Part shown: positions 1 to 64,000 of the stretch, piece by piece | Numbering within the stretch: position 1 is the stretch's first letter | How the letters are laid out: each line of letters begins with the position of its first letter | The notes under the pieces: generated by a model | The model's input: only the letters and a program-made list of their open reading frames with translations | Told to the model about the DNA's origin: nothing | Databases searched by the model: none | Program-made: the position numbers and the translations under genes | DNA from: Martelella radicis | GTDB taxonomy: Bacteria > Pseudomonadota > Alphaproteobacteria > Rhizobiales > Rhizobiaceae | Reading direction: 5' to 3' | DNA: 64,000 nucleotides | NCBI RefSeq assembly: GCF_014196625.1 | Contig: NZ_JACIDZ010000003.1 | Location: 248,001-312,000 of the forward strand

Positions 1-16
1 AAACTGGGACGGAAAG

Positions 17-631
17 ATGACGGACGGGACAGGACCATCGACAGGAGACGCCTCGGGGCTGGCGTCGGCGATCGCGCGTCAGCTTGAGGGCTCCGGCAAG
101 CGCGCGCCCGCGCCGGTGGAAAAATGGGATCCGCCGTTTTGCGGCGACCTCGACATGGAAATCCGCCGCGATGGCACCTGGTTCTATCAGGGGACGCCGA
201 TCGGCCGGGCGGCGCTCGTGCATCTGTTCTCGACGGTCTTGCGCAAGGACGATAATGGCGAGACCTATCTGGTGACGCCCGTCGAGAAGGTTCGCATCCG
301 CGTCGAGGATGCCCCTTTCGTCGCCGTCGCGATGACGGTCTCGGGCAAGGGAGAAGAGCAGCTCCTCTCGGTGCGCACCAATATGGGCGATGTCGTGGAG
401 ATCGGCGCCGGGCACCGGTTGCGCTTCGAAGTGTCCGGCGAAAATGCGGAACTGAAGCCCTATGTCCGGGTCAGAGGGCGGCTTGAGGCTCTGTTTTCGC
501 GCGCGCTCACCTATGACCTTGTGGCGCTTGGCGAGGAGGTCGAGATCGACGGCACGGCGATGTTTGCGGTTCGCTCCGCGGGAGAGGTTTTTCCGGTGAT
601 GGATATGGCGAAGCTGGAGAAGGCCCTGTGA
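17..631 (+). CDS. DUF1285 family protein
   Basis: A 204-aa protein of the uncharacterised DUF1285 family. After a variable Ala/Gly-rich N-terminus of about 35 residues comes the family's pattern: a start around PPFCGDLDM, a DGTWFYQGTPIGR segment (residues 50-65) and a repeated beta-rich C-terminal half. No signal peptide or membrane segment is seen, so it is probably cytoplasmic. The ATG follows a GGACGGAAAG stretch. Its stop overlaps the GTG start of the Nudix gene, and that gene overlaps the CCA-adding enzyme, so the three are probably one translationally coupled operon. The molecular function is unknown; the coupling only suggests a link to nucleotide or tRNA metabolism. Confidence 0.88.
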   Translation: MTDGTGPSTGDASGLASAIARQLEGSGKRAPAPVEKWDPPFCGDLDMEIRRDGTWFYQGTPIGRAALVHLFSTVLRKDDNGETYLVTPVEKVRIRVEDAPFVAVAMTVSGKGEEQLLSVRTNMGDVVEIGAGHRLRFEVSGENAELKPYVRVRGRLEALFSRALTYDLVALGEEVEIDGTAMFAVRSAGEVFPVMDMAKLEKAL

Positions 632-1266
632 ACGCATCCGCCCACAATTTCGCCGCGGCGAGCTTCCGACAGCGCGCCCTCAGACAGCGCGGCAAGCCGC
701 TGGAACATGCCTGGCGCGATCATGGCGACCACGCGCTCAACCCGGATCTCTCCGCCTATTACGAAGATCTCGACATGCGCTCGGCTGCCGTTCTGGTTCC
801 GGTTGTCGATTATGGCGACGAGGCGCGGGTGATCTTCACCCGCCGGACCACGAAGCTCAGAAAACATTCCGGCCAGATCGCCTTCCCCGGAGGCTCGATC
901 GATCCGGAAGACCGCTCGCCGGAAGATGCGGCGCTGCGCGAATGCGAGGAGGAGATCGGCCTTGACCGCCATTTCGTCCAGCCGGTCGCGCGTCTGCCGG
1001 ACTATCTCGCCGGAACCGGTTTCAGGATCACGCCGATCCTGTCGGTCGTGCGGCCGGGCTTTTCGCTCACGGCCAACCCGGACGAGGTGGACCATATCTT
1101 CGAGGTGCCGCTCGGTTTCATCATGGATCCCGCCCATCACGAGCATCGCAGCGGCCTGCTCGGCGGCATGACGCGGCGTTACTACGAAATCAATTACGGC
1201 GAATACCGGATCTGGGGCATTACCGCCGGCATCGTCAGGACAATTTATGAAAGGCTCTATGCGTGA
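628..1266 (+). CDS. Nudix hydrolase, CoA pyrophosphatase (NudL/YeaB) type
   Basis: A 212-aa Nudix enzyme predicted to hydrolyse a nucleoside diphosphate-X substrate. The NudL/YeaB subfamily cleaves coenzyme A and its derivatives. The Nudix box lies near residues 90-114, running from GGSIDPED to the metal-binding RECEEEIGL. The preceding RRTTKLRKHSGQIAFPGG stretch is the hallmark of the CoA subfamily. The GTG start overlaps the upstream stop as GTGA and has GGAGAAGG about 6 nt upstream; the next ATG would remove N-terminal family sequence. The 3' end overlaps the next gene by 4 nt. Substrate is inferred from the subfamily motif. Confidence 0.9.
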   Translation: MNASAHNFAAASFRQRALRQRGKPLEHAWRDHGDHALNPDLSAYYEDLDMRSAAVLVPVVDYGDEARVIFTRRTTKLRKHSGQIAFPGGSIDPEDRSPEDAALRECEEEIGLDRHFVQPVARLPDYLAGTGFRITPILSVVRPGFSLTANPDEVDHIFEVPLGFIMDPAHHEHRSGLLGGMTRRYYEINYGEYRIWGITAGIVRTIYERLYA

Positions 1267-2528
1267 AGACGGTCAGCGACGATCCATGGTTTCAGGAACA
1301 CCGGCTTCAGAAGGTTCTTGACGCGCTCAACGGCGATGGCGGCGAAACGCGGATCGTCGGCGGGGCGGTGCGCAACGCGCTGATGGGCATTCCGGTCGGC
1401 GATATCGACATGGCAACAACGCTTGTGCCGCAGGACGTGACCGCGCGGGCGAAAAAGGCCGGGATGAAGCCGGTGCCGACCGGTATTGAACATGGCACGG
1501 TGACAGTGGTGTGCGCGGGCAAGCCGTTCGAGGTGACGACGCTGCGCGCTGATGTCGAAACCTTCGGACGGCACGCCACGGTGCGCTTCGGAACCGACTG
1601 GGCCGAGGATGCTGAACGCCGCGACCTGACGATCAACGCGCTTTATGCCGACAGGGACGGTCGCGTGATCGACCTCGTGGGCGGCCTTGCCGATATCGAA
1701 ACCCGCACCGTCCGTTTCATCGGAGAGGCGGAGACCCGAATCACCGAGGACTATCTCCGGATCCTGCGTTTCTTCCGTTTCTTTGCCTTCTATGGCGGAG
1801 GCAGGCCCGATGCGGCCGGGCTGAAGGCAAGCGTGCGCCATCGCGACGGGCTGAAGACGCTTTCGGCCGAACGGGTGTGGACGGAAACGAAGAAGCTGCT
1901 CGCCGCCGATGATCCCTCGCGCGCGCTGCTGTGGATGCGCCAGACGGGCGTTCTGACAATCACCTTGCCGGAAACCGAGAAGTGGGGGATCGACGCCATC
2001 CCGGGGCTGATCGACGCGGAGACGCATTTCGGCTGGACGCCGGATCCGCTTCTGAGGCTTGCCGCGATCGTTCCGCCTTATGACGTGCGGCTGAAGGAGA
2101 TGGCGGGGCGGCTGAAATTTTCCAATGCAGAACGTGACCTGATGCTCTCCTTTGCCGCAGCGCCCGTCATCACGGCCTCGACTTTGGCGGCGCAACTCCG
2201 CCGGCTACTCTATACGCACGGAAAGCAGGGCCTGCTGATGCGGCTGAAGCTCTCGCTTTCGGGTGCGCGGGCCAGAGCGGCAGGCGGCGATGCCGAAGCA
2301 ATTGCCGAGGCGGCGGGTTACGTGCGCCTGGTCGAACTTGCCGAGAGCTGGGAAAAACCGGAGATGCCGGTTTCCGGCGGCGATATCGTCAAGGCCGGCG
2401 TTCCGGCGGGCCCCGAGGTGGGGCAAATTCTGGCTAGCCTGGAAAGGCAATGGGTGGAAAGCGATTTCGAACTGGACCGGGCAGCGCTGGCCGCCCGGCT
2501 TGATGCGTTGATGAAAGGTCAGGGCTGA
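1263..2528 (+). CDS. cca: CCA tRNA nucleotidyltransferase
   Basis: A 421-aa class II tRNA nucleotidyltransferase that adds or repairs the 3'-CCA end of tRNAs in the cytoplasm. Seen in the sequence: the head-domain motif RIVGGAVRNALMG (residues 30-42), then the catalytic GDIDMA carboxylates, the ERRDLTINAL block that selects nucleotides, and the RILRFFRFFAFYG helix of the RNA-binding region. Length fits the alphaproteobacterial family. It starts at GTG, overlaps the Nudix gene by 4 nt and has GAAAGG 8 nt upstream. A poly(A) polymerase is the main alternative, but the EDAERRDLTINAL pattern and the genome context favour CCA addition. Confidence 0.93.
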   Translation: MKTVSDDPWFQEHRLQKVLDALNGDGGETRIVGGAVRNALMGIPVGDIDMATTLVPQDVTARAKKAGMKPVPTGIEHGTVTVVCAGKPFEVTTLRADVETFGRHATVRFGTDWAEDAERRDLTINALYADRDGRVIDLVGGLADIETRTVRFIGEAETRITEDYLRILRFFRFFAFYGGGRPDAAGLKASVRHRDGLKTLSAERVWTETKKLLAADDPSRALLWMRQTGVLTITLPETEKWGIDAIPGLIDAETHFGWTPDPLLRLAAIVPPYDVRLKEMAGRLKFSNAERDLMLSFAAAPVITASTLAAQLRRLLYTHGKQGLLMRLKLSLSGARARAAGGDAEAIAEAAGYVRLVELAESWEKPEMPVSGGDIVKAGVPAGPEVGQILASLERQWVESDFELDRAALAARLDALMKGQG

Positions 2529-2532
2529 GCCC

Positions 2533-2715
2533 TCAGGCCTTTTCCTCGTCCTTGATCCGCGCCTTGATGTTGTCGATCATGCTTTCGCGGATCGTGGTCT
2601 CGCCATGTGTCGTGCGCAGATGCTCGACGGAGCGGCGGACAACTTCGGCTTCGTCTTCTGCGCTGGTGTGCCAGGGGCAACCGGGCACGAGCGTTCCGCA
2701 ATCAAAACGTTTCAT
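2533..2715 (-). CDS. DUF1059 domain small protein
   Basis: A 60-aa protein of the DUF1059 family, function unknown. It has the family signature: an N-terminal MKRFDCGTLVPGC with two Cys, a WHTSAEDE segment, a central helix and an HGETTIRESM segment. AAAGGAGG is placed directly before the ATG. It converges on cca, with 4 nt between stop codons. A candidate general-stress (EcfG-type) promoter lies about 30 nt upstream, which would make it a stress-induced gene; that part is inference. Confidence 0.88.
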   Translation of the reverse strand: MKRFDCGTLVPGCPWHTSAEDEAEVVRRSVEHLRTTHGETTIRESMIDNIKARIKDEEKA

Positions 2716-2747
2716 GTTTTCCTCCTTTGTTTTCCGTCTTCAGGTCA

Positions 2748-2772
2748 AACGCCGGCAGCGGTGAATTGTTCG
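2748..2772 (-). promoter_or_regulatory. Candidate EcfG (general stress) promoter for the DUF1059 gene
   Basis: On the minus strand CGAAC is followed by a 16-nt spacer and CGTT, matching the EcfG consensus GGAAC-N16/17-CGTT except for the first G. It ends about 30 nt before the ATG. Site spacing and position are seen; sigma factor use is inferred. Confidence 0.45.
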
Positions 2773-2953
2773 CATTGAACCGGCGCGGGAGACGGCTTTT
2801 TTCAACTGGCTCGATCGCCAGAGACCGATTGCCGGCCCGGCGGCAGGACGCGCCGGGCGGTCGTGATCGGAGAAACCGGACCGACCGACGCGGAAATGCT
2901 GTCCGCAGCCGGTCGACAGAGCCTCGCCATGAGGACGGGCCCGGTCTTGAACC

Positions 2954-3124
2954 TCAGTGCCGGGCCCAGGTTTCGAACACCGCGGAGGATTCGCACGGAC
3001 GACCGTGCTGGTATGCCATCTCGGCGGCGTATTTGCTGTCATCGGTGCCTGCGACCTTTTCGGGTCCGGGCTTGTAATCTTTCCGTGCAGCCTTGGATTC
3101 GGTGGTCTTGACTTTGTCTGCCAT
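2954..3124 (-). CDS. Small 56-aa hypothetical protein
   Basis: A short reading frame of 56 codons plus TGA. The ATG is preceded by a good Shine-Dalgarno, GAGAGGAGCGGGCAA-ATG. The product begins MADKVKTTESKAAR, is Lys-rich and acidic in the middle (KPGPEKVAGTDD), and ends with a conserved-looking HGRPCESSAVFETWARH segment holding the only Cys and Trp. No signal peptide or membrane segment is seen. I recognise no family. It is oriented like the DUF1059 gene but separated by about 240 nt. Support comes from the ribosome site and the compositionally protein-like sequence; no homolog could be checked. Confidence 0.6.
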   Translation of the reverse strand: MADKVKTTESKAARKDYKPGPEKVAGTDDSKYAAEMAYQHGRPCESSAVFETWARH

Positions 3125-3245
3125 TTGCCCGCTCCTCTCGGACTGGTTTCAGGGGTAAGTCTACTTCCGACCTGGTTAGTAGAACCCCTTTCTGCCATGC
3201 AAACAAGGCCGTTATTTGAATAAAAATTAACTATAACGATTTAGA

Positions 3246-4157
3246 TTAAGGCCATCTTGTGACAGGCGGCAAAGAGGACAGGATCGCCTCGATGTTGCCG
3301 CCGGTTTTCAGCCCGAAAACCGTGCCTCTGTCATAGAGCAGATTGAACTCCACATAGCGTCCGCGGCGGATCAACTGCTCATCGCGGTCCGCGGACGACC
3401 ACTCATGATTGAAATTGGAGCGCACCAGCCGCGGATAGATGAGGTTGAAGGCGCGGCCGACATCCTGAACAAACCTGAAATCGGCATCCATGCCGCCCTT
3501 GTCGTCGGGTGAATGCTGCCAGTCGAAGAAGATGCCGCCCACCCCGCGCGGTTCCTTGCGGTGGGGCAGATAGAAATAGTCATCGCACCATTTCTTCATC
3601 CTGTTGTAGTCGACGATGGCCTGGTGCCGGTTGCAGGCAATCTCCATGGCGCGGTGAAAGAGGATCGTGTCCGGGTCTTCCTGGCGGCGTCTTCGGCCAA
3701 GCACCGGGGTGAGGTCGGCGCCGCCGCCGAACCACCAGCTTCCGGTGACGATCATCCGCGTGTTCATGTGCACGGCCGGAACGTTCGGGTTGACGGGATG
3801 CGCGATCAGCGAAATGCCGCTTGCCCAGTAGCGCCCGCTCTCCTCCGCGCCCGGCATGTTCTTTGCCATTTCCTCGGAAAATTCGCCCTCGACGGTCGAG
3901 GTATGAACGCCGACCTTCTCGAACACGCGGCCGTGCATGACCGACATGCGGCCGCCGCCCTCGCCGTTTTCGCGGGTCCAGTCCTTGGCCTCGAACTGGC
4001 CGGGCTCAAGGTCGCTCAACGGCCCTGTCAGCTCCTTTTCCAGCGTCTCGAAGCCGGAACAGATCGTGTCGCGCAGGCTCTCGAACCAGGCCCGTGCCGT
4101 GCTTTTCCTGGCCTCGATATCCTCCGGCAGACCAACAGGCAGTTTCGGCCGTTCCAT
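3246..4157 (-). CDS. hemF: Oxygen-dependent coproporphyrinogen III oxidase
   Basis: A 303-aa HemF, which oxidatively decarboxylates coproporphyrinogen III to protoporphyrinogen IX in heme synthesis using O2. Diagnostic stretches are [23 protein letters not shown], the [10 protein letters not shown] region, NFNHEW and the C-terminal [14 protein letters not shown] followed by LPPVTRW. The frame is open for 56 codons further upstream, but the ATG giving [13 protein letters not shown] matches the normal family start and has GCGGAG about 9 nt before it. No hemN-type anaerobic enzyme is seen in the window. The opposite-strand gene at 4266 is divergent, so the 108-nt gap should hold both promoters. 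Confidence 0.95.
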
Positions 4158-4265
4158 GTGATGCGCTCCGCTTGAAATGCATGCGCCCGGTTTGCCGGGC
4201 TTTTGATTTGACTCGCAAATGCGATGTGAAAACCTTATCTTCTTTGAAAGATGAAGGATAGCGGG

Positions 4266-4517
4266 ATGGCCAATCTTCCAAAGCCGCCGTCCATGGACGG
4301 GCTCAAGAAGCGGATCAGACAGCACCGCCAGCAGCAGGGCGACGGCGGTTTCGTACGCGAGCGCTATTGCCTGTCGCGCGAGGACGCGCGCGCCAAGGCG
4401 CGGGAGTGGTTCGAAAGCTATCCGAAAGCCGCCTACTGGACCGAGGTCGAAAGCTGGCGCGTGCTGAGCGGCGACCGGATCGAGTTCACCATGCGCAGGC
4501 TTTCCTCCGCAGACTGA
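4266..4517 (+). CDS. Small conserved hypothetical protein
   Basis: An 83-aa basic protein beginning [21 protein letters not shown] Gln-rich linker is followed by a segment with [29 protein letters not shown]. No signal peptide, transmembrane segment or known catalytic motif is seen. An in-frame ATG exists 15 nt earlier, but AAGGAT sits 7 nt before the ATG at 4266, which I prefer. It is divergent from hemF and convergent with trmL (6 nt apart). The pattern looks like a small conserved alphaproteobacterial protein; I assign no function. Confidence 0.75.
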
Positions 4518-4523
4518 GTTTCG

Positions 4524-4994
4524 TCACGATAACCTGTCGAAGCCGCCCGTCTGCCTGAGCGCTTCGCCTGCCATCATGCCAACGGAAACTGCCAGATTGA
4601 TTGAGCGCTCGCCTTCAACCATCGGAATGCGGACGCGGTGGTCGACGCTTTCGTGGACGAGATCGGGAACGCCCGCGCTTTCTCGGCCAAAAAGCAGGAT
4701 ATCGCCGGCTTCGAACGGGAATTCGGTATAGGCGAGGCTTGCCTTGGTGGAGGCAAGAACCAAGCGCTTTCCGGTTTCCAGGCGCCAGGCCTCGAAAGCC
4801 TCCCAGTCGATATGGCGGGTCATGACCGCCTTGGCGAGATAGTCCATTCCCGCCCGTTTCAGGTTCCTGTCGGAGAGCGGGAAGCCTGTCGGTTCGATGA
4901 TGTCGACGGCAAGTCCGAGGCAGGCGGCGAGCCGCAGGATCGTGCCTGTATTGCCGGCAATATCCGGCTGGTAAAGGGCGATGCGCATGGTCAT
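4524..4994 (-). CDS. trmL: tRNA (cytidine(34)-2'-O)-methyltransferase
   Basis: A 156-aa SPOUT-class (trefoil-knot) methyltransferase. TrmL methylates the ribose of the wobble base of tRNA-Leu isoacceptors using S-adenosylmethionine. The N-terminus MRIALYQPDIAGNTGTILRL is the family hallmark. The knot motifs LLFGRESAGVP and RSINLAVSVGMMAGEALRQ build the SAM pocket near residues 100-150. Length equals that of E. coli TrmL. Two ATGs lie 6 nt apart; the upstream one has AAGAG at proper spacing. The close relative TrmH is longer and has an extra N-terminal domain, absent here. Confidence 0.93.
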   Translation of the reverse strand: MTMRIALYQPDIAGNTGTILRLAACLGLAVDIIEPTGFPLSDRNLKRAGMDYLAKAVMTRHIDWEAFEAWRLETGKRLVLASTKASLAYTEFPFEAGDILLFGRESAGVPDLVHESVDHRVRIPMVEGERSINLAVSVGMMAGEALRQTGGFDRLS

Positions 4995-5041
4995 GGGCGC
5001 TCTTTACGCTCTGGCGGGCCGTCGCTCAAGTTTTACCGGCT

Positions 5042-6424
5042 TCAGATGAAGCCAAGCAGTTTCCACCAGAAGAAATCGAGCGGCAGGAGTATGAAGGCGG
5101 TGATCAGCGTCAGCGGGAACAGGATTTTCATCATGTTGCCCACCGGCTGTTCGGTCACCTGCATGCCGACCATCAGCGGCGCGGACTGATAGGGAAACAG
5201 AATGGTTGAAAACCCGATCACCTGCGTCATCAGCACGGCCGTCAGAGAAAGGCCGGTCAATGCCGAAAGCTCGGATGCCATCGGCGTCAGCACGGCTGGC
5301 ACTCCCGGCAAAATCGAGATGATGCCGACGACGAAACCCATCAGCGACAGCGAGAGGAAGTTGATGAAATCCCGCCCGGGGCTGAGCGGCAGGACATATT
5401 CCATGCCCTGGGCGATGACGATGCCGAGCCCGGTCGCGTTGACCACGGCGCCGACAGCAAGAAAACCGGCGATGAACAGGAAGACGCCGAAATTGACGTG
5501 TTTGTCGAAATCCTCCGGCGCTACGGGCCCGATGCCGGGCATCAGCAGGCCGATCGAGGCGCAGATGCCGATCCAGGCCGGATTGATGCCGTGGAAGGTG
5601 TCAGTCACCCAGAAGGCGAGCGTGATGGCAAGCACGGCGATCACATACCATTGCCGCCAGCCGAGCGGCTGGGCGCGTCCGACTTCGCCGTCATCGGCTG
5701 CCGCCGGCTGCGGCGTGTCGGGAAAGAGGCGTACAATCAGGGTGAAGATGATCACGCTCTTGATCAGGCCCAGGATCGGGAAATGCAGCGCCATGTACTG
5801 GGCATAGGTCAGGTCCACGCCGTAGATCGTCTGCGCCGCGCCGGCGAGAATGAGGTTCGGAACATTCGAGGGCAGAAGCGTAAAGCCCGGCAGATGGCAG
5901 GCAAACACCGTAGCGAGCGCCACTGCCGCTCTCCCGTTGGTGCCCTTGGCGAAACCGAGCTTGTCTGAAAGTGCGAGCACGATCGGCCAGAGCAGAAAGA
6001 ACCGGCCGAGCGAGGAGGGCATGACGAAGGCGAGAACGATGGCGACGGCGAAGATGCCGAAAATCAGCAGCGGGAAACTGTGCGAGAGCCTTGCGGTGAG
6101 GGCAGAGCCGATGCGTTCGCTGAGCCCTGCCTTGCGCACGCCGGCGGCGATCAGAAAGCCGGAGAACACCAGCCACATTGCCGAGGAATGGAAGCCGGAA
6201 AATACCACGTCGGGCGGCGCCAGCTTGAAAAGCAAAGCCAGGGCGATGAAGATCAGGCTGGCGAGATAGGCCGGCACCAGTGCCGTCGCCCACAGGCTGA
6301 GCGTCACCAGAACGAGCCCGAGCGTGCGGGCCTGGTCGGTTGTCATCAGCGATTGCGGATAGAAGGCGAGCACGAGCGCGAATGCGGCAAGGCCGGCGAC
6401 GATGATCTTCTTGTATTTCAGCAT
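5042..6424 (-). CDS. DASS/SLC13-type anion:sodium symporter permease
   Basis: A 460-aa polytopic inner-membrane carrier of the divalent anion:sodium symporter superfamily. These carriers import dicarboxylates, sulfate or related anions. About eleven hydrophobic segments are visible. The two re-entrant substrate regions carry SNVPNLILAGAAQ (near residue 190) and an ILPGVPAVLTPMASEL / FLYPYQSAPLMVG-like pair in the C-terminal half. ATG at 6424 is preferred over an in-frame TTG 9 nt upstream. The gene is divergent from an AraC regulator with about 73 nt between them, so that regulator probably controls it. The substrate cannot be told from sequence. Confidence 0.85.
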   Translation of the reverse strand: MLKYKKIIVAGLAAFALVLAFYPQSLMTTDQARTLGLVLVTLSLWATALVPAYLASLIFIALALLFKLAPPDVVFSGFHSSAMWLVFSGFLIAAGVRKAGLSERIGSALTARLSHSFPLLIFGIFAVAIVLAFVMPSSLGRFFLLWPIVLALSDKLGFAKGTNGRAAVALATVFACHLPGFTLLPSNVPNLILAGAAQTIYGVDLTYAQYMALHFPILGLIKSVIIFTLIVRLFPDTPQPAAADDGEVGRAQPLGWRQWYVIAVLAITLAFWVTDTFHGINPAWIGICASIGLLMPGIGPVAPEDFDKHVNFGVFLFIAGFLAVGAVVNATGLGIVIAQGMEYVLPLSPGRDFINFLSLSLMGFVVGIISILPGVPAVLTPMASELSALTGLSLTAVLMTQVIGFSTILFPYQSAPLMVGMQVTEQPVGNMMKILFPLTLITAFILLPLDFFWWKLLGFI

Positions 6425-6497
6425 GGAGTTCAATCAGCGGTGTTGGAAACTGGCAGACGTCATATTAAGCGTAGGAAGACCATTACGGAACAGCTAT

Positions 6498-7319
6498 ATG
6501 ATGCCAAACGATATCGAACTTACGCCATCCGTCATGCCGGAAGACGGGCCGGGCTGGATCATTGATGCCGCCCGGCCGGTGACGGTGCGGGCGCAGCGCT
6601 GGCGGGCCGGCGAGGTTGGTCGCACCGCCCATGCCCACCCGCGCGGCCAGCTCGTATGGGCGGAAGAGGGCATTCTCAGGGTGCATTCATGCGGCGCTCA
6701 CTGGCTGGCGCCAACCAGCCATGCGGTCTGGATCCCCGGCGAAGTCTTCCATGCCGTGGTCATGGAAACCGATGTTTCGACCTGTTTCATCTATATCGAC
6801 CCTTCGGTGACGGACCTTCGCGGCAGGCATTGCGAGGTGCTCTACATGACGCCGCTGATGCGCCAGCTTCTCCTCAGGTTTCGCGCACTCGGCCTCTCGG
6901 GAAACAGGGACCGGCTTTCGCGGCTGTCCGGCGTCATCATCGATGAACTCGCTTTTCTGCCGACGGCGCCGCTCAGTCTGCCTGCCGGCAGCGATCCGCG
7001 CCTTGTGCGGGTGACCGGTCGCCTGCTGGAGCGGCCTGATGATCACGCCAATCTGGAGGAGCTTGCGCGCTTTGCCGGCGCCGGAACCCGCACGCTTGAA
7101 CGCCTGTTCAGGCGGGAGACGGGCCTCAGCTTTTCCGAATGGCGCAATCGCCTGCGTCTGATGGAGGCCGTCAATCACCTCAGTCACGGCAAGAGCAGCG
7201 TCGAGATCGCCAGCCTGCTCGGCTATCGCAGCGCCAGCGCCTTCGTTGCCGCCTTCAGGCGCAATTTCGGTGTGCCTCCGCAGTCCTATCTGAAGGACGG
7301 TTCGAGCGAACCGGCTTGA
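6498..7319 (+). CDS. AraC-family transcriptional regulator with cupin sensor
   Basis: A 273-aa regulator. The N-terminal half is a cupin-like ligand pocket (AHPRGQLVWAEEGILRV, then WIPGEVFHAV). The C-terminal 100 residues form two helix-turn-helix units: LEELARFAGAGTRTLERLFRRETG and a second unit with SVEIASLLGYRSASAFVAAFRRNFG, the AraC signature. The frame is open upstream, but ATG 6498 lies just outside the divergent promoter region and has GGAA 8 nt away. It reads away from the DASS permease, suggesting it controls that gene. Its 3' end overlaps the convergent FUSC gene by 34 nt. Confidence 0.88.
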   Translation: MMPNDIELTPSVMPEDGPGWIIDAARPVTVRAQRWRAGEVGRTAHAHPRGQLVWAEEGILRVHSCGAHWLAPTSHAVWIPGEVFHAVVMETDVSTCFIYIDPSVTDLRGRHCEVLYMTPLMRQLLLRFRALGLSGNRDRLSRLSGVIIDELAFLPTAPLSLPAGSDPRLVRVTGRLLERPDDHANLEELARFAGAGTRTLERLFRRETGLSFSEWRNRLRLMEAVNHLSHGKSSVEIASLLGYRSASAFVAAFRRNFGVPPQSYLKDGSSEPA

Positions 7320-9286
7320 ACCGGCTTGCGGCCCGGCCGACGTCTGAGATACGTCCGAAGCCAGGCGATCTCGGCCTCGACGTCGCCGAACCGGTCGTCC
7401 TTTTCTCGCCCGCCGAATTCCTTCTCCGCCCGTGTGCCGTCCGCCATCGACGCGAGCGCTGTCGCTGCACGGCTGGCGCGTTCCGCGTCTGGCGGGGCAT
7501 CGCCGAGCCTGCGTCCTTCAGCATAAACGGTAATGGCGTCGGACAGTCGTTCCGCGCCGGCGACCGCTGGAAACCAGGCGGCGGCCTCGCGGCCGGCGGG
7601 CGGCGGTTCGGCAACCAGACGGCCGAGCACGGTGCGAAGGTCGGAAAGCGCCCGCGAGGCCGAAAACTCGCAATTGGTCAGCGTCTGCCGCATCTTCGCA
7701 AGCGATGCGTCGTCATCGGGTCTCGGCGCGGTTGCGGCGGCAAGATAGGCCCCGACCTTGTTCATGGCGGCGGCAAAGGCCTTGCCGAGGCTCTCCTCCT
7801 GAGAACGCGGCCAGATCAGATAGCCGAACACAAGCGCAATCGCCGAACCGGCCAGCGTGTCGGCCAGCCTCTGGATGTCGTAGCTTGCCGCAGGTCCCGG
7901 CGCCACCATGTCGATCATCAGCAGGATCACGGGCGTGAGGAAGGTCACCATCACCGCGTAACTGCGCAGGCCGGCGAAGGGAATGATGGCGCAAAGAACC
8001 ATGATGACCGGAACGAAGGCGACCCCGCGCGGGACCAGCGCCGATACGGCAAGGGCGATGCCCACGCCGACAAGCGTGCCGAGGCTGCGATGGATGGCGC
8101 GCAGAAAAACCGAGCCGAAATCGGGCTTGAGCACGATCGCGACCGTCATCGGAAGCCAGTAGGAGTGGTCGCCGGGGATCAGGCGGCCGACGCCGACCGC
8201 CAGCCCCATGCAGAGCGAGAGCCGGAAGGCGGAGACCACGACCTCGCGGCCAAGAACAAGCCGGCGGGCGAGGCGCGTTCCAGGACCTGCTGAAAACACC
8301 GCATCGCTCGCGCCGCTCGCCTGTGGGTCTTCCATCTGCTCCGGTCCTGCAGAGGAAGGCCACATGGCGGCGGCGAGGCGGTCTGCGATCCGCATCGCTT
8401 CGCCGGTTTCCTCGTCGGTTGCGACTGCTTGCGGCGATTGCTTGGCGCGGGTCATGTAGGCCTGCGCCATGGCCTCAAGCTTTCGCGCCGTCTTGAGAAG
8501 CCGGTCATCGCCACGGGCTGTGATGATTGCCATGGAAAGCTGGTTGACCAGCGAGAGAACTGCGGCCGTTCTCAGCACGTAGCGGGTGCGGGCGCGCCCG
8601 TGGCTGCGCTTTTCGATCAGTGTCGCATAGGCGGTCTTGGTGGCGTCAGCTAGCGCCCGCCGCGCGGCAATCATGCGCATGCGGTTTTCCGGCGTCGAAG
8701 CCTTGCCGACGGCTTGCGAGGCGCGGGCAAGCTCTGCAAGCATGCCGACAATATCGGCCAGCATGCGCCGCTCGGGCCGGTCGCGCTCGAACCACGCCCC
8801 GATGCCCAGCATCAGGGCAACGAATGCGGCGCCGGAGAGAAAGCAGACAAACACCAGCCATGACGGCACTGCCGATGGCGCATGGGCATTGACCACCGCC
8901 AGCACAAGCATGTTGAGCGCGCCGGTGGAAAAGGCCGCGCCATAGCCGCTGATGAGGCCCGAGATGAGGCCGATCAACATCAGGAGAGCGATCGTGACGA
9001 GACCGTGGCCGCCGACCTCAGGGCCGATCAGGCACCCCGTCGCGCCGATCAGTGCGGAAATGCCCAATTGCCGGAACCGCTCGCGGTAAGGGTCGAGCCG
9101 CACCGTGACGGCCGCGAGAAACCCGCCGAGTGCCACATAGAGCATCGGTCCCTGATGGCCGGTCATCGCCCCGGCAAGAAGAGGCAGGCCCGTGCCCAGC
9201 GAAAGGCGGATCGAATGCCGCCACGGCCGGTAGGGCGTGGGTTTTAACAGCGCGAGATTGTGGAGCCACTGGGCTTTGGCGAACAC
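7286..9286 (-). CDS. FUSC-family (AaeB-like) efflux protein
   Basis: A 666-aa inner-membrane protein of the fusaric acid resistance/aromatic acid exporter family. There are two hydrophobic bundles of about six segments (residues 20-160 and 350-500), each followed by a cytoplasmic helical region. The second bundle starts with SYWLPMTVAIVLKPDFG and GSVFLRAIHRSLGTLVG, the conserved FUSC block. The frame is open to 9409, but GTG at 9286 has GGAAGGA 5 nt before it, whereas the ATG at 9334 lacks a site. It is divergent from the ABC exporter leader region; the shared gap holds an inverted repeat. Likely exports organic acids or toxic aromatics (family inference). Confidence 0.85.
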   Translation of the reverse strand: MFAKAQWLHNLALLKPTPYRPWRHSIRLSLGTGLPLLAGAMTGHQGPMLYVALGGFLAAVTVRLDPYRERFRQLGISALIGATGCLIGPEVGGHGLVTIALLMLIGLISGLISGYGAAFSTGALNMLVLAVVNAHAPSAVPSWLVFVCFLSGAAFVALMLGIGAWFERDRPERRMLADIVGMLAELARASQAVGKASTPENRMRMIAARRALADATKTAYATLIEKRSHGRARTRYVLRTAAVLSLVNQLSMAIITARGDDRLLKTARKLEAMAQAYMTRAKQSPQAVATDEETGEAMRIADRLAAAMWPSSAGPEQMEDPQASGASDAVFSAGPGTRLARRLVLGREVVVSAFRLSLCMGLAVGVGRLIPGDHSYWLPMTVAIVLKPDFGSVFLRAIHRSLGTLVGVGIALAVSALVPRGVAFVPVIMVLCAIIPFAGLRSYAVMVTFLTPVILLMIDMVAPGPAASYDIQRLADTLAGSAIALVFGYLIWPRSQEESLGKAFAAAMNKVGAYLAAATAPRPDDDASLAKMRQTLTNCEFSASRALSDLRTVLGRLVAEPPPAGREAAAWFPAVAGAERLSDAITVYAEGRRLGDAPPDAERASRAATALASMADGTRAEKEFGGREKDDRFGDVEAEIAWLRTYLRRRPGRKPVQAGSLEPSFR

Positions 9287-9380
9287 CGCGATCCTTCCAT
9301 ACGATTCCCGTCCGGTCCATCTATCACGACACATTGGGCCGCGCACAAGGCCGGCCGCGCCACGAAAGCGCGCCAAAAGC

Positions 9381-9396
9381 GTTGCCGAGCGGCAAC
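9381..9396. promoter_or_regulatory. Inverted repeat between two divergent efflux genes
   Basis: GTTGCC-GAGC-GGCAAC, a perfect 6-bp palindrome with a 4-nt centre, lies between the FUSC exporter and the leader of the ABC exporter. It could be a repressor operator serving both genes or a small hairpin. No regulator gene is adjacent, so the assignment is tentative. Confidence 0.35.
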
Positions 9397-9498
9397 AATC
9401 CTCTCGCAAATGCCGTTTTCAACGGTGCCGTCTGTAGCCAGCTTCAGGGGAAGGCGCTATAAGGGCGGCGTTTCTCTAACCGGCGAAAGGAGCATGGC

Positions 9499-9555
9499 AT
9501 GATGAACATCACTGGCTTTGTAGTGCTCCGCGTTCCACCGCGCCGCACCGTGTGA
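9499..9555 (+). CDS. Candidate leader peptide (18 aa) upstream of ABC exporter
   Basis: A short frame of 18 codons plus TGA encoding MMNITGFVVLRVPPRRTV. An AGGAG ribosome site lies 6 nt before the ATG, stronger than that of the downstream transporter. The peptide ends in an Arg/Pro-rich run (RVPPRR), the kind of sequence that slows or stalls ribosomes. Its last codons form one arm of a hairpin that competes with a second hairpin downstream. Coding potential is inferred from the ribosome site and architecture only; no known leader peptide family was recognised. Confidence 0.5.
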   Translation: MMNITGFVVLRVPPRRTV

Positions 9556-9653
9556 CCTTTCACACGACCTTCCTCTTTCCTATTTAATCATTCGAATTAA
9601 CGCGTCCGTGTGAAAACGGCCGCTGTTCCATTCCCGGGTCCGTTCGCGCGGAC
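9549..9653 (+). promoter_or_regulatory. Possible attenuator with mutually exclusive hairpins
   Basis: CGTGTGA (9549-9555, end of the leader frame) can pair with TCACACG (9560-9566). The longer TTTCACACG (9558-9566) can instead pair with CGTGTGAAA (9607-9615), 9 bp. Further on GTCCG (9638-9642) pairs with CGGAC (9649-9653), followed by a T-rich stretch, and another GTCCG at 9604-9608 could compete. The complementarities are seen directly. A ribosome-controlled switch acting on the ABC exporter start at 9704 is inference. Confidence 0.45.
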
Positions 9654-9703
9654 ATATCGTGCTCTTTTCTGCAGGAGCGTCCGGGAGGCATTGGAGTCCG
9701 ATC

Positions 9704-11560
9704 ATGTTTCGCTGGTTTGAAACCCGTCTCAATCCCTATCCCGAGGCAGAGCCCACCGCGCCGCCCTCTGGCCTGATCCCGTTTCTGTGGCACTATTCGA
9801 AGCCTGCCGCCCCCTATCTGGCACTGATGGCTTTCATTGCCGCGCTGGTTGCCTTCGGAGAGGTTTACCTGTTCCGCTTCCTCGGCGATATCGTCGACTG
9901 GCTGTCGACGGCCGACCGCGAGACCTTCCTTGCGGATGAAGGCTGGCGGCTCGCCTTCATGGGCGCGCTGGTCCTGGTGTTGCTGCCTGGGCTGACGATC
10001 TTCTCCTCGCTGCTGATCCATCAGGTGCTCCTGGGCAATCTGCCGATGATCAGCCGCTGGCAGATGCATCGTTATGTGCTGCGCCATTCGATGAACTTTT
10101 TTGCCAACGAGTTTGCGGGTCGGGTCTCGCAGAAGGTCATGCAGACCTCGCTGGCGATCCGCGAAACGGTGATGAAGGCGCTCGACATGTTCGTCTACGT
10201 CATCACCTATTTCGTTTCGATGATCTTCATCGTGGCTGCTGCCGACAGGCGTCTCGTCATTCCACTCTTGGTCTGGATCGTCGTCTATGCCGTCCTGCTC
10301 TGGTACTTCATTCCGCGTCTGCGCAAGATCTCGGCCGATCAAGCCGATGCGCGCTCGCTGATGACGGGCCGGGTGGTCGACAGCTACACCAATATCGCCA
10401 CCGTCAAGCTGTTCTCGCATGCCGGCCGGGAGGAGCTTTTCGCGCGAGAAGGCATGGATGGCTTCCTGGACACCGTCTATCGCCAGATGCGGCGCGTGAC
10501 GCAGTTCCAGGCGCTGGTCTACATAAACAATGCGGTGGCGCTCTTTGCAGTCAGCGCTCTGGCGATCCGTTTCTGGCTCGAGAGCAGCATCACCGTCGGC
10601 GCCATCGCGCTGACGCTCGGCCTTGTCATGCGTATCGGCGGCATGTCGCAGTGGATCATGTGGGAGGTCACAGGCCTCTTCGAAAACATCGGCACGGTCT
10701 ATGACGGCATGTCGATGATGGCGAAGAAGCACGAACTGGTTGATGCCGACGGTGCAAAGCCGCTCGCCGTCAACAAGGGCGAGATCGTCTATGACGACAT
10801 CTCCTTCCACTACGGCAAGGAAGGCGGCGTGATCTCCGGCCTGTCGCTCACCATCAAGCCGGGCGAGAAGGTCGGCCTTGTCGGACGCTCCGGCGCCGGC
10901 AAGACGACGATGATGAACCTCCTGCTGCGCTTCTTCGATCTGGAGGGCGGGAAGATCACCATCGATGGCCAGGATGTCTCGAAGGTATCGCAGGACAGCC
11001 TGCGTTCCATGATCGGCGTGGTGACGCAGGATACCTCCCTGCTGCACCGCTCCATCCGGGACAATATCGCCTACAGCCGCCCGGGCGCCAGCGACGAGGA
11101 GGTGATTGCCGCCGCCAAGCGCGCGAACGCCTGGGACTTTGTCGAAGGGCTTTCCGACATGCAGGGCCGCACCGGCCTTGACGCCCATGTCGGCGAGCGC
11201 GGGGTGAAGCTTTCCGGCGGCCAGCGCCAGCGTATTGCGATCGCCCGCGTTTTCCTGAAGGACGCGCCGATCCTGGTGCTGGACGAGGCGACCTCGGCGC
11301 TTGATTCCGAGGTCGAGGCGGCCATCCAGGAAAGCCTGTTCGGGCTGATGGAGGGCAAGACCGTGATCGCGATCGCCCACCGGCTGTCGACGCTGACGGA
11401 AATGGACCGGCTCGTCGTTCTCGACAAGGGCGAGATCATAGAGACCGGCACGCATCAGGCACTCGTCGAGGCCGGCGGCATCTATGCCGACCTCTGGAAA
11501 CGCCAGTCCGGCGGCTTCCTCGCCGAAGACGACACGGTGGCCGGAGAGGCTGCGGAGTGA
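9704..11560 (+). CDS. ABC exporter, fused permease-ATPase (half transporter 1)
   Basis: A 618-aa type IV (ABCB/MsbA-like) half exporter. Six membrane helices occupy roughly residues 30-310. The nucleotide-binding domain has Walker A GRSGAGKTT, Q-loop VTQD, signature [13 protein letters not shown], Walker [13 protein letters not shown] and the H-loop IAIAHRLS, so it should hydrolyse ATP. The start gives MFRWFETRLNPYPE, with GGAG 8 nt upstream; 15 earlier in-frame codons are less plausible. A 200-nt leader with a candidate short peptide precedes it. A close paralog follows at 12408; the two may form homodimers or a heterodimer. Exported substrate is unknown: drug, lipid or peptide are all possible for this family. 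Confidence 0.92.
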   Translation: MFRWFETRLNPYPEAEPTAPPSGLIPFLWHYSKPAAPYLALMAFIAALVAFGEVYLFRFLGDIVDWLSTADRETFLADEGWRLAFMGALVLVLLPGLTIFSSLLIHQVLLGNLPMISRWQMHRYVLRHSMNFFANEFAGRVSQKVMQTSLAIRETVMKALDMFVYVITYFVSMIFIVAAADRRLVIPLLVWIVVYAVLLWYFIPRLRKISADQADARSLMTGRVVDSYTNIATVKLFSHAGREELFAREGMDGFLDTVYRQMRRVTQFQALVYINNAVALFAVSALAIRFWLESSITVGAIALTLGLVMRIGGMSQWIMWEVTGLFENIGTVYDGMSMMAKKHELVDADGAKPLAVNKGEIVYDDISFHYGKEGGVISGLSLTIKPGEKVGLVGRSGAGKTTMMNLLLRFFDLEGGKITIDGQDVSKVSQDSLRSMIGVVTQDTSLLHRSIRDNIAYSRPGASDEEVIAAAKRANAWDFVEGLSDMQGRTGLDAHVGERGVKLSGGQRQRIAIARVFLKDAPILVLDEATSALDSEVEAAIQESLFGLMEGKTVIAIAHRLSTLTEMDRLVVLDKGEIIETGTHQALVEAGGIYADLWKRQSGGFLAEDDTVAGEAAE

Positions 11561-11677
11561 CAAAGGACGGGCCTGCCAGAGATGGTGGGCCCGTTTCGGT
11601 TATGGGGCAGGTTTTGTGACGCTTTCACTTGCCCGAGACCGCAGGGCGATGCTGGATGACGCCAGCGCTTTCCATGT

Positions 11678-11711
11678 GGCCCTGGACCCCGGCTCAAGGC
11701 CGGGGTGACGG
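11678..11711 (+). repeat. REP-like palindromic repeat, copy 1
   Basis: A 34-bp unit starting GGCCCTGGACCCCGGCTCAA with internal dyad CCCGGC-TCAAG-GCCGGG. One of four copies around the GIY-YIG gene; the similarity extends about 13 nt further 5' (GCGCTTTCCAT). Copies 1 and 2 face each other. Confidence 0.85.
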
Positions 11712-11771
11712 AGGATCGGGAGAGAAAGCAACCAGACAGGCACGCTCTCTTTTATCTCAGCCTCTCCTCTC

Positions 11772-11805
11772 CCGTCATCCCGGCCTTGAGCCGGGATCCA
11801 GGGCC
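11772..11805 (-). repeat. REP-like palindromic repeat, copy 2 (inverted)
   Basis: The same 34-bp unit in the opposite direction, reading CCGTCATCCCGGCCTTGAGC on the plus strand. It pairs with copy 1 as an inverted repeat with about 60 nt between them, so the transcript could form a large stem. Confidence 0.85.
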
Positions 11806-11827
11806 ACGCGGGGAAACCTCGCCGTGA

Positions 11828-12112
11828 TCACAACAGGTGGTGGGAAATGTCACGCCATTGGGGATTGCTCGTTTCGATCAGATGCAGCTTCCATGCCCGT
11901 GGCCACTTCTTGATTGTTTTCTCGCGGTTGATTGCATCGGTCACGAGGTCATGCTCCTCGAACCAGACCAACGTTTTGACACCGTAGCGCTGGGTGTAGC
12001 CGGGCGTCAGGCCATGCTGATGCTCATAGAGGCGGCGCGCGAGATCGCTGGTTACGCCGGTGTAAAGCGTACCGTTCGGTTTCGAGGCGAGGATGTAGAC
12101 ATAGCCTTTCAT
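11828..12112 (-). CDS. GIY-YIG domain endonuclease-like protein
   Basis: A 94-aa single-domain GIY-YIG protein of the UvrC-nuclease superfamily. Seen: the YVYILASKPNGTLYTGVT core (GIY-YIG equivalent: VYI plus YTG), the catalytic Arg in DLARRLYEHQHG, the LVWFE strand and the catalytic Glu in AINREKTIKKW. The frame is open 99 codons further upstream, but that part runs through a repeat; the ATG giving MKGYVYIL is the family start. It lies between two inverted pairs of palindromic repeats and between two paralogous ABC exporter genes, suggesting insertion. The cellular role of these small proteins is not established. Confidence 0.9.
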   Translation of the reverse strand: MKGYVYILASKPNGTLYTGVTSDLARRLYEHQHGLTPGYTQRYGVKTLVWFEEHDLVTDAINREKTIKKWPRAWKLHLIETSNPQWRDISHHLL

Positions 12113-12160
12113 GCGATGAGGTTCTGATGAAGAGCCCAAATAGGCAAGCGCTTTCCATTT

Positions 12161-12194
12161 GGCCCTGGATCCCGGCTCAAGGCCGGGATGACGG
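12161..12194 (+). repeat. REP-like palindromic repeat, copy 3
   Basis: A 34-bp unit starting GGCCCTGGATCCCGGCTCAA, differing from copy 1 at only two positions, with the shared 5' extension GCGCTTTCCAT. It sits 49 nt beyond the GIY-YIG start codon. Confidence 0.85.
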
Positions 12195-12249
12195 ATACGG
12201 TTGGTCGGTGAGTAAACGGATAACGCCCCTGTTCCTCTAACACCCTCTC

Positions 12250-12283
12250 CCGTCACCCCGGCCTTGAGCCGGGGTCCAGGGCC
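12250..12283 (-). repeat. REP-like palindromic repeat, copy 4 (inverted)
   Basis: The inverted partner of copy 3, reading CCGTCACCCCGGCCTTGAGC on the plus strand, with about 55 nt between them. Copies 3/4 mirror the arrangement of copies 1/2 on the other side of the GIY-YIG gene. Confidence 0.85.
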
Positions 12284-12407
12284 ATGCGGGAAGCCTTTGT
12301 TGCTGTTGAAACAGTCCCTGCGGGGTGGAAAGGCGACCCGGCTGTCCACTCTCTTTTGATCAAACGATAATTGGCGCGCCTGCCGAATCCCTGTATCTCT
12401 TTTCGCC

Positions 12408-14276
12408 ATGATATTTCAGCGCATTGCAGACCTGTTCGAGCGGTGGATCGATCCGCTGGCCGACCATACGCCTGAGCGGCCGCCGGAGAAGCTTGTCCCG
12501 TTTCTCTGGTATTTCCTGCGTCAGGCGAAGTGGCCCTTCTTCGCCATGCTTGTCGTCGGCGGGGGCGTGGCGATCATGGAATCGGCCTCCTTCTGGTTCA
12601 TGGGCGTGCTGATCGACATTCTCGATGGAACGCCGCGTGAGGCGGGCTGGTCGGGGCTGATGGCCGAATACGGCTGGGTGCTGATCGGCATGGCCTTTGC
12701 CATGGTGGTCGTCCGCGTCGGGCTGACCACGCTGCAGATGCTGATCGAGGAACAAACGATCGTTCCCGGCTTCAACAATCTGGTGCGCTGGCAGTCCTAC
12801 CGCTATGTGGCGCGGCAATCGCTCGATTTCTTCCAGAACGATTTCGCCGGACGGATCGTCACCAAGGTGACGGCGGCTGGCCAATCGATCGGCGACCTGA
12901 TGTCGTCGCTGCTGCAGGTCGTCTGGTTCATGGCGATCTACGCGATCTCGACCATGGCGCTGGTGGCTGCCCTCGACTGGCGGCTGGCGGCGCTGATCGC
13001 GCTCTGGATCGCGATCTTCGCCATTCTGGCGCGCTTCTTCGTGCCGCGCATCCGCGAAAACGCCCGCGAGCTGGCTGAAGCCAATTCGATGATGTCCGGG
13101 CGGATGGTCGATTCTTTCTCGAACATCCTGACCCTCAAGCTCTTCGGCAGCGACGAGGGCAATGACGGCTATATGCGCGGCGGCTTCGAGCGGCTGATCG
13201 CTCGCGTTCAGGCCTTTACCCGGCTGATCACCGGGGTCAGGGCCTCGCTCAGCCTGTTGTCGGGCGTGATGATCACGGCGATTGCGGCGCTCTCGGTGCA
13301 TCTCTGGTTTTCCAGCGATATCACCTCGGGCGATGTCGCCTTCACGCTCGGCCTGTCGCTTCGCCTTTCCATGCTGCTCGGCCGGCTGATGATGCAGCTG
13401 AACGGCATCATGCGTGCGATCGGCACTATCCAGAATTCCGCCGAACTGATCTCGCAGCCAATCGGGCTGGTCGACAAGCCGGACGCCGTGCCGCTCGTTC
13501 TGCGCAATCCGGCAATCCGCTTCGACAATGTCAGCTTCGGCTATGACGGCGGCAAGGGCGTGATCCGCGACTTTTCGCTTGACGTGCGCGCCGGCGAGAA
13601 GGTCGGTATTGTCGGGCGCTCCGGGGCTGGAAAGTCGACGCTCGTCAACCTGCTGCTGCGTTTCTATGATGTCGACAGCGGCCGTATCCTGATCGACGGC
13701 CAGAATGTTGCCGATGTGACGCAGGAAAGCCTGCGGGCGGGGATCGGCATGGTGACCCAGGATACCGGCCTGCTGCATCGCCCGATCCGCGACAATATCC
13801 GTTTCGGCAATGAAAATGCCGGCGACGACATGTTGTGGGAGGCGGTCGAGCGGGCGGAGGCTGACGGTTTCATCGGCGATCTGGCCGATCTGCGCGGGCG
13901 CAAGGGGCTTGATGCCTATGTCGGCGAGCGCGGGGTGAAGCTTTCCGGCGGCCAGCGCCAGCGTATTGCCATTTCGCGGGTGATGCTGAAGGACGCGCCG
14001 ATCCTCGTTCTCGACGAGGCGACCTCGGCGCTCGATTCGGAGGTCGAGGCCGCGATCCAGGCCAATCTGATGAAACTGATGGAGGGCAAGACCGTGCTCG
14101 CCATCGCCCACCGCCTGTCGACGATCGCGGCGCTTGACCGGCTGATCGTCATGGACAAGGGCCGGATCGTCGAGGAAGGCACCCATGATGCACTGATCGA
14201 GAAGGGCGGGCTTTACGCTTCTCTCTGGGCCCGGCAGTCCGGCGGTTTCCTGCCCGAACTCGACGACGGGGAATAG
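12408..14276 (+). CDS. ABC exporter, fused permease-ATPase (half transporter 2)
   Basis: A 622-aa type IV ABC half exporter, paralog of the one at 9704. The membrane domain spans about residues 25-320. The ATPase domain has Walker A GRSGAGKST, Q-loop [17 protein letters not shown], Walker [13 protein letters not shown] and the switch His in LAIAHRLS, so all catalytic motifs are intact. The ATG at 12408 gives MIFQRIADLFERW; no clear ribosome site precedes it. A 52-nt stretch around the signature motif is identical in DNA to the paralog, more than the surrounding divergence predicts. The substrate is unknown; pairing with the first half exporter is possible. Confidence 0.92.
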   Translation: MIFQRIADLFERWIDPLADHTPERPPEKLVPFLWYFLRQAKWPFFAMLVVGGGVAIMESASFWFMGVLIDILDGTPREAGWSGLMAEYGWVLIGMAFAMVVVRVGLTTLQMLIEEQTIVPGFNNLVRWQSYRYVARQSLDFFQNDFAGRIVTKVTAAGQSIGDLMSSLLQVVWFMAIYAISTMALVAALDWRLAALIALWIAIFAILARFFVPRIRENARELAEANSMMSGRMVDSFSNILTLKLFGSDEGNDGYMRGGFERLIARVQAFTRLITGVRASLSLLSGVMITAIAALSVHLWFSSDITSGDVAFTLGLSLRLSMLLGRLMMQLNGIMRAIGTIQNSAELISQPIGLVDKPDAVPLVLRNPAIRFDNVSFGYDGGKGVIRDFSLDVRAGEKVGIVGRSGAGKSTLVNLLLRFYDVDSGRILIDGQNVADVTQESLRAGIGMVTQDTGLLHRPIRDNIRFGNENAGDDMLWEAVERAEADGFIGDLADLRGRKGLDAYVGERGVKLSGGQRQRIAISRVMLKDAPILVLDEATSALDSEVEAAIQANLMKLMEGKTVLAIAHRLSTIAALDRLIVMDKGRIVEEGTHDALIEKGGLYASLWARQSGGFLPELDDGE

Positions 14277-14363
14277 GCGTTTGCCGGTTTTCCGGTTGCA
14301 GCGCGGCATGGCGGCGGGTCGGCCGTTTCCGCTCGGTTCACAGACGATAACCATTGCCTGTGA

Positions 14364-14377
14364 TTGAAATTGGTCAA
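14364..14377. promoter_or_regulatory. FNR/FixK-type box upstream of petABC
   Basis: TTGAAATTGGTCAA, a perfect TTGA-N6-TCAA dyad as bound by FNR, FnrN and FixK regulators, about 137 nt before the petA start. Two AT-rich -10-like stretches (TAAATAAT at 14391 and CATAAA near 14403) follow at distances compatible with class II activation. Sequence match is seen; binding is inferred. Confidence 0.5.
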
Positions 14378-14506
14378 ACACTGGACATCCTAAATAATCA
14401 TGCATAAAACTTGGCGATCATATGAACGTTGCCATGGCGCTTTCGCTTTTTGTGCGAAGGAGGGACGTCACCGCAGGCAACGGCATCAGCTGATGGAGGG
14501 ATAGCG

Positions 14507-15085
14507 GTGCAAGACGAGACTGTTTCGACGGATCATTCCGGCGAACCGACCCGGCGCGATTTTCTGTATCTGACAACCGGCGTGGCCGCTGCGGTGGGGG
14601 CGGCAGCCGTCGCCTGGCCGTTCATCGACCAGATGCGGCCGGATGCGTCGACGCTGGCCCTTTCGACCGTCGAAGTGGACGTTTCCAGCCTCGAGCCCGG
14701 AATGTCGCTGACGGTGAAGTGGCGCGGCAAGCCGGTTTTCATCCGCAATCGCACGGAGCGCGAGATCGAAGAGGCAAAGGAGGTGCCGCTTTCCGATCTC
14801 AAGGACCCGGAAGCGCGCAACGAGAACCTGCCTGCGGGTTCTCCGGCGACCGATGTCGACCGTTCCGCCGGCGAAGCCAAGGAAAACTGGATCGTGATGA
14901 TCGGGTCATGCACCCATCTCGGCTGCATTCCGCTCGGCCAGGCCGGCGATTTCGGCGGATGGTTCTGTCCCTGTCATGGCTCGCACTACGACACGGCTGG
15001 CCGCATCCGCAAGGGCCCCGCGCCGCAGAACCTTGCCATTCCGCTATACGCATTTACGTCCGACACTGTGATCAGGATCGGTTGA
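14507..15085 (+). CDS. petA: Ubiquinol-cytochrome c reductase, Rieske iron-sulfur subunit
   Basis: A 192-aa Rieske protein of the cytochrome bc1 complex; its 2Fe-2S cluster takes the first electron from ubiquinol. The twin-arginine-like [20 protein letters not shown] anchor is at residues 16-35. Cluster ligands are in CTHLGC (135-140) and CPCHGSHYD (154-162), including the disulfide Cys pair. The start is a GTG with GGAGGG 7 nt upstream; the frame remains open 26 codons earlier but without family sequence. First gene of petABC, 17 nt before petB. A FixK-type box upstream suggests redox control. Confidence 0.95.
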
Positions 15086-15102
15086 GGGGGAGAGACTGAA
15101 TC

Positions 15103-16380
15103 ATGAGTGGACACTCGAGCTATGTGCCGAAGAATGGCGTGTCGAAATGGGTGGATGCGCGACTGCCGCTGCCCCGCATGCTGTATGACAGCTTCGTTTC
15201 CTATCCCGTTCCGCGCAATCTGAATTACGCCTACACGTTCGGCGCCATGCTTTCGGTCATGCTGCTGGTGCAGATCGTGACCGGCATCGTGCTGGCGATG
15301 CACTACACATCGTCGACTTCCGCCGCCTTCCTGTCGGTCGAGAAGATCATGCGCGATGTGAATTACGGTTGGATGCTGCGCTACATGCATGCAAACGGTG
15401 CGTCGTTCTTCTTCATCGCCGTTTATCTGCATATCGCCCGCGGGCTTTATTATGGCTCCTACAAGGCGCCGCGCGAAATTCTCTGGATGCTCGGCGTGGT
15501 GATCTATCTGCTCATGATGGCGACCGGCTTCATGGGCTATGTCCTGCCCTGGGGCCAGATGTCGTTCTGGGGCGCGACCGTGATCACCGGCTTCTTCACC
15601 GCCTTTCCACTGATCGGCGACTGGGTCCAGCAGCTTCTGCTTGGCGGATTTGCCGTCGGCGAGCCGACGCTGCAGCGCTTCTTCGCACTGCATTATCTGC
15701 TGCCCTTCATGATTGCCGGCGTCGTGGTTCTGCATATCTGGGCGCTGCATGTGACCGGCCAGACCAACCCGACGGGCGTCGAGGTCAAGCAGAAGAGCGA
15801 TACGGTGCCGTTCACGCCCTATGCTACGCTGAAGGACGCCTTCGGCGTGACGATCTTCCTGATCGCCTATGTCTGGTTCATCTTCTACATGCCGAACTAT
15901 CTCGGCCATCCGGACAACTACATCCCGGCCGACTCGATGAAGACGCCGTCCCACATCGTGCCGGAGTGGTATTACCTGCCCTTCTACGCGATGCTGAGGG
16001 CGATCACCTTCGATATCGGCCCGATCGATTCCAAACTCGGTGGCGTTCTGGTAATGTTCGGTTCGATCATCATCCTGTTCTTCCTGCCCTGGCTCGATAC
16101 GTCAAAGGTCCGCTCGGCTGCCTATCGTCCGTGGTTCAAGCTGTTCTTCTGGCTGTTCGTTGCCAATGCGATCATGCTCGGCTGGCTCGGCTCGCAACCC
16201 GCCGAGGGCGTGTTCGTGGTCATGTCTCAGCTTGGAACGCTCTTCTATTTCGGGTTTTTCCTGGTGCTGATGCCGGTGCTCGGCCTGATCGAGAACCCGA
16301 CCCGGGTACCGAACTCGATTACCGAGGCGGTGCTCGAGAAGGAGGCCGCGCGCAAGAAGCCGGCCGAGAGCAATACGTGA
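15103..16380 (+). CDS. petB: Cytochrome b of the bc1 complex
   Basis: A 425-aa polytopic cytochrome b carrying both hemes and the two quinone sites. Seen: eight membrane helices, the heme-bearing helices with [19 protein letters not shown] and [20 protein letters not shown], the Qo-site PEWY motif at residues 287-290, and the [15 protein letters not shown] loop. The ATG follows GAGGGGGAGAGA. The stop overlaps an ATG by one nucleotide, and petC proper starts 23 nt later. Bacterial length with a free cytochrome c1 downstream means it is not split into b6 plus subunit IV. Confidence 0.97.
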
Positions 16381-16403
16381 TGCGTGGCGAGAGGGGAAAA
16401 ACC

Positions 16404-17261
16404 ATGAAAAAGCTTATCGCCACCGTTCTGTTTTCGGCACTCCTTTCACCCTTCTGTCTTTCGTCCGCCTTGGCTGCGGAAGAGGGGGAAGAGGGCGGCA
16501 CGCCGCATTATCCGCTGGAGCATCCCGAACAGATGGACTGGAGTTTCGCCGGCCCGCTTGGCACCTATGACCGCGGCCAGCTCCAGCGCGGCCTGAAGGT
16601 CTACAAGGATGTCTGTTCCGCCTGCCATTCGCTCGATCTGGTTGCCTTCCGCACGCTTTCAGGGCTGGGCTATTCCGAGGAACAGGTGAAGGCCTTTGCC
16701 GCCGAATACGAGATCGAGGCCGGGCCTGACAATGACGGCAACATGTATATGCGGCCGGGCATTCCGTCGGACTATTTCCCGGCGCCATTCGAGAATGCAG
16801 AACAGGCCGCGGCGTCCAACAATGGCGCAGCCCCGCCGGATCTGTCATTGATGGCCAAGGCGCGCGGCATCACGCGCGGCTTCCCGACCTTCATCTTCGA
16901 CATATTCACCCAGTATCAGGAAGGCGGGCCGGATTATATCCATGCTCTGCTGACCGGCTATGAAGAGCCGCCGGAAGGCGTCGAGATCCCGGCGGGGACC
17001 CATTACAACCCCTATTTCGCCAATGCCGCCTCTCTCGCCATGGCGCCGCCGCTTTCCGAGGGAATCGTCTCCTACGACGATGGCGCGCCGGAGACGGTGG
17101 ACCAGTATGCGCGCGACGTTGCCGCCTTCCTGATGTGGACGGCGGAACCGAAGCTGGAGGATCGCAAGCAGACCGGTCTCGTGGTCATGGTTTTCCTGGT
17201 GATCATGGCTGTTCTCGTGTTCCTCACGAAAAAATCGGTCTATGCACGCAAGCACGATTGA
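16404..17261 (+). CDS. petC: Cytochrome c1 of the bc1 complex
   Basis: A 285-aa periplasmic heme protein that passes electrons from the Rieske centre to soluble cytochrome c. A signal peptide (MKKLIATVLFSALLSPFCL..ALA) precedes the mature protein. The heme motif CSACH is at residues 71-75, and the axial Met lies in ASLAMAPPLSEG. A C-terminal membrane anchor (GLVVMVFLVIMAVLVFLT) ends the protein. The ATG at 16404, with GAGAGGGG about 8 nt upstream, is preferred over the overlapping ATG at 16380 because it starts the signal peptide. A strong terminator follows, closing the operon. Confidence 0.95.
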   Translation: MKKLIATVLFSALLSPFCLSSALAAEEGEEGGTPHYPLEHPEQMDWSFAGPLGTYDRGQLQRGLKVYKDVCSACHSLDLVAFRTLSGLGYSEEQVKAFAAEYEIEAGPDNDGNMYMRPGIPSDYFPAPFENAEQAAASNNGAAPPDLSLMAKARGITRGFPTFIFDIFTQYQEGGPDYIHALLTGYEEPPEGVEIPAGTHYNPYFANAASLAMAPPLSEGIVSYDDGAPETVDQYARDVAAFLMWTAEPKLEDRKQTGLVVMVFLVIMAVLVFLTKKSVYARKHD

Positions 17262-17289
17262 TTTTTCGTGCTCAAGCGTGAAGAAAGGA

Positions 17290-17313
17290 AAGGCGGTGCG
17301 GACCGCCTTTTTT
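17290..17313 (+). terminator. Rho-independent terminator of petABC
   Basis: AAGGCGGT-GCGG-ACCGCCTT, an 8-bp perfect stem with a 4-nt loop, followed by TTTT, 28 nt after the petC stop. Confidence 0.85.
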
Positions 17314-17369
17314 CATGGACTGCCCGACCGTATTGCCTGGACCAAAGCCCGACAAAAGGACGTCAGTAG

Positions 17370-17909
17370 ATGAATCCCAATCCTGAATTGCTCAATGCCA
17401 TTCGCTCGATTCCGGATTACCCGAAGCCCGGTATCATCTTTCGTGACATCACCACCCTTCTGGGCGATGCGCGGGCCTTTCGCCGGGCCGTTGATGAACT
17501 GGTTCAGCCTTATGTCGGCATGAAAATCGACAAGATCGCGGGCATCGAGGCGCGGGGTTTCATTCTGGGCGGCGCACTTGCGCACCAGCTTTCAGCAGGC
17601 TTCGTGCCGATCCGCAAGAAGGGCAAGCTGCCCGACAAGACCGTCTCCATGACTTATTCGCTTGAGTATGGCGAAGATGAGATGGAAATGCATGTCGATG
17701 CCGTCAAACCGGGTGAGAAGGTCATTCTCGTCGATGATCTCATTGCCACCGGCGGTACGGCCGAAGGCGCGGTCAAGCTCCTCCGCCAGATCGGCGCGGA
17801 GATCGTCTCGGCCTGCTTCATCATCGATCTGAAGGATCTTCCCGGTCGCAAGAAGCTCGAAGCCATGGATGTCGAGGTTCGCTCGCTGGTGCAGTACGAA
17901 GGCCACTGA
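17370..17909 (+). CDS. apt: Adenine phosphoribosyltransferase
   Basis: A 179-aa type I phosphoribosyltransferase converting adenine and PRPP to AMP (purine salvage, cytoplasm). Seen: the N-terminal [18 protein letters not shown] hood, [15 protein letters not shown] for adenine and ribose binding, [10 protein letters not shown] and the PRPP loop [15 protein letters not shown] (residues 124-138). Length matches E. coli Apt. AAAGGA lies 10 nt before the ATG. It stands alone after the pet terminator. The PRPP it uses is made by Prs at 27149. Confidence 0.95.
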
Positions 17910-17927
17910 GGCCTTCGCAGGAGGCAT

Positions 17928-18419
<492 letters not shown>

Positions 18420-18502
18420 CTGTTCGCCCGGTTGTTGTTGCAGGTAAGGAATTTCGTTGCTGAGAAGGTGGGGCAGGAAGGGATCACCTTCAAGCCAAAA
18501 GG

Positions 18503-18531
18503 AAAGGCCGGTCGTATCCGGACCGGCCTTT
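18503..18531 (-). terminator. Terminator downstream of ychF
   Basis: AAAGGCCGGTC paired perfectly with GACCGGCCTTT (11 bp, 7-nt loop). It lies between the ychF stop and the glutathione peroxidase start, with a short pyrimidine-rich tail on the minus strand. Confidence 0.75.
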
Positions 18532-18556
18532 AATATGCATTTCATGTCGCTCTGGC

Positions 18557-19660
18557 TTACGTATTGAACCGGAAGTGGATGACGTCGCCGTCCTGAACCA
18601 CATACTCCTTGCCTTCGTCGCGGGCCTTGCCGGCTTCCTTGGCGCCGGTCTCGCCCTTGAAGGCGATGAAGTCGTCATAGGCGATCGTGAAGGCGCGGAT
18701 GAAGCCGCGTTCGAAATCGGTGTGGATCACGCCGGCGGCGGCCGGCGCCTTGGTGCCGCGACGGATGGTCCAGGCGCGGGTTTCCTTGGGACCGACGGTG
18801 AAATAGGTAATCAGGTCCAGAAGCTCGTAGCCGGCGCGGATCAGGCGGTCGAGGCCAGCTTCCTCCAGGCCCATCTCGGAGAGGAACATCTCCGCTTCCT
18901 CGGCGTCGAGCTGGGCAACTTCGGCCTCGATGGCAGCCGAAATGATAACGGTCCCGGCAGACTGTTCAGCGGCCATGGCGGCTACTTTTACCGTCTGCGC
19001 ATTGCCTTTCGCCGCATCGCCTTCGGCGACATTGCAGACGTACAGCACCGGCTTCGACGTCAGGAGGTTCAGGCCTTTCAGGATTTTGACGTCCTCGGCG
19101 TCCAGCTCGTTCAAGAGCGAGCGTACCGGCTTGCCATCCTGCAGAAGCTTCAGCGATGCTTCCATCACCGGAAGCACGGCGAGCGCTTCCTTGTCCTTGC
19201 CGGTCGCGCGCTTGCGGATCTGGTCGACCCGGCGTTCCAGGCTTTCAAGGTCGGCAAGCATCAGTTCGGTTTCGATCGTATCGGCGTCGGCAACCGGATC
19301 GATCCGGCCTTCGACATGGGTGATGTCGTCATCCTCGAAACAGCGCAGAACATGAACAACGGCATCGACCTCGCGGATATTGGCGAGGAACTGGTTGCCG
19401 AGACCTTCGCCCTTGGAGGCGCCGCGTACCAGGCCTGCAATATCCACGAAGGAGATGCGGGTCGGAATGATTTCCTTCGAGCCGGCGATCTTTGCAAGGG
19501 CTGCCATTCGCGGATCGGGGACGGCAACCTCGCCGGTATTGGGCTCGATCGTGCAGAAGGGATAGTTGGCGGCCTGAGCTGCGGCGGTCTTGGTCAGCGC
19601 GTTGAAAAGGGTCGACTTGCCTACATTGGGCAGGCCGACAATTCCGCATTTGAAGCCCAT
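18557..19660 (-). CDS. ychF: Redox-regulated ATPase (Obg-related)
   Basis: A 367-aa TRAFAC-class P-loop protein of the YchF/Ola1 family, which hydrolyses ATP rather than GTP, associates with ribosomes and affects oxidative-stress responses. Seen: the start [22 protein letters not shown] (G1), the switch [23 protein letters not shown], an inserted coiled region (residues 120-210) and a C-terminal TGS domain with [22 protein letters not shown]. The G4 motif is the non-canonical NxxE type. ATG at 19660. It would be co-oriented with pth, which lies upstream beyond clpS on the same strand. Confidence 0.95.
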
Positions 19661-19896
19661 GGGGATATCCTGCTTTTAAATTCGTTTCCTGGCCCGAGGC
19701 TATGGGCGATGTAGGCGCCCAAGGTCAAGGCCTCATCACCAATGAGCGGCTTTTCTGCGGGGCGGCCCTTGCGAAATCGGGCCTTAAAGCGCAAAATAGG
19801 GCAATTGCGGTTTGTCAGTTTCTGACATGAACAGTGCGCGCGCGCCGGCCGCTTATTCCTCATTTCGAACGATGACAAGGAATGGACGGGTCAGCC

Positions 19897-20208
19897 ATGA
19901 GCGACACGGGCTCCGATACCAAACGCAAGACGACGACCAGGCTGAAGGTCGCCAAGCCGCGTCTTTACAAGGTCATTCTCGTCAATGACGACTTTACCCC
20001 GCGCGAATTCGTGCTGGTGATCCTGAAGGCTGTTTTCCGCATGAGTGAGGAACAGGGCTACAACGTCATGATGACCGCCCATCAGAAGGGCAAGTGCGTG
20101 GTCGCGGTCTACAGTCGCGATATTGCCGAGACCAAGGCCAAGGAAGCCATCGATCTCGCCAAGCAGGCAGGCTTCCCTCTGATGTTCGTCACCGAGCCGG
20201 AGGACTGA
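19897..20208 (+). CDS. clpS: ATP-dependent Clp protease adaptor, ClpS2 type
   Basis: A 103-aa adaptor that delivers N-degron substrates to ClpAP. Conserved ClpS elements: KVILVNDDFTPREFV, where NDD binds the substrate amino group, MTAHQKGKCVVAVYS with the His of the pocket, and ETKAKEAIDLAKQAGFPL. Where ClpS1 and E. coli have TPMEF, this one has TPREF, a change at the gatekeeper Met. This fits the second ClpS paralog of rhizobia. ATG at 19897 (MSDTGSD) is chosen; an ATG 15 nt earlier touches AAGGA without spacing. A terminator overlaps its stop codon and the end of pth. Confidence 0.92.
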   Translation: MSDTGSDTKRKTTTRLKVAKPRLYKVILVNDDFTPREFVLVILKAVFRMSEEQGYNVMMTAHQKGKCVVAVYSRDIAETKAKEAIDLAKQAGFPLMFVTEPED

Positions 20209-20232
20209 GAAGCCGGCTCTCAGTCCTTTTTT
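20202..20232 (+). terminator. Terminator overlapping the ends of clpS and pth
   Basis: GGACTGAGA-loop AGCCGGC-TCTCAGTCC, a 9-bp perfect stem followed by six T. It includes the clpS stop codon and extends into the last codons of the convergent pth. Confidence 0.85.
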
Positions 20233-20936
20233 CCGCCGAACATCTTCTTCAGCATATCGGCCATCGGGCCGCTCTCGGGCATTTTTTGCTGGCCGCGCTG
20301 ACGCGCCTTGTGGATATGGGATTGAGCTTTGGGCTTGGCTGCGGGCTTCGGAGCGGGTTTTGCCGAGGTTGTATTGCCGACAAGCGCTATTCTGTTCATG
20401 AATTGCGAGTCTTCACCGCGCACGAGAAGGTCGGTGTTTTTGGCAATGCCCTCCAGTAGCGGCTCCAGCCATTCGCTATCGGACCTTGCGAAATTGCCGA
20501 GAACGTGGCCGTGGACGCGGGCCTTGTCGCCGGGATGGCCTATGCCGAGGCGCAGGCGCCGGTAGTCCTTGCCGCAATGAGCGTCGATCGATTTGATGCC
20601 GTTATGCCCGCCGGAGCCGCCGCCTGTCTTCATCCGTGCCTTGCCGGGGATCAGGTCGAGCTCGTCATAGATGACCAGGAGATCCTCAAGCGAAAGCTTG
20701 TAGAAGCGCAGCGCCTCGCCGACGCTTTCGCCGGACAGGTTCATGAAGGTCTGCGGCTTGATCAGGAGTATTTTTTCGCCGGCAATGCTGCCCTCGGAAA
20801 TCAGGCCCTTGAATTTGGCCGACCATGGCGAAAACCCGTTCTCCTCGGCGATCGCTTCCACGGCCATGAAGCCGATATTGTGCCGGTTGCCGGCATATTG
20901 GCCGCCGGGATTGCCGAGACCCGCGATGATGAACAT
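20220..20936 (-). CDS. pth: Peptidyl-tRNA hydrolase
   Basis: A 238-aa enzyme that releases peptides from peptidyl-tRNA dropped by stalled ribosomes. Seen: [20 protein letters not shown] with the catalytic Asn and His (residues 4-23), [13 protein letters not shown], and [28 protein letters not shown] with the catalytic Asp and the RNA-binding loop. The C-terminal 45 residues form a Lys/Ala/Pro-rich tail common in rhizobia. The start [12 protein letters not shown] is the family norm; 18 earlier codons are rejected. In many relatives pth follows rplY directly; here a GGDEF-EAL gene intervenes. Confidence 0.94.
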
Positions 20937-21054
20937 GAATTGCCGTCCCTTGTGAATAGCGGCTCTGTTCCACCGCGTTTGCGCGCGCATGTCAATATCC
21001 GCATGAGACGCGGCAGAGCGTCGGAAAGTGCCGTTGTGCCGTATCGTCGGTCGT

Positions 21055-23325
21055 CTAGACGCGCTTCAGAGCCTCGTGAAGGGGAAGCGGCGGCGCAAAC
21101 AGGTAGCCCTGACCGTACTGGACCCCGATGGTGAGCACCTGAAGAGACTGCTCCTCATCTTCCACCCCTTCTGCGACCATCGTGCAGTCCATTTTCCGGG
21201 CGATCGCAACAATGCCTTCGATCAACCGCCTGCTGCGGGCGGCGAGGGCGGGGTCGCTGTGCGTCAGCCCCTTGGTGAAGGTCTGGTCGATCTTGATCGT
21301 GTCGACGTGAAAACGGGTTAGATAGGCAAGAGAGGAGTAACCCGTGCCGAAATCATCGAGCGCGATCCTGCATCCCATCTCCTTCAGCCTGCGCAGGCTT
21401 TCGGAGATGCGGTCATTATCCTCCATGAAAACCGCCTCGGTGATCTCGACCGTGAGCCGGCTGGCATCGATGCCGTAGGCCGCAAGCTCCCGCTCCATGA
21501 AAGCGACCTTGTCAGGCGTAAGCTGAACCGGAGATAGATTGACGGTGATATGAAGGCGGTCGTCTCCGCGTTTCCTGCTGAGCGCGCAAAGACCCGACAG
21601 CGCCTTGGAAAACAACTGCCGGCCGGCATGATCGATCCACTTGGTTTCTTCCGCTACGGCGATGAATTCGCCGGGGGGGATCAGGCCCTTTTCCGGATGA
21701 TTAAGGCGCATCAGGGCCTCGAAACCGATGATCTGGCCGCTCGCGAGACAGGTTATTGGCTGGAAGCTGGGTTCGAAGAGATTTTCCTCAACCCCGCGCA
21801 GAATGTCGGCCTCCGTCTCCGTCCGCTTCTTGCGGCTTGCAAGCATCTGCGGCTCGAAGACCCGGATGCCGTTGCCGCCTTCTGCCTTGCGCGATGTCGC
21901 GGCAATGGCTGCGAACCGGATGAGGTCGTCGGCATCGGCTGCGTCCTCGGGAAAATGCGCGATCCCGATGCTGGCGGTGACGGTAATGGCGGCCGGACCA
22001 ACCAGGAACGGTTCGGCGGTCGTTGCGTGAACCGCGTCCGCGATCGACCGGGCCGTTATTGCCGCATCCGGTCCGACAACGGCGATGGCGAATTCATCGC
22101 CTCCGAGCCGGGCCGAAAGCGCCGCCTTCTGCAAGGCTTGGTTGGAGCGTTTGACAAACGCGCGCAGCAGTTCCTCTCCTGCGCTATAGCCGTGGTGATC
22201 ATTGATGGATTTGAAGCGGTCGAGGTCGATGACCAGACAGGCGAGGCTGCTTTCCGGCGCAGCATCTGAAACAAGGCTGGCAAGCATCTTCTCGAAGCCG
22301 ACCCGGTTGGCAAGGCCCGTGAGATAATCGGAAAATTCGGCCGTCACCGGCTTGCCCGACAAACCCGTCAACTCCGAGATGTCCTGGGTCACGGCGAGCG
22401 TGAAGGTCTCGCCCTCCGGCGTCGACACGGCGGTAGCCGCAAACCAGACGTCCGAAGCCGTTCCATCGGCGTGCCGGAACCTCAACGTCCCCTTCTGCGG
22501 CCGGCGTTCGGTGCGCATGTCAGCGAGGCGTTTTGTAATCATGTCGCGGTCCGGGTCGACGATGAAGTCAGCGATGTCAGCGCCGCTGACCGCCTCGCGC
22601 CGATAACCGCCTCGCGCGAGCCATGCCGCACTGGCCGCCACCAGCCGACCCTCGTCGGAGATCAGGCTGGCCATGTGGGTTTCGCTCTCGAACAGGTGTC
22701 CGAACGGTGGGGCGGTTTCCTTTTGCGAAATGGAGAAAATACCTTTCGGCAGCAGTCCGCTGTCGTCGCCCGGCATTCCGGCCGTCTCTCTCGGCTGAAC
22801 GGATTTTGGCGCAGGGCGTGGCCCGAACGTGCGGGCAAGGCGCCAGGTCACCCAGAAAAGAAAGATCGTGGCCACCAGCGCGGCAATGCTCATCAGCCAG
22901 AAACCGACGCCTGCCGCCGTCCGGTTGGAAAAATAAAGCCGGATGAGCCCGATCTGTTCGTCGCCGCTTGCCGGATCGGCAAGAAGCGGACGTGTCAGGG
23001 AGGCGAGGCTGCCGTCAATGTTCTCGTCTGCCAGTGCCAGTTCGAGCGCACCCGTCCGGTCGCGGATTTCCAGCTTTTCTATTTCCGGCGAGCTCTTGAT
23101 CGCGGCGGCGATCGTCTCGATTGCCGTGTAATCGGCGGCGGTCAGCGAGATCGCCAGCGCCGGCGCGCTGATCTCGGCGAGTTGGGCTATGTTGCGGGAG
23201 AGCTGAAGACGGTCAGTTTCGATGTTCCAGAGCGAATAAAGGGAGACGATCAGCAGAGCCAGGCTTGTGACGCAGGCGCCTGCCAGGGCGATCAGAACGT
23301 CTTTGTGGGATCGCAGACTGATCAT
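21055..23325 (-). CDS. PAS-GGDEF-EAL membrane protein (c-di-GMP turnover)
   Basis: A 756-aa signalling protein. Two membrane helices (about residues 9-30 and 145-165) flank a periplasmic sensor domain. A PAS-like region follows (about 240-340), then a GGDEF domain with intact GGDEF near residue 406, and an EAL domain with EALMR near 536 and [13 protein letters not shown]. Both active-site motifs look intact, so it could make and/or degrade cyclic di-GMP. Many dual proteins use GGDEF only as a regulatory GTP-binding unit. The start at 23325 (MISLRSHKD) puts the first helix at the N-terminus; an upstream extension is open and not excluded. It lies between rplY and pth on the same strand. Confidence 0.9.
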
Positions 23326-23545
23326 GTGCTCGTACGTGGTCCCTTCTCCACGCTCAATACCGATATTGTGGATGATCCGGCGAAGGCCGGCAAAACGTAA
23401 GTTTTGGCTTCCGAATAACATGCATGCTTTTTATCCGGCCTGCAATAAGAAACCCCTAACGGAGCGGCTTGAACGGAGGGAGATGCGAACGGCCGGCGGC
23501 GCCGTGGGAGTGGAAATGCAATCACAGATCGCGCCGGAAAGAAAA

Positions 23546-23574
23546 CGAAAAAGCCGCGGGCTCTCCCGCGGCTT
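23546..23574 (-). terminator. Rho-independent terminator of rplY
   Basis: On the minus strand AAGCCGCGGG and CCCGCGGCTT form a 10-bp perfect stem with a 4-nt loop, followed by TTTTT, 30 nt after the rplY stop. It separates rplY from the GGDEF-EAL gene. Confidence 0.88.
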
Positions 23575-23603
23575 GATGCATGCTGCCTTTACGCCGCAGC
23601 GTC

Positions 23604-24245
23604 TTATTCTTCCGAAGCTTCGCCTTCGTCCTCTGCGACTTCCGCTTCCTCGGCCTCGTCCTGCTCGGACTTCAGGCCCGCCGGAGCGGCGATCGTGGCG
23701 ATGGTGAAGTCGCGGTCGGTGATGACCGGAGTCACGTTCGCCGGAAGGTTCACTGCCGATATGTGGATCGATTCGCCGACATTGACGGGTGCAAGGTCAA
23801 CCGTGATGCTGTCGGGAATGGCGTTTGCCGGGCAGTGGAACTCGACTTCGTGGCGGACGATGTTGAGCACGCCACCCTTCTTGATGCCGGGGCAGGTTTC
23901 TTCATTGATGAAGTGGACCGGAACGGCAACCGTGACGATGCTCTTCTCGGAGACCCGCAGGAAGTCGACATGCATGACGAAGTCGCGGACCGGATCGAGC
24001 TGGTAGTCCTTCGGCAGGACCATGTACTTATCCTTGCCAACCTCGATCGTGAAGGTCGTGGTCATGAAGCCGCCGTCGAAGATGCGCTTGGTCACTTCCT
24101 TGCGGGAGACCGCGATCGAAACCGGGGCTTTCTTGTCGCCGTAGATGACGGCAGGCACCAGACCGTTGCGGCGCAGTTCGCGGGAGGACCCCTTACCGAC
24201 CCGTTCGCGCGCTTCGGCCGTGAGCAGAGAGCTTTTGTCGCTCAT
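23604..24245 (-). CDS. rplY: 50S ribosomal protein L25 (Ctc, long form)
   Basis: A 213-aa ribosomal protein of the L25/TL5/CTC family that binds 5S rRNA. The N-terminal domain carries [25 protein letters not shown], the 5S-binding part. The C-terminal TL5 beta domain covers about residues 100-185 and is followed by a very acidic tail (EDEGEASEE). This long form is typical of alphaproteobacteria and is often called a general stress protein. The ATG has AAAGGAAA just upstream. A promoter-like site lies about 115 nt upstream, and a strong terminator follows. Confidence 0.95.
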
Positions 24246-24360
24246 GGCATTTCCTTTCAGGTTATATGGAGCGTTATGTCGGCAGCCATTCTGCCGCCAA
24301 AACGGAGGGACAAGCCCTCATTCGCGCTGCCTCCAAGGGTGTCTGCGCGAACGGGGTGGC

Positions 24361-24388
24361 TATATAGGAGGCGCCTGCAAAAGGCAAG
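24361..24388 (-). promoter_or_regulatory. Candidate housekeeping promoter of rplY
   Basis: Minus strand: CTTGCC, a 16-nt spacer, then TATATA, close to the rhizobial consensus CTTGAC-N17-CTATAT though the spacing is slightly short. It implies a 5' leader of about 110 nt, which holds a GGCAG/CTGCC hairpin near 24281. Confidence 0.5.
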
Positions 24389-24527
24389 AGCGGAGCGCGC
24401 AGTGGTCCGCTTTGACGTCACAGGCGTGTTACGACCGGCGTTTTTTACTGTTCCGGCCTGATCCAACGCGCTACTAATATTCGCAATAGAGCTTTTTTAT
24501 CAGGGCTTCGTGGCCCGGAGGGACTGT

Positions 24528-26588
24528 TTGGACGCGCTCATTTCATGCCTTACGGTGGACCACACGCACCGGTCGATTGCGGCAGCGCTGTTCGTCGCCT
24601 TCGTGGGATGTTATCTGGCAGTCAGCCTTGTCGGGCGCGTCCGGCTCCTGCCACTGGTACATTCCTGGCTGTGGCTGATACTGGCCGGCATTGTCGGCGG
24701 CATGACCATCTGGTGCACGCATTTCATCGCGATGCTGGGCTACAACCTCAGTCTGCCGCATTCCTTCGACCCGTTCATGACCTTCCTCTCGCTCGGCGCG
24801 GCGATCGCCGCCACCACGTTTGGCATGCTCATTGTCTGCAGCGGCGGCAAGACGCTCCTTGTGGAAGCCGGCGGTCTGGTCTTCGGTCTCGGCATCGGGC
24901 TGATGCATTTCATCGGCATGGCCGGTTACAATGTGCCGGCTCAGTTCGTCTGGTCTTCGGACTATGTTGCTGCGTCGCTCATTCTCGGCGCAGTTGTCGG
25001 TCTGGCCTCCAGTTCGGCTGCCAACCGGATACACCGACGTTTCAACAAGGCGCTTGCATCGGCTCTGGTCGTGCTCGCCATCTTTGCCGTTCACATGGTC
25101 AGCCTTGCTGGTCTCACGGTGGTTCCCGACGGCACGATCCAGATGCCGGGAACGGGCCTGCAGCCACAGACGATGACTTTCTTTGCCGCCCAGGCTGCGG
25201 GCATGGTGATGGTGCTTGGCCTCGGACTTTTGATGCTGGACGCGAAGAACAGGGAAATCGTCTCTTCCCAGCTTCACCGCGCCAGCGCGCATGACGCGCT
25301 TACCGGGCTGCCGAACCGGCGGGCGCTGATCGAGGAACTGCAGAGGACCCTCGACGAGACACGGGGCGAGTTACCCTTCGCCGTTGGTTTTCTCGACATC
25401 AAGGGTTTCAAGGAAATCAACGTCGTGCACGGGAACGCCGCAGGAGATCATATTCTGGGAACGATCGCCCAGAGCCTGATCGGCGTCTTGCCCGGCGATG
25501 CCTTCATCGCGCGCGCCGGCAATGACGAGTTCGCCGTGCTCCTGCGTGGCTACAGGTATCGTCAGGACGTCCTGAAGGTCTGTCGTCGGGTGATGCATGA
25601 AATTTCCCGTCCGATCGACTGGAACGGGAACGGAATAGAAATCGTCGTGCATGCCGGTTGTGCGCTTTCGCCGGCGGATGGGCGCATAGCTGATGAACTG
25701 GTGGCCCGGGTCGATGCCGCCCTGCTGCGCGCCAAGCGCGGCAAGGCCGGTGAACTTGCCTTCTATGACAACGAGCTGGACCACGGCGAGCGGCAGATGA
25801 ATGCGCTGGCGCTGGACATGCGGCGCGCGCTGGAAGATGGGGAGTTCCGCCTTTTCTATCAGCAGCAGCATCTGACCGAAGACCGGACGATCTTCGGCTT
25901 TGAAGTCCTGCTGCGGTGGTTCCACAGGGATCACGGGCTCATCCCACCGGATGATTTCATCCCGCTTGCCGAAAAGACCGGTTTCATTTCAACGCTCGGC
26001 GAATGGGTGCTGCGCGAGGCCTGCGCGGATGCGGTCGGCTGGAAGCAGCCCTATCAGGTCGGCGTCAACGTTGCCGCCCAGCAGCTCGCCGATCTGCATT
26101 TTCCCGAAAAGGTGGCGGATATTCTCAGGCAGACCGGGCTCCCCGCCGATCGTCTGGAACTTGAGTTTACCGAAAGCGGTATTGTCGAAAACGTCCACAG
26201 GGCACACGAAACCTTCACGCGGCTGAAGGCGCTCGGCGTCAAGATCGCCATGGATGATTTCGGAACAGGCTATTCGTCGCTTGCAACCTTGCAGCAGTTT
26301 CCCTTCAACAAGATCAAGATCGACCGGTCCTTCGTCTCCGGACTGCCGCAGGATACGCTGTCGGCGGCGATTGTCCGTTCGACCGTGATCATCGGCAAGA
26401 GCCTTGGATTGCGTGTGCTGGCCGAAGGCGTGGAAACCGAGGAGCAACTCGAATTCCTGAGACGGGAAGGCTGTCCGCGGGCCCAGGGCTATTATTTCGG
26501 CAAGCCCAAACCGCGCGACGAGATCGAGGATATTGTCAATGACGATGGCGTCTTCGGCGAACCGGACAGCGAAATGGCTGCGCATTAG
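24528..26588 (+). CDS. MHYT-GGDEF-EAL membrane protein
   Basis: A 686-aa protein. The N-terminal 230 residues form an MHYT sensor domain of about seven helices with repeated motifs MTIWCTHFIAML, GLMHFIGMAGY and AVHMVSLAGL; this domain is thought to bind copper and sense gas. The GGDEF site reads GNDEF (about 331-335), a degenerate form that is probably not catalytic. The EAL site reads EVLLR (459-463) with downstream NVAAQQL, ELEFTES and [13 protein letters not shown] intact, so phosphodiesterase activity is likelier. TTG at 24528 is chosen because GGAGG lies 6 nt before it and LDALISCLTVDHTH is family-like. Confidence 0.88.
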   Translation: MDALISCLTVDHTHRSIAAALFVAFVGCYLAVSLVGRVRLLPLVHSWLWLILAGIVGGMTIWCTHFIAMLGYNLSLPHSFDPFMTFLSLGAAIAATTFGMLIVCSGGKTLLVEAGGLVFGLGIGLMHFIGMAGYNVPAQFVWSSDYVAASLILGAVVGLASSSAANRIHRRFNKALASALVVLAIFAVHMVSLAGLTVVPDGTIQMPGTGLQPQTMTFFAAQAAGMVMVLGLGLLMLDAKNREIVSSQLHRASAHDALTGLPNRRALIEELQRTLDETRGELPFAVGFLDIKGFKEINVVHGNAAGDHILGTIAQSLIGVLPGDAFIARAGNDEFAVLLRGYRYRQDVLKVCRRVMHEISRPIDWNGNGIEIVVHAGCALSPADGRIADELVARVDAALLRAKRGKAGELAFYDNELDHGERQMNALALDMRRALEDGEFRLFYQQQHLTEDRTIFGFEVLLRWFHRDHGLIPPDDFIPLAEKTGFISTLGEWVLREACADAVGWKQPYQVGVNVAAQQLADLHFPEKVADILRQTGLPADRLELEFTESGIVENVHRAHETFTRLKALGVKIAMDDFGTGYSSLATLQQFPFNKIKIDRSFVSGLPQDTLSAAIVRSTVIIGKSLGLRVLAEGVETEEQLEFLRREGCPRAQGYYFGKPKPRDEIEDIVNDDGVFGEPDSEMAAH

Positions 26589-26686
26589 CCGAAGGCGGCG
26601 GTGCGGGCTCATCGGGCGGCGCAACGCGTCCCGGTTCATGCTTCTCGGCGAAAACGCCGTCTGGAGGAAGGGGCGAGGGAAGTTTC

Positions 26687-27070
26687 ATGACACTCAGTGT
26701 CAAAGATGCGCTGGATGCCTTTCAGGCGCAGAACAATGCCGCCGACAAGCTGTGGGCGTATTTCTCGGCCGTGAGCCTGGCCGTGGCGGGCTATGTGATT
26801 TCCTACAGCAGCGGCGACGGTTTTAGCACGGCGCGCGTGGCGGCGGTTGCCGGCGCCTATGCGATTTTCTGCATCAACAACAATATGGCTCTCGGCGCGG
26901 CGCAAACCTTGCTCGCGAGCCTTGCGCAGGCGGCTCGCGACAGCGGAGCGGCCAATGACGTGGCCCTGGATATTAAAGTGTTGAGCTGCAGGGCCGTGCG
27001 TTGGGGCCAGGGCTTCATGTCCTTGGCAGTCTTCATCGGCATTTTGGTCTTCGGGCACGTCTTCATCTAG
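26687..27070 (+). CDS. Small hypothetical membrane protein
   Basis: A 127-aa protein with three hydrophobic segments (about residues 24-40, 49-70 and 105-127). An amphipathic N-terminus (VKDALDAFQAQNNAADKLW) precedes them. GAGGGAAG lies 6 nt before the ATG. It follows the MHYT gene by 98 nt on the same strand and could be co-transcribed. I recognise no family and infer no function beyond membrane location. Confidence 0.7.
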   Translation: MTLSVKDALDAFQAQNNAADKLWAYFSAVSLAVAGYVISYSSGDGFSTARVAAVAGAYAIFCINNNMALGAAQTLLASLAQAARDSGAANDVALDIKVLSCRAVRWGQGFMSLAVFIGILVFGHVFI

Positions 27071-27148
27071 CGCTCTTCGCTGGCTGGCGCAAACGCAGTG
27101 GACAGCCCACCGGGGAGGCGGAACCCGGCTTCGCGATCGACCGAAATC

Positions 27149-28081
27149 TCAGTCAAACAGGCTCGAGACGGAGGATTCGTGGCTCGTTCTGTTGATTGCC
27201 TCGCCGATCAGCGCCGCCGTGGAGATCACGCGGATATTGCTGGCGGCTACCATTTCCCCGCGCGGCTGGATCGAGTCGGTAATCACCAGTTCCTCAAGCT
27301 TCGAAGAGCTGATGCGCTGGGCAGCGGAGCCGGAGAGAACGCCGTGGGTGATGTAGGCGGTCACCGAGAGCGCGCCGTTGTTCAACAGCGCTTCGGCGGC
27401 GTTACAGAGGGTGCCGCCGGAATCGACGATATCGTCGATCAGGATGCATTCCTTGCCCTCGACCTCGCCGATGATGTTCATCACCTCGGATTCGCCCGGA
27501 CGCTCGCGCCGCTTGTCGACGATGGCGAGAAGACAGTCGAGCCGCTTGGCGAGCGCGCGGGCGCGCACCACGCCGCCGACATCGGGCGAAACCACCATGA
27601 CGTTTTCGAGGTTGCGCCGCGCCTTGATGTCGCGGGCAAGGATCGGCAGAGCGTAGAGATTGTCTGTCGGGATATCGAAGAAGCCCTGGATCTGGCCGGC
27701 ATGAAGATCAAGCGTCATCACGCGGTTGGCGCCGGCCTGGGTGATCAGGTTGGCGACGAGCTTGGCCGAGATCGGGGTGCGCGGGCCGGGCTTGCGGTCT
27801 TGCCTGGCATAGCCGAAATAGGGAAGGACCGCCGTGATGCGCCGCGCCGAGGAGCGCCGGAACGCATCGATCATGATCAGCAGTTCCATCAGGTGGTCAT
27901 TGGTCGGAAAAGACGTCGACTGGACGACGAAAACGTCCTCGCCGCGCACATTTTCCTGGATTTCCACGAAGATTTCCTGATCGGCGAACCGTCTGACGCT
28001 CGCTTTGCCCATCGGAACATTGAGATAGTTGCAGATCGCTTCGGCAAGCTGTCGATTGGAATTGCCCGCGAAAACCTTCAT
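27149..28081 (-). CDS. prs: Ribose-phosphate pyrophosphokinase
   Basis: A 310-aa enzyme making PRPP from ribose-5-phosphate and ATP, feeding purine, pyrimidine, His, Trp and NAD pathways, as well as Apt at 17370. Seen: [15 protein letters not shown] at the N-terminus, [21 protein letters not shown], the FGYARQDRK flexible loop, [16 protein letters not shown] and the PRPP loop [16 protein letters not shown]. Length equals class I bacterial enzymes. Start chosen at MKVFAGN; 30 upstream codons are rejected. Confidence 0.96.
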
Positions 28082-28219
28082 GTCATACCGCCCGTTGCGT
28101 CTTCCTGCCCGCTTTTTAACCGGCTTGCCGGTGATTGCAAGGCGGTTGTTACGCTCTTGTGACGGTTTCAACCGACTTTCCCGTTTTGTCCTCCGCCGGG
28201 AACCGGGAAGGGGAGCGTC

Positions 28220-29080
28220 TCAACCCTGGCTGTCGAGCCAGGCAAGCAGCGAGCCGACCGTCTTCTGGCCGACGCTCGCCATCATCTCGGGCGACACGCC
28301 ATCCCACGGGTCGCTGCCGGAAAAATCGCTGTCGGGGGAGGGTTCGCTGCCCTGGATGCGGTGGAGGCGCAGGCCATCCTCCCCGATCACGTCCCAGACA
28401 TAGACGACGGAGACGCGCCCATCATCGTCCACGACGGAAAAATAGCCCTTGAGGGCGAGATCGGCTGTCGTCTGCCCCATCGGCACGATGGTGAGACCGG
28501 CCGCGCGTACGCTGTCGCCGAGCCGTGCTGAGAGCGGCTCGAGCTTGTCGGACGGCGCGCCGATGATCGGCAGGAAGCGCACCGACTGGTAGGCGGCGGC
28601 TGCCTGCGGCTGGTTTGCAGGCGGTGCTGCGGCGATCTGCTGAGTGGTTGCGGCCTGTTGCGCCGGGAGCTGTTGCGCGGCTGACGGCTGCGCGGCGGCT
28701 GTCTTTGCCGGCGGTGCTGCGGCCTGTCGGGGAGTTGCCGTGGTTGGGGGTTGAGCGGCGGCCGTCGGCGTCTGGCCAAGCTGTTCTGCCTGCTGGCCGA
28801 AGGTGGAGGGCGCGCGGCCTCGTCCGGGCGTGGCGTCAAGCGTGGTGGCGGCGGCGGACGCTGTCGTCTGGCCGCCGTAGGATGGCGCTGCCGGGGCGGC
28901 GAGGTTCTGGCGGGCGACGTTTCCCTGCGGCGCGGCGGCGACCGGCGGCGGGGCCTGCGTGGTCTGATAGGCTGGCGCGTTGACAGGAGCGGGCGGCGTT
29001 GACGAAACCGTCATCACGTCGCTGGCGGAACAGGCGGCAAGCAAGCCCGCAGCAATGAAAATGCTTGCCATCCGCATCAT
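28220..29080 (-). CDS. Pro/Ala/Gln-rich putative lipoprotein
   Basis: A 286-aa protein with a lipoprotein signal: MMRMASIFIAAGLLAAC, lipobox LAAC with Cys near residue 17. A long low-complexity stretch of Ala, Pro, Gln and Thr (about 25-165) follows. A compact C-terminal domain of about 120 residues begins near SVRFLPIIGAPSDKLEPLS and contains LALKGYFSVVDDDGRVSVVYVWDV. The layout fits an outer-membrane or envelope-anchored protein with a flexible spacer. I know no function. Two adjacent ATGs; the first is used. It follows the M24 gene on the same strand after about 80 nt. Confidence 0.75.
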   Translation of the reverse strand: MMRMASIFIAAGLLAACSASDVMTVSSTPPAPVNAPAYQTTQAPPPVAAAPQGNVARQNLAAPAAPSYGGQTTASAAATTLDATPGRGRAPSTFGQQAEQLGQTPTAAAQPPTTATPRQAAAPPAKTAAAQPSAAQQLPAQQAATTQQIAAAPPANQPQAAAAYQSVRFLPIIGAPSDKLEPLSARLGDSVRAAGLTIVPMGQTTADLALKGYFSVVDDDGRVSVVYVWDVIGEDGLRLHRIQGSEPSPDSDFSGSDPWDGVSPEMMASVGQKTVGSLLAWLDSQG

Positions 29081-29162
29081 CTGACCACGCCCTTTCCGTT
29101 GAAAATGCTTGTGATTTTCGGGAGAGGGCGCGGTCTTGTCAAACGCTCGCGGCGATCATGCT

Positions 29163-30314
29163 TTATTTTGTGTAAAGGTCGAGGCTGAGTCTGGAAAGCG
29201 GCCTGGGGTCGCCCTCGCCGGTCAGGTAGGTCCGGCCGAGCGTCATTGCCGTTCCGCTGTCTGAATCCATGATGATGATGTGCACGAACAGCGACATGGA
29301 CGGCAGGATCGGGTTGGGGTTTCCGGCATGGAACATCTGGTGCTCCATCCAGGACGGCGCGAACCGCGCGCCCAGCGAATAACCGCAGGCATTCAGCCGA
29401 TGGCGCGACAGGCCGCGGGCATCCATGATCTCCGCGTGCTTGTCGAAGACATCGCCGAAACTGTGGCCCGGCCTCAGCAATTGCTCGATTGCCTCGAGCG
29501 TCGCTTTTGCCGCGCCGAACAGCGCGTGGTGGCGGTCGCTTGGCTCGCCGATCACCAGCGTGCGCATTGCCGCGACGTGATACTGTCCCGATACGCCCGC
29601 CCATTCGAGCGTCAGCTGGTCGTTCTCCGAGAGCTTGCGCCGGCCCGATTTGGCGCGGCAGAGGAGGGCGCTCTCGCCCGAGCCGATGACGAAATTGTTG
29701 GCCGGATAGTCGCCGCCGCCGGCAAGCACCGCGCCCTGCATGGCGGCAAGGATTTCGGCTTCGTCGGCGCCGGGCTTGACCAGCGGCAGGGCCGCGTCAA
29801 AGGCATCGTCGCACAGCGTTGCGGCCTTCTCGATGAAGGTGATCTCGGCCGGGCTCTTGATCAGCCGCAGATTGGAGACGAGGTAGGAGGCATCTTCAAG
29901 CTGGCAGAAGCTTGACAGTTGCTGGTCAAGCAAATGGGCGGAGCGCCCGGTCATGCCGTGGGTATCGTATTCGACGCCGATGCGGCAGCCGAGCAGATCG
30001 AGATCGGCCAGCATCTCCTTCAGGTCGCGGCTCGGATCCGTCTGGCCGCGATCGACCCAGATGCGGATGTCGGAGATATTGGATGTCTGGCGCGCCTGGC
30101 GAACATCGGCCGAGCGGGTCAGTAGCGTCATCTTGCCGTCGGCCGTCACCGCCAGGCACTGGAAGAAGACGAAACCGAACGTGTCGTACCCCGTCAGCCA
30201 GTACATGCTCTCCTGCGCGAACAGAAGAACGGCATCGAGCTTCTTGGCGGCCATCGCGCTCTTCAGCCGTGTCAGCCTGTCGGCATATTCCTCGTTGTCA
30301 AAGATCAGCGCCAT
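29163..30314 (-). CDS. M24-family (pita-bread) hydrolase, ectoine-hydrolase-like
   Basis: A 383-aa protein with a creatinase N-domain (MALIFDNEEYADRLTRL; QESMYWLTGYDTFGFVFFQ) and a pita-bread C-domain. It resembles Xaa-Pro peptidases and the DoeA/EutD ectoine hydrolases. The usual metal ligands look absent: the first Asp is Glu in LTLEWAGVSG, the second position reads YHVAAMRT instead of the usual D-x-T-R-T, and the C-terminal Glu ligands are not seen around SLFVHIIIMDSDSG. It is therefore probably metal-free like creatinase and EutD, or catalytically altered. No doeB deacetylase is nearby. Start MALIFDNEEY at 30314 is preferred. Last gene of the lgt series. Confidence 0.82.
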   Translation of the reverse strand: MALIFDNEEYADRLTRLKSAMAAKKLDAVLLFAQESMYWLTGYDTFGFVFFQCLAVTADGKMTLLTRSADVRQARQTSNISDIRIWVDRGQTDPSRDLKEMLADLDLLGCRIGVEYDTHGMTGRSAHLLDQQLSSFCQLEDASYLVSNLRLIKSPAEITFIEKAATLCDDAFDAALPLVKPGADEAEILAAMQGAVLAGGGDYPANNFVIGSGESALLCRAKSGRRKLSENDQLTLEWAGVSGQYHVAAMRTLVIGEPSDRHHALFGAAKATLEAIEQLLRPGHSFGDVFDKHAEIMDARGLSRHRLNACGYSLGARFAPSWMEHQMFHAGNPNPILPSMSLFVHIIIMDSDSGTAMTLGRTYLTGEGDPRPLSRLSLDLYTK

Positions 30315-30359
30315 ATCTGTCTCCCCGGGCGTGCTGGGCACGCGATTGACGTTTCGGGC

Positions 30360-31178
30360 TCATGAAGCCGCTATCGAGATCGCCGAGATCTGGCGGCCGT
30401 AATCCGGCTCGCCGCGATGCGTTGATCGGCGATAGGAAAAGAAGTCCTGCTCTTTCTCATAGGTGCATTGGCCCATGATGTCGTGCGCGATACCGGCACG
30501 GTCAAGCCGGAGGCCAATGAAGCCGGCGAGATCGAACAGGGCGTGGCCTTCCTTTCCGGAAGGCGAAAAGAAGCGGGAAAAAGCTTTGTCTTCCTCGGTG
30601 AAGCGGGCGACGAATTCCGGTCCGACTTCATAGGCGCGCCTTCCGATGCACGGACCAAGGCATGCGCTGATCGTCTCGCGGCGTGCGCCAAGCTTCATCA
30701 TCACCGCAAGGGTTGCCTCGAGAACGCCGCCGAGCGCGCCGCGCCAGCCCGCATGGGCGGCAGCGATGACGCCGGTCGCGGGGTCTGCAAACAGAACCGG
30801 GCCGCAATCGGCGGTCAGCACGCCGAGGACGAGGCCCGGCGTTCTCGTCACCAGCGCGTCGGCGCGCGGCCGTTCGCCGGAAAACGGAGCCTCCACGGCA
30901 ATCGCCTCGGCCGAATGGCACTGATGGAGATTGACGAGACGGGTGGCGTCTTGGCCGAACCAGCCGGAGACGCGCGCGCGGTTTTCCGCAACGTCTTCGG
31001 CCCGGTCGTCGGAGCCTGCACCGCAATTGAGGCTCTCGTAAATGCCGGAGGATACGCCGCCCCGGCGCGCGAAGAAACCGTGACGCAATCCCGTTCCGGC
31101 AAGCCGCGCGGAAAGCAGCGGGCTTTGGACCGGGGCAAGGGCGGCGTCGATCTCGGCTCTCTGGCCGGGCTGGGGCAT
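30360..31178 (-). CDS. pgeF: Peptidoglycan editing factor PgeF (YfiH family)
   Basis: A 272-aa cytoplasmic protein of the former multicopper-oxidase-like YfiH family, shown in E. coli to remove wrongly incorporated residues from peptidoglycan precursors; related proteins act on purine nucleosides. Seen: HGFFARRGGVSSG, the zinc ligands in LTADCGPVLF and AAAHAGWRGALGG, and LGPCIGRRAYEVGPEF. ATG at 31178. It sits between the MidA-like methyltransferase and the M24 gene, 55 and 45 nt away, all on the minus strand behind lgt. Confidence 0.92.
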   Translation of the reverse strand: MPQPGQRAEIDAALAPVQSPLLSARLAGTGLRHGFFARRGGVSSGIYESLNCGAGSDDRAEDVAENRARVSGWFGQDATRLVNLHQCHSAEAIAVEAPFSGERPRADALVTRTPGLVLGVLTADCGPVLFADPATGVIAAAHAGWRGALGGVLEATLAVMMKLGARRETISACLGPCIGRRAYEVGPEFVARFTEEDKAFSRFFSPSGKEGHALFDLAGFIGLRLDRAGIAHDIMGQCTYEKEQDFFSYRRSTHRGEPDYGRQISAISIAAS

Positions 31179-31232
31179 GGGGTTATCCTGTCTCGCGTTT
31201 TGGCGGATGGTGGTGCGCGCGAAGCGTATTTG

Positions 31233-32333
31233 TCAATCCTCGCCGTCAAAGGGAATGAGCGGCAAGGCCTGGTGAGAAACGCACAATACCTTGAAAAGGT
31301 TGCCCATTTCGCTCTCCCCTTCGCCAGCGAGCCGGCGGGCGGCTGCGACGATCTGCTGCTGGGTGGCGAGATCCTTGCCACGGCCGAGGGCGGAGGCGCG
31401 CGGCCCGAGCCCGAGCCCGGCCAGAAACGCGCCCTGCATCATCATCTTGTGGACATGAAGCCCTTCCTGAAGGGCGACTGCGGCAAGGGCGGCGAAATCC
31501 ACATGGCTCGTCAGGTCCGCCTCGCCCGGATGGGCAAGCGGCGGGTCGAAGGCGTGGTTGCGGATTGCCTGCAGCGTGTCGCCGAAACCGCTTTCGAGGT
31601 GGCCGTAATCGATGATCAGCGCGCTGCCGCCGGTTACCTTCAACCGATCGGCGAGCCGCGCCATCAGCGCTTCGCGCGCCGGCGCGGTCTCGAAGATAGC
31701 ACCATCGGGTTGGGCCTGCCAGCCTGCGGGAAGCGAGCCCGGATCGAGCTTCGCCGGGGAGATGCCGAAGCAAAGCGCGCCGTCATCGTCGAGCGTGGCC
31801 ACGCGCTCGAACAGACCTGATTTCGCCTTGACGAACTGGCGCGTGGCGATGGCATCGAAAAGCTCATTGGCGACGAACAGGGTGAAGCCTTCCGGCGCCT
31901 CGGCAAGGTCGTCGACCCAGCCGGTCTTGTCGCGGTGCCGCTCGAGCGTCTCGGCCTGATGGGCGCGCAGGGCAGGGCTCGTCTCCATGAGGACGACGGA
32001 AAGCCCCGAATAGAAGTCCGGCGCAACCTTGGAGACGACATTCAGGATGTCCGCCATCATTGTTCCGCGCCCCGGTCCGCCCTCGATCAGCACCGTTTTC
32101 TCCGGCGCGCCGTGGCGTTGCCAGGCCTGCACCAGGAAGATGCCGATGAGCTCGCCGAAAAGCTGGGAAATTTCCGGCGCCGTGGTGAAGTCGCCGGCGC
32201 GGCCCAGCGGGTCGCGGGTGATGTAGTAACCATGTTCGGGATCGGCCAGGCACAGGTTGAAATAGGTGCTGACCGGCATTGGTCCGCCGGTCTCGATCAT
32301 CGCCCGGATCTTTTCGCCAAGCGGGGTGGTCAC
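31233..32333 (-). CDS. MidA/NDUFAF7-type SAM-dependent methyltransferase
   Basis: A 366-aa class I methyltransferase of the COG1565 family. The human member NDUFAF7 methylates an arginine of complex I; the bacterial substrate is not established. Seen: an N-terminal MPVSTYFNLCLADPEHGYYITRDP block, GRAGDFTTAPEISQLFGEL, the SAM loop LIEGGPGRGTMMADIL (first acidic residue replaced by an extra Gly context) and LFVANELFDAIATRQF. The GTG start overlaps the lgt stop as GTGA, so translation is coupled to lgt. Length fits the family. Confidence 0.9.
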   Translation of the reverse strand: MTTPLGEKIRAMIETGGPMPVSTYFNLCLADPEHGYYITRDPLGRAGDFTTAPEISQLFGELIGIFLVQAWQRHGAPEKTVLIEGGPGRGTMMADILNVVSKVAPDFYSGLSVVLMETSPALRAHQAETLERHRDKTGWVDDLAEAPEGFTLFVANELFDAIATRQFVKAKSGLFERVATLDDDGALCFGISPAKLDPGSLPAGWQAQPDGAIFETAPAREALMARLADRLKVTGGSALIIDYGHLESGFGDTLQAIRNHAFDPPLAHPGEADLTSHVDFAALAAVALQEGLHVHKMMMQGAFLAGLGLGPRASALGRGKDLATQQQIVAAARRLAGEGESEMGNLFKVLCVSHQALPLIPFDGED

Positions 32334-33190
32334 GACGGCCTTTCCGTGCCGTTGCGCCTTGCCATGCGGCCGGAATACCAGATGCCCCAGAGCCCGATGA
32401 GCAGCATCGGCGTCGACAGCACCATGCCCATGGTCAGCCAGCCGCCGAAGAGATAGCCGAGCTGCGGATCCGGCTCGCGGAAGAATTCGACAAAGATGCG
32501 CGACAAGGCGTAAAAGCAGATGAAAAGGCTGGCCGTCAGGCCCGGGCGTTTCAGCGTGCGGAAGACCTGGGTCGCGACAAGCAGGATGACAAGCGTCACA
32601 AGGCCTTCCAGCCCGGCCTCATAGAGCTGGCTCGGATGGCGCGGAAGCGGGCCGGCGCCGGGAAAGACCACGGCCCAGGGCACGTCGCTTGCCCTTCCCC
32701 AGAGTTCGGCATTGATGAAATTGGCGATCCGCCCGAAGAACAGGCCCACCGGCGTGACCGTGGCGATCAGGTCGAGCAGCGACCAGGTCCTGATGCCGTG
32801 CTTGCGGGAGAAGAGGATCATCACCGTGATCATCCCGATCAGTCCGCCATGGAACGACATGCCGCCGTCCCAGACCTTGACGATCGTCAGCGGATGGGAA
32901 AGGAAAAATCCGGGAGCATAGAACAGGGCATAGCCGAGCCTGCCGCCGATGATGATGCCGAGCACCGACCAGGTGATGAAGTCGTCGAGCCGCGTCAGCG
33001 TCATCGGCTGCTTGCCGCCCGGCCAGAGCGCTTCCCTCCTCAACAGCCAACGGGCATAGAGCCAGCCGAGTAGAATACCCGCGACATAGGCGAGCCCGTA
33101 CCAGTGGACTTGCAAGGGACCCAGTTTGACCGCGACCGGATCGATGGCGGGAAAGGGTATGGCGGCAAGCTTGATATTGTCTGGAAGCAA
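32330..33190 (-). CDS. lgt: Prolipoprotein diacylglyceryl transferase
   Basis: A 286-aa inner-membrane enzyme that attaches diacylglycerol from phosphatidylglycerol to the lipobox Cys, the first step of lipoprotein maturation. Seen: seven helices, MSFHGGLIG with the essential His, GRIANFINAELWGR (signature with key Arg and Asn) and HPSQLYEAGLEG. The TTG at 33190 is chosen as start: AGAGGA lies 9 nt upstream and the protein then begins LLPDNIKLAAIPFP like relatives. The 28 earlier codons look non-homologous. First gene of a minus-strand series with midA, pgeF and M24; divergent from ubiK. Confidence 0.94.
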   Translation of the reverse strand: MLPDNIKLAAIPFPAIDPVAVKLGPLQVHWYGLAYVAGILLGWLYARWLLRREALWPGGKQPMTLTRLDDFITWSVLGIIIGGRLGYALFYAPGFFLSHPLTIVKVWDGGMSFHGGLIGMITVMILFSRKHGIRTWSLLDLIATVTPVGLFFGRIANFINAELWGRASDVPWAVVFPGAGPLPRHPSQLYEAGLEGLVTLVILLVATQVFRTLKRPGLTASLFICFYALSRIFVEFFREPDPQLGYLFGGWLTMGMVLSTPMLLIGLWGIWYSGRMARRNGTERPS

Positions 33191-33370
33191 GGCGTGAATT
33201 CCTCTATGGTCGGCGGGAAGATGGCGGCATAATGCGGTCCGGTCAAGCTGCCGCGGGTTCGGGTGCATGCACATTCGTTACGAGCGGGCTTGCGCCTTCA
33301 AGGCGGGCCCATTACCTGAAGGGCAGGCACCCAGAAAAGTGCGTCCCGGCATTTCCAAGGAGAAACCGAC

Positions 33371-33634
33371 ATGACATCCGGCACCACGCGTATCCTCGAT
33401 GATCTCGCCAAGCTGATGACCGATGCCGCGGGCTCGGTTCAAAGCGCCGGCAAGGACCTCGAAACGGCCGTGAAAGCGCAGGTCGAGCGCTGGCTGAACA
33501 GCATGGACGTCGTTCAGCGCGAGGAATTCGATGCCGTGCGCGACATGGCGATCAAGGCTCGCGATGAAAACGACGAGTTGCGCGCCCGCATCGACGCGCT
33601 TGAGGCGAAGCTGGGCGAGAAGGCCGGGGAATAA
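33371..33634 (+). CDS. ubiK: UbiK-type accessory factor (BMFP/DUF526)
   Basis: An 87-aa protein with a helical, membrane-associating N-terminal region (RILDDLAKLMTDAAGSVQSAGKDLE), a QREEFDAVRDMAIKARDENDELRARI segment, and a C-terminal leucine-zipper-like coiled coil (IDALEAKLGEK). The family supports aerobic ubiquinone synthesis with UbiJ in enterobacteria and was called membrane fusogenic protein in Brucella. AAGGAG lies 8 nt before the ATG. Followed by a strong terminator, so monocistronic. It is divergent from lgt. Confidence 0.88.
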   Translation: MTSGTTRILDDLAKLMTDAAGSVQSAGKDLETAVKAQVERWLNSMDVVQREEFDAVRDMAIKARDENDELRARIDALEAKLGEKAGE

Positions 33635-33675
33635 CCCACCCGTCCGCATCGCCGGCCCCCCAGAGAAACATCAAG

Positions 33676-33704
33676 AGCAGGTCTCATCGAGGCCTGCTTT
33701 TTTG
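33676..33704 (+). terminator. Terminator of ubiK
   Basis: AGCAGGTCTC-ATC-GAGGCCTGCT, a 10-bp stem with one G-U pair and a 3-nt loop, then six T, about 40 nt after the ubiK stop. Confidence 0.85.
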
Positions 33705-33830
33705 TTGATCGAGGCCGCGCTGTCACCCGGGCCCGGCGCAAAAGGGTCCGGAACCGTTGTGCCGGCAGTCTTTCCAAGACTTCCCCCAAAAAAAATCCTG
33801 CCTGTGGACATGGTTAAAAAAGGCAATTCA

Positions 33831-33862
33831 CTGAATCATTTAGGTCTTGGCCCTGAATCATT
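33831..33862. promoter_or_regulatory. Direct repeat with two CcrM (GANTC) sites
   Basis: CTGAATCATTT occurs twice (33831-33841 and 33852-33862), 21 bp apart or two helical turns. Each copy contains GAATC, a CcrM methylation site. It lies about 180 nt before the ybjN start and may be an operator or a cell-cycle methylation-sensitive site. Confidence 0.4.
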
Positions 33863-34041
33863 TTGCTAACGCGAAAATGACAGATGACGGGAAAGCAGCT
33901 TGCGGGGGGCTGGTGTTGGAGAATGCGCGTTATACACTGATTTTAATAGATGATTCGAAATGGAGCCCGGCACGTGCGTCGCGGGGAGGCTGGTCAGGCG
34001 ATTGGCCGGAGCCGGCGACGGGTGAACGGAAAAGGTGGTTT

Positions 34042-34542
34042 ATGGGTCTTGGTCTTTTGGAAATTGAACGTCTGAACAATCCGGTCGACATGATCGAGTT
34101 CGTGGCTTCCACGAATGACTGGAGTTTCGAGCGTTCCGGCGAGGACGAGATCGCGATGACGGTCGGCGGCCGTTGGGCTGACTATCACGTCTCCTTCTCG
34201 TGGATGAGCCAGCACGAGGCGCTGCACCTTGCCTGTGCCTTCGACCTGCGCGTGCCTGACCACCGGACGACCGAGCTTGTGCGCCTGCTGTCGCGCGTCA
34301 ATTCCCAGGTCCTGATGGGGCATTTCGACTTTTGGCCTCACGAGAATGTAGTGGTTTTCCGTCACTCGCTGCTTCTGGCAGGCGGCGCAGAGCCGACTAA
34401 TCAGCAGGTCGAGGGCACGCTTTCCAACGGGCTCGATGCGTGCGAGAACTATTTTCAGGCCTTTCAGTTCGTCGTCTGGTCCGGCATGTCGGCGGAAGAC
34501 GCGATGAAGGCAGTGTTGTTCGAAACGGTTGGAGAGGCCTGA
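34042..34542 (+). CDS. YbjN domain-containing protein
   Basis: A 166-aa protein of the YbjN family, whose fold resembles type III secretion chaperones; in E. coli YbjN affects motility and stress phenotypes. Seen: ERLNNPVDMIEFVASTNDWSFERSGEDEIAM, WADYHVSFSWM and GHFDFWPHENVVVFRHSLLL, typical of rhizobial members. ATG at 34042 (MGLGLLEIERLN) with AAAAGGTGG before it matches family length; 65 earlier in-frame codons are not family-like. It is followed by proC after 1 nt, so it is co-transcribed with proC and csaA. The upstream region has repeated GANTC sites. Confidence 0.88.
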   Translation: MGLGLLEIERLNNPVDMIEFVASTNDWSFERSGEDEIAMTVGGRWADYHVSFSWMSQHEALHLACAFDLRVPDHRTTELVRLLSRVNSQVLMGHFDFWPHENVVVFRHSLLLAGGAEPTNQQVEGTLSNGLDACENYFQAFQFVVWSGMSAEDAMKAVLFETVGEA

Positions 34543-34543
34543 T

Positions 34544-35365
34544 ATGGCAGACCTCAGCGAAATCGAGGGGCTGGTTCTCGTGGGAGCCGGCAATATGGGC
34601 GGCGCGATGCTTTCGGGCTGGGTCGCAGGCGGGGTTCGCCGCGAGGCGATCACCGTGATCGATCCAAACCCTTCCAACAGCATCAAGAGCCTTCTGGACC
34701 GCAGCGGTATCCGCCATCATGTGGCGCCCCCGGACAATATCAAGGCCAAAATACTGGTTCTCGCCGTCAAGCCGCAGGTCATGTATGCCGTGCTCGACAC
34801 GCTGGCGCCGGTGATTGACGAGGACACGCTGGTCATCTCCGTCGCCGCCGGAAAGACGCTTTCCTATTTCGAGGAGCGGCTCGGCAAGCTGGCGATGATC
34901 CGCACGATTCCCAACACGCCTTCCATGGTTGGCCGCGGCGTCATCGGCGCCTTCGCCAACGGCCTTGTCAGCGAACCGGCGCGCGAAGAGGCGGATATGC
35001 TTCTTTCGGCTGTCGGCCAGGTCGAATGGGTCGAGAAGGAAGCCGACATCGACGCCGTCACCGCGATCTCCGGCAGCGGGCCGGCCTATGCCTTCTATCT
35101 GGTGGAATGCATGGCGGAAGCCGGTCGCAAGCTCGGGCTTGACGAGGATCTTGCCATGCGGCTTGCGCGCGGCACGGTGATCGGCGCGGGCGCGCTGATG
35201 GACGGCTCGAAGGATGATGCCGGAACGCTGCGCAAGAATGTCACGTCGCCCGGCGGCACGACGGCGGCAGCGCTTGAGCACCTGATGGCCGAGGACGGTC
35301 TTCAGCCGGTCTTCGACCGGGCGCTTGAGGCCGCCTGCAAACGATCGCGCGAACTGGCGGGCTGA
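34544..35365 (+). CDS. proC: Pyrroline-5-carboxylate reductase
   Basis: A 273-aa NAD(P)H-dependent enzyme making L-proline from pyrroline-5-carboxylate. Seen: the dinucleotide fold LVLVGAGNMGGAMLSGW (residues 8-24), LAVKPQVMYAVL, SVAAGKTL, RTIPNTPSMVGRG and the C-terminal AISGSGPAYAFYLVECMAEAG with TVIGAGALM and VTSPGGTTAAALEHL. ATG at 34544 has GGAGAGG 5 nt before it. Lies between ybjN and csaA with 1-nt and 0-nt gaps; tight coupling of all three. Confidence 0.95.
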   Translation: MADLSEIEGLVLVGAGNMGGAMLSGWVAGGVRREAITVIDPNPSNSIKSLLDRSGIRHHVAPPDNIKAKILVLAVKPQVMYAVLDTLAPVIDEDTLVISVAAGKTLSYFEERLGKLAMIRTIPNTPSMVGRGVIGAFANGLVSEPAREEADMLLSAVGQVEWVEKEADIDAVTAISGSGPAYAFYLVECMAEAGRKLGLDEDLAMRLARGTVIGAGALMDGSKDDAGTLRKNVTSPGGTTAAALEHLMAEDGLQPVFDRALEAACKRSRELAG

Positions 35366-35707
35366 ATGACGGACGAGATCACCTTTGACGATTTCCTGAA
35401 GGTCGACATCCGCGCCGGCACCATCATCGAGGCGGAGACCTTTCCGCAGGCCCGCAAGCCGGCCTACAAGCTGAAGATCGATTTCGGCCCTGATATCGGC
35501 GTGAAAAAGTCCTCTGCTCAGATCACCGTGCATTATACCCCCGAAACCCTTGTCGGTCGGCAGGTGATGGCGGTTGTCAACTTCCCGCCGCGCCAGATCG
35601 GCCCCTTCCGCTCGGAAGTGCTGACGCTCGGCATGGCCGACGAAAATGGCGATGTCATTCTTGCGTCAATCGACAAGCCGGTCGAAAACGGCGCGAAGCT
35701 TCACTGA
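35366..35707 (+). CDS. csaA: CsaA-type tRNA-binding protein
   Basis: A 113-aa dimeric OB-fold protein of the CsaA family (EMAP-II-like tRNA-binding domain), reported to bind tRNA and to assist protein export in Bacillus. Seen: FDDFLKVDIRAGTIIEAETFPQARKPAYKLKIDFG at the N-terminus, SSAQITVHYTPETLVGRQVMAVVNFPPRQIGPFRSEVLTLG and a short C-terminus. The ATG directly follows the proC stop. Whether it acts as chaperone here is unknown. Confidence 0.9.
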   Translation: MTDEITFDDFLKVDIRAGTIIEAETFPQARKPAYKLKIDFGPDIGVKKSSAQITVHYTPETLVGRQVMAVVNFPPRQIGPFRSEVLTLGMADENGDVILASIDKPVENGAKLH

Positions 35708-35712
35708 ACAAG

Positions 35713-37152
35713 TCAGCATGGAATGTGGATGGTTGCCCTGAGCCCGCCAAGCGGGCTTTCCGACAACACCACATTGCCGCCATGTCCGCGCGCGATGTCG
35801 CGGGCAATGGCAAGGCCAAGACCTGTACCGGAAGAATCGAGGTTGCGGGCATTGTCGAGCCTCAGGAACGGCTTGAACACTTCCTCGCGCATGTCCGGAG
35901 CAATGCCCGGCCCGTCATCGTCAAAGGAGATCGTCAGCCATTTATCGCCGTGCTCGGCGGTGATTTCGAGCCGGTTTGCGTGGCGCTTGGCGTTTGAAGC
36001 CAGGTTGGCGACGAGCCGTGCGAAGGCATTGGGCCGCACCGTCACCGCATCATCGCCGACGATGACATAATGCAGTGATTTGCCGGAAAGCTCGAAATCC
36101 TCCTGCTGGCGCCTGAACAGTGCCGAAAGGCTTGCCGTTCCGGTGATCTCCTCGGCGTCGCCGCGGGCAAAATCGATATAGCCCTCCAGCATCTTCTGCA
36201 TCTCTTCGATATCCTGATTGAGCGCTTCGACCTCGGGACTGTCGCCGATCAGGGCGAGTTGCAGCTTGAACCGCGTCAGAATGGTGCGCAGATCGTGGCT
36301 GACGCCATTCAGCATGGTGGTGCGCTGCTCGATCTGGCGCTCGATGCGTTCGCGCATCAGGATGAAGGCGAGACCGGCGCGGCGGATTTCGATCGCCCCG
36401 CGCGGGGTGAAGGGGCGCGACGAGCGGTTGCCCTTGCCGAAATCCTCGGCTGCCTGTGTCAGTCTGAGGATCGGGCGGATCTGCCCGCGCAGGAAAAGCG
36501 TGGCAATGCCGATCAGCACCAGCGAAGTGCCGACCATCCACAGGATGAAGATATGCGTGTTCGACGCATAGGTCATCGAGCGGCGGGCGAAGATCCGCAA
36601 AATGCCATCATCGAGCTTGATGCGGATCTCGACGAAGCGCGAGTCGCCAAGCGTATCGATCCAGAAGGGGCGGCCGATCTTGGCCGAAATCAGCTCGGCC
36701 AAGACCTGGTCCAGAAGCCCGAAGAAAGGCTTGGGCAGGGGCGGGGGCAGCTTGCCGCCAGGCTCGATCGCAACCCGGAGGCCCATATCGCGGGCTGCAA
36801 TCGAGATGATCTCGTCCTGATAATCGGTATCGGTCGTTTCGATAAGGTCGATGATGGCGGCGATATCGCCGGTCACCGCATCGGCGAGGCGATGGGTGAC
36901 CATCTGCCAGTGACGCTCCATGAAGACCGTGGCGACGACGGCCTGCAGCAGCAGCATCGGAATGATGATGATCAACAGCGAGCGGGCGAACAGGCCGCGC
37001 GGCAGCCGGTGATGCGTCCATCGGGCCACCGTCTTGTAGGCGTAGTAAAGGTGACGCAGACCGGGAAGCCTGACAACGGTGCGAAAGGCCCTGCGCAGAC
37101 CGTCGGCGACAGTCTCGCAAATATCCGTCAGACTTTGTCCGAGGTGTCTCAA
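35713..37152 (-). CDS. EnvZ-like sensor histidine kinase
   Basis: A 479-aa membrane kinase. Two membrane helices (about residues 57-77 and 205-225) flank a periplasmic domain of about 120 residues. Then come a HAMP linker, the H-box GVSHDLRTILTRFKLQ and N, G1 and G2 boxes (NLASNAKRHA, DDGPGI, GTGLGLAIARDI). The H-box has Ile where most kinases have Pro (HDLRTPL), a difference to note. The frame begins at a TTG with no clear ribosome site, 6 nt after the regulator stop; start uncertain. Forms an operon with the OmpR-type regulator and MarR gene upstream. Confidence 0.88.
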   Translation of the reverse strand: MRHLGQSLTDICETVADGLRRAFRTVVRLPGLRHLYYAYKTVARWTHHRLPRGLFARSLLIIIIPMLLLQAVVATVFMERHWQMVTHRLADAVTGDIAAIIDLIETTDTDYQDEIISIAARDMGLRVAIEPGGKLPPPLPKPFFGLLDQVLAELISAKIGRPFWIDTLGDSRFVEIRIKLDDGILRIFARRSMTYASNTHIFILWMVGTSLVLIGIATLFLRGQIRPILRLTQAAEDFGKGNRSSRPFTPRGAIEIRRAGLAFILMRERIERQIEQRTTMLNGVSHDLRTILTRFKLQLALIGDSPEVEALNQDIEEMQKMLEGYIDFARGDAEEITGTASLSALFRRQQEDFELSGKSLHYVIVGDDAVTVRPNAFARLVANLASNAKRHANRLEITAEHGDKWLTISFDDDGPGIAPDMREEVFKPFLRLDNARNLDSSGTGLGLAIARDIARGHGGNVVLSESPLGGLRATIHIPC

Positions 37153-37158
37153 GGCCAG

Positions 37159-37854
37159 CTAGTCCCGGTTCAGCCGATAGCCGATGCCGCGCACCGTCTG
37201 CAGGTAGCGCGGATTGGCCGGATCGCTCTCGATCTTGCGCCTCAGCCGGTTGATCTGCACGTCGATCGTTCGTTCGTTGATCTCGGCATCGGAACTGACG
37301 AGGTCGTAGCGCGCAACGGTCTCGCCCGCCTTTTCCGCCAGCATCGACATGATGTCCTGTTCCCGCTCGGTGAGGCGGATCGGCGTTGCGCCCATCTTCA
37401 ACTCGCGGCGGGCAAGCGAAAACGTGTAGGGACCGAACATGATCTGCTCGATCGCCGGCGTCTTCGGCCCCTGGGACCGGCGCAGGATGTTGCTGATTCT
37501 GAGCAGAAGTTCGCGCGGCTCGAACGGCTTGGCGAGATAGTCGTCCGCGCCGGCCTCCAACCCTTCGATCCGGGCGTCGGCCTCGGCCTTGGCGGTCAGA
37601 AGCAGGACCGGGATCGGCCGAAGCTGGCTCAGATCTCGGGTCAGCGACACGCCGTCTTCGCCGGGCATCATCACGTCCAGAACAAGAAGGTCGAAATCGA
37701 GGCCCTCGAGCTTGCGGCGCGCTTCGCCAGCGTCGCCGGCGGTCGAGACCCGGTAGCCCTGTTCGCCGAGATAGCGCTTCAGAAGCGTACGGATGCGGGT
37801 GTCGTCGTCGACGATCAGAAGGTGAGGCGCGTCGTCTGCGATTTCCCTGGTCAT
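37159..37854 (-). CDS. OmpR-family response regulator (PetR-like)
   Basis: A 231-aa regulator: receiver domain with LLIVDDDTRIRTLLKRYL, phosphoacceptor LVLDVMMPGEDG (Asp about residue 60), LLLTAKAEADARIEG and ADDYLAKPFEPREL, followed by a winged-helix DNA-binding domain with LTEREQDIMSMLAE and RTIDVQINRLRRKIE. It lies between a MarR gene (4-nt ATGA overlap) and a histidine kinase. MarR plus OmpR adjacency resembles petP-petR of Rhodobacter capsulatus, needed there for cytochrome bc1 expression. A role in controlling petABC of this window is inference. Confidence 0.92.
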   Translation of the reverse strand: MTREIADDAPHLLIVDDDTRIRTLLKRYLGEQGYRVSTAGDAGEARRKLEGLDFDLLVLDVMMPGEDGVSLTRDLSQLRPIPVLLLTAKAEADARIEGLEAGADDYLAKPFEPRELLLRISNILRRSQGPKTPAIEQIMFGPYTFSLARRELKMGATPIRLTEREQDIMSMLAEKAGETVARYDLVSSDAEINERTIDVQINRLRRKIESDPANPRYLQTVRGIGYRLNRD

Positions 37855-38375
37855 GGCTCTTTTCCGTCATTGGCTGAGAGCAGGGCGCCGCAAAACGCGG
37901 TCGGGTCGTCATTGCACATCCGCGACAGGAAGTCTTTCACGGCCGCCCGCTCGCTCTCCCCGAGGCCGCTGAAAGCCTTCGCAATGCGTTCCAACTGTGG
38001 GGCAAGAAGCTGCTGGCGCAGGTCCTCTCCCTTTTGCGAAAGAAACAGGCGACGCTGGCGGCGATCTTCGGGTCCGGTGGTCTGGCGCACATAGCCCGCG
38101 TCGATCAGTTGCTTGAGCACCCGAGCGAGGCTCTGCTTGGTAATGCCCAGCGTATCGAGCAAGTCGGCGACGCTCATGCCGGGGCGGCTGCCGACGAAAT
38201 GGACCACGCGGTGGTGGGCGCGGCCAAAGCCGATGTCTTGCAGGATTGCATCCGGATCGGAAATGAAATCGCGGTAGGCAAAAAACAGCAGCTCGACGAT
38301 CTCGAATTCCGCCTGACCGTCATCGCGGACCGGATCGGCCAGATTGTCGCTTCTCATCGCTTCACTCTTGGGCAC
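37851..38375 (-). CDS. MarR-family regulator (PetP-like)
   Basis: A 174-aa winged-helix regulator. The MarR core includes VADLLDTLGITKQSLARVLKQLIDAGYVRQTTGPEDRRQRRLFLS (recognition helix and wing). The C-terminal helices form the dimer interface. The GTG at 38375 has AAGG 5 nt upstream; an internal ATG at 38357 is an alternative. It is the first gene of a three-gene operon with an OmpR-type regulator and a histidine kinase, an order found across alphaproteobacteria. PetP of Rhodobacter is the best-known counterpart; the effector ligand is not known. Confidence 0.88.
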   Translation of the reverse strand: MPKSEAMRSDNLADPVRDDGQAEFEIVELLFFAYRDFISDPDAILQDIGFGRAHHRVVHFVGSRPGMSVADLLDTLGITKQSLARVLKQLIDAGYVRQTTGPEDRRQRRLFLSQKGEDLRQQLLAPQLERIAKAFSGLGESERAAVKDFLSRMCNDDPTAFCGALLSANDGKEP

Positions 38376-38535
38376 GAAAGCCTTGCATCCTTTCGCCGTT
38401 TCGCATGTCCCGTCAGGCTTGGGGGTTTTGCAATCAAATCAAGTCTGACATAGGTGTTGCATTAGGTTTAGTGCGGTTCACCACGAAATGGAAGCCGCAG
38501 CGGCGGATCGGAAAAACGGGAGACATTTTCACACC

Positions 38536-39183
38536 ATGGCACAGCTTCAGGCCGGGATCATTCCCGTCACACCCTTGCAGCAGAACTGCACCGTGATGTT
38601 CGACCTGGAAAGTCGGGAAGGTGTCCTGGTCGATCCGGGCGGGGACGCCGAAGTCATCATCCAGACGATCGAGGAAAACGGCATCAAGCTGCAGGCGATC
38701 TGGCTGACGCACGGCCATCTCGACCACGCTGGCGGCGCGATGGAGATGAAGGAGCAGCTCGGGCTCGAAATCATCGGCCCGCACGAAGACGACAAGCCGA
38801 TCCTAGAGACGATCGAACAGAGCGCGGAGCGCTTCGGCATGACCGGCATGGTCCGCAACGCCTATCCCGACCGGTTCCTTACGGAGGGCGAGACGCTAAG
38901 CTTCGGCGAGCATGAATTCGAGGTGTTCCATACGCCCGGCCATTCGCCGGGCCATGTGATCTTCTTCAACCGCCGCCAGAAATTCGCCCATGTCGGCGAT
39001 GTGCTGTTTCACGGTTCGATCGGCCGCACCGACCTGCCGGGCGGCGATCACCAGACATTGCTGAATTCGATCCGCACCAAGCTTCTGCCGCTCGGTGACG
39101 ATGTCGGCTTCATCTGCGGCCACGGGCCGGGCGGGCGCATCGGCGAGGAGCGGCGCACCAATCCGTTCATTCAGGGGCTATGA
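38536..39183 (+). CDS. MBL-fold hydrolase, glyoxalase II-like (YcbL type)
   Basis: A 215-aa metallo-beta-lactamase-fold enzyme. The zinc motif THGHLDHAGG is at about residues 56-65, with further ligands in HTPGHSPGHVIF, HVGDVLFHGSIGRTDLPGG and the C-terminal FICGHGPGG. The start MAQLQAGIIPVTPLQQNCTV is the family norm. YcbL-type members hydrolyse S-lactoylglutathione or related thioesters; the exact substrate is not fixed by sequence. Convergent with purN, 9 nt between stops. Confidence 0.9.
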   Translation: MAQLQAGIIPVTPLQQNCTVMFDLESREGVLVDPGGDAEVIIQTIEENGIKLQAIWLTHGHLDHAGGAMEMKEQLGLEIIGPHEDDKPILETIEQSAERFGMTGMVRNAYPDRFLTEGETLSFGEHEFEVFHTPGHSPGHVIFFNRRQKFAHVGDVLFHGSIGRTDLPGGDHQTLLNSIRTKLLPLGDDVGFICGHGPGGRIGEERRTNPFIQGL

Positions 39184-39192
39184 GAGGGCCTG

Positions 39193-39843
39193 CTAGCCCG
39201 CAACGATCGTCTGGTCTCGGCCAAAACCGGCATCACCGGAAAACACGGCTTCGCCGGCTTCCATCAGCACATCTCCTGCCGCCAATCGGCTGAGCGCGGT
39301 CGGATAGAGCCGGTGCTCGACAGTCAGGATGCGCGCGGCGAGGCTTTCCGCATCATCGCCGGGCAGAATCGGCACGGCGGCCTGTCCGATGATCGGACCC
39401 TCATCCATGCCTTCGGTGACGAAATGAACCGTGCAGCCTGCAAGCCGCATGCCGGCGTCGATGGCGCGCTGGTGGGTATTGAGGCCCGGAAAAAGCGGCA
39501 GCAGCGAGGGGTGGATATTGATGATCCGCCCTTCATAGGCGCGAATGAAATCGGCGGAGAGCAACCGCATGAAACCGGCAAGGCAGATGAAATCCGGCTC
39601 TATGTCTGCGAGCAGATCCAGCATGGCCCGCTCATGCGCGGCCTTGCCGTCATAATCCTTGCGGGCAAGCGCATAGGCCGGAATGCCGAGCGCGCGGGCC
39701 TTGTCCAGCCCTTTCGCATCGGGCTTGTCGGAGATCACGGCGACGATTTCGGCCGGATAGTCATCCGCTTGCGCCGCCTCGGCGAGCCGCACCATGTTCG
39801 AGCCGCTTCCGGAGATGAAAACGGCGACGCGCTTCTTCGTCAT
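39193..39843 (-). CDS. purN: Phosphoribosylglycinamide formyltransferase
   Basis: A 216-aa enzyme transferring a formyl group from 10-formyl-tetrahydrofolate to GAR in purine synthesis. Seen: [19 protein letters not shown] for phosphate binding, [27 protein letters not shown] and the catalytic [21 protein letters not shown] with Asn-His, followed by [17 protein letters not shown] with the key Asp. Overlaps purM by 4 nt, so the two are translated together. Confidence 0.95.
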
Positions 39844-40931
39844 AGGTTGATCATGCCCTTGTAGACCGTGCCGGCCATGTCTTCGCCGCGGGCAATGATG
39901 CGGCCGAGCGCGAAGGCCGTCTCGCCCTCGCGCGCCAGAACTTCGAGCACTGCGTCAAGGTCTTCCGGCTTGCACACGCCGATCATGCCGACGCCGCAGT
40001 TGAAGGTGCGCATCATTTCCGCAGGCGCGACGCCGCCGGCGCGCGCCAGCCAGGAGAAGACGGACGGCACGGTAATCGCCTCGAGGTCGATCTCGGCCGA
40101 CAAGGTCTTCGGCAGGACGCGCGGTATATTTTCCGGGAAGCCGCCGCCGGTGATATGGGCCAGCGCCTTCACCGCACCAGTCTCGCGGATGGCGGCAAGA
40201 AGCGGCTTCACATAGATGCGGGTCGGCTCAAGCAGAGCCTCGCCGAGCGTCTTGCCCGGGGCGAAGGGGGCGGGAGCCTGCCAGCCGAGCCCGTTCATCT
40301 CGGCAACGCGGCGAACCAGCGAAAAACCGTTGGAATGCACGCCGGAGGAGGCAAGGCCGAAGATCACATCGCCCTCCTCCAGATTTGCCGCCGGCAGAAG
40401 CGCGCCGCGTTCGGCCGCGCCCACGGCGAAACCCGCGAGGTCATAGTCGCCCTTGGCATACATGCCCGGCATTTCCGCCGTCTCGCCGCCGATCAGCGCG
40501 CAGCCGGCCTGGCGGCAGCCCTCGGCGATCCCCTCGACGATGGTCGCGCCCTCTTCCGGGTCGAGCGCGCCGGTGGCAAAGTAATCGAGGAAGAACAGTG
40601 GCTCCGCGCCCTGGACCACCAGATCGTTGACGCACATGGCGACCAGATCGATGCCGACCGTATCATGCTTGCCCGCCTCGATGGCGATCTTCAGCTTGGT
40701 GCCGACGCCGTCATTGGCGGCAACCAGGACCGGATCGGAAAAACCGGCGGCCTTCAGGTCGAACAACCCGCCGAAGCCGCCGATCTCGCTGTCGGCTCCG
40801 GGCCGGCGCGTCGATTTAACGGCAGGTTTGATCTTCTCGACCAGAAGATTGCCTGCATCGATATCGACGCCGGCATCGGAATAGGTCAGTCCGTTCTTGC
40901 GGGTTTCGCTCGTCTTACGGGGGTCGCTCAT
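39840..40931 (-). CDS. purM: Phosphoribosylformylglycinamidine cyclo-ligase
   Basis: A 363-aa AIR synthetase closing the imidazole ring in purine synthesis with ATP. Seen: [85 protein letters not shown] and [17 protein letters not shown]. The ATG at 40931 (MSDPRKTS) is preferred; 20 earlier codons run into the leader. First gene of purMN; the leader carries a hairpin at 40967-40991. Confidence 0.95.
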
Positions 40932-41269
40932 GGGGCCAGTCCTCATGCCAATTCGAAACGAGGGCATTGCACGGGTCGTTGCCCGATGCAAGCGGCAAGG
41001 CCGGGCGCCCTTTGGGATATCGACAATAAAGCCAGTTGTTGAAGCCCGAAAGCAAGCTTCTCCGGGCGATTTGCGTCAGTGGATATCGGGGAGGGGATTG
41101 TTTCCCCCTATTCTTCGGCCTTGACGCTGCGGGCGCAATGCCCAACAAACAAAGCGCGCCGGTTATCCCCGAATTGTCCGAGACAGGGGGCGGCCGGACG
41201 AGGTTTGATCAACAGGACCGGCGTTCGCTTTCTCAGGAAGCGAGCATTGCCTGCGACGGAGTGTGGTGA
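40932..41269. other. Intergenic region between purM and the AI-2E transporter gene
   Basis: A 338-nt divergent promoter region. On the minus strand it holds a hairpin near the purM start (TTGCA-T-CGGG pairing CCCG-TGCAA, 40967-40991, one bulge). A 43-codon frame at 41138-41269 ends in TGA directly before the next ATG but lacks a ribosome site. No known riboswitch was recognised. Confidence 0.6.
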
Positions 41270-42397
41270 ATGACGAGACGCATCAGCGGCGCAGGCCTCA
41301 GAAGACAAGTGATTTTCTGGCTGTTGTTCGCAGCCTTCGTGGCGCTCTTTCTTTATGTGTTCCGCAGCATTCTGCTGCCGTTCGTGGCCGGCATGGCGCT
41401 TGCCTATTTCCTCGATCCGATCGCCGACCGACTTGAAAAGCTTGGTTTCAACCGGCTGTGGGCGACAACCACGATTATGCTGACCTTCCTGATCGTCGTG
41501 ATCGCCGTTCTTCTGCTCATCATCCCGCTACTCGTCGTGCAGGCCTCCGATGTGGTCCAGCAGTTCCCGAAATATATTGCGGCGCTGGAGCACTATGTGC
41601 AGACGACGCAGTTGAGCAAGCTGGTGGACTGGGCGAATGGCCAGCTGACCGATCTCAGCGAGAATGTCGGGAAGATGCTCTCAAGCGGCGCCTCCATCGC
41701 CGGCACGCTGTTCGGCAGCATCTGGAGCTCGTCGATGGCGGTGGTCAACGTCGTCTCCTTCGTGGTGCTGGCGCCGGTGATCGCCTTCTACCTGCTGCTC
41801 GACTGGGACCGGATGATCGCCAAGGTCGACCAGTGGATCCCGCGCGGCCAGGTTGACGACGTGCGCTATCTGGCGCGCGAGATCAACGCTGTGATCTCCG
41901 GTTTCGTGCGCGGGCAGGGCTCGCTCTGCCTGATCCTCGGCGTCTATTACGCCGTGGCGCTCAGCCTGGCGGGACTGAATTTCGGCGCGTTGATCGGGCT
42001 GTTTGCCGGTTTCGTCAGCTTCATCCCTTATCTTGGTTCCACCTCCGGCCTCGTCCTGTCCATGGGCGTGGCGATGTTTCAGTTCTGGCCCGATTTCTGG
42101 ATGATCGCGCTGGTCTTCGGTATCTATCTGTTCGGCCAGTTTCTCGAAGGCAATGTCCTGCAGCCGAAGCTTGTCGGCGGCAGCGTGCGGCTTCATCCGG
42201 TCTGGCTGATGTTTGCCCTGTTTGCCTTCAGCGTGCTGTTCGGCTTCGTCGGCCTGCTCGTCGCCGTGCCGGTTGCCGCCGCCGTCGGCGTTCTGGTGCG
42301 CTTTGCCATCGACCGCTATCTCACGAGCGATCTCTACTGGGACGGGATCGAGCACCATAGCGACGAACCGACGCCGGTGAAGGAAGAAGAAAGCTGA
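41270..42397 (+). CDS. AI-2E/PerM family membrane transporter
   Basis: A 375-aa inner-membrane protein of the AI-2 exporter (PerM/YdiK) superfamily. Eight or so helices are visible: a pair near the N-terminus (residues 10-80), an amphipathic middle region, then a cluster from 150 to 350. Conserved blocks are FVAGMALAYFLDPIADRLEKLG and FIPYLGSTSGLVLSMGVAMFQF with GNVLQPKLVGGSVRLHPVWLMFALFAF. Some members export autoinducer-2 or exchange ions; the substrate here is unknown. GGAG lies 8 nt before the ATG. hdaA follows after 3 nt. Confidence 0.88.
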   Translation: MTRRISGAGLRRQVIFWLLFAAFVALFLYVFRSILLPFVAGMALAYFLDPIADRLEKLGFNRLWATTTIMLTFLIVVIAVLLLIIPLLVVQASDVVQQFPKYIAALEHYVQTTQLSKLVDWANGQLTDLSENVGKMLSSGASIAGTLFGSIWSSSMAVVNVVSFVVLAPVIAFYLLLDWDRMIAKVDQWIPRGQVDDVRYLAREINAVISGFVRGQGSLCLILGVYYAVALSLAGLNFGALIGLFAGFVSFIPYLGSTSGLVLSMGVAMFQFWPDFWMIALVFGIYLFGQFLEGNVLQPKLVGGSVRLHPVWLMFALFAFSVLFGFVGLLVAVPVAAAVGVLVRFAIDRYLTSDLYWDGIEHHSDEPTPVKEEES

Positions 42398-42400
42398 GCC

Positions 42401-43087
42401 GTGGCCAGGAAGACCGAAACCGTGCAGCTGCCGCTTGCCCTTGGCCATGACCCCGTCGCGGACCGGGAGCACCTTCTCGTCTCCGCCTCGATCGCGCCCG
42501 CCGTCGATCTCGTCGATCGCTGGCCGGACTGGCGCGCGCCGGTGGTCGTGCTGGTCGGCCCGCCGGGCTCCGGAAAGAGCCACCTCGCGGCCATCTGGAA
42601 AGGCGTGAGCCAGGCGCGGGACGTGACCGACAATCTGCGCAACGGCCGGCCCGTGCCCTATCGTCAGGGCGCCTTCCTGTTCGAGGACGCCGACCGCGCG
42701 GGACTCGATGAGACCGCGCTCTTCCACCTGATCAACACGGTGCGCCAGAACGGCGGCAGCCTGCTGATCACCGCGCGTGACCTGCCCGGCCTCTGGCCCG
42801 TTACGCTTGCCGATCTGCGCTCGCGGCTGCAGGCGGCGACGGTGGTCGAAATCGGCGCGCCGGACGATCAGCTTCTCGAGCAGGTCATCTTCAAGCTGTT
42901 CGCCGACCGGCAACTAGAGGTGGATCATCGCGTCGTGTCCTACCTTGTCTCGCGCATGGAGCGCTCGCTGGACAGCGCCTGCCAGATCGTCGATGAGATC
43001 GACCGGCTCGCGCTTTCGCGCGGGCGGCGGATTACGCGCGCACTGGCCGCCGAGGTTCTTGCTCGGCGCGAAAATGCAACAGTGTAA
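42401..43087 (+). CDS. hdaA: DnaA-related replication regulator HdaA
   Basis: A 228-aa AAA+ protein related to the central domain of DnaA. Hda/HdaA binds the DNA polymerase sliding clamp and stimulates ATP hydrolysis by DnaA to prevent re-initiation. Seen: a clamp-binding QLPLAL motif at residues 9-14, P-loop GPPGSGKSH (about 53-61), a Walker B-like FLFEDADRA, sensor-like LLITARDLPG and DLRSRLQAATVVEIG. No C-terminal DnaA-box-binding domain, as expected. It starts at GTG, 3 nt after the transporter stop. Confidence 0.92.
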   Translation: MARKTETVQLPLALGHDPVADREHLLVSASIAPAVDLVDRWPDWRAPVVVLVGPPGSGKSHLAAIWKGVSQARDVTDNLRNGRPVPYRQGAFLFEDADRAGLDETALFHLINTVRQNGGSLLITARDLPGLWPVTLADLRSRLQAATVVEIGAPDDQLLEQVIFKLFADRQLEVDHRVVSYLVSRMERSLDSACQIVDEIDRLALSRGRRITRALAAEVLARRENATV

Positions 43088-43271
43088 ACGGCTCGTCATT
43101 GCACCCGCGAAAAACACGAGCGCGTGCTTGCAAGCGCCTGTAAACTGCGCAACTCTGGCCGCCTGTCACAGTTTCGTTGCCAAATTCGGATAGTCCGGCA
43201 GGAAGAGCGGGCTCGCCGATGCGGTGCGCCGCAAATCGTGTCCAGGCCTATGAGAGGGAAGAGCTGAAATC

Positions 43272-45458
43272 ATGGAAAATCTGTCGTCGCATATGGATGG
43301 TGCAAGCGATCTCAACGGTGCCGAGGACCTGAGCCGGAGCCCGGAGCGGTTCATCAACCGTGAGTTTTCCTGGCTTCAGTTCAACCGAAGGGTTCTGGAG
43401 GAAACGCTCAATCCGGCCCATCCGCTGCTGGAGCGCGTACGCTTCCTGTCGATTTCGGCGGCCAATCTCGACGAATTCTTCATGGTGCGTGTCGCGGGCC
43501 TCGAGGGTCAGGTGCGGCAGGGCGTGACCATGCTCTCTGCCGACGGCAAGACGCCGGCCGAGCAGCTTTCCGATATCCTGCGCGAAATCGACAACCTGCA
43601 GATGGAGCAGCAGGCGGCCCTTGCCGTGCTGCAGCAATATATGGTCAATGAAGGCGTCATGATCATCAGGCCGACCGTGCTGACGGACGAGGATCGCGCC
43701 TGGCTGACCAATGAATTCGAGCAGGGCATCTTCCCGGTCCTGACGCCCTTGTCCATCGATCCGGCCCATCCCTTCCCCTTCATCCCCAATCTCGGCTTTT
43801 CCATGGGTCTGCAGCTTGTCAGCCGCCACGGGCGCGAGCCGATGAACGCGCTTTTGCGCCTGCCGCCGTCGATGAACCGTTTCGTGCGCATGCCGGATAT
43901 TGACGGCGCGATCCGCTACATCACGCTGGAAGATGTGATCGGCATGTTCATTCACCGGCTTTATCCCGGTTACGAAGTGCAGGGTCACGGCACCTTCCGC
44001 GTCATCCGCGACAGCGATATCGAGCTCGAGGAAGAGGCGGAAGACCTCGTGCGCTATTTCGAGACGGCGCTGAAGCAACGCCGTCGCGGTTCGGTGATCC
44101 GCATCGAGACCGACTCGGAAATGCCCGCATCGCTGCGCCATTTCGTCATCCATGAGCTCGGCGTTCCGGAAGATCGCGTTGCCGTTCTGCCGGGTCTTCT
44201 GGCGCTCAACACGCTGTCGGAGATAACCAAGGCGCCGCGTCCCGACCTTCTGTTCAAGTCCTTCAACCCGCGCTTCCCCGAGCGCGTGCGCGAACATGTC
44301 GGCGACAGTTTCGCCGCCATCCGCGAGAAGGATTTCGTCGTTCACCACCCTTACGAATCCTTCGATGTCGTCGTCCAGTTCCTGATCCAGGCGGCGCGCG
44401 ACCCGAACGTTCTCGCCATCAAGCAGACGCTTTACCGCACCTCGAACGACAGCCCGATCGTGCGCGCGCTGATCGATGCGGCCGAGGCCGGCAAGTCGGT
44501 GACCGCACTTGTGGAGCTGAAGGCGCGCTTCGACGAGGAGGCCAATATCCGCTGGGCGCGCGACCTTGAGCGCGCCGGCGTCCAGGTCGTCTTCGGCTTC
44601 ATCGAGCTGAAGACCCACGCGAAGCTTTCCATGGTGGTGCGCCGCGAGGATGGCAATCTCAGAACCTATTGCCATATGGGCACCGGCAACTACCACCCGA
44701 TCACCGCCAAGATCTATACCGACCTGTCCTACTTCACCTGTAATCCGAAGATTGCCCATGACGTGGCGGAGGTCTTCAACTTCATCACCGGCTATGGCGA
44801 GCTCGAGCAGAACATGAAGCTCGCCGTTTCACCGAAGACCATGCGCCCGCGCATCCTCCAGCATATCGAGGAGGAGATCGAGCACGTCAGGAACGGTCTG
44901 CCGGGCGCAATCTGGATGAAGATGAACTCGCTGGTCGACCCGAAGATCATCGATGCACTCTACCGCGCCAGCGGCGAGGGTGTGCAGATCGATCTCGTGG
45001 TGCGCGGCATCTGCTGCCTGCGTCCGCAGGTGCCGGGATTGTCGGAGAATATCCGGGTCAAGTCGATCGTCGGCCGCTTCCTCGAGCATTCCCGCATCTA
45101 CTGCTTCGGCAATGGCCACGGCCTGCCGTCGGAGAACGCCCATGTCTATGTCGGTTCGGCCGATCTGATGCCGCGCAATCTCGACCGCCGCGTGGAAACC
45201 ATCGTGCCGCTGACCAATCCGACTGTGCATGAGCAGGTGCTTTCGCAGATCATGCTGGGCAATATCATTGACAACCAGCAGAGCTACGAGATACTGCCCG
45301 ACGGAACCTCGCGCCGTGTGGAACCGCGCGAGGGCGAGGAACCGTTCAACGCGCAGGAGTACTTCATGACCAATCCGAGCCTTTCCGGCCGTGGTGAAGC
45401 CCTGAAGTCGAGTGCGCCGAAGCTCATCGCCGGGCTGTTGTCCGGCCACAATAAATAA
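43272..45458 (+). CDS. ppk1: Polyphosphate kinase 1
   Basis: A 728-aa enzyme polymerising the gamma-phosphate of ATP into polyphosphate. Four-domain layout with N-domain [17 protein letters not shown], head domain, and two phospholipase-D-like C-domains. The autophosphorylated His is in [11 protein letters not shown] (about residue 449) and the second catalytic His in [11 protein letters not shown] (about 606); the ATP-contacting [16 protein letters not shown] is present. GAGGGAAGAG precedes the ATG. It is followed by ppx after 11 nt, so synthesis and degradation enzymes are in one operon, a common rhizobial order. Confidence 0.96.
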
Positions 45459-45469
45459 GCCGGTAATTT

Positions 45470-46990
45470 ATGGTCGAATCAGAAGCACAGGGGCGCCTTC
45501 CGGGCATCAACCCTGTCTCCGTGGTCGATATCGGGTCAAACTCGGTTCGCATCGTCATCTATGAGGGCCTGTCGCGTGCGCCGACGGTGCTCTTCAACGA
45601 GAAGGTTCTCTGCGGCCTCGGGCGCGGCATCGCCGCAACCGGCAAGATGAACGAGGAAGGGGTCGAGCGCGCGCTCCGCGCGCTCAAGCGTTTCAAGGCC
45701 CTTGCCGTTCAGGCCCGCTCCGTCACCATGCATGTGCTGGCGACGGCGGCGGCCCGCGAGGCCGAGAACGGCCCGGCCTTCATCGCCGCCGCGGAAGAAA
45801 TCCTCGGCCAGGAAATCCGCGTGCTGACGGGGCGCGAAGAGGCGCTTTATTCTGCCTACGGCATCATCAGCGGCTTCTATCAGCCCGATGGCATTGCCGG
45901 CGACCTTGGCGGCGGTTCGCTCGAACTCATCGACATCAAGGACAAGACCTATGGCGACGGCATCACCCTGCCGCTCGGCGGCATCCGTCTGTCCGAACTC
46001 TCCGAAGGTTCGCTGACCAAGGCGCGCAATTTTGCCAAGAAGCAGGTGAAGAAGGTGGGCTTCCTCGAAAAGGGACGCGGCCGCACCTTTTACGCCGTTG
46101 GCGGCACCTGGCGTAACATCGCCCGCCTGCACATGGAGATGACCGGCTATCCGCTGACCATGATGCAGGGCTACGAGATCGGCTATGAGGAAATGATGAG
46201 CTTCCTCGACCGGATCGGCGAGGACGAGGAACAGAAGGACCCGGCCTGGCAGGCCGTCTCCAAGAACCGCCGCATGCTCTTGCCCTTCGGCGCCATCGCC
46301 ATGCGCGAGGTGCTGAGCATCATGGAGCCGAAATCGATCTGTTTTTCCGCGCAAGGGGTACGCGAGGGCCTGCTCTATTCACAGCTGAGCGTTGACGACC
46401 AGCAGCAGGACCCGCTTCTGGTCGCGGCCCGGCAGTTGGCGCTGTTGCGCGCCCGTTCGCCCAAGCACGCAACCGAGATTGCCGCCTGGACCGGTCTGAT
46501 GCTGCGCCGCTTCGGCGTGGAGGAAACGCCTGAGGAGGCGCGCTACCGGCAGGCCGCCTGTCTTCTGGCCGATATCAGCTGGCGCGCCCATCCCGATTTT
46601 CGCGGACCGCAATCGCTGAACGTGATCGCGCATTCCTCGCTGACGGGCATCACCCATCCCGGCCGCGCCTTCATCGCGCTTGCGAACTACTACCGCTTCG
46701 AGGGCCTGCGCGACGACGACCATACCAATGGTCTTGGTTCCATCGCCACGCCGGAACTGATCGAACGCGCCAAGCTGCTCGGCGGCCTGTTGCGCGTCGC
46801 CTACCTGTTCTCGGCCTCGATGCCGGGGATTGTCGGCGCGCTCGACTTCCTGCCCGGCAAGGACAGTGACGTCGACCTCGAACTGGTGGTGCCGGTCCAA
46901 TATGCCGATTTCATCGGCGAACGCGTCGAGGGCCGCATGCAGCAGCTTTCCAAGCTCACCGGCAAGAATTTAGGCATCGCGACGGTCTAG
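45470..46990 (+). CDS. ppx: Exopolyphosphatase / GppA-type phosphatase
   Basis: A 506-aa ASKHA-fold phosphatase removing terminal phosphates of polyphosphate and possibly of pppGpp. Seen: VDIGSNSVRIVIYEG (phosphate 1), the catalytic Glu region VLTGREEALYSAYG, AGDLGGGSLELIDI (phosphate 2) and FYAVGGTWRNIARLH. A helical HD-like C-terminal domain follows from about residue 310. Longer than minimal Ppx, similar to rhizobial homologs. It is in an operon with ppk1. The following region holds degenerate palindromes. Confidence 0.93.
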   Translation: MVESEAQGRLPGINPVSVVDIGSNSVRIVIYEGLSRAPTVLFNEKVLCGLGRGIAATGKMNEEGVERALRALKRFKALAVQARSVTMHVLATAAAREAENGPAFIAAAEEILGQEIRVLTGREEALYSAYGIISGFYQPDGIAGDLGGGSLELIDIKDKTYGDGITLPLGGIRLSELSEGSLTKARNFAKKQVKKVGFLEKGRGRTFYAVGGTWRNIARLHMEMTGYPLTMMQGYEIGYEEMMSFLDRIGEDEEQKDPAWQAVSKNRRMLLPFGAIAMREVLSIMEPKSICFSAQGVREGLLYSQLSVDDQQQDPLLVAARQLALLRARSPKHATEIAAWTGLMLRRFGVEETPEEARYRQAACLLADISWRAHPDFRGPQSLNVIAHSSLTGITHPGRAFIALANYYRFEGLRDDDHTNGLGSIATPELIERAKLLGGLLRVAYLFSASMPGIVGALDFLPGKDSDVDLELVVPVQYADFIGERVEGRMQQLSKLTGKNLGIATV

Positions 46991-47043
46991 CGCTGGCCGT
47001 CAGGCCGGCGCAGGTTCTGACAAGCCTATCCTCTTTAGCGGAC

Positions 47044-47070
47044 GTCATCCTCGGGCTTGACGCGAGGATC
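47044..47070 (-). repeat. Degenerate palindromic repeat (GTCATCC type), copy A
   Basis: GTCATCCTCGGGCTTGACGC followed by GAGGATC, related to the common alphaproteobacterial intergenic palindrome and to the four copies near 12 kb. It faces copy B about 95 nt away. Confidence 0.6.
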
Positions 47071-47164
47071 TAACCACGGTTCCGCCAGCGCGGTGTTGGC
47101 GTTTCGCATTGGATTGTATTTGAAACGTTTTTTCGGAGACGCTTGTCGAGTAGAGGCGTGCTTG

Positions 47165-47191
47165 GATGCTCGGGACAGGCCCGAGCATGAC
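47165..47191 (+). repeat. Palindromic repeat, copy B; hairpin between ppx and sodium channel
   Basis: ATGCTCGGG-ACAGG-CCCGAGCAT, a perfect 9-bp hairpin, followed by GACGG like the repeats near 12 kb. It lies between the convergent ppx and channel genes and may also help end transcription. Confidence 0.65.
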
Positions 47192-47265
47192 GGCGGAGAG
47201 TGGGGAAGACCTTGTTAAACTGAGCCACCTATCGAGTTTCGCGGTGCGCGTTCCATGCGGGCAGT

Positions 47266-48072
47266 TCAGCTTTGCCTTGTCTTCGGCGTCTGTCTCAGCG
47301 CCGCCACCTCCTGTCGCAATGCCTTCAGCTCCGACAGGATCATCTGCATTTCCGGCTCCCGCGCCTGGCGGTTTTCCTCGAGCAGTTCCTGCTCGTGCTC
47401 CTTCTGCATGGCCGAGACGATGATGCCGATGAAGAGGTTGAGCACGGTGAATGCGGTCGAAAGGATGAAGGGCACGAAGAACAGCCAGGCATTGGGATAG
47501 ACGTCCATGACCGGGCGGACGATGCCCATCGACCAGCTTTCCAGCGTCATGATCTGGAACAGCGAATAGATCGTGGCGCCGAGCGATCCGAACCATTCGG
47601 GGAAGGCCTCGCCGTAAAGCTTGGTGGCGATCACGGCGAAGATGTAGAAGACCAGCGCCATCAGCACGATGATCGAGCCCATGCCGGGAAGGGCGGCCAC
47701 GAGCCCGCCGATCACGCGCCTCAGTGACGGGATCATCGACAGTAGCCGCAGCGCACGCAGGATCCTGAGCGCGCGCAGCACCTGGAGGGGACCGCTTGCG
47801 GGCAGGAGGCTGATGACCACGATGGTGAAATCGAACAGGCTCCACGGATCGCGGAAGAAACGCAGGCGCTGGGCATAAAGGCGCAGAGCGATTTCAACGA
47901 CGAAGATAATCAGCACGAGGCGGTCGAAAAAGCGCAGCACCGGCCCGGCGAAGCTCTGCATCACCGTATCGGAGGTCTCGAAACCCAGCGTGATCGCGTT
48001 GATGATGATGACCGTCAGAATAAAGGCTTCCCAGTTACGGGACGTCGTCAAAGCCAGCACCTTGTCACGCAT
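47266..48072 (-). CDS. Voltage-gated sodium channel, BacNaV family
   Basis: A 268-aa single-domain six-helix channel that should assemble as a tetramer. The S4 voltage sensor has Arg at residues 100, 103, 106 and 109 (VLRALRILRALRLL), every third position. The pore has the selectivity filter TLESWSM (176-182), identical to that of NavAb, followed by GIVRPVMDVYP and the S6 helix VLNLFIGIIVSAM. The C-terminus (about 222-262) is a charged coiled coil that ties the tetramer. ATG at 48072 starts the S1 region (MRDKVLALTTSRNWEAF); 57 earlier codons are rejected. Annotated often only as ion transporter. Physiological role in this host is unknown. Confidence 0.93.
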   Translation of the reverse strand: MRDKVLALTTSRNWEAFILTVIIINAITLGFETSDTVMQSFAGPVLRFFDRLVLIIFVVEIALRLYAQRLRFFRDPWSLFDFTIVVISLLPASGPLQVLRALRILRALRLLSMIPSLRRVIGGLVAALPGMGSIIVLMALVFYIFAVIATKLYGEAFPEWFGSLGATIYSLFQIMTLESWSMGIVRPVMDVYPNAWLFFVPFILSTAFTVLNLFIGIIVSAMQKEHEQELLEENRQAREPEMQMILSELKALRQEVAALRQTPKTRQS

Positions 48073-48277
48073 GTTTTCTCGATCTCCGATTGTCTTGCCC
48101 TCGGCAATCGAGATGGGGGAGGGCTTGCGATAAAGCAAGACGCGCCGGCCCTTTGTGCCGACCGCCCTGCCGCAGAGGCTTTCACGAATGTGTGAACACC
48201 ATTGCGCGGGGCTTACGTGGACCTTTCTCTGGTTCTCCCGCACACTGTCGCCATCCTCAAAACAAGGGGGAATGGCA

Positions 48278-49087
48278 ATGCTTCGTCAACTTGCGATGCT
48301 CGTTCCTGCAGTCCTGATGCTCGCGGCAGCGAGCGCGGCCGCGCAATCGCGCCCGCCGGTCAGCCAGTGCCAGGCGATTGCCGAACGCCTGCCGGATGTG
48401 AAATTCGCAAGCTTCATGCCTGTTGCCTATGAGGCGCCGGAGGTGACGATCACCTTCATCGGCCATTCCACATATCTGATCGAGACGCCGCAAGGTGTGC
48501 GGATCGCGACCGACTATTCAGGTTTTCTGTTGCCAGGCGGGCCGCCGGACGTGGCGACGATGAACAAGGCGCATGAGAGCCATTTCACGCTGAGCCCCGA
48601 TCCCGGCATCGGCATGGTGCTCCACGGCTGGGGCGACGTGCCTGGCGAGGCGGCCGACCACGACCTTGTCGTCGGCGATACCTATATTCGCAATGTCACC
48701 ACCGATATCCGCGCCTGGGGCAGTTTCGAGGAAGACGGCAATTCCATCTTCATCTTCGAGGTGGCGGGCCTGTGCATCGGGCACCTTGGCCATTTGCATC
48801 ATGAACTGACCGACAGCCATATCATGGAAATCGGCCGGCTTGATGTGGTCATGGTGCCCGTGGACGGCGGGTTGACGCTGGGGGCCGAGAGCATGCGCAA
48901 CGTCATCGAGCGGCTTTATTCCTCGATCGTTCTGCCCATGCACCGCACCGGCCCGCGCGTCAGGAGTTTCGCCGAGATGATGGGCGATGGCTTCGAGGTG
49001 GTCTACTCCGACAGCCGTTCGCTGACGGTCTCGCTCAGGACGTTGTCGAGCCCGCCGAAGATCATCCTTCTGGACGGCGTGTGGTAG
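48278..49087 (+). CDS. Exported MBL-fold (UlaG-like) protein
   Basis: A 269-aa protein with a signal peptide ([23 protein letters not shown]). The metallo-beta-lactamase-like domain begins [28 protein letters not shown] and continues with [13 protein letters not shown] and [13 protein letters not shown]. The classic HxHxDH zinc motif is not evident; GHLGHLHHE may take its place. So it is probably periplasmic with divergent metal binding. ATG at 48278 follows AAGGGGG by 7 nt; the frame is open further upstream but only across the divergent promoter of the sodium channel. Substrate unknown. Confidence 0.82.
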
Positions 49088-49205
49088 GTTCTGCCCAACC
49101 GCGCCTCTCTTTGTCCCGCAAGCGCGCCTGGGCTTGAACCAGAAGCCCTGCGCCCTTATAAGGCGCCCATTCTATCGTTTAAAAGATAAAGACAGGGCGG
49201 AGCTC

Positions 49206-49952
49206 ATGGCGGGCCATTCACAGTTCAAAAACATCATGCATCGCAAGGGCCGGCAGGATGCGGTGCGTTCGAAAATGTTCTCCAAGCTGGCGCGCGAGAT
49301 TACCGTCGCCGCCAAGATGGGCACGCCGGACCCGGACATGAACCCGCGTTTGCGTCTGGCGATCCAGAACGCCAAGGCGCAGTCCATGCCCAAGGACAAT
49401 ATCGAACGCGCGGTCAAGAAGGCTGCCGGCGGCGACGCGGAAAATTATGACGAAGTGCGCTATGAGGGCTATGGTCCGGGCGGCGTCGCTGTCATCGTCG
49501 AGGCGCTTTCGGATAACCGCAACCGCACGGCCTCCAATGTCCGCTCGATCTTCACCAAGGCCGGCGGCGCGCTCGGCGAAACCGGCTCGGTCGCCTTCTC
49601 CTTCGATCACGTCGGCGAGATCGTCTACAAGAGCGAAGCCGGCGACGCGGACGCCATCATGGAAGCCGCGATCGAGGCCGGCGCGGAGGACGTCGTGTCC
49701 GACGAGGACGGTCACACGATCTACTGCGCCTTCGAGGACATCAACGAGGTCTCTTCCGCGCTTCAGGAAACGCTTGGCGAAGCCGACAGCGTTAAGGCCA
49801 TCTGGAAGCCGCAGAACACCATCCCGGTGGACGAGGAGCGCGCAACATCGCTGATGCGCCTGATCGAGAACCTGGAAGACGATGATGACGTGCAGAACGT
49901 CTATTCGAATTTCGAGGTCGATGATGAGGTCATGGCCAAGCTTTCGGCCTGA
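49206..49952 (+). CDS. yebC: YebC/PmpR family transcription and translation factor
   Basis: A 248-aa three-domain protein. N-terminal [37 protein letters not shown] is the family signature; the acidic domains 2 and 3 follow ([38 protein letters not shown]). YebC proteins have been described as DNA-binding regulators and, more recently, as ribosome-associated factors relieving stalling at proline runs. AGGGCGGAG lies just before the ATG. In many genomes ruvC follows; here it does not. Confidence 0.94.
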
Positions 49953-50126
49953 GTTTTCGAAAAAGAGATCGAAGAAAGGCCGCCGGGAGAAGCTTGGCGG
50001 CTTTTACGCGTCTGGAGACCCCGCCATCAACTGGCCTCACCCCGGGTGGGTTTCGAGTATTATCCCTGCATATCCCGTCATGAAGGGTTCCTCGGCAAGG
50101 GGCATTCATCAGGTCAACGGAAAAAC

Positions 50127-50152
50127 AAAACCCGGCACAAGGGCCGGGTTTT
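50127..50152 (-). terminator. Terminator between yebC and rpmE
   Basis: AAAACCCGGC and GCCGGGTTTT form a 10-bp stem around a short loop, with A-runs and T-runs on both sides, so it can serve both the minus-strand rpmE and the plus-strand yebC. Confidence 0.82.
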
Positions 50153-50177
50153 CGAAAGGTTCGCACTGACCAAAAGA

Positions 50178-50399
50178 TCAGATGCCGAGGCCGCCGAAGC
50201 GCTTGTTGAACTTGGAGACGCGGCCGCCGCGATCGAGCAGCTGCTGCGAACCACCGGTCCATGCCGGGTGCGAGGTCGGGTCGATGTCGAGGTTCAGGAC
50301 ATCGCCTTCCTTGCCCCAGGTGGAGCGGGTCTCGTATTCCGTGCCGTCCGTCATGACGACCTTGATCATGTGATAGTCGGGATGAATATCAGCCTTCAT
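50178..50399 (-). CDS. rpmE: 50S ribosomal protein L31
   Basis: A 73-aa ribosomal protein starting [29 protein letters not shown] and containing [33 protein letters not shown]. It has no Cys, so it lacks the CxxC zinc ribbon of zinc-binding L31; this zinc-free form is common in alphaproteobacteria. ATG at 50399 with GCAGGAACGAGAG upstream. Upstream codons are rejected. Divergent from the ABC exporter at 50596, with about 196 nt between them. Confidence 0.95.
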
Positions 50400-50595
50400 A
50401 ACTCTCGTTCCTGCAAGTTCGTTACCAGGCCGGCTGCCATTGCGCCCGCCGGGCCTATTGAATAAACAAAGCCGTGCGACCTTAATAAAGCCCACGGCTG
50501 TCGATGAGGTTGCGGTCGCTATACAGGAACGTGGGCCGAATAACAAGAGCCGCCTGACGCAATATCGGGTCGTGCCAAGAGTGAAGGAAATTCCC

Positions 50596-52383
50596 GTGAG
50601 CAGTAATGCCAAGACGAGCGGCGGCAGGGCCAAGGAGCTTCGCCCGCTGGCAGCGATCCTGCCCTATATTGCCGCCTATCGCGGCCTCGTTGCCGGCGCG
50701 CTGGTGTTCCTCTTCACGGCATCGCTCGTTACCCTTGCCCTGCCCGTTGCCGTGCGCCGGGTGATCGACCATGGCTTTTCGGCCGATGACGCACAGCTCA
50801 TCAACAATTATTTCCTGGTGCTCGGCCTGATGGCGCTGGCGCTCGGCGTTTCCAGCGCGCTTCGCTATTTCTTCGTGATGATCCTCGGCGAGCGCGTCGT
50901 CACCGATCTGAGACGCGATGTCTTCGCCCATGTCATCCGGCTGTCTCCCGCCTTCTTCGACATCAACCAGTCGGGCGAGATCGTCTCCCGGCTGACGGCC
51001 GACACGGTGCAGATCAAGTCCGCCTTCGGCGCGAGCGCCTCGATCGCGCTGCGCAACCTGATCATGGGGCTCGGCGCGCTGGCGATGATGATCTACACCT
51101 CGCCGCGCCTCTCCGTGCTGGTGATCGTGGCGATCCCGCTGGTGGTCCTGCCGCTGATCGCCGCAGGACGCAATGTGCGCACCCGCTCGCGCGCCGCCCA
51201 GGACCAGCTTGCCGATGCCACCGCCTATTCCAGCGAGGCGATCGGCGCGACCCGCACGCTTCAGGCCTTCACTGCGGAAGCCATGGCCGCCGAACGCTAT
51301 GGCCGCGGCGTGGAGAATGCCTTCTCCGCCGTGCGCGCGGCGTTGAAGGCGCGCGCCGGACTGACGGCTGTGGCGATCTCCATGGTGTTCTGCTCGATCA
51401 CGGCGATTCTCTGGTTCGGCGCGCAGTCCGTGCTGTCGGGTTCGATGAGCGGCGGAACGCTAGGCCAGTTCCTGCTTTACTCCGTGCTCGCCGCCGGCGC
51501 GCTCGGCCAGCTTTCGGAAGTCTGGGGCGAACTGTCGCTGGCCGCCGGCGCGGCCGAGCGCCTGAGCGAGCTTCTCATGGAACCTTCCGCCATCAAGGCG
51601 CCGGCCAATCCCGTTGCCTTGCCCCTGCCCTCGCGCGGGGCGCTTGACGTGGACGACGTCTCGTTCCGTTACCCGACCGGTGGCGCCAAGGCCGGCGCGC
51701 TGAACGGGCTTTCGCTGACCGTTGCCGCCGGCGAGACGGTTGCGGTGGTTGGCCCATCGGGCGCGGGCAAAAGCACGCTCTTTTCGCTTCTGCTCCGGTT
51801 TTACGACCCCGACAAGGGTGCAATCAGGCTTGATGGCGTTGATCTGCGCCAAGCCGATCCTGAGGCCGTTCGCGTGCGTTATGCGCTCGTGCCGCAGGAT
51901 GTCGCGATCTTCGCCGCCAGCATTCACGACAATATCGCGCTCGGCAAACCGGAAGCGACGCGCGAAGAGGTCCGTGCCGCCGCCATTGCTGCCCAGGCCG
52001 ACGGTTTCATCGAAAGGCTTGAGGACGGCTACGACACCATGGCAGGCGAACGCGGCATCACCCTGTCCGGCGGCCAGCGCCAGCGCATCGCCATTGCCCG
52101 CGCCGTGCTGCGCGACGCGCCGGTGCTATTGCTGGACGAGGCGACCTCCGCGCTTGACGCGGAAAGCGAGACGCTGGTGCAGCAGGCGCTCGGCGGGCTG
52201 ATGAAGGGCCGCACCACACTGGTGATCGCCCATCGGCTCGCGACCGTGCTTTCCGCCGACCGCATTCTGGTGATGGATGAGGGCCGGATCGTCGAGGAGG
52301 GCACGCATGAGGAACTGGTCGCCAGAAACGGGCTTTATGCCCGTCTGGCGCGGCTGCAGTTCAACACGGATGAGGGTGCCTGA
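50596..52383 (+). CDS. ABC exporter, fused permease-ATPase
   Basis: A 595-aa MsbA/ABCB-type half exporter, likely a homodimer in the inner membrane. Six helices in residues 25-310; ATPase domain with Walker [11 protein letters not shown]-loop VPQD, signature [13 protein letters not shown], Walker [13 protein letters not shown] and LVIAHRLA. The GTG at 50596 is chosen as start because AAGGAAA lies 7 nt upstream; 52 earlier in-frame codons overlap the divergent rpmE promoter region. It is distant from the two exporters at 9.7-14.3 kb in sequence. Substrate unknown. Confidence 0.92.
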
Positions 52384-52389
52384 GCTGCC

Positions 52390-53277
52390 TCATCCCTGGG
52401 GCTTGCGCCCGGTTGGCATGAAGGTGGCGGCGAAGATCAGCGCGATGCCGGCCCAGACGATCGGCTGCGGCCATTCGCCGAAGACGACCAGCCCCATCAT
52501 CACCGCGAGCGGCAACGCCATGTGCAGGGCGGGCGTCAGCACCACCGCATCAGCCATGGAAAAGGCCCTCAGCATGCAATAATTGCTGGCATTGACCAGC
52601 GTTGCCGACAGGAGCAGCAGACCCAGATCGCCGAGCCCGATCGGCGACCAGAAAAACAGCGCCGGGATGGCCGCGATCGCCGCCATCAGCGCATACATCC
52701 AGAAAAGCGCCGGCAGGAAGGCCTCGTTCATCGCCAGCATCTTGAGGACGATGTTCTTCGCCGCAAGCGCAATCGCCGCTCCGATCGCCACAAGGCCGGC
52801 AAGCTGAAACGCTTCGCTTCCGGGCCGCAGGATCAGGAAGGCGCCGGAAAGGCCGAGCGCTACAGCGAGCCAGCGACGCCAGTCCGCCTTTTCCTTCAAC
52901 AGCACGATCGCCAGCGGGATGACGAAAAAGGTCTCGAGCTGGAACAGCGACGAGGCGACGGTAAAAGGCAGCAGCGAAAGCGAGGTGAAGATCAGGAAGC
53001 TGACCAGAACGCCGAGAGCCGAGCGGATCAGCAGCAGGCGCGGCGATTTGATGGTGAAGCCCGCCCTGCCTTTCGATGCCGCGATCGGCAGCACCATCGC
53101 CGCCGCCAGGCCCGATTGCACGAACACCAGCATGACCGGCTCGTGCCGGCTCGTCAGTATCTTTGTCAACGTGTCGACAAAGGTGAAGGCGGCAACGCCG
53201 CCGATCATCAGAAAGATCGCGACAAGGCGACTGTCGGGCCGCCAGCGCGCAGCCCGTGCGGGCAGGACGAAGGTCAT
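52390..53277 (-). CDS. EamA/DMT-family transporter
   Basis: A 295-aa inner-membrane protein with ten helices as two EamA repeats. The first starts RLVAIFLMIGGVAAFTFVDTLTK; helix-rich VSFLIFTSLSLLPFTVASSLFQLETFFVIPLAIVLLKEK is the typical end of repeat one. Members export amino acids, metabolites or nucleotides, or import; the substrate cannot be told. It starts at ATG 53277, behind a leader of about 130 nt with attenuator-like hairpins. It converges with the ABC exporter, 6 nt between stops. Confidence 0.9.
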   Translation of the reverse strand: MTFVLPARAARWRPDSRLVAIFLMIGGVAAFTFVDTLTKILTSRHEPVMLVFVQSGLAAAMVLPIAASKGRAGFTIKSPRLLLIRSALGVLVSFLIFTSLSLLPFTVASSLFQLETFFVIPLAIVLLKEKADWRRWLAVALGLSGAFLILRPGSEAFQLAGLVAIGAAIALAAKNIVLKMLAMNEAFLPALFWMYALMAAIAAIPALFFWSPIGLGDLGLLLLSATLVNASNYCMLRAFSMADAVVLTPALHMALPLAVMMGLVVFGEWPQPIVWAGIALIFAATFMPTGRKPQG

Positions 53278-53354
53278 TTCTCACTCCTGAACAAGCATCT
53301 GTTCGTCTTGGGATGCTTCCTGGAGGAACCCTCGTCCGCTTGTCAGGAAGAACA

Positions 53355-53412
53355 GCGCTCACAAGGAGCGCGGCGGTTGGGCGACTTGCGCCGTACCACC
53401 CTTGCGGAGCGC
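53355..53412 (-). promoter_or_regulatory. Attenuator-like leader of the EamA gene
   Basis: Minus strand order: GCGCTCC (53412-53406), AAGGGTGGTACGGCGC (53403-53388), GCGCTCC (53371-53365), then GAGCGC (53360-53355). The second GCGCTC pairs with GAGCGC as a 6-bp hairpin followed by a T-rich tail; the first copy could pair with it instead. The middle motif resembles the T-box antiterminator bulge AGGGTGGNACCGCG with one mismatch. T-boxes are not established in this class, so this is tentative. Confidence 0.35.
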
Positions 53413-53428
53413 ACAGAATAGGAAAGAG

Positions 53429-53453
53429 CGCGCCGGAAGGCAAGCCCGGCGCG
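53429..53453 (-). terminator. Putative terminator of the motor-pair operon
   Basis: CGCGCCGG pairs with CCGGCGCG (8 bp, 9-nt loop) about 25 nt after the OmpA-like gene stop on the minus strand, followed by CTCTTTCC. The T-run is weak. Confidence 0.55.
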
Positions 53454-53477
53454 GCTGAGGCCGAAGGGCGAGCGCCC

Positions 53478-54509
53478 TCAGCGCTCGGTCAGCTTGAACT
53501 CGATGCGGCGGTTCTGGGCGCGTGCTTCCGGCGTTTCGCCCGGCGCGATGGGCTGGTATTCGGCAAAGCCCGCCGCCACGAGGCGCGTCGCCGGCACGCC
53601 CTGCGATATCAGGTAGCGAACCACCGAATTCGCGCGCGCGGTCGAAAGCTCCCAGTTATCGGCAAACTGACCGCCGGGCCGGATCGGTACGTCATCCGTA
53701 TGGCCATCGACGCGCAGCACCCAATTGATGTCCTCCGGAATTTCTGGCGCAATCTCGAGAAGCGCCGTCGCCAGCTTGGACAGCTCGGCACGGCCGTCAT
53801 CATTCAGCTCATCGGAGCCGGAGGGAAACAAAACCTCCGACTGGAACACGAAACGGTCGCCGACGACGCGGATATTTTCGCGGTCCGACAGGATCTGTCT
53901 CAGTCTGCCGAAGAAGTCCGAGCGATAGCGGTTGAGCTCCTGCACCTTCTGGGCAAGCGCCGTGTTCAGGCGTCGGCCAAGGTCGGCAATGCGCGCCTGC
54001 GAGGCCTCGTCCTTGGCCTCGGAAATCTCCAGCGCCTCCTCGACGGCGGCAAGCTGGGCGCGAAGGGCAGAAATCTGCTGGTTGAGAAGCGCCAACTGGC
54101 TTTGCGCCTTCGCCGTCAACTGACGTTCGGCCTCGAGATCCTGCGAAAGCGAGGAGATGCGGGCATCGGCGGCATCGCTGACGCCGGCGCCTTCATCGAG
54201 AAGCGACTGCAAGCGCGACCGCTCGGCCTGGGCCGAGGCGAGCGAAGCCTGCAGTGAGGCGATCGCATCGCTAGCATCCTGATTGTTGCTTTTCTCCAGC
54301 GCCAGAAGCTGCGTCAGTTCGGCGATCTGGCTGTTCAGCCGGTTCAGCACCTCGTCCTTGCCGGAGATTTCGCGCGTCAGGATAAACTGGCCGATCACGA
54401 ACACGGTCAAAAGGAACATGATCGCCAGAAGCAGAGTCGACAGCGCGTCGACGAAACCGGGCCAGTAGTCGACGTTGCGGTTGGATCGACGGTTGCGGGC
54501 GAGCGCCAT
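53478..54509 (-). CDS. MotB/OmpA-domain peptidoglycan-binding protein
   Basis: A 343-aa inner-membrane protein: one N-terminal helix with a short cytoplasmic tail (VDYWPGFVDALSTLLLAIMFLLTVFVIG), a long coiled coil of about 150 residues (LNRLNSQIAELTQLL onward), and a C-terminal OmpA-like peptidoglycan-binding domain with RVDGHTDDVPI and NWELSTARANSVVRYL. The Asp in PGFVDALS matches the proton-carrying Asp of MotB. The preceding MotA/ExbB-like gene ends 2 nt before its start, so the two form a stator-like pair. ZorB of the Zorya defence system has the same layout, but zorC and zorD are absent here. Confidence 0.87.
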   Translation of the reverse strand: MALARNRRSNRNVDYWPGFVDALSTLLLAIMFLLTVFVIGQFILTREISGKDEVLNRLNSQIAELTQLLALEKSNNQDASDAIASLQASLASAQAERSRLQSLLDEGAGVSDAADARISSLSQDLEAERQLTAKAQSQLALLNQQISALRAQLAAVEEALEISEAKDEASQARIADLGRRLNTALAQKVQELNRYRSDFFGRLRQILSDRENIRVVGDRFVFQSEVLFPSGSDELNDDGRAELSKLATALLEIAPEIPEDINWVLRVDGHTDDVPIRPGGQFADNWELSTARANSVVRYLISQGVPATRLVAAGFAEYQPIAPGETPEARAQNRRIEFKLTER

Positions 54510-54511
54510 GG

Positions 54512-55540
54512 CTACCGTTCCCCAAGCTTGTCGGTAAGGCGCTGCAGCGTACGCCGCATCTCCTGGGATTCCTCATGCTGCGCCTCGATCCAGTCGCGCA
54601 GCATCTGCTGTTCATTGCGCATGTTCTTCACGACGCCCTGAATGCCTTCGGCAAGCTGGGCCATGGCGGGAACGGAGCTCGCGCCCGCGCCGTTCGCTTC
54701 CGCGATCCGGCGCAACTCCTCGGCCAGGATCTCGAACTGTTCGGAGGAGCCGCTGGCAACGCCCTCGAGCGCAGGCGCAAGGTCCGACGTGACGTCGGTC
54801 ATCGTCGACAGCCAGTTCTCAAGCTCCATGTAGAAACGGTTTTGCGCGCGGCCCGCCTGCAGGTCGAGGAAGCCGAGAACCAGCGATCCGGAAAGACCGA
54901 GCAGCGAGGAGGAGAAAGCCGTGCCCATGCCCGAGAGCGGTCCGGACAGCCCTTCCTTCAAAGCGTCGAGTACATCGGCGCTGTCGCCCGAATTGGGGTC
55001 GAGGCTGCGGATGATGTCGCCGATCGAGCCGATCGTGTTCAAGAGACCCCAGAAGGTCCCGAGCAGGCCGAGGAAAACCAGCAGGCCGACGAGGTAGCGA
55101 GACGTATCGCGCTGTTCGTCAAGCCGGGTGGCGATGGAATCGAGGATGGAGCGCAGCGACGAAGTCGAAAGCGCCATGGTCTGGCGGCTGCCGATCAGCG
55201 CGCGCATCGGCGCCAGAAGCTTCGGATCGCGCCCGACTCGGTCGGCGCTTCCCGCAGCGCGGAATGAATTGAGCCAGGTCACCTCCCGGCGCAGCGCCAG
55301 CACCTGCGAGAACACCATCAGCACGCCGATCAGGAGAACGCCCAGGATCAGGCCGTTCAGTCCCGGATTGGTCATGAAGTAGGTATGCGCCTGACGGTAG
55401 AGGATCGCGACAAGAAAGCCGACCAGAATCAGGAAGATGAGCATGGTCCAGACGAAGGTCATCGGACTCGACATCTTTTGGGCATAGCCGCGAGGCTGGG
55501 GCTGGCGCCGATCGTCCTGTTCGAGTTCGAAATCCGACAT
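54512..55540 (-). CDS. MotA/TolQ/ExbB-type proton channel protein
   Basis: A 342-aa membrane protein with helices near residues 27-50, 60-80, 158-178 and 200-225. The conserved ExbB/MotA core reads LLVFLGLLGTFWGLLNTIGSIGDII and GPLSGMGTAFSSSLLGLSGSLVLGFLDLQAGRAQNRFY. A C-terminal helical tail of about 70 residues may form a cytoplasmic coiled coil. The start MSDFELEQDD at 55540 is preferred over an ATG 30 nt upstream. Encoded 2 nt before its OmpA/MotB-like partner; together they should form an ion-driven motor. No flagellar or Ton genes are near, so its load is unknown. Confidence 0.87.
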   Translation of the reverse strand: MSDFELEQDDRRQPQPRGYAQKMSSPMTFVWTMLIFLILVGFLVAILYRQAHTYFMTNPGLNGLILGVLLIGVLMVFSQVLALRREVTWLNSFRAAGSADRVGRDPKLLAPMRALIGSRQTMALSTSSLRSILDSIATRLDEQRDTSRYLVGLLVFLGLLGTFWGLLNTIGSIGDIIRSLDPNSGDSADVLDALKEGLSGPLSGMGTAFSSSLLGLSGSLVLGFLDLQAGRAQNRFYMELENWLSTMTDVTSDLAPALEGVASGSSEQFEILAEELRRIAEANGAGASSVPAMAQLAEGIQGVVKNMRNEQQMLRDWIEAQHEESQEMRRTLQRLTDKLGER

Positions 55541-55707
55541 TTCGTGCTGTCCTCCGCTCATCGCTGGCACCGGCCGAATTTTGCTGCACGGCCGAACGGA
55601 CCCGAAGCGTGCCTTCGGGCCGGTATCAAAGCTCTATTCGAAAATGCGGGCGATTTGAAGAGCGATACACGCAAAACCGGTGGTCGGTCCACCGGAAGCG
55701 GCAGGCG

Positions 55708-56505
55708 CTATTTCTCCAGGCGGCGCTGGAGCTGGTCGAAGAGCGCGATCCGGATCATCTCGTTGCCCGCAACGACGCTGCCGGTCTCGAGGCATTGCTG
55801 CCCGCCCTTGGTATCCGAAACGAAGCCGCCCGCTTCACGTACGAGGATGAGGCCCGCGGCCATATCCCAGGCCGAAAGGCTTTCTTCCCAGTAGCCGTCC
55901 AGCCGGCCGGCCGCCACATAGGCAAGGTCAAGCGAGGCGGCGCCCAGACGGCGGATGCCGGCAACTTCGCCCATGACATGGCGAAGCTCGACAAGGAACT
56001 TGCCATGCTGGCCGCGTCCGAGATGGGGAACGCCGCAACCGATCACCGCATCGGCAAGGTTGCGCCGCGCCGAAACACGGATGCGCCGGTCGTTGCAGAA
56101 TGCGCCGCCGCCCTTTTCGGCGACATAAAGCTCGTCGAGGATCGGGTTGAAGATCACCCCGGCGACCACTTCGCCGGAGCGCTCGAGCGCGATCGAAACG
56201 GCGAATTGGGGAATGCCGTGCAGAAAATTGGTGGTACCGTCGAGCGGATCCACGATCCAGCGGTGCTGGCCGTCGGTTCCGGCTTCCTCTCCGCCTTCCT
56301 CGCCCAGGAAACCATAGGTGGGGCGCGCGCGCATCAGTTCAGTCCGGACGATCTTTTCCGCTTTCACATCGGCCTGGGACACGAAATCGGCAGGCCCCTT
56401 GATGGAGACCTGCAGGTTCTGCACCTCGCCGAAATCGCGGGTCAGCGACCGTCCCGCCTTGAGCGCGGCCTGAACCATGACATTGAGAAGGGCTGAACGG
56501 GCCAT
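55708..56505 (-). CDS. Inositol monophosphatase family protein (SuhB-like)
   Basis: A 265-aa Mg-dependent phosphatase. Metal and phosphate motifs: DFVSQADVKAEKIV, FLGEEGGEEAG, WIVDPLDGTTNFLHG (residues 83-97) and the C-terminal SAWDMAAGLILVREAGG. Substrates in this family include inositol-1-phosphate and other sugar phosphates; SuhB also affects rRNA transcription in E. coli. ATG at 56505. Upstream of the motor pair on the same strand, with about 168 nt between. Confidence 0.92.
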   Translation of the reverse strand: MARSALLNVMVQAALKAGRSLTRDFGEVQNLQVSIKGPADFVSQADVKAEKIVRTELMRARPTYGFLGEEGGEEAGTDGQHRWIVDPLDGTTNFLHGIPQFAVSIALERSGEVVAGVIFNPILDELYVAEKGGGAFCNDRRIRVSARRNLADAVIGCGVPHLGRGQHGKFLVELRHVMGEVAGIRRLGAASLDLAYVAAGRLDGYWEESLSAWDMAAGLILVREAGGFVSDTKGGQQCLETGSVVAGNEMIRIALFDQLQRRLEK

Positions 56506-56609
56506 GACGAGAAATCCTCGGTTATTGCGCCGGCGCGGGACCGCCTGTTGCCGGCAAACAGGCTGTTGGCGGGTTCATGATCACAGAACGGTGTGGAATT
56601 CAAGGCCTG

Positions 56610-57731
56610 TCAGGCATTTGCACGCACCGGAACCTCATGGGTGACAGGCACGTTGAGAATTTCCGTGCGGTTTCGGCCGGCATTTTTGGCCTGGTAGAGG
56701 GCCCGGTCTGCATAATCGAACGCCTCCTCAAGCTGCGTTTCCCCAACGGTGAAGGCGGCAATGCCAGCGCTGATGGTAACCGAGAAGCTCTCTCGCTGGT
56801 GGGAAAAGACCAGTTTCTCGACGAGCGAGCGAATATGCTCGGCAATGCGGAAGGCGTCATCGACCGATGTCGACAGCAGCACTACGGCAATCTCTTCTCC
56901 GCCATAGCGCACGACGAGATCCGAGCGCCGCATCCGGCTGGTGACCGTATTGGCGATCCTTTGCAGAACCTCATCGCCGCGCGCGTGTCCATAACGGTCA
57001 TTGACCGACTTGAACCGGTCGATGTCAAACAGCACCACGCAGCCGAACCGTTTGTCGGGCGCGACCGACTGGCCGAGACTGTGTTCGAACTGCTCGAGCG
57101 CGCGCCGGTTATAGAGCCCCGTCAGAGGGTCGCGTTCGGCATTGAACTCCACGTCGCGCAGATAATCCGCGCTGCGTTTGGTCGCCTCAAGCGCCGACCC
57201 GAGGAGAACGATGCCGAGGATGTTCACAAGGGTAAGGGTGAAGCCGATGCTTTCCATGAGCGCAAGCGCGGTGTGGAATTCCAGCAAGAACAGCGAGAGC
57301 ACCATCAGCGCCGCGAGGCAGCCGAGCAGCAGAAAGCTTCCCGGCGTGCGCTTTTGCGGGACGATCCAGGTGAATATGATCCCGGCGGCAGCCGCGATGA
57401 TGATCCCCGCAACACCGGCCATCATGCCGTCACCGCCGATCATGATCCGCGGCAAGGCCGTGCAGGCGGCCACAAGAACTGCGCCGCCGGGGCCCGCAAA
57501 TGGACCGGCGAGCGCGATGAACACGGCGCGTGCGTCAAATATATAACCGGTTTCGAGGACGATCGGGTTGGTCATGGCGGCCAACGCGCCGCAGGCGAGA
57601 ACGACAGCGCTAGCATAATCTTCATACCATTTCCCCCGGAAATGGCGCAGAACCATGCCGTAGCCCATTACGATCAAGGCACCCAATCCAAGGCTGCCAA
57701 TCATCTGTCCGACAAAACTAAGCTGCAGCAA
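56610..57731 (-). CDS. Membrane diguanylate cyclase (5TM-GGDEF)
   Basis: A 373-aa protein: six or so N-terminal helices (residues 1-185) resembling the 5TM LytS/YhcK sensor domain (MTNPIVLETGYIFDARAVFIALAGPFAGPGGA), then a GGDEF domain with RDPLTGLYNRRALEQF, the metal-binding FDIDRFKSVNDRYGH and an active-site GGEEI (about 277-281). GGEEF-type sites are active, so c-di-GMP synthesis is likely. The I-site RxxD is not obvious. The start is a TTG with GGGGGA 8 nt upstream; the next ATG is at 57704. No EAL domain. Confidence 0.9.
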   Translation of the reverse strand: MLQLSFVGQMIGSLGLGALIVMGYGMVLRHFRGKWYEDYASAVVLACGALAAMTNPIVLETGYIFDARAVFIALAGPFAGPGGAVLVAACTALPRIMIGGDGMMAGVAGIIIAAAAGIIFTWIVPQKRTPGSFLLLGCLAALMVLSLFLLEFHTALALMESIGFTLTLVNILGIVLLGSALEATKRSADYLRDVEFNAERDPLTGLYNRRALEQFEHSLGQSVAPDKRFGCVVLFDIDRFKSVNDRYGHARGDEVLQRIANTVTSRMRRSDLVVRYGGEEIAVVLLSTSVDDAFRIAEHIRSLVEKLVFSHQRESFSVTISAGIAAFTVGETQLEEAFDYADRALYQAKNAGRNRTEILNVPVTHEVPVRANA

Positions 57732-57863
57732 GCAGTCATTCCCCCAATGAACCCGCTATCGGAACGGGACACGCGATATTTGTTTCAACAATTGGCCATA
57801 ACGTACACGTTAACGACCGAAAATAACATAAAAAACAAAATGCATTGCCAGATGGTCGAATAG

Positions 57864-58955
57864 TCAGTAACGCCGTGCGATCGCACGCGATCTGAGCGTC
57901 GCCCAGGCAAGGCTTTCCGGCGAGAGCGACTGCAACAGCTTTTCCATCTCCTCGCTTTCAAGACCGACTCGGCGCGCGCTCAGGTAGAAAACGGCGGCAG
58001 ATTGCCGATCTTCGATTGTGCCGATCCCGTGGAGAAAAAGATAGGCAAGCCTGCTGGCCGCAGCGGGGTTGCCGTTGAGAGCCGCGCGATGCATCCATTC
58101 CACACCCTCGGGAATGTCGCGCGGCATATCGGTCCCGTTGATCAGGTCCAGAGCAAGCTCGAGCTGCGCGGTGTCATGTTCTCCATTGGCCGCGCGGCGC
58201 AGCCAGTAGCGCCAGAGATCGCGTTTTTCCTCCGGCAGATCTTCGAGCGCCCGGTAGATCTGCGACAGCGCGTATTGCGCGTCGGCGACATCCGCCTGGG
58301 CGGCCTGCTCAAACCACGGCAAGGCAAGTTCCAGTCCTTCTGCTCCCGGGTTTTCCTGCACGAGGAGCGTGGCATGATTGAAGGCGGCGAGGGGATCCCC
58401 GGCCTCGGCCGCCTGGCTGACAAGCTCCCGCCCGCTCTCGCGCTCGGCCTCGTCATCCGAGCTGAGCAGATACATCCCGTAGCGGTTGACGGCGAAGGGC
58501 GCTTCGCTGTCGGCCGCCATCCGGTACCAGGCGCCGGGTTCGCCGGCCCGCCCTTGGGCGATCAGCTTGCGCTCGACGAGTTCGGCGATCAGGGTTTCGG
58601 CCCTCGGATCGCCGCGCCCGGCGCGTGCCATCGCGGCCTCGTAGGCCGCGTCGAACATTCCGCGCTGATAGGCCCCATAGGCCTCGTCCACCGGACCGTC
58701 ATAGGGCTGCTGCTGCGGTGCGGGTGTCTCATCTTCCATTGCCGGCGTCAACTGGGCGAATTGGAACGTGTAGGCGTCCGCCGGGCCCTCTGTCTCCAGG
58801 CCGGGCGGCAGAAGCGTTCCGCCGAGCCGGGGATTGCCGGCTGCCCCGGCGACCAGCCCTGCATCGGTCGCAAACTCACGCGCTGAGATCGCAAGCGAAG
58901 TTCCCGGGAGCGCGAGAGCAAGAAGAATGGCGGCGAGAGCGGTACGGACGGTCAT
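57864..58955 (-). CDS. Exported Sel1-repeat protein
   Basis: A 363-aa protein with a signal peptide (MTVRTALAAILLALALPGTSLA) and five or six Sel1-like repeats from about residue 100 on, such as AAEAGDPLAAFNHATLL, AAQADVADAQYALSQIYRA and AALNGNPAAASRLAYLFLHGIG. Sel1 repeats are alpha solenoids for protein contacts; in rhizobia such proteins affect exopolysaccharide and envelope signalling. The ATG at 58955 lies close behind GAGGT. It is followed at 8 nt upstream by thiE on the same strand. No partner can be named. Confidence 0.85.
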   Translation of the reverse strand: MTVRTALAAILLALALPGTSLAISAREFATDAGLVAGAAGNPRLGGTLLPPGLETEGPADAYTFQFAQLTPAMEDETPAPQQQPYDGPVDEAYGAYQRGMFDAAYEAAMARAGRGDPRAETLIAELVERKLIAQGRAGEPGAWYRMAADSEAPFAVNRYGMYLLSSDDEAERESGRELVSQAAEAGDPLAAFNHATLLVQENPGAEGLELALPWFEQAAQADVADAQYALSQIYRALEDLPEEKRDLWRYWLRRAANGEHDTAQLELALDLINGTDMPRDIPEGVEWMHRAALNGNPAAASRLAYLFLHGIGTIEDRQSAAVFYLSARRVGLESEEMEKLLQSLSPESLAWATLRSRAIARRY

Positions 58956-58962
58956 GACCTCT

Positions 58963-59616
58963 TCAATAATCAAACCGTGGCGCTTTTTCGTCGAGCGCGG
59001 CATTGATCTGGGCAACCATGCCGGCAGGGCCTCCCGGCGCTGCGAAGACGGCCTTGCCCACTGCAACAAATTCCGCCCAGGTGAGCGCGGCCTCGATCAC
59101 GCTTGCCGGCTCGCTTCCGGCCATGACGATGCAGGGGATCTCGACCATGGAGGCCCACCATTCGCCGAGTTCGAGGTTCTTCGGATGGGTCTGGGCATGA
59201 GTGTCGCCGTCCAGCTTGCCGAAGAAGACGTAGTCCGGGTTAAGCTCGCCGAGTTCGAGTGCCTGATGCCTGTCTTTTGGCCCGCCGCCGCCGACGATCA
59301 TGCGCGGGGAAAAACGGTCCATGGCGTCGGCAAGGACCCCGGTTCCGCCCTCGACATGAATGCCGTCCGCTTTCGCCCTACCGGCCACGCGCGTGTCGCC
59401 GGCGATGATGGCGGCGGCCTCGTAATTCTGGATCATCGGCACGATCAGCTCGGCGCGCTTCTGGAAGGCTTCCACCGCCTCGCCATATTGCGGGAGAATG
59501 ACCGAGGCGACATCGCCGCCGCGCAGCGCATCGGCGATGGCTTTCTCCTGCTTCTTCATGTCGGCGATTTCCGGTGCGATCAGCACCAGCCGGCAACGAT
59601 CCTGTTCCGTATCCAT
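58963..59616 (-). CDS. Thiamine-phosphate synthase family protein
   Basis: A 217-aa TIM-barrel protein of the ThiE/TenI family. Seen: DRCRLVLIAPEI at the N-terminus, GADGIHVEGG-like KADGIHVEGGTGVL and a phosphate-binding MIVGGGGPKDRHQALELGELNPDYVFFGKL. ThiE joins the pyrimidine and thiazole phosphates of thiamine; the TenI aminotautomerase is an alternative. Loop residues differ from classical ThiE (no clear GDD or QSK motif), so catalytic role is uncertain. ATG at 59616. Upstream of the Sel1 gene with 8 nt spacing. Confidence 0.75.
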   Translation of the reverse strand: MDTEQDRCRLVLIAPEIADMKKQEKAIADALRGGDVASVILPQYGEAVEAFQKRAELIVPMIQNYEAAAIIAGDTRVAGRAKADGIHVEGGTGVLADAMDRFSPRMIVGGGGPKDRHQALELGELNPDYVFFGKLDGDTHAQTHPKNLELGEWWASMVEIPCIVMAGSEPASVIEAALTWAEFVAVGKAVFAAPGGPAGMVAQINAALDEKAPRFDY

Positions 59617-59714
59617 GTTCCTTAATCCCTTCCCGCGCGGCGGAGGCGGTTCGCCCCTCTCGCTATTTCCGGATAAATCCGTTAGAGCGGAGTTTCAACA
59701 GGTGCTTTGATTTC

Positions 59715-60473
59715 ATGCTCCCCGATCCGATTTTTTACGCGGCTGCGATCCCCGCCGTTCTTCTTGTCGGCCTTACGAAAGGCGGAATGGGCGGCGCGCT
59801 TGCGCTTCTCGGCGTTCCGATTCTGACATTCGTCGTCGAACCGGCGACGGCGGCGGCCATCATGCTGCCGATCCTGATCGTCATGGACGCGGTCGCGCTG
59901 TGGACATGGCGGCAATATGGCCACTGGCCCACCCTGAAAGCCCTGCTGCCCGGCGCGCTCATCGGGACGGCGCTTGGCTGGTACACTTTCTCGGCCGTTC
60001 CTTTCGAGTTGACCCGAATGCTCGTTGGTATCGCCACGGTCGTTTTCGCTGGCAAATATTTCTACGACCGCTGGAAGCCGGGCGAGAAGATCGAAAAGCC
60101 GGCGAAAGGCCAGAGACCGGTCGCCGCCACATTCTGGGGCGCCATTGCCGGCTATACCAGCTTCATCTCGCATTCGGGCGGGCCGCCTTACCAGATCTAC
60201 ACGCTTCCGCTGAAGCTTGATCCGAAATCCTATACCGGCGCCAGCGTCCGCTTTTTCGCCATCGTCAACGTGATCAAGCTCGGCCCCTATTATGCGCTCG
60301 GCGAGCTTGGCGCGCCGAACCTTGCGGCATCGGCGAGCCTTCTGCCCTTCGCCGTCATCGCCACCATCGCCGGGGCCATGGTGGTCAAGCGCATGCGCAT
60401 GGAGGTGTTCTACCCCTTCATGTACGCCATGGCCTTTCTCGCGGGCCTCAAGCTCGTGCTCGACGGGTTCTGA
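59715..60473 (+). CDS. TauE/SafE-family sulfite/organosulfonate exporter
   Basis: A 252-aa inner-membrane protein of eight helices. The first repeat holds AIPAVLLVGLTKGGMGGALALLGVPIL, the second GAIAGYTSFISHSGGPPYQIYTLPL; these mark the TauE/SafE family, whose members export sulfite, sulfoacetate or similar anions. ATG at 59715 starts the first helix; 47 open upstream codons overlap the divergent thiE start. A strong bidirectional hairpin follows. Substrate unproven. Confidence 0.9.
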   Translation: MLPDPIFYAAAIPAVLLVGLTKGGMGGALALLGVPILTFVVEPATAAAIMLPILIVMDAVALWTWRQYGHWPTLKALLPGALIGTALGWYTFSAVPFELTRMLVGIATVVFAGKYFYDRWKPGEKIEKPAKGQRPVAATFWGAIAGYTSFISHSGGPPYQIYTLPLKLDPKSYTGASVRFFAIVNVIKLGPYYALGELGAPNLAASASLLPFAVIATIAGAMVVKRMRMEVFYPFMYAMAFLAGLKLVLDGF

Positions 60474-60481
60474 GACGCAAA

Positions 60482-60506
60482 GGCGGCCGTCAGCAGTACG
60501 GCCGCC
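60482..60506. terminator. Bidirectional terminator between tauE-like gene and gapR
   Basis: GGCGGCCGT-CAGCAGT-ACGGCCGCC, a 9-bp perfect stem in the 47-nt gap between two convergent genes; short T-runs on both strands. Confidence 0.7.
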
Positions 60507-60520
60507 GTTTCATCAGCGGA

Positions 60521-60787
60521 CTATTCGTCCTCAGGGGCGCGAATCATGCCGAGCGCGATCATGTAGGTGTCGAGCACGGCCTCTTCTTCCATGCGTTCCT
60601 GCTCGTCCTTCTTGCGCAGTGCGATGATCTTGCGCAGCGCCTTGGTGTCGAAGCCCGTGCCCTTGGCCTCGGCGTAAACATCCTTGATATCGTCGGCGAT
60701 CGTCTTCTTTTCTTCTTCGAGACGTTCGATGCGTTCGATGATCGAGCGCAGCTGATCGCGCGCAATGCCGTGTGCGTCGTCGGCCAT
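60521..60787 (-). CDS. gapR: GapR nucleoid-associated protein (DUF2312)
   Basis: An 88-aa all-helical DNA-binding protein, [38 protein letters not shown] followed by [21 protein letters not shown]. In Caulobacter GapR encircles overtwisted, AT-rich DNA ahead of forks and polymerases and stimulates topoisomerases. Conserved basic residues line the helices. ATG at 60787 has AAGGAG 6 nt upstream; a TTG two codons earlier is rejected. It is followed upstream by DUF1244, an amidohydrolase and pyk in a conserved order. Confidence 0.93.
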
Positions 60788-60876
60788 GGTCAACTCCTTG
60801 TACCGCTGAAAAATGCGTGGGCTCCTGCCTGCCGAAAACGGCGGGTCAGGTCAAGTTCGTTCTTCGCACCGGCCGC

Positions 60877-61182
60877 TCATTCCCGCGGTCTGTTGTTTTC
60901 GAACGCCGCCTTCTGTTCCGCGCTCGCCTCTCGCTGGTGAAGCGCCTTCCACTCTTCATAGGGCATGCCGTAAATGATTTCGCGCGCCTCTTCCTTCGAA
61001 AGCGCGATATCCTTGTTCTCCGCTGCCTCCTGGTACCAGTTGGACAGGCAATTGCGGCAGAAGCCGGCCAGGTTCATCAGGTCGATGTTCTGCACGTCGG
61101 AACGTTCTTTGAGGTGGGAAACGAGCCGGCGAAAGGTCGCCGCCTCGAGATCGCGTTGCTGTTCTTCGTTCAGCCGGGTCAT
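60877..61182 (-). CDS. DUF1244 family protein
   Basis: A 101-aa helical protein of the DUF1244 family, function unknown. It has the signature AATFRRLVSHLKERSDVQNIDLMNLAGFCRNCLSNWY, where CRNC may bind a metal, followed by GMPYEEWKALHQ. ATG at 61182 (MTRLNEEQQRD) is preferred; 18 earlier codons belong to the end of the upstream gene. Lies 19 nt downstream of the N-formylglutamate amidohydrolase gene on the same strand, so probably one transcript. Confidence 0.9.
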   Translation of the reverse strand: MTRLNEEQQRDLEAATFRRLVSHLKERSDVQNIDLMNLAGFCRNCLSNWYQEAAENKDIALSKEEAREIIYGMPYEEWKALHQREASAEQKAAFENNRPRE

Positions 61183-61201
61183 TGAGGCCTCCCTTTGCTG
61201 G

Positions 61202-61984
61202 TTATCGCGTGCGCGAGGGAAAATGGCGCCGTGCATGCAGCGTCTCGTCTTTCGCGAGGGCGTCGAGGATGGGAACGAGGCGGTCGGTCCACAATTGAAT
61301 TCCTTGATTGTCGGCGATCAGGTCCTGACGGATTTCGACCAGCGCGTGGGCGATGCCCTTCGCCATGCAGTGCCGGTTCATCGTATCGCCCTTCAGGGCG
61401 CCGTCATAGGGCTCGTTGTCGCCGACGACGATACCGTCAATTGCGCCGAGCGCGGCCAGAAGAGGCCGGACGGCGCGCGGATCGCCATCCCACAGGATGC
61501 CGGCATGCCAGGGGCGCGCGGTCGCCTTCCAGAACGGGGTGAAGGAGTGGAGGGAAATGACCAGCGGCGGTCGGCCGCAAGCCTTTTCGGCATTACCGAT
61601 TTCCCGGTCGACGGCTTCATGATAGGGGCGGTGGTAGAGGGCAAGCCGCTTTTCCCGCTCTTGCCGGCTCAGCGGGTGATTGGCGGGAATGATTGCCCCG
61701 TCGGAAATCTTCATGATCAGCGTCGGATCGTCCTCGCCGCGATTGGGATCGATCAGAAGTCGCGAAAAGGTCGACAGGACCGCCGGGGCCGAAAGCCGCG
61801 CCGAAAGCGCTCGCGTCAGCGCCTCCACGCCGATGTCATAGGCCACGTGGCGGCTGAAAACGCTGGGCTCGAGGCCGAGATCGCCATAATCGCAGGGCAC
61901 GGATGCCATGGCATGATCAGCCAGAAGCACTAAACCCGTGTCATATTTTCCCTCTATTCTCTCATAAGCGTTGATCTTCGGCAT
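61202..61984 (-). CDS. N-formylglutamate amidohydrolase family protein
   Basis: A 260-aa enzyme of the HutG-like (FGase) family, releasing formate from N-formylglutamate or acting on related N-acyl amino acids. Seen: GLVLLADHAMASVPCDYGDLGL with the His that binds metal, FSRLLIDPNRGEDDPTLI, and LVISLHSFTPFWKATARPWHAGIL with another His. ATG at 61984. No hut genes are around, so a role in histidine breakdown is not implied. Same strand as DUF1244 and GapR; divergent from DUF1036-pyk. Confidence 0.88.
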   Translation of the reverse strand: MPKINAYERIEGKYDTGLVLLADHAMASVPCDYGDLGLEPSVFSRHVAYDIGVEALTRALSARLSAPAVLSTFSRLLIDPNRGEDDPTLIMKISDGAIIPANHPLSRQEREKRLALYHRPYHEAVDREIGNAEKACGRPPLVISLHSFTPFWKATARPWHAGILWDGDPRAVRPLLAALGAIDGIVVGDNEPYDGALKGDTMNRHCMAKGIAHALVEIRQDLIADNQGIQLWTDRLVPILDALAKDETLHARRHFPSRTR

Positions 61985-62208
61985 GGATATCCGCTGCAGA
62001 ATTAACAATAATGCGGGTGATGGCATAGAGTCGGCATATTCGGCAAGCCGCAACCGCGCCATTTGCCTCGCCTGCGGCGGGGCTTTATGATAAGGGCTGC
62101 AAATCGATTGAATGCGCCTTCCGCACGGTGACGCAAAACGAGATCTGGCACATGCGACTGAAACCGAATCATTTCAACTTCGGCGCCGCGCTCCATGCAC
62201 CCAAGAGC

Positions 62209-62655
62209 ATGAAGCGGCACCTGCCCCTCCTTGGCCTCTTTTTCGGCGGACTTTTCCTGGCGACGCTCTGGCCGAGCGACCAGGCCCATGCCGAATTCAG
62301 GGTCTGCAACGATACTGCCAATCTTGTGGGCGTTGCAGTGGGCTATCGCGGGGAAGAAGGATGGGTTTCCGAAGGTTGGTGGCAACTCCCGGCCACTACC
62401 TGCGCAACCGTCGTGCCCGGCCCCTTGCAATCGCGCTATTACTATCTCTACGCCGAGGACGCGTCCGGAAGCGGACGGTGGACCGGCTATACCAATATGT
62501 GTGTTGCCGAAGAGGAATTCGAGATTACCGGAGTCCAGGACTGTTTCACGCGCGGTTATCAGCAGATGGGATTTAGCGAATATGACACAGGGCGGGAGGA
62601 GAGCTGGACCGTTCAGCTTTCCGCCAAGCCCAGCACCCAAGAAAGTCAAAACTGA
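62209..62655 (+). CDS. DUF1036 exported protein
   Basis: A 148-aa periplasmic protein with signal peptide (MKRHLPLLGLFFGGLFLATLW..AHA). The DUF1036 domain follows: FRVCNDTANLVGVAVGYRGEEGWVSEGWW, CATVVPGPL and YYYLYAEDA, with four to five Cys likely in disulfides. Three possible starts exist (GTG 62128, ATG 62152, ATG 62209); the last begins the signal peptide and is chosen without strong ribosome-site support. The stop overlaps the pyk start as ATGA, so the two are translationally coupled. Function unknown. Confidence 0.82.
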   Translation: MKRHLPLLGLFFGGLFLATLWPSDQAHAEFRVCNDTANLVGVAVGYRGEEGWVSEGWWQLPATTCATVVPGPLQSRYYYLYAEDASGSGRWTGYTNMCVAEEEFEITGVQDCFTRGYQQMGFSEYDTGREESWTVQLSAKPSTQESQN

Positions 62656-64000
62656 TGAGACGTAACAGAAAAGTCAAAATCCTCGCCACGCTTGGCCCCG
62701 CCTCGTCTGAAGAAGAGCAGATCCAGAAACTCCACGAAGCCGGAGCAGACCTCTTCCGCATCAATATGAGCCATGCCAGCCATGACCTGATGCGCACGCT
62801 GATCAAGCGCATTCGCAATGTCGAGGCCCGCATCGGCCGTCCTATCGGCATTCTCTGCGACCTCCAGGGTCCCAAACTTCGCGTCGGCAAGTTTCTTGAC
62901 GGCAAGGTCGAACTCGAGATCGGCCAGACTTTCACGCTCGACGATAAGGATGAGCCCGGCAACGAAAAGCGCGTTTTCCTGCCGCATCCGGAAATCCTGC
63001 AATCGGTTCAGCCCGGTCATCGCCTGCTGATCGATGACGGCAAGCTGCAGCTTCGCGCCGAAAAATGTGACGGCAAGAGCATCGAGTGCACGGTCATCGC
63101 CGGCACAACGATCTCCGACCGCAAGGGCGTATCCCTTCCCGATACGCTTCTGGGCGTCGGCGCCCTGACCGACAAGGACCGCGCCGACCTCGACGCCGTT
63201 CTGGAAACCGGCGACGCCGACTGGGTTGCGCTTTCCTTCGTCCAGCGCCCCGACGACCTTGCCGAGGTGCGCAAGATCGCCCGTGGCCAGGTCGGCCTGA
63301 TGTCGAAGATCGAAAAGCCGCAGGCTATCGAGCGGATCGAGGAAATCATCGAGATGAGCGACGCGCTGATGGTGGCGCGTGGCGACCTCGGCGTGGAAAT
63401 GCCGCTTGAAACCGTCCCCGGCCTGCAGAAGAAGCTCATCCGTCTTTGCCGCTCCGCCGGCAAGCCGGTTGTCGTTGCAACGCAGATGCTGGAATCGATG
63501 ATCGAGTCACCGGTCCCGACCCGTGCCGAAGTTTCCGACGTCGCAACCGCCGTCTTCGAAGGCGCTGATGCCGTCATGCTGTCGGCTGAGTCGGCTGCCG
63601 GCCAGTATCCGGTCGAAGCCGTGTCCACCATGGCCTCCGTCGCCCGCACCATCGAGCGCGAGCAGCTTTACCCGCAGATCCTCTACGCCCAGCGTCCGCA
63701 GCCGGAAGCGACCGGCGCCGATGCCATTTCGCTCGCCTCGCGCGAGATTGCCGAGACGCTGAAGCTGACGGCCATGGTCTGCTACACGGCGTCGGGCACG
63801 ACCGGCCTGCGCGCCGCGCGCGAGCGGCCGAACGTGCCGATCATCGCGCTGTCGCCGGTGGTCAAGACCGCGCGCCGCCTGTCGGTTGTCTGGGGCCTGC
63901 ACTGCGTCGTCGCCGACGAGCCGACCGATCTCGACACCATGGTCGACGGCGCCTGCCGCATCGTGGTTGACGAAGGCATCGGCAAGCCCGGCGACCGGAT
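62655..64000 (+). CDS. pyk: Pyruvate kinase (3' end outside window)
   Basis: The first 448 codons of pyruvate kinase, which makes pyruvate and ATP from phosphoenolpyruvate. Seen: KILATLGPASSEEEQI, LFRINMSHASHD, ILCDLQGPKLRVGKF, the catalytic Lys in LMSKIEKPQAIERIEEII and MVARGDLGVEMP with Glu/Asp metal ligands, then ADAVMLSAESAAGQYPVEAV. The start ATG overlaps the DUF1036 stop by 1 nt. Reading frame runs off the end without a stop, so the C-terminal allosteric domain is incomplete. Confidence 0.96.
   Translation, partial: MRRNRKVKILATLGPASSEEEQIQKLHEAGADLFRINMSHASHDLMRTLIKRIRNVEARIGRPIGILCDLQGPKLRVGKFLDGKVELEIGQTFTLDDKDEPGNEKRVFLPHPEILQSVQPGHRLLIDDGKLQLRAEKCDGKSIECTVIAGTTISDRKGVSLPDTLLGVGALTDKDRADLDAVLETGDADWVALSFVQRPDDLAEVRKIARGQVGLMSKIEKPQAIERIEEIIEMSDALMVARGDLGVEMPLETVPGLQKKLIRLCRSAGKPVVVATQMLESMIESPVPTRAEVSDVATAVFEGADAVMLSAESAAGQYPVEAVSTMASVARTIEREQLYPQILYAQRPQPEATGADAISLASREIAETLKLTAMVCYTASGTTGLRAARERPNVPIIALSPVVKTARRLSVVWGLHCVVADEPTDLDTMVDGACRIVVDEGIGKPGDR

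Follow-up and report, generated by a model that had tools for sequence, protein, structure and literature searches.

A conserved leader precedes an ABC exporter gene in Martelella radicis and its relatives; it carries a short open reading frame (ORF) with a Shine-Dalgarno sequence and has no Rfam family. By its anatomy, we regard it as a further version of the attenuator type recently described for the Sinorhizobium meliloti gene duf1127_1. The model that we favor, and consider moderately likely, is that this leader acts in cis as a sensor of translation that attenuates exporter transcription, as the duf1127_1 model would predict if applied to a second gene.

Genomic context of the leader

The window, i.e., the whole stretch of 64,000 nucleotides analyzed, belongs to a 4.99-Mb genome of a genus that includes Martelella limonii and M. 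mediterranea. The gene order is a divergent FUSC-family gene, the leader, two ABC half-transporter genes, and genes that we take to be petABC-like.

9458..9463, + strand: possible −10 element TATAAG, noted by eye, with similar letters in many relatives
9704..11560, + strand: ABC exporter half-transporter 1, the putative regulated gene (PF00005 and PF00664)
12408..14276, + strand: ABC exporter half-transporter 2, 46% identical to half-transporter 1

Among the NCBIfam matches listed for half-transporter 1 (25 of 85 families), none reached the cut-off. Judged from the possible −10 element, the transcript would start near 9470, which gives a leader of ~235 nt; a promoter consensus scan listed no + strand promoter at 9458..9463. 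Several other elements surround the leader. An inverted repeat, GTTGCC-GAGC-GGCAAC, occupies 9381–9396, 5′ of the possible promoter, and 22/96 leaders (1.7 expected) have a palindrome TTGC-N3-9-GCAA, perhaps the operator of some regulator, 5′ of the leader ORF. The letters TTGACGCTGGTCAA / CTGGTCA, found just 5′ of the possible −10 element in some relatives (e.g., L019 and L020), are candidates for a −35 region or an operator; CTGGTCA occurs 5′ of the leader ORF in 10/96 leaders. Between the two ABC genes (11640–12300), several copies of a CCCGGCTCAAGGCCGGGATGAC-type repeat, seen by eye in both directions, surround a GIY-YIG domain ORF (11831–12112, minus strand, PF01541).

Conservation of the leader ORF

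9486..9492, + strand: leader ORF Shine-Dalgarno AAAGGAG, kept with the frame in relatives
9499..9555, + strand: leader ORF (uORF) of 18 codons, MMNITGFVVLRVPPRRTV and stop, starting at 9499 or 9502; frame and Shine-Dalgarno recur in relatives

The first-pass annotation had described an AGGAG site driving an 18-codon frame, and both are present at the window locus as it reported. The first ATG is absent in the close relative L018, so the second (9502) is perhaps the true start. The search of orthologous loci that the annotation had called for bore it out, with the ORF and its Shine-Dalgarno detected in 67 of 80 exporter loci as compared with 4.3 ± 1.9 after the upstream sequence was shuffled in two-base blocks and 4 when the reverse strand was read. 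These loci, mostly labeled Rhizobiaceae, are the best 80 of 572 candidates from an exporter-protein search, and the ORF was defined as an ATG frame of 12–31 codons that has a Shine-Dalgarno ≥5 bases long and lies 150–330 nt 5′ of the exporter. By eye, 75 of the same 80 loci carry the leader ORF and five do not. The leader ORF is thus conserved beyond chance.

Further statistics, which ignore phylogeny, were obtained from 96 leaders. ORFs were picked by eye at 24/30 loci (L014–L043) and 10/40 loci (L044–L083), four of the latter ten being left out as too near an edge, and 66/80 loci (L084–L163) were added; from this last group six duplicates of earlier loci were removed, no ORF was present in L142, L152, L153, L159, and L160, and L098, L102, and L109 were missed by the script. 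Eleven genomes with weaker exporter matches were left out of the locus set. Fifty-nine of the 96 leaders are non-redundant, and 52 of these have the exporter no more than 270 nt away. The ORF spans 17–22 codons in 93/96 leaders. In more distant genera (10/40 loci examined), it lies 310–583 nt 5′ of the exporter, and another, variable small ORF separates the two. This intervening ORF measures 52–133 codons (L044, L046, L047, L050, L051, L057, L059–L061, and L063), and in most of the ten loci TGACGGCGG-like letters 3′ of the leader stop could pair, by eye, with downstream CCGCCGGA-like letters.

A covariance model, R1, built from 49 leaders, matched 34/151 family genomes at E 0.01 and 21/61 genomes at E 0.1. 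In the scan of 61 genomes, all 16 matches at E ≤0.001 sit just 5′ of the exporter, including one in a genome outside the training set (G027); since the sensitivity of R1 is low, its absences say little. Rfam gave no match at the gathering score in the window and ten relatives, none up to E 3 for the S. meliloti leader, and three far below the cut-off (E 1.2–6.4) for the window leader.

The Shine-Dalgarno of the ORF can pair with its own codons

9489..9495, + strand: P2 5′ strand GGAGCAU, containing the Shine-Dalgarno; 7 bp with 9523–9529
9523..9529, + strand: P2 3′ strand GUGCUCC, the anti-Shine-Dalgarno inside the ORF; 7 bp with 9489–9495

From the letters and their pattern of conservation, the leader ORF's Shine-Dalgarno is predicted to pair with the ORF's own codons 8–10, a helix (P2) that, like P1 below, was absent from the first-pass description. 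P2 reaches 6–8 bp in all 13 Martelella leaders and at least 6 bp in 49/59 non-redundant leaders, against 18.2 expected; of the Shine-Dalgarno, only the final bases are covered in L025 and L026. Leaders that lack the conserved R-L-P codons still pair (36/43 vs 13.2 expected), which argues that these codons act as an anti-Shine-Dalgarno. In a column test on 49 sequences, the P2 covariation score was equaled by none of 500 shuffles and the number of pairs changed on both sides by 224/500. When duplexes were tested more widely against shuffled codons, ≤5/100 shuffles did as well in only 15.6% of the 96 leaders. The exporter's Shine-Dalgarno was rejected as a partner of the anti-Shine-Dalgarno (Z −0.8 and 0.0).

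The identity of the conserved codons bears on the claim of the first-pass annotation that the RVPPRR end stalls ribosomes. Sequence-specific nascent-peptide arrest, by which this end would stall the ribosome on a drug or metabolite, draws on the retention of L-R-V-P-P-R-R with synonymous changes in several Martelella and on weak purifying selection (pN/pS 0.68, binomial p 0.025). We nevertheless judge it quite improbable: the peptide is hardly conserved outside Martelella and wholly different in other genera, substitutions are spread evenly over the codon positions (46, 56, and 58), and the conserved R-L-P codons are accounted for by the Shine-Dalgarno pairing. A motif test found no conserved arrest motif across the family, L-R-V-P-P-R being commoner within Martelella.

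The last residue of the peptide is Ala in 58/96 leaders although the rest varies. This would fit an ORF that yields a functional small protein, or a leader that is mainly a separate small RNA, and duf1127_1 also gives an ORF-containing small RNA (PMC12218461, article text). We give this reading very little credence, given the extreme sequence divergence of the ORF, its fixed place 5′ of one exporter, and the want of a convincing second copy in the window's own genome, where the best R1 match to such a copy had E 0.067.

An enclosing helix and a C-rich tract

9481..9485, + strand: P1 5′ strand CGGCG, pairing with 9541–9545
9541..9545, + strand: P1 3′ strand CGCCG, pairing with 9481–9485
9556..9600, + strand: pyrimidine-rich C>G tract after the stop (14 C, 2 G), rut-like, a putative second attenuation element
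9602..9623, + strand: hairpin P3, GCGUCCG/CGGCCGC, with one mismatch in the window

The 5′ end of the transcript is further predicted to pair with the end of the ORF or the bases right after its stop (P1). When true partners were compared with swapped ones in the 59 leaders, Z was −5.7 for energy and 6.9 for helix; P1 comprises 3–4 bp in L015, L025, and L026. A C>G tract lies 3′ of the stop in 56/59 leaders. In the window, its excess of C over G falls within the top 0.8% of random genomic 45-mers, an imperfect control for leader composition. Better examples of the leader exist than that of the window, whose P1 has only 5 bp, whose codons 3–10 are barely C-rich (7 C vs 6 G), and whose whole-leader fold is unremarkable (z −1.5; 16/200 shuffles equally good).

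Downstream hairpins and a refolding alternative

9549..9566, + strand: stop-codon hairpin CGUGUGA/UCACACG (9549–9555 / 9560–9566), a Martelella feature
9638..9662, + strand: third hairpin (9638–9653) and an overlapping weak terminator-like site (9646–9662 plus T-rich tail), from the scan

The first-pass annotation had proposed three hairpins, all of which can form in the window. The first, at the stop codon, keeps GTGTGA/TCACAC in just 6/13 Martelella. The second, a 9-bp pairing of TTTCACACG (9558–9566) with CGTGTGAAA (9607–9615), and the third, GTCCG (9638–9642) with CGGAC (9649–9653), each occur in only one of the 13 Martelella, the window genome itself, and were dropped as conserved parts. 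The T-rich stretch said to follow the third hairpin is present near 9663. A consensus terminator scan found one weak terminator-like site here, at 9646–9662 followed by TCTTTTCTGC, compared with 0.4 ± 0.6 in shuffles.

Such sites recur, in varied places, between ORF and exporter in 13/52 leaders, with 6.0 expected from single-base shuffles, and both the window and S. meliloti are among the 13; an intrinsic terminator is therefore possible, though not general. They are what speaks for a refolding mechanism of the bmrB or ermC kind, in which a ribosome slowed in the ORF would shift the choice of downstream hairpin and thereby affect an intrinsic terminator or free the exporter's ribosome-binding site. 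We consider this unlikely. ermC acts on the downstream ribosome-binding site. Its leader shares a leader peptide and alternative helices with the present one (as cited in PMC4191407), whereas no general masking of the exporter's ribosome-binding site was found in the leaders. The Bacillus subtilis bmrB leader of bmrCD likewise places a leader ORF 5′ of an ABC half-transporter pair, with the ribosome as sensor; in contrast, bmrB encodes 53 residues with an intrinsic terminator inside the ORF plus an antiterminator, while the exporter leader has a shorter ORF and terminator-like sites in the minority of leaders given above (PMC4191407, article text).

Comparison with duf1127_1 and proposed mechanism

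Kothe et al. 2025 (PMC12218461) describe a 29-codon ORF in the leader of S. meliloti duf1127_1. The ribosome-binding site of this ORF is able to base-pair with its early, C-rich codons, and its stop is followed by a 45-nt element composed of 38% C and 18% G. While the ORF is translated normally, both elements lie exposed and transcription ends prematurely, presumably through Rho; under tetracycline or chloramphenicol, or when ribosomes are lacking, the first element becomes hidden and duf1127_1 is expressed. Since synonymous changes have an effect, regulation there resides in the RNA, not in the peptide (PMC12218461).

S. meliloti 4H41 has a DUF1127 gene whose leader likewise carries an ORF of 29 codons (L238). 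This ORF matches the published one in C11, A15, and the C-rich nature of codons 3, 5, 9, and 10; residue 17 is Val where the paper has Thr, so we only presume the two to be the same. Its Shine-Dalgarno pairing, GGAGGCGUA/UGCGCCUCU at +23, lies at the same place as in the exporter leaders, the tract after its stop has 40% C and 20% G, and its homologs L234 and L235 also pair (7 and 9 bp). No clear P1 was seen in this leader. Judged from the article and from L238, the two leaders share a short ORF with a strong Shine-Dalgarno, pairing of this Shine-Dalgarno with C-rich codons (in L238 at +23, CGCCTC), and a C>G tract after the stop. The exporter leader differs in that it would regulate an ABC exporter, has an ORF of mostly 17–22 instead of 29 codons, and adds a covarying helix, P1, that closes the ORF, as well as P3; its drug response is a prediction. 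Because the exporter leader combines the duf1127_1 anatomy with an enclosing helix, we infer the same mechanism.

In the proposed mechanism, normal translation of the ORF would open P1 and P2, so that the C-rich codons and the post-stop tract become exposed between ribosomes. A factor, probably Rho, would then load and end transcription before the exporter. If tetracycline, chloramphenicol, or a shortage of free ribosomes slows or prevents initiation at the ORF, the element would be hidden, either by a stuck ribosome or by the P1/P2 fold, and the exporter would be transcribed. P1 may serve to strengthen the P2 mask. Rho-type attenuation gated by a leader ORF, as proposed here, is also found in Escherichia coli tnaC and Bordetella pertussis bp2923; these need arrest near the peptide end, whereas the exporter leader peptide is not conserved (both as described in the text of PMC12218461). 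The original claim agrees best with the data in the form of an attenuator with a translated leader 5′ of the ABC exporter, which may respond to antibiotics; the stalling peptide and two of the three hairpins found no support.

A literature search of open-licence papers found no paper on the exporter leader, a sentence on sORF3/sORF55 in PMC12218461 being a possible mention. That article ranks SM2011_RS23660 among the 30 genes with the strongest tetracycline induction; it is the first large gene in a multidrug operon of the ABC type, 5′ of which lie two translated small ORFs. RS23660 was placed via ribosomal-protein gene anchors (L32 = RS31025), with collinearity assumed. The rplB locus number used as an anchor presumably holds; it combines an ortholog table (part of PMC8632152) with a gene order that we assumed. 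RS23660 is expected near 1.66 Mb in G189, a genome taken for Sinorhizobium; the exporter lies there at 1.68 Mb, and a search for PF00664 exporters found no other within 0.9 Mb on that contig. No second small ORF with a Shine-Dalgarno was found in the S. meliloti exporter leader. On this circumstantial evidence, RS23660 is quite likely the S. meliloti ortholog of the exporter gene.

A DNA-pattern scan for reuse of the module matched in 44/81 genomes, against four matches in all for the reversed-pattern control; by eye, in a subset of matches, these include ABC leaders and one DUF1127-like leader. More tentatively, and leaning slightly against it, we raise the possibility that Rhizobiaceae reuse one RNA module, an ORF whose ribosome-binding site is masked by codons 8–10, as a general sensor of ribosome availability placed before stress genes unrelated to each other (one for an ABC multidrug-type exporter, the other a DUF1127 gene). 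These genes would form a small regulon for translation stress, united by a common RNA architecture instead of a peptide, ligand, or protein regulator; the exporter branch adds a covarying helix around the whole ORF.

If the attenuation model holds, an attenuator known for one S. meliloti gene would represent a widespread, conserved form of ribosome-activity sensing, and such sensing would control an efflux-type ABC exporter across the family, including legume symbionts and Agrobacterium. RNA pairing would account for short conserved leader frames that could otherwise be taken for arrest peptides. The model predicts that subinhibitory ribosome inhibitors would raise exporter mRNA via the leader.
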